From Spirochaetaceae bacterium (GTDB lineage Bacteria > Spirochaetota > Spirochaetia > Treponematales > Breznakiellaceae), in the NCBI GenBank assembly GCA_031282145.1, contig JAITEG010000091.1, forward strand, positions 1 through 42,335: a DNA stretch of 42,335 nt, read 5' to 3'. Position numbers and translations under genes: made by a program. Shown piece after piece: positions 1-42,335 of the stretch (its first letter is position 1; each line of letters starts with the position of its first letter). The notes under the pieces are model-generated. The model was not told the DNA's origin, made no database searches, and saw only the letters and a list, made by a program, of their open reading frames with translations.

Positions 1-2
1 GG

Positions 3-131
3 TACCGGATGACGGGTGTTGTCTTTTATGGCTCCCCCTTTCGTACTTTCCACCCCAAAACGTTAAACCACGGTAGCGCCGTTTTTGTGGAAAAGTCAAG
101 GGAGGATAGCGCGGGCAGAACCAGCATTTAA
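3..131 (+). CDS. possible C-terminal fragment of an upstream gene
   Basis: An open frame enters from the left edge and ends at a TAA at 129-131, giving about 42 residues with a mixed hydrophobic and charged composition. No domain is recognisable. A terminator-like hairpin follows at 207-242 on the same strand, which fits the end of a + strand gene, but the fragment is too short to judge by itself and may be chance. Confidence 0.3.
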   Translation, partial: YRMTGVVFYGSPFRTFHPKTLNHGSAVFVEKSREDSAGRTSI

Positions 132-206
132 GTCCTTGGTTCGGATAAGGCCGTGCCGGACAAAAATTTTATATGCGCTCTTCCCGGAAATCCTCTTGCG
201 AAAGAA

Positions 207-242
207 CCGGTAAAGGGTTATATTTTTACCGGAGGATTTTTT
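207..242 (+). terminator. terminator-like hairpin with T run
   Basis: CCGGTAAA at 207-214 is perfectly complementary to TTTACCGG at 225-232, with a 10-nt loop, and a run of six T follows at 237-242. A second pairing, AAATCCTC at 188-195 with GAGGATTT at 232-239, can extend or compete with this stem. The layout fits a Rho-independent terminator for whatever enters from the left. Confidence 0.5.
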
Positions 243-347
243 CAAAATTCACGGTCCGAGAGGCTCATGGTTTTGGAAAAACAGCCGAGACTTACTTGAG
301 GATGCTTCAAAATTTGATGGTTCGAAAGGATCATGATTTTGAACGAC
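241..347. repeat. imperfect direct repeat, two copies
   Basis: Two similar blocks of about 40 bp start at 241 and 306. Both begin TTCAAAATT and share a core in which about 20 of 25 aligned bases are identical, containing AGG, TCATG and TTTTG. They lie in the non-coding leader before the secreted-protein gene at 377. The rest of 132-376 shows only the hairpin at 207-242. Their role is unknown. Confidence 0.45.
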
Positions 348-376
348 AAGTTTTATATGAATAGGGGGGAGCCGGA

Positions 377-805
377 ATGAAAAAATTCTTGGTAATGCTT
401 ATCCTTGCCGCGGTTTTTGGCGGCGTTGTATCCGTAATGGCCCAGCAAAATGCCCCGGCGGCGAATAACGAATCGGAATATTATTATGTTAATGTTCCCT
501 TGGAGAAGGTTTATCCCTACCGGAAGGGGTATATCGTCTCCTACCGGAAAGGGGTGAACGGAATCGCCCGTGCCTACCTTCCCATTGAGTGGTTTACCGA
601 GGCCGCGGGAAAGGGGGAACTCATCTATATGCCTTCCGGGACTTCCTGGCCGTATCTCGCGGTATACTATAAAGACGGCGCGTTCAGCCACGTCAGGCTG
701 TATGTCCGCAAGGACCGGGGACATTCGACTTGGGGAAACGTTCCCCTCAGTGTAAACATTGATGACCGTTTTGAGAACGTAGAAGATTTAAAACTCGAAT
801 TTTAA
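377..805 (+). CDS. small secreted hypothetical protein
   Basis: A 142-residue protein starts with a clear signal peptide: KK at residues 2-3, a hydrophobic core to about residue 20, and likely cleavage after the alanine preceding QQN. The mature part is rich in tyrosine and valine and looks beta-rich, with no motif I can name. It is probably periplasmic or envelope-associated. A GGGGGGAG Shine-Dalgarno lies just upstream of the ATG. The stop codon overlaps the next gene's start in a TAATG arrangement, so it is probably translationally coupled to the M24 peptidase. Confidence 0.75.
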   Translation: MKKFLVMLILAAVFGGVVSVMAQQNAPAANNESEYYYVNVPLEKVYPYRKGYIVSYRKGVNGIARAYLPIEWFTEAAGKGELIYMPSGTSWPYLAVYYKDGAFSHVRLYVRKDRGHSTWGNVPLSVNIDDRFENVEDLKLEF

Positions 806-1977
806 TGAGCGGCCTCGAACTCAAAAATATACAGAAAGCTATCCGGGACGAAGGTCTTGAGGGGTGGCTTTTTTGTAATTTCCATCACCGGGATAAATTA
901 TCCGATGAGATTCTCCGGATCGATCCCCAGGTGACGAATTCCCGGCGGTGGGTGTACGGGGTACCCGCCCAGGGAGAGCCCCTGGGAATAGTTCATGTCA
1001 TTGAAGGGGATATCCTGAAAAGTCTGCCCGGCAAGCGGGTTTCTTACCTCAGCGGGGAAGATTTTTTTAGCGCCCTGGCCCCTTTCGCGGGAAAACGCTG
1101 GGGGGTCCACAGTTCCGAAAACCTCTGCGCAATTTCCTACCTTGACCAGGGAACCGCGGTGACCCTGGAGAAGGCAGGCCTGACGCTGGTTTCCGCCGGG
1201 GCCTTGATCCAGCGCTTTAAAGGGCTCCTGGATGAAAAAAGTATCGAATCCCATGAACGGGCCGTTTCCGGTCTTTACCATATCGTGGAAATCGCCTGGG
1301 AACGGGTAAAAAAATCCTACGCGGAAAAACAAGTCCTCCACGAGGGGGATATCCGCCGTCTTATGCTGGAAGAAATGAAAAAACGAGGGCTTATTACCGA
1401 TCATCCCCCCATAGTCGCCGGAGGGGTGAATTCCGGAAACCCCCACTATGACTTTTCCGATGCCGGAGCGGTGTTTACTGCCGGGGATGTGATCCAGTTT
1501 GATCTTTGGGCTAAGGAAGCCACCGAAGGGTCTATTTATGGGGATATATCCTGGGTAGGGGTTTACGCCCCCCAGGCTTCCGCCTCCGTAGAAAAGGCCT
1601 TTGGGGACCTCATTCATGCCCGGGAAGGGGTTTTAGCGTTCATAACTCAGGAATTACCAACCGGGAAGGGACTTACCGGGGCGATGACGGATCAAAAAAC
1701 CCGGGAACTTCTGAGCGAGCGGGGATACGGCAAAGCGATAAAACACCGTACCGGCCACGGCATAGACACCGAATGCCATGGTTCAGGGGTGAATATTGAT
1801 TCCGTGGAATTCCCCGATTCCCGGCTGCTGCTGGAAGGCTCCTGTTTTTCCCTGGAACCGGGAATCTATTTTTCCGATTTTGGGTTGCGAACTGAAATCG
1901 ACGTCTTCATTCGGCAAGGTAAACCGGTGGTTTCCGGCGGGGCGCATCCCCGTCAATTTAACCTGCTGACCTGTTAA
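805..1977 (+). CDS. M24 family metallopeptidase (Xaa-Pro aminopeptidase-like)
   Basis: This 390-residue protein has the two-part M24 layout: an N-terminal creatinase-like domain (about 1-160) and a C-terminal pita-bread catalytic domain. All five expected metal ligands are present: Asp233 (QFDLWA), Asp247 (YGDISW), His318 (RTGHGID), Glu351 (LEPGIY) and Glu364 (RTEIDVF). It should be a cytoplasmic two-metal peptidase that trims N-terminal residues next to proline or cleaves proline dipeptides. The family also includes PepQ, so the exact substrate is uncertain. It starts inside the upstream stop codon (TAATG), and nrnA begins 10 bp after its end. Confidence 0.88.
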   Translation: MSGLELKNIQKAIRDEGLEGWLFCNFHHRDKLSDEILRIDPQVTNSRRWVYGVPAQGEPLGIVHVIEGDILKSLPGKRVSYLSGEDFFSALAPFAGKRWGVHSSENLCAISYLDQGTAVTLEKAGLTLVSAGALIQRFKGLLDEKSIESHERAVSGLYHIVEIAWERVKKSYAEKQVLHEGDIRRLMLEEMKKRGLITDHPPIVAGGVNSGNPHYDFSDAGAVFTAGDVIQFDLWAKEATEGSIYGDISWVGVYAPQASASVEKAFGDLIHAREGVLAFITQELPTGKGLTGAMTDQKTRELLSERGYGKAIKHRTGHGIDTECHGSGVNIDSVEFPDSRLLLEGSCFSLEPGIYFSDFGLRTEIDVFIRQGKPVVSGGAHPRQFNLLTC

Positions 1978-1987
1978 GGAAAAACCC

Positions 1988-2983
1988 ATGAATACGAGCC
2001 GGCCGGTCCCCCCGGAATTACTTGCCTTTATCCGGGAGGGGAGCAAATTTCTTGTTGCCGGCCACTACGAACCCGACGGGGATTGTGTGGGAAGCCAACT
2101 CGCCCTCGCCTCCGCCCTGGTGAGACTCGGCAAGGAGGTCATCCCCTGTTCCGCGGGGCCCTTTAAGCGGAGTGAAGTTATGCCCTACGCGGGCGCTTTT
2201 GTCCCGAAGGCCGGGACCAGGGAACGGGAGGGGGCCCGGGTTGTGGTGGTAGATTGTTCCGCGGTGGACCGGACCGGCGACCTTCAATCCTCTTTGGAAG
2301 GGCTTCCTACGGCAATTATTGATCACCATGTCACCAACGCAAACACCCACAGTACGGTGGAAAATCCCGTATTCCTGGATGCCGCGGCGGCGGCCACCTG
2401 TTCTATGATCCTGGCGTTGCTGGAAGCCCTGGAACTGGCCCCTACGGCGGAAGAAGCGGAGTTGCTCTTCTTCGGCCTCTCAACCGATACGGGCTTTTTC
2501 CGCCATATCGACTCCACCGGTGCGGCGGCTTTTACCGCCGCTGCCCGGCTCGTGGCGGCCGGGGCAAACCCCAAGAAGGTGTACCAGGCTATAAACGGCG
2601 GGAAGAGCCTTAACTCCCGAATCCTCCTCGGCCGGGTGCTTGCCCGGGCGGCCGCCTATTTTGGGGGAAAACTCATCCTCTCCGAAGAAACCTACGAAGA
2701 GACCCAGCGGTTCGGGCTGGAAGGCCGGGATTCGGATAACCTCTATCAGCTCCTCCAATCCGTCGCGGGGGTGGAGGCCATTGTTATCATCCGACAGGAA
2801 ACCCCCCAAAACTGCACCATCGGCTTCCGTTCCCGGGACCGGATAAATGTCGCGGAAGTTGCCCTCCAATTCGGCGGGGGCGGGCACAAAAATGCCGCCG
2901 GTTCGAACACCCCCGGAGTTATTGAAACAATACGGCCCCGGATTATTCAAGCCTTTGAAAAAGTCTTCTCAAATGAGCCTTGA
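1988..2983 (+). CDS. nrnA: DHH family phosphoesterase, NrnA type
   Basis: At 331 residues this matches the bifunctional oligoribonuclease / 3'-phosphoadenosine-5'-phosphate phosphatase NrnA, which degrades very short RNAs in the cytoplasm. Visible motifs are EPDGDCVGS with Asp30 and Asp32, a VVVDCS strand, the DHH signature at residues 112-114 (IIDHHVTN), and a C-terminal DHHA1 glycine motif GGGGHKNAAG near residue 300. The length is normal. Some spirochete relatives act mainly on linearised cyclic dinucleotides or nanoRNA, and the sequence cannot separate these activities. The stop codon lies in the loop of a terminator-like hairpin. Confidence 0.85.
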   Translation: MNTSRPVPPELLAFIREGSKFLVAGHYEPDGDCVGSQLALASALVRLGKEVIPCSAGPFKRSEVMPYAGAFVPKAGTREREGARVVVVDCSAVDRTGDLQSSLEGLPTAIIDHHVTNANTHSTVENPVFLDAAAAATCSMILALLEALELAPTAEEAELLFFGLSTDTGFFRHIDSTGAAAFTAAARLVAAGANPKKVYQAINGGKSLNSRILLGRVLARAAAYFGGKLILSEETYEETQRFGLEGRDSDNLYQLLQSVAGVEAIVIIRQETPQNCTIGFRSRDRINVAEVALQFGGGGHKNAAGSNTPGVIETIRPRIIQAFEKVFSNEP

Positions 2984-2996
2984 AAAGGGCTCATTT
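2971..2996 (+). terminator. hairpin over the nrnA stop codon
   Basis: AAATGAGCC at 2971-2979 pairs perfectly with GGCTCATTT at 2988-2996 around an 8-nt loop that contains the nrnA TGA. A short run of T follows. It could terminate the first transcription unit or stabilise its 3' end. Confidence 0.55.
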
Positions 2997-3017
2997 TAAT
3001 GACAAATGTCATTAAAA
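2994..3017. promoter_or_regulatory. 24-bp near-perfect AT-rich palindrome
   Basis: TTTTAATGACA and TGTCATTAAAA are exact reverse complements separated by AA. The palindrome directly follows the nrnA hairpin and lies about 75 bp upstream of the sigma-like gene at 3091. Its symmetry suits a dimeric repressor operator, and it could also strengthen termination. No matching regulator is identified here. Confidence 0.5.
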
Positions 3018-3090
3018 ATGTTCCCCAACTAAAGTAAAACACAACTTCAACCCCATTATTCCGATATACCATTAATAGGAGGCGTATAGA

Positions 3091-3924
3091 ATGTTGGGGT
3101 ACCTACCGTTAAATGAGCTGTTTGAGAATTACCGTTCCGGGATTCTCGACAAAAAACAACTGGAAGGACAGATTTTTCAATTCATTCTGGATAATTACAA
3201 ACAATTCCATCTTCTTCAATGGGAAAAGGAGGATTGTATTGATTATCTATGCTGGCTGTATCCCCGAATCAGCAAAGCCATTGATAAATACCAAGAAATG
3301 GGGACTTCCTTTGACGCATACATAGGCGCGTTGGTATATTATTCCTCCCGGGAATACCGTTTTAGGGAAACGGATCATTACTTCTCGGAAGATTCCTGGT
3401 GGAAGGAAAAAGCGAATGAATTATCGGTCCGAAATGCCGAACCTGAGTATCCGGAGATACCGAGCGCTTATAAACCGGTTTCCAATCCCCAACAGATCCT
3501 GGTACTATTGTTAAAATCTTACCATTTTGCATCCGATGATTTTATCTCTCGAGTAGCTCCGGCCATTGGAATAGAAACGGAAAAGTTAAAGGGTATGGTA
3601 GACGAGTTACGGATATTACGGCTGGATAAGGAAGAACAAATTCAGGGACTCAAGGAACGGATCCATTGTCAGTTTTATCGATGTATTTCCTTTGAAAGAC
3701 GGATGCTTGCGGCTCCTCAAGATTCGATATTCCAAAAAAAAATACAGGAACGTCTAAACCGGGCCAGGATACGGCTGGAATCTATGCGGAAACGGCTCTC
3801 AACAATGCGGTTTGAGGCAACGAACCGCCAGATTGCGATAGTTTTGGGGGTTCCGAAGGGAACCGTCGACTCAACATTGCATGCGGCCAAGATAAAATAT
3901 AAACCAAAGGATCCCGAATGCTGA
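3091..3924 (+). CDS. sigma-factor-like hypothetical protein with C-terminal HTH
   Basis: This 277-residue protein is preceded by an AGGAGG Shine-Dalgarno at 3075-3081. Residues about 45-95 (LYPRISKAIDKY, FDAYIGALVYYSSREYR) resemble the helical sigma-70 region 2 core. Near residues 243-268, NRQIAIVLGVPKGTVDSTLH reads as a region-4 type helix-turn-helix. The middle is charged and helical. It may be a divergent sigma-like regulator or a DNA-binding protein that evolved from one; I cannot name a characterised family. The end overlaps rlmJ by 7 bp (ATGCTGA), so the two are probably co-translated, which is an unusual partner for such a regulator. Confidence 0.7.
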   Translation: MLGYLPLNELFENYRSGILDKKQLEGQIFQFILDNYKQFHLLQWEKEDCIDYLCWLYPRISKAIDKYQEMGTSFDAYIGALVYYSSREYRFRETDHYFSEDSWWKEKANELSVRNAEPEYPEIPSAYKPVSNPQQILVLLLKSYHFASDDFISRVAPAIGIETEKLKGMVDELRILRLDKEEQIQGLKERIHCQFYRCISFERRMLAAPQDSIFQKKIQERLNRARIRLESMRKRLSTMRFEATNRQIAIVLGVPKGTVDSTLHAAKIKYKPKDPEC

Positions 3925-4787
3925 GTTATCGGCATGCCTTTCACGCGGGTAATGCCCCGGATGTACTCAAACACGGGGTCTTGATATTTTGCCTTGAGTA
4001 TCTCAAGAAAAAAGAAAAAGCCCTGCTTTGCATTGATACCCATGGAGGGGCCGGTTATTATGACCTCACCGAAGGGTATGCCGCCCAAAACCGGGAATGG
4101 GAACAGGGCATAACCCCATTGCTGAAAGAAGCCCCGCTGACCCTGCCGCCCTTGGCGCGGTCTTTAGTTACCGTGGTTCGGGAATTTAATCCCCCGGGGG
4201 ATCCTGCGGCCGGCATAAAGCGCTACCCCGGTTCTCCCGCCATTATAGCGGCGTTGCTCCGGGAACAGGATCGGGGGATCTGTTTTGAACTCCATCCGGC
4301 GGATAGTACCCTGCTGCAGAAACGATTGCCACGGCTGGAAGTACGCCGGGAAGACGGCCTTGCCGCCTTGAAAGCCCTGCTTCCTCCTCCTTCCCGAAGG
4401 GCCCTGGTCTTTATCGATCCCTCCTACGAAATGAAAGACGATTATTGGATCCTTCCGGAAGCGGTAAAGGACGCCCTCGGGCGTTTTTCCTCGGGGTGTT
4501 ACCTCATCTGGTACCCCCTATTGGGGCGGAAGGGGCACTTTCCTCCGGGGGAAAGTACCGGTCTGCCGGAGCGCCTCTGGTCCCTCTACGGGGGAAACCG
4601 TCTGCGGGTGGAATTGTATACCGGGCAAGGAATTTCAGGGACCCGCGGCCTTTACGGAAGCGGCCTTATTATCTATAACCCCCCCTGGCCGCTCAAGGAG
4701 GCCTTGGAAGAGAGCCTCCCCCTGCTGAGCCGTCTCTTGGGGGGAAGTAAAAGATCGGAAAAAGGATACGGGTGGGATCTCCTGTAG
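3918..4787 (+). CDS. rlmJ: 23S rRNA (adenine-N6)-methyltransferase RlmJ
   Basis: The N-terminus MLSYRHAFHAGNAPDVLKH is the hallmark start of RlmJ, which methylates A2030 (E. coli numbering) of 23S rRNA using S-adenosylmethionine. The cofactor region CIDTHGGAGYYDL follows at about residue 38. The catalytic N6-methyltransferase tetrad is DPSY at residues 167-170, where many relatives have DPPY; Pro to Ser is a tolerated change in this motif class. The length of 289 residues is normal. The start overlaps the stop of the sigma-like gene. Confidence 0.9.
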   Translation: MLSYRHAFHAGNAPDVLKHGVLIFCLEYLKKKEKALLCIDTHGGAGYYDLTEGYAAQNREWEQGITPLLKEAPLTLPPLARSLVTVVREFNPPGDPAAGIKRYPGSPAIIAALLREQDRGICFELHPADSTLLQKRLPRLEVRREDGLAALKALLPPPSRRALVFIDPSYEMKDDYWILPEAVKDALGRFSSGCYLIWYPLLGRKGHFPPGESTGLPERLWSLYGGNRLRVELYTGQGISGTRGLYGSGLIIYNPPWPLKEALEESLPLLSRLLGGSKRSEKGYGWDLL

Positions 4788-4833
4788 GCTTTTACCGCTG
4801 CAACCATGATCCGAAAAAAGTGTCATAATAACT

Positions 4834-5514
4834 ATGAATATGCGGAGTTCCGTCCATACCATCCCGACTCCCCTCCCCTTTCAAACCCCGGGGGAAGAAA
4901 TCGCCAATGCCCTGCTCCACGGCCTGGGGGCGCTTTTATCCGTGGCGGGACTGGTCCTTTTGGTTCTGCGGGCAAAGGGTTTTGTTTTGGGAGACGGGGG
5001 AAGAGAAATCGCGATCCTTTCCTATGTGATTTTTACCGCCACCATGGTTTGTATGTTTTTCGCTTCCACCTTATACCATGCCATCCAGCATGAGGGGGCA
5101 AAACGGGTATTCCGGGTTCTGGATCATTCGGCTATCTACCTCCTCATCGCGGGTACCTATACGCCCCTTTGCCTGCTCGGTTTCCGGGGTCTCTGGGGCT
5201 GGACCCTTTTCGGCATGGAATGGACCCTGGCAATAACGGGGATAGTCCTCTATGCGGTGAACTACAAGCCCCTTAAAAAAGCGGAAATCGCGGTATATCT
5301 CTTCATGGGCTGGGCGGTGGCGGCCGGCGGTCCCGCCCTATTCCGAGTTCTCCCCCGGATAAGCCTTATCCTCCTCGCTGCCGGAGGCGCCGCCTATACC
5401 CTGGGAACCGTCTGGTACCGTAAACCCTACCGCCGGGGCGCCCATGTAGCCTGGCATGTCTTTGTCCTTGCCGGGGCGGTCTGCCACTGGTGGGCTATTT
5501 GGTTTATGAGTTAG
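4834..5514 (+). CDS. hemolysin III / TrhA family membrane protein
   Basis: A 226-residue integral membrane protein with about seven hydrophobic segments. Family signatures are visible: NALLHGLGALLS near residue 25, FFASTLYHAIQH near residue 80, LDHSAIYLLIAGTYTP near residue 100, and the C-terminal HVAWHVFVLAGAVCHWWAI with conserved histidines. The family belongs to the progestin/adipoQ receptor and alkaline ceramidase superfamily with a putative metal site. The name hemolysin reflects one early report, and the true role is probably membrane lipid homeostasis. There is no strong Shine-Dalgarno; the ATG at 4840 is an alternative start. Confidence 0.88.
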   Translation: MNMRSSVHTIPTPLPFQTPGEEIANALLHGLGALLSVAGLVLLVLRAKGFVLGDGGREIAILSYVIFTATMVCMFFASTLYHAIQHEGAKRVFRVLDHSAIYLLIAGTYTPLCLLGFRGLWGWTLFGMEWTLAITGIVLYAVNYKPLKKAEIAVYLFMGWAVAAGGPALFRVLPRISLILLAAGGAAYTLGTVWYRKPYRRGAHVAWHVFVLAGAVCHWWAIWFMS

Positions 5515-5620
5515 GTTCCGGTAAAACTAACCGCGTTTTGAAAAAGCCTCAAATAGCTGGGGGAATTCAGGGTTCCCTAAACTCCTAGAAAAAGTCCGTT
5601 CTTTTTGTTAGCGTAGGACC

Positions 5621-7300
5621 ATGGCAACAACGGATGAGAAAAAAATAATCTATTCCATGTATCGGGTTTCTAAAAAACACGGACCCAAACAGGTTTTAAA
5701 GGATATCAGCCTTTCCTATTTTTACGGGGCCAAGATCGGGGTGATAGGTCTTAACGGATCGGGGAAATCGAGCCTCCTTAAGATATTGGCCGGAGTGGAT
5801 ACGGAATTTTCCGGGGAGACTTCGGTGAGCCCAGGTCTTACTATCGGGTACCTGGAACAGGAACCTGTTCTGGAAGCGGGGAAGACCGTCAAGGAGGTGG
5901 CCGCTGAGGGAGTTCGGGATCTGGTGGAACTCCTGCGGGAATTTGACGAGGTCAGCGAAGCCTTTGGGGAACCGGACGCGGATTTCCAGAAGCTTGGGGA
6001 ACGCCAGGGGGTGCTCCAGGAGAAGATAGAGGCCGCCGACGGCTGGAATCTGGACAGCCGGCTGGAGCTGGCTATGGACGCCCTGCGCTGCCCCCCGGGG
6101 GACCAGGTGGTGGATCAGCTCTCCGGGGGGGAGCGCCGGCGGGTGGCCCTCTGCCGGCTCCTTTTACAAAAGCCGGACATCCTCCTTCTTGATGAGCCCA
6201 CCAACCACCTGGACGCGGAGACCGTGGCCTGGCTGGAACGGCACCTCCAGCAGTACCCGGGAACGGTCATCGCCGTTACCCACGACCGTTACTTCCTGGA
6301 CAACGTGGCGGGGTGGATCCTGGAACTGGACCGGGGGGAGGGGATCCCCTGGAAGGGGAACTATTCGAGCTGGCTGGAACAGAAGGAGGCCCGTCTGGCC
6401 CGGGAAGAAAAGGGGGAAAGTGAGCGGCAGAAAACCCTGCAGCGGGAACTGGAATGGATCCGTATGAGTCCCCAGGGACGGCACGCCAAAAGCAAGGCCC
6501 GGATCACCCAGTACGAAAAGCTCTTTCAGAACGATGAGCGGGAGAAAATCCGGGTAAACCGGATCACCATCCCTTCGGGGCCCCGGCTGGGACAGCTCGT
6601 TATTGAGGCCCGGGAACTCACCAAAGCCTATGGGAATAAACTTCTTTTTGAAAACCTGGAATTCATCGTTCCCCCCGGGGCCTGCGTGGGGATCATCGGC
6701 CCCAACGGCGCGGGAAAAACCACCCTTCTCAAGATCATCACCGGCGAGGTCGTCCCCGACCAGGGCTGCCTCCGCCTGGGAGCCAGTGTCAAACTGGCCT
6801 ACGCGGACCAGATGCGGCAAGGGCTGGACCCGGAAAAAACCGTCTGGGAACAGCTTTCAGGAGGGCTGGATGTGATAAAGCTCGGGGGAGTCAAAGAAGT
6901 AAATTCCCGGGCCTACTGCTCCTGGTATAACTTTTCCGGGCCGGATCAGCAAAAAAAGACCGGCCTTCTCTCCGGAGGGGAACGGAACCGTCTGAACCTG
7001 GCCCTGATGCTGAAAGCAGGGGCCAATGTCCTCCTTCTGGACGAACCTACCAATGACCTGGACGTAAACACCCTCCGGGCCCTGGAAGAAGCCATCGACA
7101 CCTTTGCCGGGGTGAGTCTCGTGATCAGTCATGACCGCTGGTTTCTGGACCGGATTGCCACCCATATCCTGGCCTTTGAGGACGGGGAGGTGATCTGGTT
7201 CGACGGCAACTGGTCCGAATATACCGCCTGGCGGCGGGAAAAACTGGGAGCCGCCGCCGACCGGCCCCACCGCTATATGTACCGGAAACTGGAACGGTAG
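5621..7300 (+). CDS. ettA: ABC-F translation factor EttA
   Basis: This 559-residue cytoplasmic protein has two ABC ATPase domains and no membrane segments. Domain 1 has Walker A GLNGSGKS at 43-50, signature LSGGERRR near 167 and Walker B LLLDEPTNHLD near 190. Domain 2 has Walker A GPNGAGKTT near 360, signature LSGGERNR near 451 and LLLDEPTNDLD near 471. An arginine/lysine-rich P-site tRNA interaction linker lies between them. The length matches EttA (about 555), which gates the first elongation step according to ATP level by binding the ribosomal E site. The 106-bp upstream gap shows no clear regulatory site. Confidence 0.92.
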   Translation: MATTDEKKIIYSMYRVSKKHGPKQVLKDISLSYFYGAKIGVIGLNGSGKSSLLKILAGVDTEFSGETSVSPGLTIGYLEQEPVLEAGKTVKEVAAEGVRDLVELLREFDEVSEAFGEPDADFQKLGERQGVLQEKIEAADGWNLDSRLELAMDALRCPPGDQVVDQLSGGERRRVALCRLLLQKPDILLLDEPTNHLDAETVAWLERHLQQYPGTVIAVTHDRYFLDNVAGWILELDRGEGIPWKGNYSSWLEQKEARLAREEKGESERQKTLQRELEWIRMSPQGRHAKSKARITQYEKLFQNDEREKIRVNRITIPSGPRLGQLVIEARELTKAYGNKLLFENLEFIVPPGACVGIIGPNGAGKTTLLKIITGEVVPDQGCLRLGASVKLAYADQMRQGLDPEKTVWEQLSGGLDVIKLGGVKEVNSRAYCSWYNFSGPDQQKKTGLLSGGERNRLNLALMLKAGANVLLLDEPTNDLDVNTLRALEEAIDTFAGVSLVISHDRWFLDRIATHILAFEDGEVIWFDGNWSEYTAWRREKLGAAADRPHRYMYRKLER

Positions 7301-7370
7301 AAAAAACTAAAAGTAAGGAGTGAGAAGGAAGTTTTCTTCCACTCTTCCTTCAAATTTCTAAATTCCCCCC

Positions 7371-7399
7371 TTGATATCACCCCGTATATAGTGTATGTT
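7371..7399 (+). promoter_or_regulatory. candidate sigma-70 promoter of nrdJ
   Basis: TTGATA (7371-7376) resembles a -35 box with five of six matches, followed by a 17-bp spacer and TATGTT (7394-7399) as a weaker -10. The first NrdR-like box fills the spacer, where a bound repressor would block RNA polymerase. The site lies about 90 bp upstream of the nrdJ start. Confidence 0.45.
7379..7394. promoter_or_regulatory. NrdR box-like site 1
   Basis: ACCCCGTATATAGTGT matches about 13 of 16 positions of the palindromic NrdR consensus ACACWATATATWGTGT, with a perfect right half. It sits between the candidate -35 and -10 of nrdJ. NrdR represses ribonucleotide reductase genes when dATP is high; no nrdR gene is in this window. 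Confidence 0.5.
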
Positions 7400-7420
7400 A
7401 AAGACATTATGTTGAATTGT

Positions 7421-7436
7421 ACGCTAGATATTGGAT
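7421..7436. promoter_or_regulatory. NrdR box-like site 2
   Basis: ACGCTAGATATTGGAT matches about 12 of 16 consensus positions. It begins 42 bp after site 1, which is four helical turns, so both sites would face the same side of the DNA. It overlaps a direct repeat of GCTAGATA (7423-7430 and 7437-7444), which is an alternative explanation. Confidence 0.4.
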
Positions 7437-7484
7437 GCTAGATAAAAACAATGTAATACAAAAAGTAATACAAGAGAGGATTCC

Positions 7485-10400
7485 ATGAAATTTGGACGGC
7501 TATTTACGGATGGAAAATCCGGTCCCTATAAGGATATTACGTGGGAAAAGCGGAAAAGCGAGATCCGCAACCCCGATGGTAAGGTTATCTTTTTTGAGGA
7601 GACGGTGATTGTCCCCTCCTTTTGGAGTCAAATCGCCGCGGACATTCTGGCCCAAAAATACTTCCGCAAGGCGGGAGTTCCGGCGGATAAGGTCTACGAG
7701 TGGAAAAAACACGCCGCTTTACCGGGAGGAACCGGAAAGCAGGCCGATCCCGGAAAAGATCTGCCCCAGGATGGGGCGGAACATGATGCCCGCCAGGTTT
7801 TCCACCGTCTGGCCTATACCTGGATGGACTGGGGCCGTCAGAACGGGTATTTTGATACCCCAGAGGATGGGGAGGCCTTTTACGATGAGACCTGCTATAT
7901 GCTGGCCCATCAGATTGGGGCTCCCAACAGTCCCCAGTGGTTCAACACGGGGCTTTACGCGGTCTACGGCATAGACGGGCCGGCCCAGGGCCACTACTAT
8001 TTCGATCCCGCCGAGAGCCAGGTCAAAAAATCGGACAGCGCCTATAAACGGCCCCAGCCACATGCGTGCCTCCCCGCTCATACCCTCGTCAGCACCCCCC
8101 AGGGGCCGGTTCCCATCGGGAGGATCGTGGAAGAAAAGCGCGTCGGAGCGGCCGTTTATGACCGGGACGGCATCACCGAGGTCGTCGCGGTTAAGGACGT
8201 GGGGATAAAGCCGGTGCTTCGCCTGGTCCTTAAAAACGGCAATACCCTGGAAGCGACGGCGGATCACCTGGTTCTCTCCTGTACCGGCCACGCCGGGGAC
8301 GAACTCCAATGGATAGAAGCGGGAAAACTGCGGACGGGGATGCGCCTGGTCCAGATTATCGGCACCGCCCTGGCCGAAACCGGCGTTTCAGGACCGGCGG
8401 ATGCCCTTGCCGAGAGTGAAGCGATATTGGCCGGATGGCTGGCCGGGGACGGCTTTGTCGGCCAGTATAAAACCGGCGCCAACCAATCGCTTATCGTGGA
8501 ATTTTTAACCGCCAATGATGAAGAGTATGATTTCCTGCTTCCCCATATACAAAAGGTCTTTGCGGGCCAGCATTACCATGTGCGGGAGGTGGAAACCCGG
8601 AATGAAGACTTAAACCTCCGGAGAATCCGGTTGTACGGAGAGCAGTCCCGCCCTTTTATCGAGAAATATGAGGCCCAAAAGCGGGGGCTGGATATGCGAA
8701 TCCCTGAGCCTGTATTACAGGGCGGCAGGGTGATAGCGGCCGCGTATTTGCGTTCCCTCTTTCAGGCCGATGGAACCGTCCGTTCCCATCGGGGCCCCAC
8801 CGATTCCTTTGATGTGGTCCTGGGAAGTATTTCAAAGGATTTAATGCAGGATGCCCAGCGGCTACTGGCAAACATGGGTATTTACAGCCGCATATCGGTC
8901 TGCAACGACCGGCGGGATGACCGACACACCTATTACCATTTGATCATCGCGTATTTGAGTGAGCGGGCGAAATTCCAAAAGCTCATCGGTTTTATTACCA
9001 CGGAAAAGCAGCAAAAACTTTCCGCGTCCCTGGCCGATGAAATTAAAGGAAAAGAAATACCCTCCCGCCGGTTCGAAACTATCGCCCGGATCGAATATTC
9101 CGGGGAAATGCCGGTTTATGACATTCAGACGAAAAGCGGGAACTTCCTCGCCAATAATATCGTGGTGCATAACTGTTTCATCCTCTCGGTGGAGGACGAC
9201 TTGGTGAACGAGGGGGGAATCATGGACCTCGTGACCCGGGAGGCCCGGCTCTTCAAGTACGGCTCCGGAACCGGGTCCAACTTTTCCCGGATCCGGGCGG
9301 TGAACGAGCGTCTTTCCGGCGGGGGGATCTCTTCGGGGCTCCTCTCGTTCCTCAAGATTGGGGACCGGTCCGCTTCGGCGATCAAGAGCGGGGGAACGAC
9401 CCGGCGGGCGGCAAAGATGGTGACCCTCGACGCGGACCATCCGGATGTGGAAAAATATCTAGCCTGGAAGGTCGAGGAGGAACACAAAGTCGCCTCCATG
9501 GTAGCCGGTTCCGGGGTTATCAAAAAAAACTTGGAGGGGATCAAAAAGGCCCTGACCGGTTTCCGGGGACCGGAAAAGGACCGCTTCAAGGGAGAAAAAA
9601 ACCGGGAACTCGCCGGGGCGCTGCGGAAAGCCCTGGAAGACGCCATTCCCCCGGCCTACCTTTATCAGCTCCTGCGGCGGCTTGAACAGGGGGAAGCGGG
9701 GGTAGAGACCGCCCTTTTTTCCACCGCCTGGGATGACGAAGCCTACAACACCGTTTCGGGGCAATCCTCCAATAACAGCCTCCGCCTCAGCGATGAATTT
9801 ATGAAGGCGGTCCTGGAAGACCGGGACTGGAATCTGACGGCCCGGGTCTCAGGAGAAGTGGTCAAGACCCTGAAGGCCCGCAAGATTTGGGAAGATACGG
9901 CCCGGTCAGCCTGGCAATGCGCGGACCCCGGACTCCAATTCCACACCACCATTAACGACTGGCACACCTGTCCCGCGGGCGGGGAGATTCGGGCCTCCAA
10001 CCCCTGTTCCGAGTATATGTTCCTGGACGATACCGCCTGCAACCTGGCTTCGATCAACCTCACCCGCTTCTACGACCGGGAGAAGAAATGTTTCGATATT
10101 CCCGGTTTTATCCATGCCATTGGGATCTGGACCAGTATCCTGGAGATATCCGTGGTGATGGCCCAGTTTCCCGCCCCAAGGATCGCCCTGCTTTCCTATG
10201 AATATCGGACCCTGGGTCTGGGATACGCCAACCTGGGAAGCCTCCTCATGTTGATGGGCTTGGCCTATGATTCCCCCCAGGGCCGAGCTGTGGCGGGGGC
10301 GCTTTCGGCGATCCTCACCGGGGAGGCCTATGCCCAGTCCGCCCGGATGGCCGCGGCCCTGGGCCCCTTCCTCCGCTACGGGGAAAACCGGGAGGCCATG

Positions 10401-12161
10401 CTCAGGATAATCCGGAATCACCGCAGGGCCGCTTACAAGGCCGTTCCCGGGGAATACGAAAACCTCAACACCCCCCCTGAGGGGATAGATCCCGCTTTCT
10501 GTCCGGCGGATCTTCTGGACGCGGCCCGTCTTTCCTGGGACCGGGCCCTGGAATGGGGAACCGCCCACGGCTTCAGGAACGCCCAGGTCAGCGCCATTGC
10601 CCCCACGGGGACCATCGGTCTTCTCATGGACTGCGATACCACCGGGGTAGAGCCGGACTTTGCCCTGGTGAAGTTCAAGAAGCTTGCCGGAGGGGGATAT
10701 TTTAAGATCATCAACCAATCGGTCCCCCCCGCCCTGGAAGCCCTGGGCTATGGGGCCGGGGAAATTGAGGAGATCATCGCCTACGCCACGGGGCGGAAGA
10801 CCCTGGAGGGTGCGCCGGGGATAAACAGCGAAAGCCTCCGCGAAAAGGGCTTTACGGAAGAGATCCTCGCCAAGGTGGAGGAGGAGATCAAATCCGCCAT
10901 AAGCCTCGAAGGGGTATTCAACCCCTGGGTCCTCTCCAGGGACTTTGTGGAAAAAATCCTCAAAGTACCGGAGTCAACCTGGTCCCTTCCCGGATTCAGC
11001 CTCCTCAAACACCTGGGATTCTCCGGCGGGGATATCGACGAGGCGGAGCGCTACGCCTGCGGCGCCATGGGTCTCGAGGGAGCCCCCGGTCTCAAAAATG
11101 AGCACCTCCCGGTTTTTGACACCGCCACCCCTTCGGGAAAAAAAGGCAGCCGATCCATCCCCTGGCAGGCCCATATCGGCATGATGGCCGCGGTCCAGCC
11201 TTTTATCTCGGGGGCTATTTCCAAGACCATTAACATGCCCAATGAGGCGGACTACGAGGATGTAAAGGGAGCCTATATGACGGCCTGGAAAAACGGCCTC
11301 AAGGCGGTGGCTCTTTACCGGGACGGGTCCAAGATGTCCCAACCCCTCTCCTCCTTTGCCCCGGGCACAGACCCCTTAGCGGATACCATTCTGGCGGCTC
11401 AACGGAACCTGGAACAGCAGGAACCGCCGTCTCTCCAGGAACGGATCCCTCCCGGGGGGTATCCCCGGGATGCGCGAAAACCCCTGCCGAATCGCCGGGC
11501 CGGGTATACCCAGAAGGCAAAAATAGAGGGGCATTCCATTTTTATCAGGACCGGGGAATATGAGTCGGGCCGGCTGGGGGAAATATTTCTGGATATGCAT
11601 AAAGAAGGGGCCGCCTTCCGCAGCCTCCTCAACAGTTTCGCCATCGCCGTTTCCCTGGGGCTCCAGTATGGGGTTCCCCTGGAGGAGTACGTGGATGCCT
11701 TTACCTTCAGCCGTTTTGAGCCCAATGGTCTGGTCCATGGTCACGATTACGTGAAGATGGCCACCAGCGTCATTGATTATATCTTCCGGGACCTGGCTAT
11801 CAGTTATCTGAAACGTACCGATCTGGCCCAGGTCAAACCGGAGGATCTCCTGGCCACCGGAACCAAGGGAGAGGGGGAGGAATCGGAAAACGACCGGAAC
11901 CGGCATAAGCACCGAAGGGCCAGCGCCGGCTTTAATCCCCCGGTAAGCGCTACGGACGAGGGGGGATACTCAGGCGGGCCGGGGCTGGTGGACCTCTCCC
12001 CCCGGCGGGGAACCGATGAAACCGAAGCGGTGAAGATAGCCCAGGCCCGGATCAAGGGTTATGAGGGAGATCCCTGCCCCGCCTGCGGCTCCTTCACCCT
12101 GGTACGGAACGGTACCTGTATGAAGTGCGATACCTGTGGAGGAACCACCGGATGCAGTTAA
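7485..12161 (+). CDS. nrdJ: adenosylcobalamin-dependent (class II) ribonucleotide reductase with intein
   Basis: The 1558-residue precursor contains a 369-residue intein (195-563), leaving a 1189-residue enzyme, normal for long NrdJ proteins. It makes deoxyribonucleotides using cobalamin. The first substrate-reducing cysteine is the residue right after the intein (ACFILSVED, Cys564). The thiyl-radical cysteine is Cys841 (NPCSEY) and its redox partner is Cys852 ([10 protein letters not shown]). [11 protein letters not shown] and [11 protein letters not shown] are conserved core motifs. A TSCPD-type domain spans roughly 1330-1450, and the tail has paired CxxC motifs (CPAC, CMKCDTC) ending CGGTTGCS. 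An upstream NrdR-like region suggests dATP-responsive control. A partial copy of the last codons follows the stop. Confidence 0.95.
8067..9173 (+). mobile_element. class 1 intein with LAGLIDADG homing endonuclease
   Basis: The insert spans precursor residues 195-563. It starts with Cys (block [14 protein letters not shown]), has block B with TADH (TxxH type) at [13 protein letters not shown], and ends with block F/G sequence [19 protein letters not shown] then VHN, followed by Cys as the +1 residue. These are the full set of class 1 splicing residues: Cys1, the block B His, penultimate His, terminal Asn and Cys+1. Between them lie two dodecapeptide motifs, LAGWLAGDG (Asp at intein residue 128) and LRSLFQADG (Asp at 235), so the homing endonuclease looks intact. 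It is in frame with no stop, so splicing is expected to be active. Confidence 0.95.
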
Positions 12162-12208
12162 GCGGAATGCAGGTATCGCCCGATACCTGCGGGGGAACTA
12201 CCGGGTAG
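12124..12208 (+). repeat. partial duplication of the nrdJ 3' end with perfect hairpin
   Basis: The last codons of nrdJ, CGATACCTGTGGAGGAACC and on, recur after the stop as CGATACCTGCGGGGGAACT from 12181 with a few third-position-like changes; the copy ends in its own TAG. Between them, GCAGGTATCG (12169-12178) and CGATACCTGC (12181-12190) form a perfect 10-bp stem with a CC loop. The copy is in another frame and is not translated as part of NrdJ. The hairpin could attenuate expression of the methyltransferase gene that starts at 12209. Confidence 0.7.
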
Positions 12209-13264
12209 ATGGCCTTTGTATATTATGCGTCTTTTATTCCCGGTCTGCAGGACTTGGTAGGGACCATCGTAAAAGAGCGGTTGGAAGACGCCCGTATAAA
12301 AAAATTACTCGACGGGGCCATGGTGTTTGAAACCCATTGCACCTATGACCGGTTAAGTTTTTTTTGTTTTAACAACATCTTTCTGGTGATAAGTATCATT
12401 GAAAACCCCGGAGCGGATCATCCCCTGGAAGCCCACATGAAACGGGCCTCTGCCGAGAGGGAACCGGATCCCCGGATCTCCGGCAACAACCAAAGGATCC
12501 GCTCCTTTCGCGTCATAGGTTCCTACGAAAATAAGCTCGTCCCCCTCAATGAAAAAATCAAAAGAGAAACGGAACGTTTTATTGCCCGGCAATCCCGGTT
12601 ATCCGTAAACAGGACCAAACCGGATACGGAATTCTGGTTTTTATACCGGCGGGAAGGGTTCTCGATTTTTATGAAGCGCCTGACCAAACATCCTTCCTTT
12701 GAAAAGGCCCTGCACCCTGGGGAATTGCCCCCCCAACTGGCTTACCTGATGTGCCGACTCGCGGAGCCGGGAAAAAACGACATTCTCCTGGATCCTTTTT
12801 GCGGGTACGGCTCCATTCCCTCTCAGAGCTTAAAACATTTTCCCCTCAAACAGTTCTGGGCCTTTGACCTGGATCCCGCGGCCGTCAAAATAACCCATAC
12901 CAAGATTCGGGGAACTCTTCGGGAGCGCTGCCGGATACAACGGGCCGACATATACGATATTTTTTCGTGGCTGCCCGCAGGGGGCGTGGATAAGATCATC
13001 ACCGATCCCCCCTGGGGTTTGTACCAAGCCTCCCGGATTCCGCTGGAACAATTTTACGAAAAAATTCTTGAAATCTTTGAAAAACTGCTGAAACCGGCAG
13101 GAACCCTGGTACTCCTCACCGCCCAAGGGGAAGCCCTGGCCGCCGGTCTGACGAAATTCCGGACCCTGGAACCACGCAAAGCCATACCCATACTGCTTTC
13201 TGGAAAAAAAGCGGGGATCTTTGTCATAAAAAAGACAGAACCGGAAGACCCATCAATCCGATAA
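12209..13264 (+). CDS. THUMP-type RNA methyltransferase
   Basis: This 351-residue protein starts YYASFIPGLQDLVGTIVKE, typical of THUMP-linked RNA methyltransferases such as the RlmL N-terminal half or Trm14/TrmN, and continues with a helical THUMP-like region to about 165. The Rossmann SAM motif is LLDPFCGYGSIP with Asp195, and the catalytic motif is DPPWG at 266-269, an N2-guanine or N6-adenine type signature. It probably methylates rRNA or tRNA in the cytoplasm; the target base is not determinable. The ATG lies directly after the pseudo-tail of nrdJ with no clear Shine-Dalgarno. Confidence 0.82.
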   Translation: MAFVYYASFIPGLQDLVGTIVKERLEDARIKKLLDGAMVFETHCTYDRLSFFCFNNIFLVISIIENPGADHPLEAHMKRASAEREPDPRISGNNQRIRSFRVIGSYENKLVPLNEKIKRETERFIARQSRLSVNRTKPDTEFWFLYRREGFSIFMKRLTKHPSFEKALHPGELPPQLAYLMCRLAEPGKNDILLDPFCGYGSIPSQSLKHFPLKQFWAFDLDPAAVKITHTKIRGTLRERCRIQRADIYDIFSWLPAGGVDKIITDPPWGLYQASRIPLEQFYEKILEIFEKLLKPAGTLVLLTAQGEALAAGLTKFRTLEPRKAIPILLSGKKAGIFVIKKTEPEDPSIR

Positions 13265-13313
13265 TAGGGAGGAATCCTTGGGGGCGAACTTTGATAAGAA
13301 CAACATATCTCAC

Positions 13314-13751
13314 TTAGGGCGAGATTGGTGATTCGTATATCGGCTCGTACAATGGTGCATACATCGATTCATAATCGACTGCGGGGACTGGGGAGGCCGC
13401 CGGATGGCGGGGATATTTAGGGCGGCCCAAAACTTCGATCTTAACGGGGGTAGGAGTGACTTTACTTATTTCGATATTATCCCCCGCCATCTTACCGATC
13501 TGGATAATCCAGGTAGAATCCACGGGGATCCGTTCGTTAATAGTAACAATAACGGCCCGTTGATTGTCCAAGTTGGTTACCCGGACCCGGGTATCAAAGT
13601 CCAACTCCGCATGGCCGGCTTTTAAACCGGGTTCATCCGTATTATAAGTCGCCAGTCCTGACGATACCTTTTGGGGATTTGTTCCGGGTACCGTAGCGCA
13701 GGACATAAAAAAACATATCCCCCCAAGCAAAATAAGCAACCTTTTTTTCAT
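13314..13751 (-). CDS. RlpA-like (double-psi beta-barrel) lipoprotein, shortened
   Basis: The ATG at 13751 is chosen over one 15 bp upstream because GGTGGGG lies just before it. The 145-residue product has a lipoprotein signal (MKKRLLILLGGICFFMSC) with acylation expected at that Cys. The core GLKAGHAELDFDTRVRVTNL then VIVTINERIP resembles the RlpA barrel (AAHRTLPFGTxVRVTNL, VRINDRGP), but the first strand region is shortened and the usual catalytic INDRGP is changed to INERIP. It may have lost peptidoglycan-cleaving activity. The C-terminus is a Pro/Tyr/Glu-rich tail. RlpA-family assignment is by motif likeness only. Confidence 0.68.
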   Translation of the reverse strand: MKKRLLILLGGICFFMSCATVPGTNPQKVSSGLATYNTDEPGLKAGHAELDFDTRVRVTNLDNQRAVIVTINERIPVDSTWIIQIGKMAGDNIEISKVTPTPVKIEVLGRPKYPRHPAASPVPAVDYESMYAPLYEPIYESPISP

Positions 13752-13817
13752 TTTTTCCCCACCCATTATTATTACCTAAAAAATTTGAGCCTTTCCCAAA
13801 ATCTCATCTTTATAATA

Positions 13818-13846
13818 AATATATAAAAAAAACAGGATTTTGTCAA
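13818..13846 (-). promoter_or_regulatory. strong sigma-70 promoter of the RlpA-like gene
   Basis: On the minus strand a perfect TTGACA (plus 13841-13846) is followed by a 17-bp spacer with an eight-T tract and then TATATT (plus 13818-13823). It lies about 67 bp upstream of the start at 13751. The whole 13752-14067 stretch is non-coding and holds this promoter and the divergent flagellar promoter. Confidence 0.75.
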
Positions 13847-13992
13847 TCAATTATTCGAGGGTAATCCCGGAGACTGACCTATATGCGAGGAGGGCATCGA
13901 AGTTTTTGGAACCCAAACCAGGTCCGGATGACAAGAAAAACTAAAAAAGTCCCCCGGATACGCCGAAGTTATTAAGGACCCTTAAAATGGAT

Positions 13993-14045
13993 TTGCATAG
14001 AATGAAATTTTTGTATACTATTAGAATAATGGACTCTTATAGTCC
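13993..14045 (+). promoter_or_regulatory. candidate promoter and inverted repeat upstream of fliL
   Basis: TTGCAT at 13993-13998 is followed by TATACT at 14014-14019 (15-bp spacer) or TACTAT at 14016-14021 (17 bp). Just downstream is an inverted repeat GGACT-CTTAT-AGTCC at 14031-14045, then CCGATAA, which resembles a sigma-28 -10 element, though I see no matching TAAA at the right distance. This should drive the fliL-to-fliA operon. Confidence 0.45.
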
Positions 14046-14067
14046 GATAAAGCGGAGGTACTAGGAC

Positions 14068-14625
14068 ATGTCGGATAGTGACGATCTTGATCTTGGTGGG
14101 GAAGACTCCGCCGGGACGCAGAGTTCCTCGAAAAAGTCTTCCGGCTTGGCCGCGCTATTGCCGAATTTACTCAAATTCATAGCCATAGGGCTAGGGGCGC
14201 TTATCTTTATTGTGACCGTAGTGGTCATTACCGTTAACATCCTCGGCGGAGGGGGTAAATCCCAGACCATGGCGGCTGATCCGACCTCTCCCTATATCGG
14301 GAAACGGCCGGAATATAGCATGTTTACCGCCATAGGGATAGTCCGGACCCGTACCCGGGATACGACCCCCAATGCGGTGGTAATAGATATGGTTATCGGG
14401 TATGATTTGAATGATAATGTGGCGGCCACGGAACTGACCAGCCGGCTTTATGAACTTCGGGATTTCGTGCGGAATTTTTTCAGCAGCAAGTACGCGGTGG
14501 AACTGCAGCCCGAAAATGAAGCCCAGTTAAAACAGGAAATTATCGAGTATTTGAATACCAGGGTACTTGACACGGCCAAAGCCCGAATGATTCTGTTTAA
14601 TCAGTTGGATGTGATGGAAATGTGA
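14068..14625 (+). CDS. fliL: flagellar basal body protein FliL
   Basis: A 185-residue single-pass inner-membrane protein: an acidic/serine-rich cytoplasmic N-terminus, one membrane helix at about 34-60, then a periplasmic domain (YSMFTAIGIVRTRTRD, VIDMVIGYDL, and a helix-rich end). FliL forms rings around the stators and supports torque. In other spirochetes fliL directly follows motB. Here it heads its own operon with a separate promoter, while motB lies 15 kb away on the other strand. Confidence 0.9.
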   Translation: MSDSDDLDLGGEDSAGTQSSSKKSSGLAALLPNLLKFIAIGLGALIFIVTVVVITVNILGGGGKSQTMAADPTSPYIGKRPEYSMFTAIGIVRTRTRDTTPNAVVIDMVIGYDLNDNVAATELTSRLYELRDFVRNFFSSKYAVELQPENEAQLKQEIIEYLNTRVLDTAKARMILFNQLDVMEM

Positions 14626-14672
14626 TAAAATCCTGGGGGTTCAATCCTGGGGTTTCATCTGAACAATTTAGG

Positions 14673-14715
14673 CAAAAATCTGCGATTTTTGTCTTCGGAG
14701 TTTCTTTTGGAAACT
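14673..14715 (+). promoter_or_regulatory. tandem hairpins between fliL and fliM
   Basis: Two perfect hairpins lie in the 103-bp gap: CAAAAATC-TGC-GATTTTTG at 14673-14691 and AGTTTC-TTTTG-GAAACT at 14699-14715. A weaker GTTCA/TGAAC pairing and a repeated TCCTGGGG lie just upstream. The second hairpin ends about 14 bp before the fliM ATG. They could be RNA processing or stability elements that set FliL and FliM levels separately. Confidence 0.5.
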
Positions 14716-14728
14716 TCAGGGAAGGGAA

Positions 14729-15760
14729 ATGACAGAAGTTCTGTCCCAGGATGAAATAGATCAGCTACTCACCGCAATAAACGCCGGAGAAACGGAGCCT
14801 GAGGATTTTAGGCCCGCGGCGGATACCCGTAAAATAAAAATTTACGATTTTAAGCGGCCCGATAAATTTTCCAAGGAACAGATCCGTACGGTCTCAATTA
14901 TGCACGAGACCTTTGCCCGGTTAACCACCACCAGTCTTTCCGCCAACCTCCGCAGCATGGTCCATGTTCATGTGGCATCGGTGGATCAGCTGACCTATGA
15001 AGAGTTTATCCGGTCCATCCCTACCCCAACTACCCTGGCGATTATCAATATGGATCCCTTAAAGGGAAACGCCATTCTGGAAATAGATCCGGCGGTGACT
15101 TTTTCCATTATCGACCGCCTTTTCGGCGGAACCGGGGAGGGTACCAAGGCCCAGCATGAGTTAACCGACATTGAAACCTCAGTAATGGAAGGGATCATCG
15201 TCAGGATCCTGGGAAATATGCGGGAAGCCTGGGCTACGGTGATCGATCTCCGGCCCCGGCTGGGCCAGATAGACACGAACCCCCAGTTTGCCCAGATCGT
15301 ACCCCCCACGGAAATGGTAGTCCTCGTAACCTTGGAGACCAAGGTGGGGGATGTGGAAGGGATGATGAACTTTTGTATACCCTATCTAACCATCGAGCCT
15401 ATTATCGGAAAGCTCTCCGCCCAGTTCTGGTATTCTTCGGTACGCCGGGGTACCACCACAGAAAATCTCAATGTGCTTAAGGAAAAGCTTGCAACCGTCG
15501 ATGTTAATGTAGTAGCGGAGATTGGAAAGATCCAGATTCCCGTCCGGGATGTGCTTTCCCTTCGGGTGGGGGATGTGGTACGGCTCTACAATGTCCGGGT
15601 GGGAGATCCCTTTTCTCTCAATATCGGCAGCAAGAAAAAATTTCTCTGCCGGCCCGGGGTTATCGGTAAAAAAATGGCCGTACAGATTTTAAAGAAAACG
15701 GCGGAGCTTGAGCAGGAAGAATTTGAAGAGCTTGCGTCAGAAGGGGAGGAAATAATATGA
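14729..15760 (+). CDS. fliM: flagellar motor switch protein FliM
   Basis: A 343-residue switch protein. The N-terminal LSQDEIDQLLTAI is the CheY-P binding peptide, followed by the CheC-like middle domain (about 45-240, including IDRLFGGTGEG) and a C-terminal SpoA/FliN-like domain (VDVNVVAEIGKIQIPVRDVL then LRVGDVVRL). It forms the C-ring and receives the chemotaxis signal. The stop overlaps the fliY start by 4 bp (ATGA), indicating coupled translation. Confidence 0.95.
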   Translation: MTEVLSQDEIDQLLTAINAGETEPEDFRPAADTRKIKIYDFKRPDKFSKEQIRTVSIMHETFARLTTTSLSANLRSMVHVHVASVDQLTYEEFIRSIPTPTTLAIINMDPLKGNAILEIDPAVTFSIIDRLFGGTGEGTKAQHELTDIETSVMEGIIVRILGNMREAWATVIDLRPRLGQIDTNPQFAQIVPPTEMVVLVTLETKVGDVEGMMNFCIPYLTIEPIIGKLSAQFWYSSVRRGTTTENLNVLKEKLATVDVNVVAEIGKIQIPVRDVLSLRVGDVVRLYNVRVGDPFSLNIGSKKKFLCRPGVIGKKMAVQILKKTAELEQEEFEELASEGEEII

Positions 15761-16875
15761 GCGACGGCGCTCTTTCACAGGATGAAATAGATGCCCTGTT
15801 GGCAGGGGTAGATTCTTCCGGCGGAGGCGGCGGCCCTGGGTCCGGCGGCGCGGCCTCTACCAAGCCGGGAGCCTCCGATGAGGATCGCCGGGCGCTGCAA
15901 AATTTTCTAACCACCACGGTAGACGCCCAATCTTCCAATCTTTCTATGATGACCGGCTCAGAGGTCTCCCTTAAAGGCCCTCAAGTTGAATCCACCAACC
16001 GGGACAGCTTTCTCCAACAGCTTCCCGATATGGTAACCGCGGTTAAAGCGGACTTTACCTCCGGTTTCCCTGGGGAACACGCGTTTTTGTTGTCCGAGGA
16101 TACCGCGAAAAGTATCGCCAGCCTCATGAACAAAGAAGAAAATATTACCCTGGACGAGATGTCCATGTCGGTGATCGGGGAGGTAGTTTCCCAGCTGGTG
16201 GGAACCCAGATTACCGCCCTTACCCAAAAAACGGGGAATAAATCCATCGCTTCTACCCCTCCGGAAGCGGTCAATGTACCCAAGGCGGTAGCGGCCCTTC
16301 CCGGGGACGGCTTTATGACCGCCACCTACCAACTCGGTCTGGGGGATGGAAAAACCTACCAGATTTGGGAAATTTTCGGTTCCGATGTTTCCCGGGACAT
16401 AATCCAGGCGTTAAACGGCGGCGCCGCTCCGGCGGCGGCCGCATCCGCAATGGCCGCCCCCAATACGGGAGGGTTCTTCGGCGGCGGTATGGATATGCCG
16501 AATATGGGGATGATGGGAGGCGGCATGCCTAATATGGGAGGTATGATGGGACAGCCCACCAATGTTCAGCAGGTCCAGTTCCCCAGTCTGGTGCCCCAGC
16601 CCACCAACCAGGAACAAGGGAATATCGGTCTTATCATGGATGTTTTCATGGAAATGACCGTGGAATTGGGCCGCACCCGGAAGCTTATCAAGGAAATCCT
16701 GGGAATGGGGGAAGGGACCATCATAGAGTTGGACAAACTCGCCGGTGAACCGGTGGATATATTGGTGAACCACAAACTCATTGCCAAGGGTGAAGTGGTG
16801 GTAATTGACGAAAATTTCGGAGTCCGGGTCACGGAAATTGTTTCCCCTATGGAAAGAATGAGTGAAATGGGGTAA
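15757..16875 (+). CDS. fliY: flagellar motor switch protein FliY (FliN family)
   Basis: This 372-residue protein has an N-terminal FliM-like peptide LSQDEIDALLAGV, a Gly/Ser-rich spacer, a CheC-like domain (about 70-220) and a C-terminal FliN domain (VTVELGRTRKLIKEILGMGE, VDILVNHKLIAKGEVVVIDENFGVRV). It completes the switch complex with FliM and may also dephosphorylate CheY-P, as in other FliY proteins. Residues about 236-272 form an unusual linker rich in Met, Gly, Asn and Pro (repeats of the form NMGxMMGGGMP). Confidence 0.93.
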   Translation: MSDGALSQDEIDALLAGVDSSGGGGGPGSGGAASTKPGASDEDRRALQNFLTTTVDAQSSNLSMMTGSEVSLKGPQVESTNRDSFLQQLPDMVTAVKADFTSGFPGEHAFLLSEDTAKSIASLMNKEENITLDEMSMSVIGEVVSQLVGTQITALTQKTGNKSIASTPPEAVNVPKAVAALPGDGFMTATYQLGLGDGKTYQIWEIFGSDVSRDIIQALNGGAAPAAAASAMAAPNTGGFFGGGMDMPNMGMMGGGMPNMGGMMGQPTNVQQVQFPSLVPQPTNQEQGNIGLIMDVFMEMTVELGRTRKLIKEILGMGEGTIIELDKLAGEPVDILVNHKLIAKGEVVVIDENFGVRVTEIVSPMERMSEMG

Positions 16876-16912
16876 AATTGAAAAAAGATAGGTTTAATTT
16901 AATATTATCCTA

Positions 16913-16921
16913 TGATATACT
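16913..16921 (+). promoter_or_regulatory. possible internal extended -10 promoter before fliO
   Basis: The 90-bp fliY-fliO gap is sharply AT-rich compared with its surroundings and holds TGATATACT, an extended -10 form. A poor -35 (TTTAAT) lies 17 bp upstream at 16893-16898. It could start a secondary transcript for the export genes. Confidence 0.4.
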
Positions 16922-16966
16922 TACATAAGGACTCTAAGGGTCAGTTTGTACTTGGGAGGGGAAAAA

Positions 16967-17611
16967 CTGAATCGTTTAGGTATTTTTTTAGCCGCCCTGA
17001 TCATGATCTTCCCGGCTTTTGCCGGGAAGGCGCCTCTATTATCCGCGCAAGTTCCAGATGTCAGTGAACCGGGGGAACAATCCCCGGGAAGCGTCGGAAA
17101 TGTTCCTATTCCGCCGGTAGCGGAAGAATCCTTGTCCCTGGACGCGGCTCCTCCGGAGTCCTTTCCCGAGGGGGAGGTATCGATCTTTCCCACCATTCTG
17201 CGGATGGTGGTGGTTCTTGCTCTGGTAGCGGCCTTTATCTATGTCGCCGTTTTTTTCCTCAAAGGTTTTTTGAAGCGGATCTCCCATCCCCAGGAGGCGG
17301 TAAACCCCTATCTTAAAGTAGTGGCCAGTACCCATTTGGGTTCCAACCGTTTTGTGCATGTGGTTTCCGTGGGTCCCAAACAGGCCTGGCTCGTGGGGGC
17401 CAGCGACGGAGGGGTTTCCCTGATCGCCGAAATAACGGATAAGGAAACGGTGGACGCCCTGCTGTTGGAGGATTCCCGGCAAAAGAACGAAACGGGAAAA
17501 TTCCCGGATTTTAGAAGCCTGCTGCGCCATCTTGGCGGAGGAACCGGGGACAGCCCCGGTCCATCCCCGGAAAATGTCCGGAAACGGCGGGAAAGGTTGC
17601 GGGGCTTATGA
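16967..17611 (+). CDS. fliO: flagellar export protein FliO (FliZ-like), CTG start
   Basis: Protein of about 214 residues with a hydrophobic N-terminal signal segment (NRLGIFLAALIMIFPAFAG), a Pro/Glu-rich periplasmic stretch, one membrane helix at about 82-105 and a cytoplasmic FliO domain (LKVVASTHLGSNRFVHVVSV, AWLVGASDGG). FliO helps FliP form the export gate. No ATG fits: the strong GGGAGGGG at 16954-16961 points to a CTG at 16967-16969 with ideal 7-nt spacing from its GGAGG core. In-frame TTGs at 16946 and 16952 lie upstream of or over that site. The end overlaps fliP by 4 bp. Confidence 0.85.
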   Translation: MNRLGIFLAALIMIFPAFAGKAPLLSAQVPDVSEPGEQSPGSVGNVPIPPVAEESLSLDAAPPESFPEGEVSIFPTILRMVVVLALVAAFIYVAVFFLKGFLKRISHPQEAVNPYLKVVASTHLGSNRFVHVVSVGPKQAWLVGASDGGVSLIAEITDKETVDALLLEDSRQKNETGKFPDFRSLLRHLGGGTGDSPGPSPENVRKRRERLRGL

Positions 17612-18435
17612 AGACAGTCCGTTTCCTTGCCAGAGCAGGGGCTTTGTTTTGCCTGGTCCTCCTCATTCCCCGCCCCGCGGAAGCCCAAACTTTACCGTTT
17701 CCGGATATATCCACCCAGGGGACTATGGATATCCCCACCCCTCCGCCGGATCCGGTGATCCCCTTTATTGATTTGACCATCAGGAACCCCGAATCGGGCC
17801 GGGAGGTGGCTTTTTCCCTCCAACTCCTCCTCCTCATTACCGTCTTGTCCCTGGCCCCAAGTATCATCATCCTGATGACCAGTTTCTTGCGGATCTCCAT
17901 TGTGCTGGACTTTATCAAACGGGCCCTTTCTCTCCAGCAGGTCCCCCCAAATCAAGTGCTCTTGGGAATATCCCTTTTTTTGACCATTTTTATCATGTGG
18001 CCCACCTTTGATACGATCTACAACAACTCCCTCCGCCCCCTGGGGGAAGGGACCATTTCCGTGGAGGAGGCGTATCGGGAAGCGGAAGGTCCCTTACGGC
18101 TCTTTATGTACCGGCAGATGCAGGGAAATCCCGATAATATCCGGCTTTTTATGGCCATGCGGGGACTGGACCGGCCCAACACCCTGGCGGATGTTCCCAC
18201 CTATGTGTTGATCCCCGCCTTTATCCTCAATGAGTTAACCGTGGCCTTTAAGATAGGGATTCTGCTCTTTATTCCCTTTATTGTCATTGACATGGTGGTG
18301 GCCAGCGCCCTGATGTCCATGGGGATGATCATGCTGCCCCCGGTGATGATCTCCATGCCCTTCAAGTTGATCCTCTTTATTTTGGTGGACGGTTGGGGGC
18401 TTTTGACGGATCAGATTGTCCGTTCCTTTGTATAG
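17608..18435 (+). CDS. fliP: flagellar type III export gate protein FliP
   Basis: 275 residues. A cleavable signal peptide ends at PAEA near residue 26, followed by a short Pro-rich periplasmic segment and the FliP core: LLLLITVLSLAPSIIILMTS, FLRISIVLDFIKRALSLQQ, then PAFILNELTVAFKIG and the two C-terminal membrane segments (DMVVASALMSMGMIMLPP). It forms the FliP5-FliQ4-FliR1 export channel in the inner membrane. The signal peptide is as in other bacterial FliP proteins. Confidence 0.95.
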   Translation: MKTVRFLARAGALFCLVLLIPRPAEAQTLPFPDISTQGTMDIPTPPPDPVIPFIDLTIRNPESGREVAFSLQLLLLITVLSLAPSIIILMTSFLRISIVLDFIKRALSLQQVPPNQVLLGISLFLTIFIMWPTFDTIYNNSLRPLGEGTISVEEAYREAEGPLRLFMYRQMQGNPDNIRLFMAMRGLDRPNTLADVPTYVLIPAFILNELTVAFKIGILLFIPFIVIDMVVASALMSMGMIMLPPVMISMPFKLILFILVDGWGLLTDQIVRSFV

Positions 18436-18444
18436 GGATAGGAA

Positions 18445-18714
18445 ATGAGTATCGGAGATATTACGACCCTCCTGAGGGGAGGAATTTTGGAGGTGCTTTT
18501 GCTGGCATCGCCCCTCCTGTTATCGGCCCTGGTGGTAGGGCTGGTGGTGGCTATTTTACAGGCGACCACCTCTATTCAGGAGCAGACCCTGACCTTTGTC
18601 CCCAAGGTGGTGATCATCCTCCTGGTTTTAGGTTTTTTGGGGGGATGGATGTTTTCATCCCTGGGGGATTATACGGTCCGGCTGTTTAGGATGATACCGG
18701 CCATGGCCCGGTAA
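18445..18714 (+). CDS. fliQ: flagellar type III export gate protein FliQ
   Basis: 89 residues with two membrane helices and the family motif AILQATTSIQEQTLTFVPK between them. The length is typical. It packs around FliP in the export gate. It lies 9 bp after fliP and 27 bp before fliR, within the same operon. Confidence 0.95.
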   Translation: MSIGDITTLLRGGILEVLLLASPLLLSALVVGLVVAILQATTSIQEQTLTFVPKVVIILLVLGFLGGWMFSSLGDYTVRLFRMIPAMAR

Positions 18715-18741
18715 TCCGGTATCGGTAACCGAGGATAAGGT

Positions 18742-19554
18742 ATGGAACAAACGATACTTGATGAAATTTTGCGGGCGGCCCCGGCTTTTCTTCTGATCGC
18801 GGCCAGGGCTTTGGCTATGATCGAAACCGCCCCCCTCCTCTCTTCCGACGCAAACCCCCAGGTGGTGCGGATCGCCCTGGCGGGATTTGCCGCCTATATG
18901 GCCTTTCCCACCGCCCTGGTAAGGGAATGGGAGATACCGCCCTTTGGCCTCTCTTTTGTGTTTCTGGTTATCGGGGAAGGGATTATCGGGATAATTATCG
19001 GTTTTTTTATGACCATCATATTTTCCGCCTTTTCCACTGCGGGTCAGTTTTTCTCTCTTCAGATGGGTTTCGGCGCTTCGGAAACCTTTGATCCCCTTTC
19101 TCAAATAGAAAATCCCCTGATGGGTCAGTACCTCAACCTGGTGGCTATGTTGGTGTTCCTCTCCCTGGGGGGATTCGGGGAGCTGTTTCTGGGGGGATTC
19201 TGGCGATCTATCCAGTCGGTGAGCGTCATGTCCCTGGTAGCAGGCCGGGAGGCGGTGCTGGGAATGCTCCTTGCGGGGCTCTCCCGGCTCTTTTTAGATG
19301 CCATGGTCATATCCATGCCTATCCTGGGAACCCTCTTCCTTACCACCCTTTCCACAGGACTCATCTCCAAGGCGGCTCCCCAGATCAACATCCTGACCGA
19401 GGGCTTTCCCATATCCATCACTATTGCTTTTATCCTGCTGCTGGTCACAATGCCCTTTATGGTGGAGGCCTTTAGCCGGGTGGTGGAATCGGGGTTTGGG
19501 GTGATCGAAACCCTCTACACCCGGATCGGCGCCCCCATAGGGAGTACGACATGA
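18742..19554 (+). CDS. fliR: flagellar type III export gate protein FliR
   Basis: 270 residues, highly hydrophobic with about six membrane segments. FliR motifs include LIAARALAMIETAPLLSS at the start, GEGIIGIIIGFFMTIIFSAF, and FSLQMGFGASETFDP. It closes the export channel with FliP and FliQ. A GGATAAGG ribosome site precedes the ATG, and the stop overlaps the flhB start (ATGA). Confidence 0.95.
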   Translation: MEQTILDEILRAAPAFLLIAARALAMIETAPLLSSDANPQVVRIALAGFAAYMAFPTALVREWEIPPFGLSFVFLVIGEGIIGIIIGFFMTIIFSAFSTAGQFFSLQMGFGASETFDPLSQIENPLMGQYLNLVAMLVFLSLGGFGELFLGGFWRSIQSVSVMSLVAGREAVLGMLLAGLSRLFLDAMVISMPILGTLFLTTLSTGLISKAAPQINILTEGFPISITIAFILLLVTMPFMVEAFSRVVESGFGVIETLYTRIGAPIGSTT

Positions 19555-20744
19555 GGACCTATTGGATAACGGGTGTGGTTTCGGCCCCCGGGGAAGAGGG
19601 GCCTCTGGAGTGGACCCAGGCCGCCTATGCCCTGGCCGCAGCTATGGACCTCCAGTGGTTTGCCGCGGAAGATGAGGGCCGTACCGAGGAACCCTCGGAG
19701 TACAAGATTCGCAAAGCCCGGGAAGAAGGCCGGGTCGCCAAAAGTCAGGAACTCACCGGGGCCCTGATCCTCCTCCTCCCCACCCTGGCAATCCTCTTCC
19801 TCGCCCCCTTGATGCTGCGGACCTGCGTGGAGATGATCCGGTTTTTCTTTTCCCGGGCAGCGGAACTGGACCCCGCCAAAGACGGGATCATCGCCGGGGC
19901 CTTTTTTTCTTATTTTGCCCGCCTGGCCCTGCCTATCGCGGCGGTGTCCATGGTGACGGCGATCTTTGCCAATCTGGTACAAACCGGGCCCCTTTTTACC
20001 CTTAAACCCCTGGTTCCCAATTTTTCAAAAATAGTCCCCCGGTTCGGCCGGTATTTTCAGCGGACCCTTTTTTCCATGGAAGGGCTGTTTAATTTTACCA
20101 AATCCATTATTAAAATGGCGATTATCGGACTCACGGCCTTTTTTATTATCCGATCTGAAATACGGGGTTTGGCTAATTTACAAACCGCGGAACTCTGGCA
20201 GGCGGTACGGCTTATCGCCTCCCTGGCGGCGCGGATGTTGATTATTTCGGCCCTCCTCCTTTTGGTACTGTCTGTTCCGGATTTTCTGTTCCAGCGCTGG
20301 CAGTACCGGGAGTCCCTCAAGATGACCAAACAAGAGGTCAAAGAAGAGCGGAAGATGTACGAAGGGGATCCCCAGATTAAAGGCCGCCTCCGTCAACGGA
20401 TGCGGGAGATAATGAGAGCGAACATGCTGGTGAACGTACCCAAGGCGGACGTGGTGATCACCAACCCGACCCACTTTGCGGTCGCCCTGGAGTACCATCA
20501 GGGGCGGGAAGCCCCCCAGGTAAGCGCCAAGGGCGCCGATGAAATGGCCGCCCGGATCCGGGCCATCGCCCGGGAAAACGGGGTGCCCCTGGTGGAAAAC
20601 AAGCCCCTGGCCCGGGCCCTTTACGCGGAATTGGAAGTCGGGGACTTTATCCCGGAGCAGTATTATGAAGCCATCGCTAAGATTTTAGTTGAGATACAGC
20701 AGATCAGCCAGAAATATCGCCAGGCCGAGGATCTGGGGGCGTGA
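19551..20744 (+). CDS. flhB: flagellar export switch protein FlhB
   Basis: 397 residues. The conserved start (RTEEPSEYKIRKAREEGRV, then a KSQELTGAL helix) begins only near residue 43, so there is an N-terminal extension of about 40 residues; an internal ATG near residue 32 (MDLQWFAAED) could be the true start. Four membrane segments follow, then the cytoplasmic domain with the autocleavage site NPTH at 305-308, which switches export from hook to filament proteins together with FliK. Translation is coupled to fliR by a 4-bp overlap if the first ATG is used. Confidence 0.95.
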   Translation: MRTYWITGVVSAPGEEGPLEWTQAAYALAAAMDLQWFAAEDEGRTEEPSEYKIRKAREEGRVAKSQELTGALILLLPTLAILFLAPLMLRTCVEMIRFFFSRAAELDPAKDGIIAGAFFSYFARLALPIAAVSMVTAIFANLVQTGPLFTLKPLVPNFSKIVPRFGRYFQRTLFSMEGLFNFTKSIIKMAIIGLTAFFIIRSEIRGLANLQTAELWQAVRLIASLAARMLIISALLLLVLSVPDFLFQRWQYRESLKMTKQEVKEERKMYEGDPQIKGRLRQRMREIMRANMLVNVPKADVVITNPTHFAVALEYHQGREAPQVSAKGADEMAARIRAIARENGVPLVENKPLARALYAELEVGDFIPEQYYEAIAKILVEIQQISQKYRQAEDLGA

Positions 20745-20788
20745 GGGGATAACCCCGGCGTGGTTAAGTAAGAGGAGCGGGAGAGGAT

Positions 20789-22879
20789 ATGTCGGATGCG
20801 GGAAGGATCATAGCGGGCAGTTTATTCAGGGACAGGACCGATTTGTTTATCGCCATCGGGGTGGTGGCGGTGGTGATGATGCTCATTATCCCCCTGCCCA
20901 CGGTACTGTTGGACGCCCTCATGGCCATGAACCTGGTCATTTCCCTGCTGATCCTCCTTATTGTGCTTTATACCAAAAAAGCTACGGATTTTAGTGTTTT
21001 TCCCACCCTGCTCTTGGTGATCACCGTCTTCGGCCTGGCCTTAAATATTTCTTCCACCCGGCTGATCCTGACCCAGGGGGCGGCCTTTGACGGCCGGATG
21101 ATCCGGGCTTTCTCCAGTTTCGTGGTGGGTTCCGGGGGGACCGAGGGTCTTGTGGTGGGGTTCATTATCTTTATCGTGATCATCGCGGTCCAGGCGGTGG
21201 TGATCACCAAGGGGGCAACCCGCATAGCCGAAGTGGCGGCCCGGTTTGCCCTGGACGCCATGCCGGGAAAACAGATGGCCATAGAGGCGGAGTACAACTC
21301 CGGAGCCATCACCGAGGAAGAATCCATTACCCGGAAAAACGATCTCCAGCGGGAAGTGGATTTTTACGGGGCCATGGACGGTTCCAGTAAATTCGTGTCC
21401 GGTAACGTTAAGGTGGGGATCCTGATCACCGCAGTGAATATCCTGGGGGGAATCATCATCGGTTCGGTCTTCCACGGGGAGCCTATTTCCGCAGCGGTGG
21501 GGACCTACATATCTTTTTCTATTGGAGACGGCCTCCTTTCCCAGTTTCCCGCCCTGCTGGTTTCCACCGCCACAGGGATCATCGTTACCCGTTCCGTTTC
21601 CGACGGTACCTTTGGGGAGGACGCCTCCACCCAGTTCTCCCGGGACAGCCGGATCTACTGGATAGGCGCCGTGGTCCTGGGGAGTTTTGCCCTGCTTCCG
21701 GGTTTTCCCTGGTATGTCCTTGTCCCCTTGGCCCTGGCCCTGGCCTTCCTCGCCTTCCGGCTGGGCCGGAAGAAAGTTCGGGAAGAAGCGGCGGCTACCC
21801 AAAAAATCGCGGAGGCAAAAAAACCCAAGGATGAGGCCGGGGAAATGTCCCCGGTGGTACCCCTGGATCCCCTGTCCCTGGAATTGGGGTACGGCCTTAT
21901 CCCCCTGGTAGACCGGGATAAGGGGGCGGAACTTCTGGAGCGGATCCAACGGATTCGCCGGGAATCGGCCCTGGATTTGGGGCTGGTCATCCCCCGGATC
22001 CGGATCATCGACAATATGCGCCTGGAACCCTCGGAGTATTGTTTTAAGATCAAGGGGGCTGACGTAGGCCGGGGAAAGATCCGGATGGGGTATTACCTCT
22101 GTATCAATCCCGGGGGGGTAAAGGACGAATTACCCGGTGAAAAAACCATAGATCCCGCCTTTGGACTGCCCGCCCTGTGGGTAAACGAGGACAAACGGAG
22201 TGAGGCGGAACGGGCGGGGTATACGGTGGTGGATTCTTCTTCTATAATAGCCACCCATTTGACGGAAATTATCAAACGCCATGCCCAGGAGATCCTGGGT
22301 CGGCAGGATGTACAGGCCATCCTGGATACTCTGAAAAAGGAATATCCCGCGGTGGTGGAGGAGGCGCAAAAGGCCCTCTCCCTGGGGGGAATTCAGAAGG
22401 TGCTCCAGGGACTGCTCCGGGAACGGGTATCCATCCGGAACATGGTGGCTATTTTGGAAACCCTGGCCGATTATGGACCGGTCACCAAGGATATCCAGTT
22501 CCTTATTGAAAAGGCCCGGCAGGCCCTGGGACGGGAACTATGCCTCCAGTATGCTGATGATGAACGGAAACTCCGGGTATTAACCATAGAACCGGGCCTG
22601 GAGAAAAAGATCATCGAAAGTCAGGTTCAGACATCCTCGGGAGTGATGTCCGCCCTGGAGCCGGCCCTGCAAAGGGCCTGGATCAAGGCCCTGTCCCGAT
22701 CCATCGCCGTGGTGGAGGAGCGGGGCTGGCTACCGGTGATCCTTTGTTCCGAAGCGGCCCGATTTCTGGTAAAATCTTCGTTGGATCGGGAACTGCCGAC
22801 CCTGGCGGTTCTTTCGGTGCCGGAAATCGCTTCGGAAATAACCGTCGAGGTGGTAGGGGAAATTAAGCTGGAGGATTAG
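20789..22879 (+). CDS. flhA: flagellar type III export protein FlhA
   Basis: 696 residues, normal length. The N-terminal half has about eight membrane segments, with the FHIPEP-type signatures DGAMDGSSKFVSGNVKVG-like (YGAMDGSSKFVSGN) and IGDGLLSQFPALLVSTATGI. The C-terminal cytoplasmic half (from about 350) forms the ring that docks export substrates and chaperones; VLSVPEIAS lies near its end. It is the main energy-coupling component of the export apparatus. Confidence 0.96.
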   Translation: MSDAGRIIAGSLFRDRTDLFIAIGVVAVVMMLIIPLPTVLLDALMAMNLVISLLILLIVLYTKKATDFSVFPTLLLVITVFGLALNISSTRLILTQGAAFDGRMIRAFSSFVVGSGGTEGLVVGFIIFIVIIAVQAVVITKGATRIAEVAARFALDAMPGKQMAIEAEYNSGAITEEESITRKNDLQREVDFYGAMDGSSKFVSGNVKVGILITAVNILGGIIIGSVFHGEPISAAVGTYISFSIGDGLLSQFPALLVSTATGIIVTRSVSDGTFGEDASTQFSRDSRIYWIGAVVLGSFALLPGFPWYVLVPLALALAFLAFRLGRKKVREEAAATQKIAEAKKPKDEAGEMSPVVPLDPLSLELGYGLIPLVDRDKGAELLERIQRIRRESALDLGLVIPRIRIIDNMRLEPSEYCFKIKGADVGRGKIRMGYYLCINPGGVKDELPGEKTIDPAFGLPALWVNEDKRSEAERAGYTVVDSSSIIATHLTEIIKRHAQEILGRQDVQAILDTLKKEYPAVVEEAQKALSLGGIQKVLQGLLRERVSIRNMVAILETLADYGPVTKDIQFLIEKARQALGRELCLQYADDERKLRVLTIEPGLEKKIIESQVQTSSGVMSALEPALQRAWIKALSRSIAVVEERGWLPVILCSEAARFLVKSSLDRELPTLAVLSVPEIASEITVEVVGEIKLED

Positions 22880-22885
22880 AAAAAT

Positions 22886-24088
22886 ATGAACTATTTTACT
22901 GAACAAGGACTGACCGAGGATGAATGCCGTCAAAAGATCCGGATGAAATATGGGGACCGGGCCCGGGTCATGATACAGAAATCCATCCGTATCGGGGGCT
23001 TGTTTGGTCTTTTTAGCCGGGAGGGGGTGGAAATGACCGGCATTATTCCCCGGGATTATATCCCCTATACCGCCGGATCGGCAGCCTCCGCGCCCTTGGA
23101 TTTTCAAAAAGAGAAAGAGAAGGTCCTTGCCGTAGCCCGAACAGATAAGACCGTTTCGGCTCAGGAAAAAGCCGACCCCATCCAGCAGAAGATCCTCAAC
23201 GAAGTAATGGATTTAAAACAGAAGATCCAGAGCCCTTCGGGGGAAGGACACCCCACCCTGGCCCGGATCGGGGAACTCCTCGATCTCAATGATTTTTCCC
23301 CTGGTTACAGCAGGCTTATCCTGGACCGGCTGAAAAAAGAATTTCCCCTGGAAATTTTAAATGATTACGATCGGGTACAGGACCAGGTGGTGGAATGGAT
23401 AGGGGAAAACATCACCATCTTTAAACCGGACCCTCCCAAAAAGCTGCCCCGGATCATGATCCTGGTAGGCCCCACCGGAGTTGGTAAAACCACCACCATC
23501 GCTAAATTGGCGGCCGTTTTTGGACCGGGGAATAAGGAGGGACGCCCCCTTTCGGTACGGATGATCACCATTGATAATTACCGGATTGGCGCCAAACTCC
23601 AGGTTGAAACCTATGGGGATATCATGAATATTCCCGTTTCTTGTGTGGATAATTACGGGGATCTCAAAAAAACCATCGCCCTCTATTCGGAGGATGTGGA
23701 TTTGATCCTGGTGGATACCATCGGGAAAAATCCCCGGGATTCGGTGGAAATCGCCGAAATGAAGCAGATCCTTTCGGGCTGTGGTTCCTCCGCCGAAGTA
23801 CACCTTGCCGTGGCGGCCACCACAAAATACAGCGATATGCGGGAAATTTTTCAGCAGTTTGAGCCTTTTAATTACCGGTCGGTGATCATCACCAAATTAG
23901 ACGAAACCATCCGGGTGGGGAATGTACTCAGTGCCCTGGCGGATAAGGGAAAATCCATTTCTTATATTACCGATGGTCAGCATGTACCTGATGATATGCA
24001 TAGGGCCGCCGTGATTCCGTTTTTGATCAACCTGGAAGAATTTAAGATAAACCGGGACAAAATTGAAGAACGGTTTCCCCCGATATAA
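22886..24088 (+). CDS. flhF: SRP-like GTPase FlhF
   Basis: 400 residues: a B-domain-like basic N-terminus (about 1-110), an N domain, and an SRP-type G domain with P-loop GPTGVGKTTTIAKL at 195-208, LVDTIGKNPRD (switch/G3) near 274 and TKLDE (G4 type) near 335. FlhF positions the flagellar basal body, which in spirochetes is near the cell poles. It starts 6 bp after flhA, with flhG next. Confidence 0.94.
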   Translation: MNYFTEQGLTEDECRQKIRMKYGDRARVMIQKSIRIGGLFGLFSREGVEMTGIIPRDYIPYTAGSAASAPLDFQKEKEKVLAVARTDKTVSAQEKADPIQQKILNEVMDLKQKIQSPSGEGHPTLARIGELLDLNDFSPGYSRLILDRLKKEFPLEILNDYDRVQDQVVEWIGENITIFKPDPPKKLPRIMILVGPTGVGKTTTIAKLAAVFGPGNKEGRPLSVRMITIDNYRIGAKLQVETYGDIMNIPVSCVDNYGDLKKTIALYSEDVDLILVDTIGKNPRDSVEIAEMKQILSGCGSSAEVHLAVAATTKYSDMREIFQQFEPFNYRSVIITKLDETIRVGNVLSALADKGKSISYITDGQHVPDDMHRAAVIPFLINLEEFKINRDKIEERFPPI

Positions 24089-24176
24089 ATAAACTAAAAG
24101 CCGAGGTGGTTTCACCATCCTCCGGCCCCCGGGCCATGATTTTGAAACTGAGGCTTGATATTATTTGGAGATGATG

Positions 24177-25061
24177 ATGGAAGATCAAGCAGAACGCTTA
24201 CGGGAAATGATGCGGACCCGAAGCAGTGTCCAGGAAAAACCGTCCCAGGCCAAGGAAGTGAAAAAAACCCGTATTATCACCATTACCAGCGGCAAGGGAG
24301 GGGTGGGAAAAACCAACGTATCGGTAAACATGGCCCTGGCCTACGCCCGGCTGGGGAAAAAAGTGGTGGTGATGGATGCGGATTTGGGATTGGCCAATGT
24401 CAATGTGATGTTGAACATGGTCCCCAAATTCAACCTATACCATGTGATCCGCAAACAAAAAACCATGAAGGAAATCCTGCTGGAAACCGAATATGGTATT
24501 TCCATCGTAGCCGGGGCGTCGGGTTTTTCTAAAATAGCCAATCTCAGCGAAATTGAGCGTCAGAATTTTATCAACGAACTGGATACCCTCTCCAACACCG
24601 ACATTATCATCATCGATACCAGTGCCGGGGTCTCCAGCAATGTACTGGACTTTATCGCCGTCGCCGATGACGCGGTGATTATCACGACCCCGGAACCTAC
24701 CGCTATTACCGATGCCTATGGTATTATTAAAATAATCGCCACTGAAATTGACAACCTGAATATGGGGCTTAAACTGGTAGTAAACCGGGTGAAGTCCGTG
24801 GCGGAGGCAAAAAAAGTTGCCGACCGGATGACCAGCATCGCGGGGCAGTTTTTAAATCTTAAGGTGGAATATTTGGGCTTTATCTACGATGATCCCGCTG
24901 TTTCCCACGCGGTACTGCGGCAGCGGCCCTTTATGGTGGTTGATCCGAAATGCCGGGCCTCTTTATGCGTTCAGCACATTGTGGGAAGGATGGAAAAAAG
25001 CGAACCCCGGGAGGGAGGGGGATTCGGAAGCATGATTAAGCGGTTTTTTGGCCGTTCTTGA
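24177..25061 (+). CDS. flhG: MinD/ParA-like ATPase FlhG (YlxH)
   Basis: 294 residues from the ATG at 24177, chosen among three consecutive ATGs because GGAG lies 6 nt upstream. The N-terminal AERLREMM resembles the DQAxxLR FlhF-activation helix of FlhG. The deviant Walker A is SGKGGVGKTN at 38-47, followed by VVMDADLGLANVNVML and IIDTSAGVS. FlhG controls flagellar number by stimulating FlhF GTPase activity. The 88-bp gap after flhF has short GC-rich inverted repeats (GGTG/CACC, GGCCC/GGGCC). Confidence 0.93.
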   Translation: MEDQAERLREMMRTRSSVQEKPSQAKEVKKTRIITITSGKGGVGKTNVSVNMALAYARLGKKVVVMDADLGLANVNVMLNMVPKFNLYHVIRKQKTMKEILLETEYGISIVAGASGFSKIANLSEIERQNFINELDTLSNTDIIIIDTSAGVSSNVLDFIAVADDAVIITTPEPTAITDAYGIIKIIATEIDNLNMGLKLVVNRVKSVAEAKKVADRMTSIAGQFLNLKVEYLGFIYDDPAVSHAVLRQRPFMVVDPKCRASLCVQHIVGRMEKSEPREGGGFGSMIKRFFGRS

Positions 25062-25136
25062 CCAGGGTCGGTGCGGAAAGGCGGTTGTTTTTGGACAAGG
25101 CCGGTCCTTTTTTTCAGCGCTTTGAGCGGAGGTAGG

Positions 25137-25775
25137 ATGAATTTTAAACTAAGCGGTATTGCCGCGGGGATAGCCTTTGTTCTCTCGTTACTCATCGGTC
25201 TTATCAGCGGGGCGGGAATTCTGGCACTGGTCCGGGCGTTTATTTTAGGGGCGATCTTTTTTATTTTGTCCGCGGGAGTCTATCGGCTTATCCTGCATTT
25301 CTTACCGGAATTGCTGGAAAGCCCCCAAGATGAAGAAGATGTCCTCCCGAGCGGTTCTATGGTGGATATTTCCCTGGAAGCAGAACCCGGAGAAGAGCCG
25401 GCGGATACCGGGGAACATACTCCGGAGGGATCTTCTGGAATATCCTCATTTGAAAATCCTTCGGGACTGGATCAAAAGGAAAATATTGAATATACTAATC
25501 AGGGGGGTATGGATAAAAATCCCCCAATACGGGGTGAGGAATCGGCGCCGTCCCCAGATAGCGTCGATTTGGGAGATGAACTCCCCGATTTGGAAAGTTT
25601 ATCCGCGGCGTTTTCACCGGGCGGCAGGGGGAGTAACGAGGATTTATCGGAATTTATCATATCTTCCGATGATTCTACCGGAAGAAAATCGGGCGATAAG
25701 TCCGATGATCTGAATAGTGATTTTAGCACCCATGATATGGCATCCGCGATACAGACCATATTAAAACGGGAATAG
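25137..25775 (+). CDS. membrane-anchored acidic hypothetical protein of the flagellar operon
   Basis: The start at 25137 is set by GGAGG at 25128-25132. The 212-residue product has two membrane segments near its N-terminus (about 6-28 and 34-58), then a long acidic, Ser/Gly/Pro/Asp-rich tail predicted to be disordered, ending in a short helix (HDMASAIQTILKRE). No catalytic motif is seen. Treponemes have a hypothetical gene at this place between flhG and fliA, so a motility-linked role is likely, but none can be assigned. Confidence 0.75.
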   Translation: MNFKLSGIAAGIAFVLSLLIGLISGAGILALVRAFILGAIFFILSAGVYRLILHFLPELLESPQDEEDVLPSGSMVDISLEAEPGEEPADTGEHTPEGSSGISSFENPSGLDQKENIEYTNQGGMDKNPPIRGEESAPSPDSVDLGDELPDLESLSAAFSPGGRGSNEDLSEFIISSDDSTGRKSGDKSDDLNSDFSTHDMASAIQTILKRE

Positions 25776-25787
25776 AAAGGATATTAT

Positions 25788-26600
25788 ATGGGGAATGTCC
25801 TCAGAAACGATACCGCTCATCGTTCTCCGGAACAAAAAACCGAGGAAGAACTTTGGGTCACGTACCGAAAAACCCGGGATCCGGAAATTCGGGAACTTTT
25901 TATCCGGCAATATGCCCCATTGGTAAAATATGTCGCCGGTAAAGTGGCGATAGGCATGCCTGCCAATGTTGAATTCGACGACCTCGTGGGTTACGGCGCT
26001 TTTGGCCTTATGGATGCCATTGATAAATTTGATCCTGAAAAAAACGTTAAATTTAAGACCTATGCGGTAACCCGGATTCGGGGGGCTATTTTTGATGAGC
26101 TGCGATCCATCGATTGGGTTCCCCGGTCGGTGCGTCAGAAAACCCGGGAGGTGGAGGACACCATCGGGGCCCTGGAAGCCCAGCTGGGAAGAACCGCCTC
26201 GGATCAGGAAATAGCCAATGCCCTGGGGATGAGCGAGGCCGAATATCTTAAAACCATCATGAAAATATCCGGAACCTCCATACTTTCCCTTAACGACGTA
26301 TGGTTTTCCGGAGATGAAAATGACAAAGTCTCCATCGGGGACAGTATTGAATCGCCTTCCAGTATGAATCCGGATGTGATCGTAGAAAAAGAGGAGATCC
26401 GCCGGGTGATCGTGGAGGCCATTCAGGAATTACCCGACAAAGAAAAAAAGATCCTGGTACTGTATTATTACGAAGAACTTACCCTTAAAGAAATCGGTCA
26501 GGTATTGGAGGTAACCGAATCCCGGGTATCTCAGCTGCATACCAAGGCCATACTCCGGCTTCGGGCTAAGTTGACCAATATTCGTAAAGGCATTATGTAA
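25788..26600 (+). CDS. fliA: flagellar sigma-28 factor FliA/WhiG
   Basis: 270 residues with all regions of a group 3 sigma factor: region 2 ([59 protein letters not shown]), region 3 ([16 protein letters not shown]) and region 4 ([21 protein letters not shown]). It directs late flagellar genes such as filament and chemotaxis genes. It lies 12 bp after the acidic hypothetical gene. No anti-sigma factor flgM is visible in the window. Confidence 0.95.
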
Positions 26601-26621
26601 GCGTCCTATCCGGGGGAATTT

Positions 26622-28556
26622 ATGATCGATTTTGTCCAGCTGCAACAGATCATGAAGGAAAGCCTGGAACAGGATCGGGTGATACGAACCATTGATGTGA
26701 CCGGTTCCACCCTGGAAAAAGCGGTGTCCGAGGCGGCGACCATCTTCAATCTTCCCATACGGCGTTTGGAGTACGAAATTATTGACCGGGGGTTCCCGGG
26801 GATCCTGGGAAAGGGGCAAAAGGATTGGAAAATCCGGGCCTATGAACGGGTCTTGGAGAAAAAAGACCAGGCCCCGATCCTCGAAGATGAAGAAAAAACC
26901 ATTGATGAAACCCCGGTTATTACGGATAAAGACGGCGATGCCTTTGTTCATCTTTATCCGCAAGGGGCCTTTGTCAAGGTGGTACCCCCCATAGGAAAAG
27001 GGAAGCATATCACTGAAGCCTTGGTCATGGATATACTAAAAAGCCGGGTTGTTAAGGATATTGACGTCCCCTTACTGACCAAAACCATCAAAGAAGCCGC
27101 GGGAGTCTTTGTCCAGGTAGGGGATTTTGAAAACAACCCCATAAATGACGCCTACGTTAATGTTGATATTTCCGATATGGGGATGAAAGCCTACATTAAT
27201 GTAACTCCTCCCGGTCCGGGGGGATGCGATCTCCCTCCGGAGACCATCCTCAGCTTTCTCAGGAATAGCCATGTGGTGCATGGGGTTAAAGAAGATTTTA
27301 TCCGGAGTTTCGCGGACCGGCCGGTATATAATGAAAACGTTCTTGTGGCCGAAGGTACCAAACCAAGCAGCGGCCGGGACGCCTATATTCAGTATAATTT
27401 TGAAATGGATCATTCCAAAGTGCGCCTCCGGGAAGGCTTCAACGGACAGGTGGATTTTAAGGATCTCCATATTATTCAAAACGTAGTGGAAGGGCAGCCC
27501 CTGGCCAAAAAAATACCCCCGGAACTGGGAAGTCCGGGGATGACCGTAAACGGCAAGGTGATCCCCGCGACCAATGGCAGGGACCTGGTCCTGCCCCTGG
27601 GAAAAAATGTTCGTGTGGGGGAGGATAATCTTACCATCTTTGCCAATATAAACGGGCAAGTAGTGGAAGTAAATAACAAGATCAATGTGGAACCCGTATA
27701 CACCGTCAAGGGGAACGTGGACATCAAAACCGGAAATATTATTTTTCTAGGGACGGTGGTGGTGACCGGTAATGTGGATGCCGGGTTTTCCGTCAAAGCG
27801 GCGGGGAACATAGAGATCCACGGTACGGTGGAGAAGGCGGAACTGGATGCGGAGGGAGATATTATTGTTCATCAGGGTATCACCGGTAAAGGCGCCGGTA
27901 TTGTGCGGACCGGACATTCCCTTTGGTCCCGGTTTATTGAAAACACCCACGTTGAAGCGGGAAATATGGTCGTCGTCTCCGATGGGATTATCAATTCCCA
28001 GGTTGACGCCTATAGCCGGATCTCCTGCCAGGGAAAACGGGCCCATATAGTGGGGGGACGGCTCAGGGCCATCGATGAGATCATCGCGGGAACCCTGGGA
28101 AGCCCTACCAGCGGGACTGAGACTATCTGTGAAGTAGGTTTTGATCCCAAATATAAAGAAAAACTGGGGATATTTACGGAAAACAAGGAATCCCTGGTAA
28201 AGCAGCTTGAGGAAATACGGCTTAATCTGCAAACCCTTATCAATATTAAAAAACAGCGTAAGACCCTGCCCGAAGATAAAGAGACCTTTATGAAGGAACT
28301 GATGGATAAGCGGACAGAGCTTATGGAGGAATTGCATAAAATTGACGAGAATATCAGTGAGGTTCAGGAAATACTGAATGGCATAAAAAACCGGGGACGG
28401 GTTTCCGCTTCCTCCAGGGTATATCCCGGGGTTAAGATTATCATCCGGGAGGTCAAGGAAGAGGTACGGAATGAATACAAGGCGGTAACCTTTATTCTTG
28501 AAAACGACCTGATACGGGTAGTCAAGTATGAAGAATCGGAAGAAAAAATAAGCTGA
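26622..28556 (+). CDS. DUF342/FapA family protein with Jag-N-like domain
   Basis: 644 residues. The N-terminal part (LEKAVSEAATIFNLPIRRLE, DRGFPGILGKGQKDW) matches the Jag-N type RNA-binding-associated domain. The middle (about 230-480) is the DUF342 polymer-forming beta-helix region with repeating VxGNVDxG and AxGxIxIHGTV patterns. The C-terminal 480-590 is coiled coil. Such FapA-like proteins are cytoplasmic or membrane-linked scaffolds, and spirochetes keep one next to fliA. The biochemical function is not known. Confidence 0.85.
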   Translation: MIDFVQLQQIMKESLEQDRVIRTIDVTGSTLEKAVSEAATIFNLPIRRLEYEIIDRGFPGILGKGQKDWKIRAYERVLEKKDQAPILEDEEKTIDETPVITDKDGDAFVHLYPQGAFVKVVPPIGKGKHITEALVMDILKSRVVKDIDVPLLTKTIKEAAGVFVQVGDFENNPINDAYVNVDISDMGMKAYINVTPPGPGGCDLPPETILSFLRNSHVVHGVKEDFIRSFADRPVYNENVLVAEGTKPSSGRDAYIQYNFEMDHSKVRLREGFNGQVDFKDLHIIQNVVEGQPLAKKIPPELGSPGMTVNGKVIPATNGRDLVLPLGKNVRVGEDNLTIFANINGQVVEVNNKINVEPVYTVKGNVDIKTGNIIFLGTVVVTGNVDAGFSVKAAGNIEIHGTVEKAELDAEGDIIVHQGITGKGAGIVRTGHSLWSRFIENTHVEAGNMVVVSDGIINSQVDAYSRISCQGKRAHIVGGRLRAIDEIIAGTLGSPTSGTETICEVGFDPKYKEKLGIFTENKESLVKQLEEIRLNLQTLINIKKQRKTLPEDKETFMKELMDKRTELMEELHKIDENISEVQEILNGIKNRGRVSASSRVYPGVKIIIREVKEEVRNEYKAVTFILENDLIRVVKYEESEEKIS

Positions 28557-28563
28557 GGTGACC

Positions 28564-28899
28564 ATGGCTATTCAGCCGATTGACCTGCAAACCCTGTTTA
28601 CCCAACTGGACAAGGTCGGTAAAAATCAGACCGCCCAAAAGGAGGGTCTGCAAATTCAACAGGCCCTGCAGGGGGAGCAAATTCAGCGGAAGACCGAAGA
28701 GCGGATTCAATCGGTGAATGAGTCCCAGGATACCGGGGAAGGGGCCGAAACCATTAGGGATAGGTCCTCCCGGAAAAACACCGGCGAAGAGAAGCAGGGC
28801 CGGGAAGAAACCGGTGAAAACCCCCAGGATGAGAAGCCGGGGGAGCCCTTAGTATTCCGGGATCCGGATCTGGGAAGAAATATTGATGTAAGCGGCTGA
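28564..28899 (+). CDS. small charged hypothetical protein
   Basis: 111 residues from the ATG at 28564, which follows GAGGTG; a GTG two codons earlier is less likely. The sequence is rich in Gln, Glu, Lys and Gly, with a helical N-terminal 50 residues (IQPIDLQTLFTQLDKVGKNQ) and a disordered remainder. No domain is recognised. It lies between the DUF342 gene and a membrane coiled-coil gene in the tail of the fliL operon, a conserved treponemal neighbourhood. Confidence 0.65.
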   Translation: MAIQPIDLQTLFTQLDKVGKNQTAQKEGLQIQQALQGEQIQRKTEERIQSVNESQDTGEGAETIRDRSSRKNTGEEKQGREETGENPQDEKPGEPLVFRDPDLGRNIDVSG

Positions 28900-28912
28900 A
28901 AGAGGAAAATCC

Positions 28913-29503
28913 ATGTACCTATCCCTTCTTTTTTCATCGATCAGCTTGATCCTCTGCGGATTTTTTTTTGTGTTTTTTCGCGCCTATATCCGGCATAGAA
29001 CCGGGCCGGAACGGATCCTGGGGGAATTTCGGGAAGAGGCGGATAAGCTTATCGCCGAGATCGACGCCATCACCGATAGGGACGCCACCCTGGTAGCGGA
29101 ACGTATAAAAACCCTGCGGGCCCTCCTTGAGGATACGGATCGGCGGATAGCCGTGTATACCCGGGAGCTGAACCGAGAAAGAAAACAGGAAGCGGCCTAT
29201 GTTGAATTGGGACTGAAACGGTCCGTTTTACCTACCCCGGAAAAAAGAGAAGGGGAAGGCGCTCCAACCCGGCCTTTCCCGGAGGAAGGGCGGGAAGGGA
29301 AAGGGAAGGTCCCGGGAGAACCCCGTTTTATCCGGTCCCCGACGGCTATTGAGCCCAAACCCCCGTCCTTTGCCGAGCAGGTGGAAAAACTCGCCGGGGC
29401 GGGTCTTTCATCGGAGCTTATTGCGTCCCGGCTGGGAACCACCCTGGCGGAAGTGGATCTGGCCATAGCCCTGTTACATCGTAAACAAACCGAAACAAAT
29501 TGA
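28913..29503 (+). CDS. membrane-anchored coiled-coil protein with HTH-like C-terminus
   Basis: 196 residues: an N-terminal membrane helix (about 3-25), a coiled coil (about 38-100, many Glu/Arg), a Pro/Glu/Gly-rich linker, and a C-terminal helix-turn-helix-like segment (LAGAGLSSELIASRLGTTLA then EVDLAIALL). The arrangement resembles the DUF6115/DUF2802 proteins found near fliA and flhG in other motile bacteria. It is the last gene of the + flagellar operon and ends 17 bp from the convergent motB stop, with no terminator visible. Confidence 0.7.
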   Translation: MYLSLLFSSISLILCGFFFVFFRAYIRHRTGPERILGEFREEADKLIAEIDAITDRDATLVAERIKTLRALLEDTDRRIAVYTRELNRERKQEAAYVELGLKRSVLPTPEKREGEGAPTRPFPEEGREGKGKVPGEPRFIRSPTAIEPKPPSFAEQVEKLAGAGLSSELIASRLGTTLAEVDLAIALLHRKQTETN

Positions 29504-29520
29504 GAGAGAAGCGGCGCCCC

Positions 29521-30249
29521 TTATAAATGCCCATCGTCCAGGATGATCACGTCTACCCGCCGGTTATAGGCCATGCCTTCGGGGGTATCGTCCCGGCTTA
29601 TGGGCATGGTGGCGGCGAATCCCGCCACCTGAAAGCGGTTTTCATCGACCCCGATATCGGTAAGATAATGGAGGACCGCGAGGGACCGGGCGGTGGACAG
29701 TTCCCAATTAGACGGCCAGGGTCCGTTGGGATCGGTGTCTTCCGAATCGGTATGTCCCTCAATTCTGAATTTTCTGCCCCGTACTTCGTCGGATTCCAGG
29801 AGGGTCCCCAGGCGGAGCAGGATATCCCGGGTTTCTTCTATGTTGATGACCGCGCTGGCGGGGCCGAAAAAAGCGTCCGAGGCAAGGCTTATGATGATGC
29901 CCCGTTCATCCTGGGTAACCTTGACCTTGTTCGACCGGATTTCCGGGTTAAAAAGGCTGGTCGCCCGGCGGAGGGCGGTTCCCAGAACCCGGCCCCGCAC
30001 CTGGGCGGGGAGGGACATAATGGTATTGCCCAAATCAGCGCTTTTACCCACGGACAGGGTATTGCCCCCGGTGGAAGCCCCCATGCCGATGTTGTTCAGG
30101 TTGGAAATCATCGCCGCGAGCTGGGTAATGTCCACCTCGTCGGGATTGAAAAGCGCCACAAAGAAGCAAAGCATGAGGGTAACCATATCCGAGTACGTTA
30201 CGATCCATTCGCTGGTGACTCCCCCTTCGTCCCGTTTCTTTCTTGCCAT
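29521..30249 (-). CDS. motB: flagellar stator protein MotB
   Basis: 242 residues. The plug/membrane region starts after about residue 14, and the proton-channel aspartate is Asp21 in TYSDMVTLMLCFF. The C-terminal OmpA-like peptidoglycan-binding domain contains FRIEGHTDSED and NWELSTARSLAVLHYL. With MotA it forms the torque-generating ion channel. It starts 3 bp after motA. In other spirochetes fliL follows; here the next gene is convergent. Confidence 0.95.
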   Translation of the reverse strand: MARKKRDEGGVTSEWIVTYSDMVTLMLCFFVALFNPDEVDITQLAAMISNLNNIGMGASTGGNTLSVGKSADLGNTIMSLPAQVRGRVLGTALRRATSLFNPEIRSNKVKVTQDERGIIISLASDAFFGPASAVINIEETRDILLRLGTLLESDEVRGRKFRIEGHTDSEDTDPNGPWPSNWELSTARSLAVLHYLTDIGVDENRFQVAGFAATMPISRDDTPEGMAYNRRVDVIILDDGHL

Positions 30250-30252
30250 ACC

Positions 30253-31035
30253 CTAGTCCTTGAGTACTTCCGCTTCCACGGCCTTGCGATCCGCGGGAGT
30301 AAGGTAGGAGAGGAGTTTCATCGCCAGGATCCGGGGGTTGTCCCCGGCCTGGATAGAAAGGATCCCCTCAATCTCCATTTCCTTAACCGTGGCTTCCCGG
30401 CCGTCGAAGGCCTTGAGCTTGCCCCCCCAGGGGATCAAGAGGAGGTTTGCCATCATAGAGCCGTAGAGGGTAGTGATCAGGGCGACGGCCATATTGGGGC
30501 CCAGGGCGCTTTTGTCTTCCAGGTTCTTTAACATACCGATAAGACCGATAACGGTCCCCAGCATCCCAAGACCTGGGGCCAGGGTACCCCACATATTGAT
30601 CGATGAGAGCTTCCCGGCATGCCGTTCCTGCATCTGATTAACTTCATTTTCCATGAGGGCCCTGATAATTTCCGCATCCACGCCGTCCACCACCAGTCGC
30701 ATTCCCTTTTTGATAAACTCATCGTCCAGATCTTCCAGTTCTTCTTCCAGGGCCAAAAGACCCTCCCGGCGGGCCTTTTCCGACATGGTCATAAGCTTGG
30801 TAATGAGCCCTCGCTCATTAAAATTCGGAATTTTAAAGGTAAGGCTTATGGTACCGAAAATGCCCAGAGCATTGGGGATGCTGCTGAAGGTAAACAGGGC
30901 GAAATAAGAACCCAACACCACGATTAACACCGAGGGAATGTCCACGAAGGTTAAAAGACCGGTTCCTCCGGTGATGATTCCCAGGGCCACCATGCCGAGA
31001 CAGCCGGCTATACCTATTATTGTCGATAAATCCAT
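30253..31035 (-). CDS. motA: flagellar stator protein MotA
   Basis: 260 residues with four membrane segments: two near the N-terminus (1-55) and two near 145-205, including PGLGMLGTVIGLIGML and MAVALITTLYGSMMANLLLIP. The charged cytoplasmic loop (about 75-140) contacts the rotor. It is paired with motB. Its leader contains the repeated two-hairpin element also found upstream of flgE. Confidence 0.95.
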   Translation of the reverse strand: MDLSTIIGIAGCLGMVALGIITGGTGLLTFVDIPSVLIVVLGSYFALFTFSSIPNALGIFGTISLTFKIPNFNERGLITKLMTMSEKARREGLLALEEELEDLDDEFIKKGMRLVVDGVDAEIIRALMENEVNQMQERHAGKLSSINMWGTLAPGLGMLGTVIGLIGMLKNLEDKSALGPNMAVALITTLYGSMMANLLLIPWGGKLKAFDGREATVKEMEIEGILSIQAGDNPRILAMKLLSYLTPADRKAVEAEVLKD

Positions 31036-31055
31036 ACTCTCTTACTTCTCCTACA

Positions 31056-31119
31056 GGCGGCGGTATCGCCGCCGACGTATAATCGGACAATAACCCGCAG
31101 GGTTACAATCCGCGGGATT
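31056..31119 (-). repeat. two-hairpin intergenic element, copy A (motA leader)
   Basis: Stem GGCGGCG-GTAT-CGCCGCC at 31056-31073, a 16-17-bp connector (ACGTATAATCGGACAA), then stem TAACCC-GCA-GGGTTA at 31091-31105. A third small stem AATCC-GCG-GGATT follows at 31107-31119. It lies in the flbD-motA gap, directly upstream of the motA ribosome site on the minus-strand transcript. Copy B is upstream of flgE, with 13 of 16 connector bases identical. Confidence 0.75.
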
Positions 31120-31124
31120 ACTGC

Positions 31125-31322
31125 TTACTCCTCATTCTTAAAAGCGCCGATTTGACGACGGTACGCGATAATGCTTTCAAGAATCTCGGAAACCTGTTCA
31201 CGTACTATAACATGCTTGCCCGACAACATAAGCAGGGTCGTATCGGGGTGGACCTCGATCGATTCAATTTGGTGGGGGTTTATATAATATTCTTTTCCAT
31301 CAAGCCGGGTTACTTTTATCAT
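31125..31322 (-). CDS. flbD: FlbD-type small flagellar protein
   Basis: 65 residues, the usual size. It matches the small spirochete/Firmicute FlbD family (IKVTRLDGKEYYINPHQIES, then SGKHVIVREQVSEIL), which is unrelated to the Caulobacter NtrC-type FlbD. Its place between flgE and motA is universal in spirochetes; the function is unknown. No Shine-Dalgarno is visible before the ATG, and a potential pseudoknot lies just upstream. Confidence 0.93.
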   Translation of the reverse strand: MIKVTRLDGKEYYINPHQIESIEVHPDTTLLMLSGKHVIVREQVSEILESIIAYRRQIGAFKNEE

Positions 31323-31340
31323 TTCATTTGATGAGGAATG

Positions 31341-31380
31341 GGGGGGAACGGTGAGGAGGGAACCCCCCGTTAACTCACCG
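31341..31380 (-). promoter_or_regulatory. potential H-type pseudoknot between flgE and flbD
   Basis: Two perfect helices interleave: GGGGGG (31341-31346) with CCCCCC (31363-31368), and CGGTGAG (31349-31355) with CTCACCG (31374-31380). Connecting loops would be 2, 7 and 5 nt. On the minus-strand mRNA this falls after the flgE stop and about 20 nt before flbD, which lacks a clear ribosome site. Confidence 0.4.
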
Positions 31381-31401
31381 CCCGGCCCTCACTACCGCCT
31401 C

Positions 31402-32808
31402 CTATCTCTTCAGGGTTAACACTTCCTGCAATAACTGATCCGCGGTCTGAATGGTCCGGGAATTTGCCTGGAAGCCCCGCTGAGTTACGATCATATCCAC
31501 AAACTGTTCGGAGAGGTCAACATTGGACATTTCCAGGGTACCGGCGATGATCTTACCCTTCCCTGCGACACCTGAAGGACCGATATTGGCGGTGCCGGAG
31601 TTATTGGATACCACAAAGTTATTGCTTCCCGCCTTTTCGAGGCCTCCCTGGTTGGCGAAGCTGGCCAGGGCGACCTGTCCCAAGGTCCGGTTAGTGCCGT
31701 TGGAGAAAACCCCCGTAATAACCCCGCTCTGGTCGATCTTGAAGTTATCCAGGTACCCCATGGTATTTCCGTCCTGCTCGGTCATTTTTGAAGAACTGGC
31801 CTCGGCGTACTGGGTAATGGAGTTGGTTAATCCCCCCACGGTCCCGAGGTTCAGGGTAAATCCCTGACGGACGGGGGCGCCGTCGGCCCCCACCGTGGCG
31901 GTCTGGACGTCGTAGGCCACGTTCATGATCACCGGGGTCCCCGGATCCGTGCCGGAGAGGTTCCCCGCCCCGTCGGCGGCGTTGAGGATGGTCCCCAGGT
32001 TGGAGAAGTTAACCGTAAAGGTATTGGGCCCTCCCGCGGCGGGGGCGTCCGCCCCGAGGCCTATGGCGGCGTTGGTGGCCACCGGGTTTTCGGGGTCCAC
32101 GGTAACCACGGCGTTCCAACTGTTGTTGACCCCCGGGACCCGGGTAAACACCAGCTGCAGGGTGTGTTCATCCCCGAAGGTATCGAAGACCTTGATCTGC
32201 TCGTTCCAGCTCCCCTCCCGGACCTGGAGCGCCGTGGGGTTCTCGGGGATCTCGATGGTCCTTTTGTCCAGGTTACAGGCGAAGTTGACGTTGGTGGTGG
32301 CCCGGGCGGCGTCTTTTGCCCCCACGGGGATGATGAGGTCTTCCACATCCCGGGAGACGTCGATAAACTGAACGCCATCCACATCCTGAGCCATCCAGCC
32401 CTGGACCCGCATCCCATTGGCGGGGTTCACGAGGAGCCCCCCCTCGTCCAGGCCGAAATTCCCTGCCCGGGTGAAATAGGACTTGTCTCCTTCTTTGAGG
32501 ACAAAAAATCCCGTGCCCGAGATCGCCAGGTCCGTCTGGACCCCGGTGGTCTGGAGGGACCCCTGGATATGAATGGTGTCGATGGAGGCCACCGACATCC
32601 CGAGCCCTACTTCCCGGGGGTTTACCCCCCCCAGGTCCTCGGTAGGCCGGGAGGCGCCCTGCAACTGCTGGTAGATCATATCCTGAAAATTAACCCGGTT
32701 CCGCTTAAACCCGGTGGTATTGACATTGGCGATATTATTACCGACCACATCCATCCTGGTCTGATGGTTCTGCAGTCCCGAAACGCCTGAAAACAACGAT
32801 CGCATCAT
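31402..32808 (-). CDS. flgE: flagellar hook protein FlgE
   Basis: 468 residues from the first of two ATGs (32808), 8 nt after GAGGAG. The N-terminal rod motif is [20 protein letters not shown] and the C-terminal one is [20 protein letters not shown], framing the hook domains. With this start, Lys165 (VGAKDAA) and Cys178 (NVNFACNL) fall exactly at the numbers of the T. denticola lysinoalanine cross-link, which covalently joins hook subunits in spirochetes. The match supports both the start choice and cross-linking here. Confidence 0.96.
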
Positions 32809-32828
32809 AGTGATCACTCCTCTAATAA

Positions 32829-32877
32829 GCGGCCGTGCAGCCGCCAACGTTTAATGGGACAGTAACCCTTCGGGTTA
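32829..32877 (-). repeat. two-hairpin intergenic element, copy B (flgE leader)
   Basis: Stem GCGGC-N6-GCCGC at 32829-32844, the connector ACGTTTAATGGGACAG (32847-32862), then stem TAACCC-TTC-GGGTTA at 32863-32877. Spacing, orientation and connector match copy A at 31056-31105. On the minus-strand mRNA it lies just upstream of the flgE ribosome site. The loops differ while the stems are kept, which suggests selection on structure. Confidence 0.75.
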
Positions 32878-32895
32878 CCACCCACTCTTCTAACC

Positions 32896-33336
32896 CTATT
32901 CCTCAAATACCTTGGTCACTTCTTCCCAGGGATAATAGGTTCCATTGACCAAAATCTCGGGTTTTCCGCCCCGGCTGACCGCCTTGACCGTACCCTGGAC
33001 GACCTTGTCCCCTTCGTTGAGTTCTACCGATTTTCCCAGGGAAGAAGCGGCTTCGCTCTGGGTAAAGAGTTCCGCCAGGCGGCTAAAATCATTGGCCATG
33101 CTGGTCATTTGTTGCAGAGTATTAAGCTGGGCCATCTGGGAAATGAATTCCCGGTCCTCCATGGGGGCGGTCGGGTCCTGATGGGAAAGCTGCGCCAGGA
33201 GGAGGGTTAAAAATTCGTCCTTCCCCAGATCCTTTACCGGGGTTTTACCGTTAAATAATTGTTTATTGAGCCGATCCGCTTCCAGGGCCCGGGCGGTCCG
33301 TTCCTGGGGACTCATCTCAAATCGAAGTTCATTCAT
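32896..33336 (-). CDS. flgD: flagellar hook assembly scaffold FlgD, short form
   Basis: 146 residues, shorter than the 220-230 of enteric FlgD. It keeps the N-terminal FlgD motif (LGKDEFLTLLLAQLSHQDPT, FISQMAQLNTLQQM) that caps the growing hook, and a short SH3-like end (VELNEGDKVVQGTVKAVSRG), but lacks the C-terminal Ig/tudor-like domains. Short FlgD is common in spirochetes. It lies 22 bp after fliK. Confidence 0.92.
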   Translation of the reverse strand: MNELRFEMSPQERTARALEADRLNKQLFNGKTPVKDLGKDEFLTLLLAQLSHQDPTAPMEDREFISQMAQLNTLQQMTSMANDFSRLAELFTQSEAASSLGKSVELNEGDKVVQGTVKAVSRGGKPEILVNGTYYPWEEVTKVFEE

Positions 33337-33358
33337 AGCTTAACTCCTCAAATGCCGG

Positions 33359-34783
33359 TTATACCAGCATATTTACCGGCCCGGAGGCCGCCGGATCCCC
33401 GGGGCTTCCGCTTATTGCCAAAAGATCCCCCGCGGACTCATAACCGGAAACCGCCAGGTGAAGGCGCTCGGAAAAGAAGGGGCTCGCCTCCTCTCCTTTC
33501 CCCTGGGGATTTCCCCGGTCGCCTCCATTATCGGAACTGACCGACAACTCGATGCTGGCCCCGTTAAAACCCGAATCCTTGAGGGCCTGTTCCAGGGACG
33601 CTATTTCCCTTTCAAAAGCCCGCAGGGCCTCGTTACTTTCTACGATGATCCGCCCCGCTATCTTGTTTTCGGCCATTTCCAGACGTATCTTTACATTTCC
33701 CAGGGATTCCGGTTTAAGGGTGAGCCGGATGAGACCCGCCCCGCCGTCCTTGAGGATGATCGATGCCTGCTGGACAATATCGTCCCCGAGGCCTCCCCGG
33801 AGTTCCCCAGCGAGGATCTCCTCAAAGGCCCGGGAGGGAGCGCTGCCCCCGGTGGAAAGACCCTCTCCCACGGCCCTGCCGCCTCCGGGGAGTTCCAGGC
33901 GGAGTTCCACTTCCCGGATTGTCCCGGGGGCCTCTCCCGGCAGGGCGGGACCGCGGGCGAGGGGAACCTCCGGGGCCGTCCTCTGGTCCCGGACTTCCAG
34001 TTCCACCCTATCCCGGCGTTTATCCCGTAGGCCGGGATCGTTCCGCCGGGAATTGGCGGGACCGGTTTTTTCCGCTTCTCCGGAAGGTTTTTCCACTGTC
34101 CGGGCAAGGCGGACCGCCGCCGCTTCCGTTTCCCCGGTAAGCCGCAGGGACGCCTCCCCCGGATCCCGGCGGGCCGCGGCGGCCTTCCGATCCCGGGGTG
34201 AGGCGTCTTCCTCAAGCCCCTCAGGGCCTCCCGCGCTTTGCGGGCCCGGCGGCTTTATCTCCGCGAAAAGGACCGGCGTCTCCACGGTAAACTCCCCGGA
34301 AGGGGGGGGGAAATCCTCAGGGCCTGTTTCTTGCGGGGGGACTTCCCCGGGATCGGTTTGGGGAAAAAGGGAAAAAGCCGCGGCAAAAGCCGCCGCCTCA
34401 GCCGTCGTGTCTTGCCCTTCTTCGGTTTGCTCCAGGGGGAATAGGCCGACCTTTTCACCGGGGAGGGCTTCTTGGACCAAAAGCACCGGCGTTTCTTTTT
34501 TCCGGAGCTGTTCATCCCCCGGGGAAAGGGGCGCTTTCTTTACCCACCGGGGATTGGTTTTCTTTATGGAAGCGTTTTCCCCGTCCCCTTCGGGAGCTTC
34601 ACCGGGGAGTAACGAAGGATCTTCCGTCTCCGCGATCTGGCGCGCCCCCGGTGGACGGGTTTTGGAATTACGAAGCAGTCCCTCAAGGAGCTTGGAAAAC
34701 ACCCCGAGCTTATCCTGGCGCATGATTTTTGGGGCCTGGCCCTCCTGAGGACTTTCTGAACTTAACTGGGGGGATATTTGCAT
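33359..34783 (-). CDS. fliK: flagellar hook-length control protein FliK
   Basis: 474 residues from the ATG at 34783, because the GAGGAGG ribosome site lies between it and an earlier ATG. A long, low-complexity Pro/Glu/Gly/Arg-rich ruler region fills about 1-330, and the conserved C-terminal Flg_hook domain follows (LIRLTLKPESLGNVKIRLEM, LRAFEREIASLEQALKDSGF). It measures hook length and triggers the FlhB switch. A run of nine C (coding sense; plus 34302-34310, G) encodes a proline triplet and could be slippage-prone. Confidence 0.9.
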   Translation of the reverse strand: MQISPQLSSESPQEGQAPKIMRQDKLGVFSKLLEGLLRNSKTRPPGARQIAETEDPSLLPGEAPEGDGENASIKKTNPRWVKKAPLSPGDEQLRKKETPVLLVQEALPGEKVGLFPLEQTEEGQDTTAEAAAFAAAFSLFPQTDPGEVPPQETGPEDFPPPSGEFTVETPVLFAEIKPPGPQSAGGPEGLEEDASPRDRKAAAARRDPGEASLRLTGETEAAAVRLARTVEKPSGEAEKTGPANSRRNDPGLRDKRRDRVELEVRDQRTAPEVPLARGPALPGEAPGTIREVELRLELPGGGRAVGEGLSTGGSAPSRAFEEILAGELRGGLGDDIVQQASIILKDGGAGLIRLTLKPESLGNVKIRLEMAENKIAGRIIVESNEALRAFEREIASLEQALKDSGFNGASIELSVSSDNGGDRGNPQGKGEEASPFFSERLHLAVSGYESAGDLLAISGSPGDPAASGPVNMLV

Positions 34784-34867
34784 CACCGCCCGGCCTCCTC
34801 TCATGTAGAACCTTCCGGAGGCCCGGGGGCCGCGGACAAGCCGCCGGCCGTATGTTTGCGCAGCGCC

Positions 34868-35497
34868 TCAGTTGAGGCCGGAGGGTCTTCCCGTCATCTT
34901 GCGCTGGAGTTCCGCCGCCCGTTCCGGGGGCATGAGGGAAAGCCAGTAAGCGACGATGGAGGTGGTCCCCTCCGCCTGGGCAATCGTTTCGGTCATCCGG
35001 AGTACGTCGATAGCATCCTGATCATTCATCGCGGTAATAATACCCACCGCTCGCTCCGGGGGCATACCGGTTAAATACCGGGCGTACTGCTCGACGTTCT
35101 TTCGTTTATTGTCGGCATCTTGCACCTGGGCATTGATGGAATTTTCCCGTTCATCCAAAGCTTTCTGCCGTTCCTCCAGTTCCCCGGCCATCTGCTCGAT
35201 CTCCCCCTGGCGGGTGAGAATATCCGCTTCCCGCTTGTCCAATTCCATGCTCCGCAGTTCCTGGGCCTCAAGCCGGATCGCCAGCCGTTCCGCATCCAGG
35301 GAGAGGAGTTCATCCTCATCCCCGCCGCCTTGGGAGCGGGGTTCCAGGCCGAGGAGCCGGGAGAAAGGGGCCAACACGGCCTTGGCGTCAATAATATTGA
35401 GGTAGTCGAACCAGACCAAACCGCCCCCCGCCAGGGCGGCAATGAGAATCAAAAGAACCAGTACCCTGCCTAAAATACGTAATCCGTATCCGGCCAT
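34868..35497 (-). CDS. flbB: flagellar collar protein FlbB (MotE-like)
   Basis: 209 residues: one N-terminal membrane helix (about 9-30), a Glu/Arg/Leu-rich coiled coil (about 65-135), and a C-terminal MotE/MgtE-N-like helical domain (YLTGMPPERAVGIITAMNDQ, LSLMPPERAAELQRKM). In Borrelia FlbB builds the periplasmic collar that recruits stators. It precedes fliK in the minus-strand operon. A palindrome GCCTCA-GT-TGAGGC covers its stop codon. Confidence 0.88.
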   Translation of the reverse strand: MAGYGLRILGRVLVLLILIAALAGGGLVWFDYLNIIDAKAVLAPFSRLLGLEPRSQGGGDEDELLSLDAERLAIRLEAQELRSMELDKREADILTRQGEIEQMAGELEERQKALDERENSINAQVQDADNKRKNVEQYARYLTGMPPERAVGIITAMNDQDAIDVLRMTETIAQAEGTTSIVAYWLSLMPPERAAELQRKMTGRPSGLN

Positions 35498-35514
35498 TTT
35501 TTATCTCCTTGCTT

Positions 35515-36609
35515 TTAAAGAGCCCGGGGAGCCTCCGTCTCTTTCCGTTCAGAATCGGGTTTCCCCAAAAGTTCTATCCGGGCCTTAACATATTCAAGCC
35601 GATCCTGGTTAAGGATGGAGCGGCGGAATTGCGTCCCCTTATGTTTTTCGACCTTATACCAGCCCCGGTTGATGAATTTCTTCCCCTCCCCTTCGGTAAA
35701 CCAGTATACTAAGGCAATCTGGTCCCGGTCCAGCTCAATGGCGTTGATCCCCTTGCCGATGGCACTCCCGGAATTAAAAAGGCAGGGAACGGGAAAAAAA
35801 TCCCCATAAAGGCTCTGACGGAGTACATCCCTCCGTTCTTTACGCTGGAGTTTCCCCAATTCAACCCTGAGGGCATCCACCTCGGCGGCGATCCTTTCCC
35901 GGTTTATACCGGTGGAGGCAGGGTAATCCCGGCAGAGCCGTTCTATTTCAAATTTAATATAATCAAAGCGGCCAAGGGATTCAAATAGGGGCCGGTGGGT
36001 ATGGCCGATAATCGAAATACAGTGGTTTTCCAGGGAAAAATTGTAGGCCTGCTTTTCCACGTAAAAACGGCGGCGGGGGCTGCGGGCGTTTGAAATATTG
36101 CGAATCCCCAGGGGCTTAAAAAAATACCGGAGCGCCGTCCGGACCAGGTAATTATAATCCGTATATACCCGAGAGGATTGATGGCCGTGGTACACGTAGA
36201 AGGGAAGCACCCCCGACTCGATCCGTACCGCCGGGAAAAGGGGATAGGGGTAATTTTTCTCAAATATCAGATCCTCGTCATGGTTACCCACGATCTTGTA
36301 GAGCCTGCCCCCGGCGGCAAACCGATCCAGGATGCGGTAAAGCGGGGCCCACCGCTCTTTTATCACCGTAAGGGAATACCGCTGAAGTTCTTCGATATCG
36401 CCGTTTAATACCAGGTACCAACCGCCCGCCAGGTAGTACCCTTCCAGCATCTCCGTAAGCAGGGCGCCGTTGCGGGCGAGGTCATCCCCCCGGCCGCTTC
36501 CCATGTGAAAATCACTTATCACGAGGACCTTGCCCCCCCGGGAAATATCCAGCACCGCCCGGGGGTTAAACCGGGGACCCAGCATTTCCTGAAAAAACGA
36601 AGAAGCCAT
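35515..36609 (-). CDS. calcineurin-like metallophosphoesterase
   Basis: 364 residues. All metal-binding motifs are visible: SDFHMGSG (Asp33, His35), NGDIEEL (Asp71), GNHDED (Asn109, His110), YHGHQSS and GHTHRP near 204-209. The layout resembles LpxH-like or DNA repair phosphoesterases, but the C-terminal third (from about 240) is family-specific and I cannot assign the substrate. It ends 17 bp before flbB and may head the minus-strand flagellar operon. Its ribosome site GGAGG lies in the loop of a GC-rich hairpin (GACCGG/CCGGTC). Confidence 0.82.
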   Translation of the reverse strand: MASSFFQEMLGPRFNPRAVLDISRGGKVLVISDFHMGSGRGDDLARNGALLTEMLEGYYLAGGWYLVLNGDIEELQRYSLTVIKERWAPLYRILDRFAAGGRLYKIVGNHDEDLIFEKNYPYPLFPAVRIESGVLPFYVYHGHQSSRVYTDYNYLVRTALRYFFKPLGIRNISNARSPRRRFYVEKQAYNFSLENHCISIIGHTHRPLFESLGRFDYIKFEIERLCRDYPASTGINRERIAAEVDALRVELGKLQRKERRDVLRQSLYGDFFPVPCLFNSGSAIGKGINAIELDRDQIALVYWFTEGEGKKFINRGWYKVEKHKGTQFRRSILNQDRLEYVKARIELLGKPDSERKETEAPRAL

Positions 36610-36611
36610 CA

Positions 36612-36631
36612 GGACCGGCCTCCGGCCCGGT
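36612..36631 (-). promoter_or_regulatory. hairpin presenting the metallophosphoesterase ribosome site
   Basis: On the minus strand GACCGG and CCGGTC pair around an 8-nt loop GCCGGAGG that contains the Shine-Dalgarno. The ATG follows three bases later. More GGCC-rich inverted repeats lie just upstream. The structure may tune ribosome access. Confidence 0.4.
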
Positions 36632-36745
36632 CTCGGCCCGAAGGCCGGTTTCGGCCTTTTACACCGCCCGGGATTTCTCCCGCCGGATTAAGCCTTTGGG
36701 GAATTTGTTTCATATTCATGAACCCTTCCTGGGAGTTTGTTGCAT

Positions 36746-36767
36746 AGGTTAAACCTACCACTTTAAC
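36746..36767. promoter_or_regulatory. overlapping palindromes in the rdgB-phosphoesterase gap
   Basis: TAGGTT-A-AACCTA (36746-36758) is a perfect 13-bp palindrome, and GTTAAA (36748-36753) also pairs with TTTAAC (36762-36767). The 177-bp gap otherwise holds GC-rich repeats near the phosphoesterase start. An operator or RNA switch between the two pairings is possible. Confidence 0.3.
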
Positions 36768-36786
36768 GGACCCCTGGACAATAGAT

Positions 36787-37374
36787 TTATTCAAGCAAGC
36801 GGAGGAGCCCCTCCATGAACCGCCCCGCCTTTCCCCGGTGGCTTATCCGGTTCTTTTCTTCTTCCCCCAGTTCCGCCACGGTACAGCCCCGTTCACTGAG
36901 ATAGAAGATGGGATCATACCCAAAACCGCCGGAACCCCGGCTTTCCCGGATGATTTCCCCCTCCAGGGTTTCCTGGACCGCGAAAAACCGGTCTTCCTGT
37001 AAAAACAACACCATGGCGCATACAAACCGGGCGCTTCTCGGGGAACCGGCGCCCAATTCCTTGAGGAGCAGGGCATTCCGTTCCCGGGAATCGAGATTTT
37101 TTCCCTCTCCACCGCCATACCGGGCGGAAAAGATCCCCGGCCTTCCCCCCAGGGCATCCACACAGAGCCCTGAGTCATCGGCAATAACCGGCGCCAAAAC
37201 CCGCCGGTACAGGGCCCGGGCCTTTAAAAGCGCGTTTTCGAGGAAGGTTTCCCCGGTTTCATCCGGTTCAAAGGGGATGCCCTCCTCGGAGGGGAGCCTG
37301 AGCTTATGCCCCTTGAGAATCGCCTCGAACTCCCGCCGCTTGTGCGTGTTCCCCGTAGCCAGCCATATCGTCAT
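36787..37374 (-). CDS. rdgB: XTP/dITP pyrophosphatase (RdgB/HAM1 family)
   Basis: 195 residues, normal for the family. Motifs: ATGNTHKRREF at 6-16, FLENALLKARAL, DDSGLCVDALGGRPGIFSAR, SGGFGYDPIFYLSE and SHRGKA. It hydrolyses non-canonical purine triphosphates (ITP, XTP) to monophosphates, keeping them out of DNA and RNA. The gene is divergent from the acidic hypothetical gene at 37508; the intervening 133 bp contain two perfect hairpins (ATTCCCC/GGGGAAT and CCGCCCC/GGGGCGG). Confidence 0.94.
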   Translation of the reverse strand: MTIWLATGNTHKRREFEAILKGHKLRLPSEEGIPFEPDETGETFLENALLKARALYRRVLAPVIADDSGLCVDALGGRPGIFSARYGGGEGKNLDSRERNALLLKELGAGSPRSARFVCAMVLFLQEDRFFAVQETLEGEIIRESRGSGGFGYDPIFYLSERGCTVAELGEEEKNRISHRGKAGRFMEGLLRLLE

Positions 37375-37436
37375 AACGCCTCCCGCAAAAGGATGGTCCT
37401 GAGGGCGAAATTCCCCTTCGGGGAATCTTTGGCCCC

Positions 37437-37476
37437 CCGCCCCCCCGAGATGCGGAGGGGCGGTTTATGCTATACT
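37437..37476 (+). promoter_or_regulatory. hairpin and extended -10 promoter
   Basis: CCGCCCC (37437-37443) pairs with GGGGCGG (37457-37463), directly followed by the extended -10 element TGCTATACT (37468-37476). It lies about 32 bp upstream of the ATG at 37508. The hairpin sits where a -35 box would be, and no TTGACA-like box is seen. Confidence 0.5.
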
Positions 37477-37507
37477 TTTTGGATAGGATATGTCGAGGAG
37501 GTTTATT

Positions 37508-38146
37508 ATGAGTCACGGATATTTCGTGATGGAGGCCAGGCTGCCCCCTGATCCCAAGCCGGACGTCCATCTTTTCATCGTTTTCGATAACAACGTAAGC
37601 ACCATCAGGTTTGAAGAGGAAGACCCGGATGTCTATTTTCTTGAGGACGAGCGTCTGGAAGACCAGGAACGCTGGACCGACAGCGATTATTACGAGTGGT
37701 TTCTGGAAGACATCAGCGAGGCGGGCAAACAGGGCAAGCGTATCATCTTCCTCCGCTACAACCCCATGGTCGCCCAGTGCGTGCCCCTCTTCTTCAAATA
37801 CTTCGAAAAGGAACAGCGCATCCGGTGGCACGCCCTCTCCTTCTTCCACAGCGACGAGGATACCGAATACGCGGATTTTAATTGGACCGATTCGATCCTG
37901 GCGAAGTTCTACGATATCGACAGCATGAACCAATTCCCCTGGATCCGAAAAATCGAAGTCCCCCTGGACGAAACCTATTATCACCGGGACCTCCTGCGGT
38001 TTGTCCTCAGCGAGGAAGACTTCAAGGAACTCGACAACGAGAACGAAGAGCCCTTCGCGCGGGCGGACCCAAAGGACATCCGGAAGATTATCAAAGCACC
38101 CCTGCTTACCTGGACGGTAACCAACCTGCGGACAGAGGGCAAGTAG
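37508..38146 (+). CDS. acidic hypothetical protein
   Basis: 212 residues from the ATG at 37508, chosen because GAGGAGG (37495-37501) lies in front of it. The protein is very acidic and aromatic (EDPDVYFLEDERLEDQERW, DSDYYEWFLEDI) with no signal peptide or membrane segment, so it is cytoplasmic. No domain is recognised. A terminator-like hairpin follows at 38229-38255. Confidence 0.75.
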   Translation: MSHGYFVMEARLPPDPKPDVHLFIVFDNNVSTIRFEEEDPDVYFLEDERLEDQERWTDSDYYEWFLEDISEAGKQGKRIIFLRYNPMVAQCVPLFFKYFEKEQRIRWHALSFFHSDEDTEYADFNWTDSILAKFYDIDSMNQFPWIRKIEVPLDETYYHRDLLRFVLSEEDFKELDNENEEPFARADPKDIRKIIKAPLLTWTVTNLRTEGK

Positions 38147-38220
38147 CACCGGTATAGCCAGGCGGTTAGGAATGAACCGTATAAAGACGCCCGTCTCACT
38201 TTTAGCCCGCGGTGACCGAC

Positions 38221-38249
38221 TTGATCTAAGCCCCCGGAGGGGCTAAACT
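38221..38249 (+). promoter_or_regulatory. candidate sigma-70 promoter of the envelope operon
   Basis: TTGATC (38221-38226), a 17-bp spacer, then TAAACT (38244-38249), each with four of six consensus matches. The spacer coincides with the terminator hairpin, so read-through and initiation may interfere. Initiation would fall about 38256, almost on the ATG at 38258. Confidence 0.35.
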
Positions 38250-38255
38250 ATTTTT
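38229..38255 (+). terminator. Rho-independent terminator after the acidic gene
   Basis: AGCCCC (38229-38234) and GGGGCT (38239-38244) form a perfect stem with loop CGGA, followed by AAACTATTTTT. It lies 83 bp after the stop of the gene at 37508. Confidence 0.6.
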
Positions 38256-38257
38256 CT

Positions 38258-39423
38258 ATGGAAAAAATCGCGGTGATTTTTTCCCCCCCCCCCCCCCCCC
38301 CCAGCAAGTAGCCGTTAATACCCTTACCCAAACCAGACCGAGCGTTTCTCCCCGGACATTCACGATACGGTCCTTATGCGCCCTGGGGGCACTGCTGGTT
38401 TCCTGCGCGGGAACGCCGCGGGCCGGCGCGCCCCCGGCCGTTGCTGCGGGAACGTCCGAGAGCGCCGCGCCTCCGGCCTGGGCGGGGCAGACGGAAGCGG
38501 TCTATCCCCGCTCCGCTTATATCGCCCAGCGGGGGGAGGGCGCCACCCGGCAGGCGGCGGAACTGGCCGCGCTGAACGGAATTTCCTTTTATTTTGAAAG
38601 CGAGATCAACGCCGAAGAATCCCTGCGCCGATCCTGGACGGAACAGGACGGCATTACCGCCGCCGAAGCGCGGACCGAGACCAACACCCTGGTACGGTCC
38701 CAGACCCGCCTTGTCGCGGTACGGTACGCCGAGGATCCCTGGTTCAACCCGGGCATCCGCGCCTGGGAGACCGTGGCCTACATCGACCGGGAAGAAGCCT
38801 GGACCCTCTACGAACCGGAAGCGGCAAAGGTCCGGGACACCCTCCTCGCCCTGGCAGCCTCGGCGGAGGCGGAGGACGAAGCCTTTACCCGGGCCCTCCG
38901 CTACGGCGCGGCAACGAACTACGGGGAGAGCGGGGACTTCACCGGAGTCCGCACCTTCGCCCAGGTACTGTATCCCGCCAAAGCCCGCGCCCTGTTCCGC
39001 GAAGCCGACGCCCTCCGCTCCGCCCTGCCGGAACGGGTGTACAGCGCCCGGCAAAGAGCGGCGGTCTTTATCGACTGCCCGGAGGACCTGGACGGCATGG
39101 TCGCGGCGGCCACCGCGGCCGCCCTGACCGCCGCGGGCTTCCCCGTGGAAGGGGACCGGCAGCGGACCGCCCGGGCGTGCCGTATCCGGGTAGACCTGGG
39201 GACCCAAGCCGTGGCAGGCGGCGCGTTTTATGATCCCTCCCTTACCGGGACCGTGAGCGGGAACGGGAGGGCGGTGTTCTCCTTTACCGCGAAGGCCCCC
39301 CGGCAGAGCGCGGTAAGTCCCGAGGTGGGGCGCCGCCGGGCCTATACCGCCCTGGCCGCGGTCCTGGGGGAAACCTTCGCCAAGGAATTAAACCAAAAAC
39401 AGGCGTCCTACCGGAAGCCCTAA
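38258..39423 (+). CDS. LPP20-like lipoprotein, OFF phase in this sequence
   Basis: The reading frame ending at 39423 encodes a lipobox (CALGALLVSC, Cys at 38404-38406) and an LPP20-like domain (YIAQRGEGATRQAAELAALN), about 340 residues after the Cys. No in-frame ATG, GTG or TTG exists before 38773. The nearest start, ATG at 38258 (MEKIAVIFS), runs into a 20-C tract and stops at TAG 38309. One extra C (21) would fuse it to the lipoprotein frame, putting the Cys at residue 50, and 18 C would also work. Both other frames stop within about 15 nt after the tract. The product would be an envelope lipoprotein. Confidence 0.7.
38283..38302 (+). repeat. poly-C tract, 20 bases
   Basis: An uninterrupted run of 20 C follows six T, within the first codons of the lipoprotein gene. 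Such long G/C homopolymers in treponemes change length by slipped-strand mispairing. Here length decides whether ATG 38258 reads into the lipoprotein. The exact count may also be affected by sequencing error. Confidence 0.9.
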
Positions 39424-39446
39424 AATTTCGTTATAAGGAGTGCTCT

Positions 39447-40358
39447 ATGAAAAAGACGATCCCTTTGATTGCCGTCCTGGGAACGGCGGCATTGATTATG
39501 GCGGGCTGCGCATCAAAGCCCAAGGCGGAAGAAACCCCCACACCGGCGGAGATCCGCCGGGAACAGGCCGGGGCCGAGGTGGAGACCCAGCCCCGGCCTT
39601 CCACGGTCCTGGACTGGGCGGACCGGAACCTGGGGGAAGGGCCGGTGCCCCTATGGCTGAAACCCCTGATCAAGGGGAACGCGGAGCCGGTCAAAACGGC
39701 CTTCGGCGTCAGCGCCGACGCCCGGGTCAAGTACAGCGTCGGCCGGCGGGTCAACCGGGAGGAGGCCCGGGTGCAGGCGGGGCTCCTCTTCGCCGCCCAG
39801 TTGGCCAACGAACTCAAGACCTACGTGATGACCGCCGCGGCCCAGACCCTGGACGAGGGCCGGATAGACCTCATCGAAGAGATCACCGCCGCGGCCAAGG
39901 TGAACGTTACCGGCGCGGAGCGGGTGGCGGATTTCTGGCAGCTCGTTGAAACCGAAGACCCCCGATCCCGGGGGGTTAAAAGTCCGGAGTACGTTTATTA
40001 CGTGGTGTGGGCCATGTCCCGGGAGTCCTGGACCGCCCTGACCCGGAAGTACGTCAACGACGTGATAGGCAGGCTCCCGGACCGGGCGGTCCAGACCAAC
40101 GTGGCCCGGGCCTACGAGGACATCCAGGCCGCGGCGGACCGGGAAATAGAGATGAGCGACGCCGAATTCCTGCAGCGGCTGCACCTGCAGGAACAGGCCG
40201 CCGAGGCCGCCCGGGACCGGGCAAGGACAAACCAGGGGGCCGGGAACCGGTACACCGCCTACAAGGCCGGCGGCAACGACGCCGCCGCGGCGGCCGCCAC
40301 CGAAGCGGACTACGACTGGATCTCCGCGCTGAGCGCCGCCTCGGAGGCGGTGTTCTAA
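39447..40358 (+). CDS. lipoprotein of the LPP20/CsgG-type operon
   Basis: 303 residues with a classical lipoprotein signal (MKKTIPLIAVLGTAALIMAGC, acylated Cys21). A Pro/Glu-rich linker leads to an LPP20-like domain (EGPVPLWLKPLIKG, REEARVQAGLLFAAQLANEL). The C-terminal 70 residues are Ala/Arg/Gln-rich and helical. It lies 23 bp after the phase-variable lipoprotein gene, with AAGGAG as ribosome site, and 30 bp before the CsgG-like gene, so the three form one operon. No enzyme motif is seen; an envelope structural or assembly role is inferred. Confidence 0.8.
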   Translation: MKKTIPLIAVLGTAALIMAGCASKPKAEETPTPAEIRREQAGAEVETQPRPSTVLDWADRNLGEGPVPLWLKPLIKGNAEPVKTAFGVSADARVKYSVGRRVNREEARVQAGLLFAAQLANELKTYVMTAAAQTLDEGRIDLIEEITAAAKVNVTGAERVADFWQLVETEDPRSRGVKSPEYVYYVVWAMSRESWTALTRKYVNDVIGRLPDRAVQTNVARAYEDIQAAADREIEMSDAEFLQRLHLQEQAAEAARDRARTNQGAGNRYTAYKAGGNDAAAAAATEADYDWISALSAASEAVF

Positions 40359-40388
40359 GGGACACGAATAAAAAGAGGAGTGTATACC

Positions 40389-42335
40389 ATGAAACTACGG
40401 ATTTTTTTACGCGCCCTCCTGGGCGCGGTGTTTCTCGCCGCCGCGACTGGCGGGGCCTTCGGCCAAACCACCTACTGGACCGGGAACGGGGGCGCGGGCC
40501 AGAGCGTGGCCGTGCTGGTCCCCGAGGGCCGGGGGCTTGCCGCAGGCGAGAACTACCTCCCCGCCCTGGTACAGGGGGTCCTGGTGGGGGATCTGACGAA
40601 GTTCTCCGCCATGAGGGTCCTGGACCGGCAGAACCTGGAAAAGATAATCAGCGAGGGGGAGAGCGGCTACTATGCCAACGAGGGCGGCTTTGTCCAGTTG
40701 GGGAAGGTCGCCAACGTGGCCTACGTCCTCAACGGAACCCTCCAGAAGACCGGAACGGGCTTTTTGCTCCAGCTCAGGGTAAGCGAGGCGGTCACCGGCG
40801 CGTCCCGGGCCGCCTATACCGGGAATGTGACGGTCGCGGAACTGAAGGACCTCTCGGGGGTGAAGAAAGCCTCCGCGGAGATCCTCGCCCAGCTTGGGGT
40901 GACCCTGACCGGCGCGGGGAGGACGGAGCTTTTGGGGGCGGCGAGTTCCTCCGCCGTACAGGCGGAGACCGCCCTGGCCCGGGGCGTTATTGCCCAGCAA
41001 AGCGGTACCGTGGTGGAGGCCCTGTCCTACTACTACGAGGCGGCAAACTTTAATCCCAGTCTGGCGGAAGCCGTGGGCCGCGCCTCGGTACTTTCGGCGA
41101 ACATCCAGGGTGGCAGCATCGGGCAGAACGTACGGAACGACATCCAGCGCCGGGCCGCCTGGGTCAAAACCCTGGACGAAGCCGCGGCGTTCTTCAAAGC
41201 GCACCCACCCCTGGAACTTGTCTATGACCCGGCCCTGAAAGAGGGAAAGATCGATTACGAACGGGAAACCGTCGAGATGTCCTTTACAGCACGCCTCATC
41301 GGTACAAGCGGCCTCAAGGTGATCTACGACCTTGCCCAGGGGCTGGAAAGGACCGGAAGACGAGAGGCGTGGAATATCGGCGTGGATTCAATATACCAGG
41401 CAATACCGGACCAGTATAAAATCAACGCGGCGCTGACCAACGAGAACGGGCAAACGATTGGAAGGACAACGGGAAGTTTTGTTTCAGCAAACGAATGGGC
41501 TGGCTCGGCACTTTTTAGGGGATACGATTATCGTATAGATATAGATTATGATTTCAGCCATTCAGAGCTTACGGTAACTTTTCCCGACGTGGACGCCAAC
41601 AAGATAACGGACAAGCTGACCGTGTCTATTACCAGCATCAACGACATGGATGCCAAAACCGCCGGGGAACGGGGTTATATGCGCATTTCCACTGACGATT
41701 TCGCTATGTCGATAGGCGGTTTTAAAGCCAAGGAGTGGCGATTTGGATATATGGGGATTGGTTACACAGGACCAGGCGGTAATATCATTATTCCCTCAAA
41801 AATAGGCCGGTGGCCGGTTGCTTTAATCGCCAGAGAGGGATTTTCCGAAAAGCATCTAACCAGTGTTACCATACCGAACAGCGTTACTTCCATCGGGGCG
41901 AGAGCATTTGAACGCAACAACCTAACCAGTGTTACTATACCGAACAGCGTTACTTCCATCGGTGGGAGCGCATTTGCCTATAACGATCTAACCAGTGTTA
42001 TCATACCGGACAGCGTTACTTCCATCGTCGGGGGCACATTTTTCAGTAACAGGCTAACCAGTGTTACCATACCGAACAGTGTTACTTCCATCGGGTGGAG
42101 AGCATTTGAAAGCCACGATCTAACCAGTGTTACCCTGCCGGCAAATGTACAGTTGGAAAAAGCCGCCATATACCATGGCTTTACTCTTGACCATTTCTTC
42201 TACAGTAACAATAACGACCTACGTGGTGTCTATGAAGCCAACGGCAGCAGGGCAACGTCATTTAAAACCCTCTCCACGCAAAGGTGTGATACTATAAAGT
42301 ACCCAAGGGAGGGGAGACATGGAGATCAAGAAGGA
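40389..42335 (+). CDS. CsgG-like / leucine-rich-repeat fusion protein, 3' end outside window
   Basis: At least 649 codons are open to the window edge. A signal peptide (MKLRIFLRALLGAVFLAAAT) is followed by a CsgG/LpoB-like domain (about 35-165: VAVLVPEGRGL, MRVLDRQNLEKIISEG, NVAYVLNGTLQ), a Tyr-rich middle region, and four and a half BspA/TpLRR-type 22-residue repeats (LTSVTIPNSVTSIGxxAF) at about 490-585. CsgG domains form or assist envelope secretion and assembly complexes; BspA repeats bind host proteins or other cells. The last 25 codons look unlike this family, and the frame runs through a strong ribosome site and ATG, so the 3' end may be disrupted. Confidence 0.85.
   Translation, partial: MKLRIFLRALLGAVFLAAATGGAFGQTTYWTGNGGAGQSVAVLVPEGRGLAAGENYLPALVQGVLVGDLTKFSAMRVLDRQNLEKIISEGESGYYANEGGFVQLGKVANVAYVLNGTLQKTGTGFLLQLRVSEAVTGASRAAYTGNVTVAELKDLSGVKKASAEILAQLGVTLTGAGRTELLGAASSSAVQAETALARGVIAQQSGTVVEALSYYYEAANFNPSLAEAVGRASVLSANIQGGSIGQNVRNDIQRRAAWVKTLDEAAAFFKAHPPLELVYDPALKEGKIDYERETVEMSFTARLIGTSGLKVIYDLAQGLERTGRREAWNIGVDSIYQAIPDQYKINAALTNENGQTIGRTTGSFVSANEWAGSALFRGYDYRIDIDYDFSHSELTVTFPDVDANKITDKLTVSITSINDMDAKTAGERGYMRISTDDFAMSIGGFKAKEWRFGYMGIGYTGPGGNIIIPSKIGRWPVALIAREGFSEKHLTSVTIPNSVTSIGARAFERNNLTSVTIPNSVTSIGGSAFAYNDLTSVIIPDSVTSIVGGTFFSNRLTSVTIPNSVTSIGWRAFESHDLTSVTLPANVQLEKAAIYHGFTLDHFFYSNNNDLRGVYEANGSRATSFKTLSTQRCDTIKYPREGRHGDQEG
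41856..42140 (+). repeat. 66-bp tandem repeats encoding leucine-rich repeats
   Basis: Units begin at 41856, 41922, 41988, 42054 and, partially, 42120, each exactly 66 bp. The first about 39 bases of each (CTAACCAGTGTTAC onward) are nearly identical even at third codon positions, while the rest varies. Such DNA-level identity suggests recent expansion or gene conversion. Confidence 0.95.
42319..42335 (+). CDS. possible start of a new gene, cut by the window edge
   Basis: An ATG (codons MEIKK) follows GGAGG at 42308-42312 with ideal 6-nt spacing, in a different frame from the LRR gene. Upstream GTGATACTATAAAG could be a promoter. This may be a gene of an element inserted into the LRR gene, but only five codons are visible. 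Confidence 0.35.

Follow-up and report, generated by a model that had tools for sequence, protein, structure and literature searches.

A poly-C tract as a probable translational ON/OFF switch of an LPP20-like lipoprotein in a Spirochaetaceae bacterium

Introduction

Several surface proteins of Neisseria meningitidis are controlled by repeats that lie within the gene. The nalP and ausI genes carry poly-C in the coding region, while autA and autB carry AAGC repeats immediately downstream of the start codon, in DNA that encodes the signal sequence (PMC5472700, PMC5118866). In these systems slipped-strand changes in repeat number move the reading frame, so that one ON and two OFF states result (PMC5472700, PMC5118866). 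The locus described here likewise has its repeat towards the 5′ end of the coding region of a surface-protein gene, and would follow the same frame logic. It differs in belonging to another phylum and other proteins, and in that its tract precedes the whole signal peptide of a lipoprotein that lacks a start codon of its own. The arrangement also recurs at many loci of the bacterial family, in part with a shared gate motif.

In spirochetes, poly-G tracts of Treponema pallidum have been linked to surface-protein genes (tprE/G/J, tprL, tp0126 and others), and 76% of 17 further tested tracts vary in length (PMC7864442). An initial annotation of the present DNA remarked that long homopolymer tracts are known to serve as phase-variation switches in treponemes. 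The characterised T. pallidum tracts are ~7-11 nt long with G on the coding strand, and they work mainly within promoters (PMC7864442). Both cases involve homopolymeric G/C tracts at surface-protein genes of a spirochete, whereas the tract described here is 20 C long and lies between a candidate start codon and a signal peptide.

The protein behind the tract resembles the LPP20 family (PF02169; structure 4kzs). To our knowledge, no LPP20 gene has been reported to be controlled by a poly-C switch. Phase variation in this family is not mentioned in the papers examined on the family and on spirochete evolution, and literature on termite treponemes together with phase variation or homopolymers yielded nothing relevant. 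As a single gene, the locus would be a further case of frame-based phase variation as already known; the novelty appears to lie in the placing of a tract before a lipoprotein with no start of its own, in the dispersed gate and in how many tracts there are.

Results

Anatomy of the tract

The window, which is the whole stretch of 42,335 nucleotides analysed, is the entire contig C57 of draft genome G000 (3.04 Mb, 268 contigs, 91% complete, 5.7% contamination). A run of 20 C occupies positions 38283..38302 of the plus strand, ~4 kb inside the contig end rather than at its edge. It is the sole C run longer than 8 in the 42 kb, the next longest being 8, and the window's composition predicts ~5e-7 runs of at least 20 C.

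A proposed start, ATG 38258, and its leader (38258..38311, plus strand) read MEKIAVIFSPPPPPPSK at 20 C and end at TAG 38309-38311, so that the assembled length corresponds to an OFF state. Translation at 17 to 23 C showed that 18 or 21 C lead from ATG 38258 into the lipoprotein frame, giving 387 or 388 aa with the frame ending at 39423, while 19 or 22 C give ...ASSR and a stop at TAA 38316. Lengths of 17, 19, 20, 22 and 23 C thus all stop within ~20 codons, and 18 and 21 C stay open. A change of one C converts an early stop into the open frame, as expected of translational phase variation, and the long homopolymer lies between ATG 38258 and a startless lipoprotein ORF. The initial annotation had described ATG 38258 as out of frame at 20 C with a stop at 38309, one added C as restoring the lipoprotein frame, and the third frame as stopping at 38316; these statements hold to the base, and its frame logic of one ON and two OFF states is correct.

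The lipoprotein behind the tract

The lipoprotein frame has no stop between 38230 and 39420, and the part of it that ATG 38258 enters at 18 or 21 C counts 373 codons. Behind the tract, at 38302..38403 on the plus strand, it encodes a startless leader and lipoprotein signal sequence, QQVAVNTLTQTRPSVSPRTFTIRSLCALGALLVS, entered in the ON frame at 18 or 21 C. A frame scan agreed with the earlier claim that no in-frame ATG, GTG or TTG precedes 38773, a GTG that is the first of this frame and lies deep inside the mature protein. The signal, RTFTIRSLCALGALLVSC-AG, is a standard lipoprotein signal with a charged n-region, a hydrophobic stretch and the lipobox LVSC, whose Cys (codon 38404-38406) is conserved in most orthologs; the lipobox noted earlier is a good one. 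The mature protein, lipidated at that Cys, would extend over 38404..39423 on the plus strand, with its stop at TAA 39421-39423.

An LPP20-like domain had also been proposed. Neither Pfam nor NCBIfam gave a match to the window protein, which falls below the PF02169 threshold, so that this part of the assignment rests on relatives: among 20 aligned homologs, 9 have a PF02169 match, and a profile built from all 20 gives a weak hit (E 0.008) to 4kzs, a structure of the LPP20 family. A structure predicted from three sequences was too poor to use (mean pLDDT 49.6).

Comparison of the window protein with its orthologs at loci L100 and L101 gave dN of ~0.2 and dS of 0.7-1.1 over the mature protein (dN/dS ~0.2-0.3), by which measure the mature lipoprotein is under purifying selection. 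This indicates that the lipoprotein is translated and useful at some time despite the OFF state of the assembly, and it rules out a pseudogene.

Start and expression signals before the tract

The sole Shine-Dalgarno (SD)-like sequence before ATG 38258 is a GGAGG 17 nt upstream, and no SD lies at normal distance. The GGAGG falls inside a terminator-like hairpin, AGCCCC-CGGA-GGGGCT (38229..38244, plus strand, from a pattern scan and fold), which is followed by AAACTATTTTT; the scan found 2 such patterns in the region versus 0.6 by chance, which makes it weak evidence for a terminator. An inverted repeat, GGAAAAAATC-GCGGT-GATTTTTTCC (38260..38284, plus strand; RNA fold -10.3 kcal/mol, z -2.2), stands directly against the tract.

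Neither a consensus promoter within 38100-38420 nor a TATAAT-like box adjoining the tract was found, and the tract neither separates a -35 from a -10 box nor abuts a -10 box, in contrast to promoter-type poly-G phase variation (T. pallidum tp0126, Neisseria porA). A candidate leader promoter, TTGATC-17-TAAACT (38221-38249), was rejected, since by manual count only 8 of 12 consensus positions match. Its TAAACT, a weaker -10, ends 8 nt before ATG 38258, and at L100 a TATAAT that looks like a strong -10 ends 6 nt before its ATG. Nearly leaderless translation might be possible. A good SD-ATG precedes the tract at L238 and at many other loci of the family. The use of ATG 38258 as a start in the window genome is the weakest step of the model.

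Three orthologs carry tracts of different length

Three orthologs from other genera have poly-C directly before the lipoprotein frame: L100 (C14), L101 (C19) and L238 (C14). L100 and L101 come from the Spirochaetaceae bacterium MAGs Gx481_bin89 and Im510_bin12 and are 67% and 64% identical to the window protein. In both, the tract is on the coding strand; at L100 the upstream DNA is unrelated, and the L101 contig begins 73 nt before its tract. At L238 (41% identity) the order is AAGGAG-ATG-59 nt-C14, continued by AIGLSRYKRFFSFTTLFFAFVLAGVFAAC; no further start codon lies behind the tract, and 13 or 16 C would bring the ATG into frame.

Two findings had been named in advance as able to overturn the switch. 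Invariance of the tract was not seen, the window gene and the three orthologs having 20, 14, 19 and 14 C. A conserved start downstream of the tract is absent from L101 and L238, in which no start codon lies between tract and lipobox, and present in L100, where ATG 5010 follows the tract as a possible start. At another locus, L239, a C22 lies further upstream, within the 5′ leader, and the gene there has an SD-TTG of its own. The 70% identical ortholog L228 (genome G111) has no tract, nor do ~25 more distant orthologs, most of which have an ordinary start ~20 codons before the lipobox. The tract therefore accompanies the gene in some lineages, varies in length, and in three of the four tract-bearing copies (window, L101 and L238, but not L100) takes the place of the normal start.

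Tracts and startless reading frames across the family

We counted stretches of 13 or more consecutive C or G in 150 genomes of the same family. Such runs occur in 134 of the 150, with a maximum of 250 in one 2.5 Mb genome, whereas G045, a genome of T. pallidum size, has one. In an order-level sample the family median was 13 per genome, against a median of 0 and a mean of 0.9 for the other four families. One-contig genomes carry tracts as well (13 in G066, 6 in G033), which argues that short-read artefacts do not account for all tracts. In these one-contig genomes some runs are very long: C61, C45 and C40 (L257, L258, L266). Loss of mismatch repair as the cause of the family's tracts was rejected, because G000 has a full-length mutS1 and 128 of the 150 family genomes have one over the cut-off.

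The surroundings of the tracts were scored in a context-blind sample of nearly 100 tracts from the census-listed genomes, 65 of which lie far enough from contig ends. The arrangement was defined as an SD and ATG within 72 nt before a C tract and, behind the tract, an ORF of 120 codons or more that lacks an early start. It was present at 14 of 65 tracts versus 35 of 1236 random positions (~8-fold, p 3e-8), and at 0 of 65 on the G strand. A lipobox followed the tract in 10 of 65 cases versus 18 of 1950 random positions (~17-fold, p 5e-9). Across the 150 genomes the SD-ATG-tract pattern was found 70 times and its reversal 22 times. At 27 such loci the ATG was in frame (ON) in 9 and out of frame (OFF) in 18, a ratio that is expected for random length and fits an unrelated ATG and ORF equally well, so that it does not discriminate.

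Repeat length also differs between relatives within the family. One genome holds near-identical paralogs with C13, C14 and C16, and two orthologs from a single genus carry C19 and C14. The genus of the window genome itself contributes L334 (genome G004), which reads AAGGAG-ATG..C24..TGFGNLRLVPLVLIVCALGIAAC, with a startless lipobox behind the tract. Products encoded behind the tracts are largely surface proteins and include BspA-type LRR, LpoB/TolB-type, FN3/Big_2, FGE-sulfatase and CotH proteins, besides a glycosyltransferase.

A dispersed frame-gate motif

The motif GATAGGTTTACTAGGATATAA follows 11 of 160 tracts within 6 mismatches, versus 0.3 for shuffled motifs. A search for the motif alone gave 40 occurrences among the matches listed, spread over 19 of the 150 genomes and over 14 genera, and the reversed motif had no match among the same genomes. 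Of 30 fetched loci, 25 have six or more consecutive C in the 40 nt upstream of the motif, usually adjacent to it. Two frames are closed by the motif, one immediately by TAG and the other by TAA after six codons; the third reads IGLLGY and is the longest frame in 27 of the 30 loci. Several loci run on into lipoprotein or secretion signals (L282, L289, L302, L293), and directly after poly-C the motif precedes unrelated genes at L265, L271, L287, L289, L293, L302 and others.

The window-gene orthologs L101 and L238 carry the motif or a close variant. It is not present after the window tract, where TAG 38309 and TAA 38316 do the same job. We tentatively suggest, as a possibility somewhat less probable than its negation, a reusable phase-variation leader across the family, made up of a start, a short leader, poly-C and this gate or an equivalent, before many unrelated surface-protein genes. 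If so, gut symbionts would run stochastic surface switching genome-wide, on a scale well above that of T. pallidum.

Neighbouring genes

Upstream, an open frame of 218 aa (37490..38146, plus strand) without a Pfam or NCBIfam match lies outside the switch; it and a close ortholog of the lipoprotein are absent from the four other genomes of the genus. Downstream are a second lipoprotein (MKKTIPLIAVLGTAALIMAGC; 39447..40358, plus strand) and a secreted protein that runs off the contig end (40389..42335, plus strand), each with its own SD and ATG. The latter has a C-terminal BspA-type LRR region (PF13306 LRR_5, E 5e-28), which confirms the LRR gene that had been placed in the lipoprotein's operon. 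The order lipoprotein, second lipoprotein, LRR protein is the same in L100 and L101. The switch might also affect this downstream LRR operon.

Discussion

We conclude that the tract is probably a translational ON/OFF switch of an LPP20-like surface lipoprotein, working by slipped-strand frame change. Translation would begin before the tract, most likely at ATG 38258, and the ribosome would read poly-C as poly-proline. Only the right remainder modulo 3 (18, 21, 24... C) would lead into the startless lipoprotein frame, and any other count would bring translation to a stop within ~20 codons. Each event of slipped-strand mispairing in the tract would add or remove one or two C, and a population would hold both ON and OFF cells. 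The phase-variable reading proposed by the initial annotation gains from the comparison, in which tracts recur at orthologs and above chance in the family. Support comes from the anatomy of the locus, from ortholog tracts of differing length, from purifying selection and from the recurrence of SD-ATG-poly-C-startless lipoprotein across the family. The points against the switch are that ATG 38258 has neither a well-placed SD nor a consensus promoter, that L100 has an ATG after its tract, and that the L239 tract lies in a leader.

The poorly placed SD and the L100 and L239 loci favor an untranslated 5′ leader, in which the lipoprotein would start at a codon other than AUG, such as ATA 38365, or at a weak internal start, and the length of the tract would tune transcription, mRNA structure or translation while leaving the frame as it is. 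In L100 and L239 a start does follow the tract, T. pallidum tracts act mainly in promoters (PMC7864442), and the family has a promoter class of its own, G(n)TATAAT, with 16 matches in 14 of 150 genomes versus 2 for the reversal. We nevertheless regard this explanation as unlikely. In the window, L101 and L238 alike, the stretch from tract to lipobox contains no ATG, GTG or TTG; no SD precedes 38365, and the unselected sample has the SD-ATG before the tract, the startless ORF after it and the C strand as the only strand.

Slippage of RNA polymerase or of the ribosome at the tract would let every cell make a fixed in-frame fraction, with no heritable switching. Long homopolymers can promote transcript slippage, and such a process would account for a lipoprotein that is conserved though the assembled frame is OFF. 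We consider it quite improbable, because tract lengths of orthologs and of near-identical paralogs differ by non-multiples of three, which demonstrates length change at the DNA level over evolutionary time. An assembly artefact or false join of two unrelated sequences, which the fragmented draft with its contamination, the many family tracts within 200 bp of contig ends and the join-like L038 tract of the same genome might suggest, has hardly any likelihood and is dismissed as the main explanation, given three orthologs with a tract at the same place and different upstream flanks, tracts inside one-contig genomes, and codon usage to the right of the tract that fits the left as well as the best left-side genes do (0.26-0.28, two lipoproteins).

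Homopolymer-based phase variation has mostly been studied in pathogens that evade immunity, and here it would be widespread in spirochetes that seem to be mostly uncultured inhabitants of the termite gut (probably Breznakiellaceae). This raises the question whether phage, host surfaces or flagellate surfaces are the selecting force in an insect gut. Since start codons are separated from their genes by tracts, lipoproteins and outer-membrane proteins in these genomes would be mis-annotated or called pseudogenes. Existing metagenome reads for the genomes concerned are suited to a direct test of the switch.

Other tracts were noted in passing. L033 (G000:C32), L034 (G000:C103) and L308 (G004) have similar SD-ATG leaders (MTHT.../MIHT...) that end in poly-C; no long ORF follows the tract in L033 or L034, and the L034 contig ends 204 nt later. 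At L038 (G000:C221:1742-1762) a C21 cuts a LysE-like gene and adjoins a GC-rich low-complexity stretch and a transposase-like gene, possibly as a false join or an insertion site. Promoter-type tracts occur in two genera (L079, L080 and L210-L212 in G032 and G019), with TTGACA or a variant, 7 nt, G13, and TATAAT or a variant. Finally, a G19 in G000 (L035, G000:C127:6498-6516, reverse strand) ends ~6 nt before the GTG of another lipoprotein (VKKIIMVLAALVFMSC).
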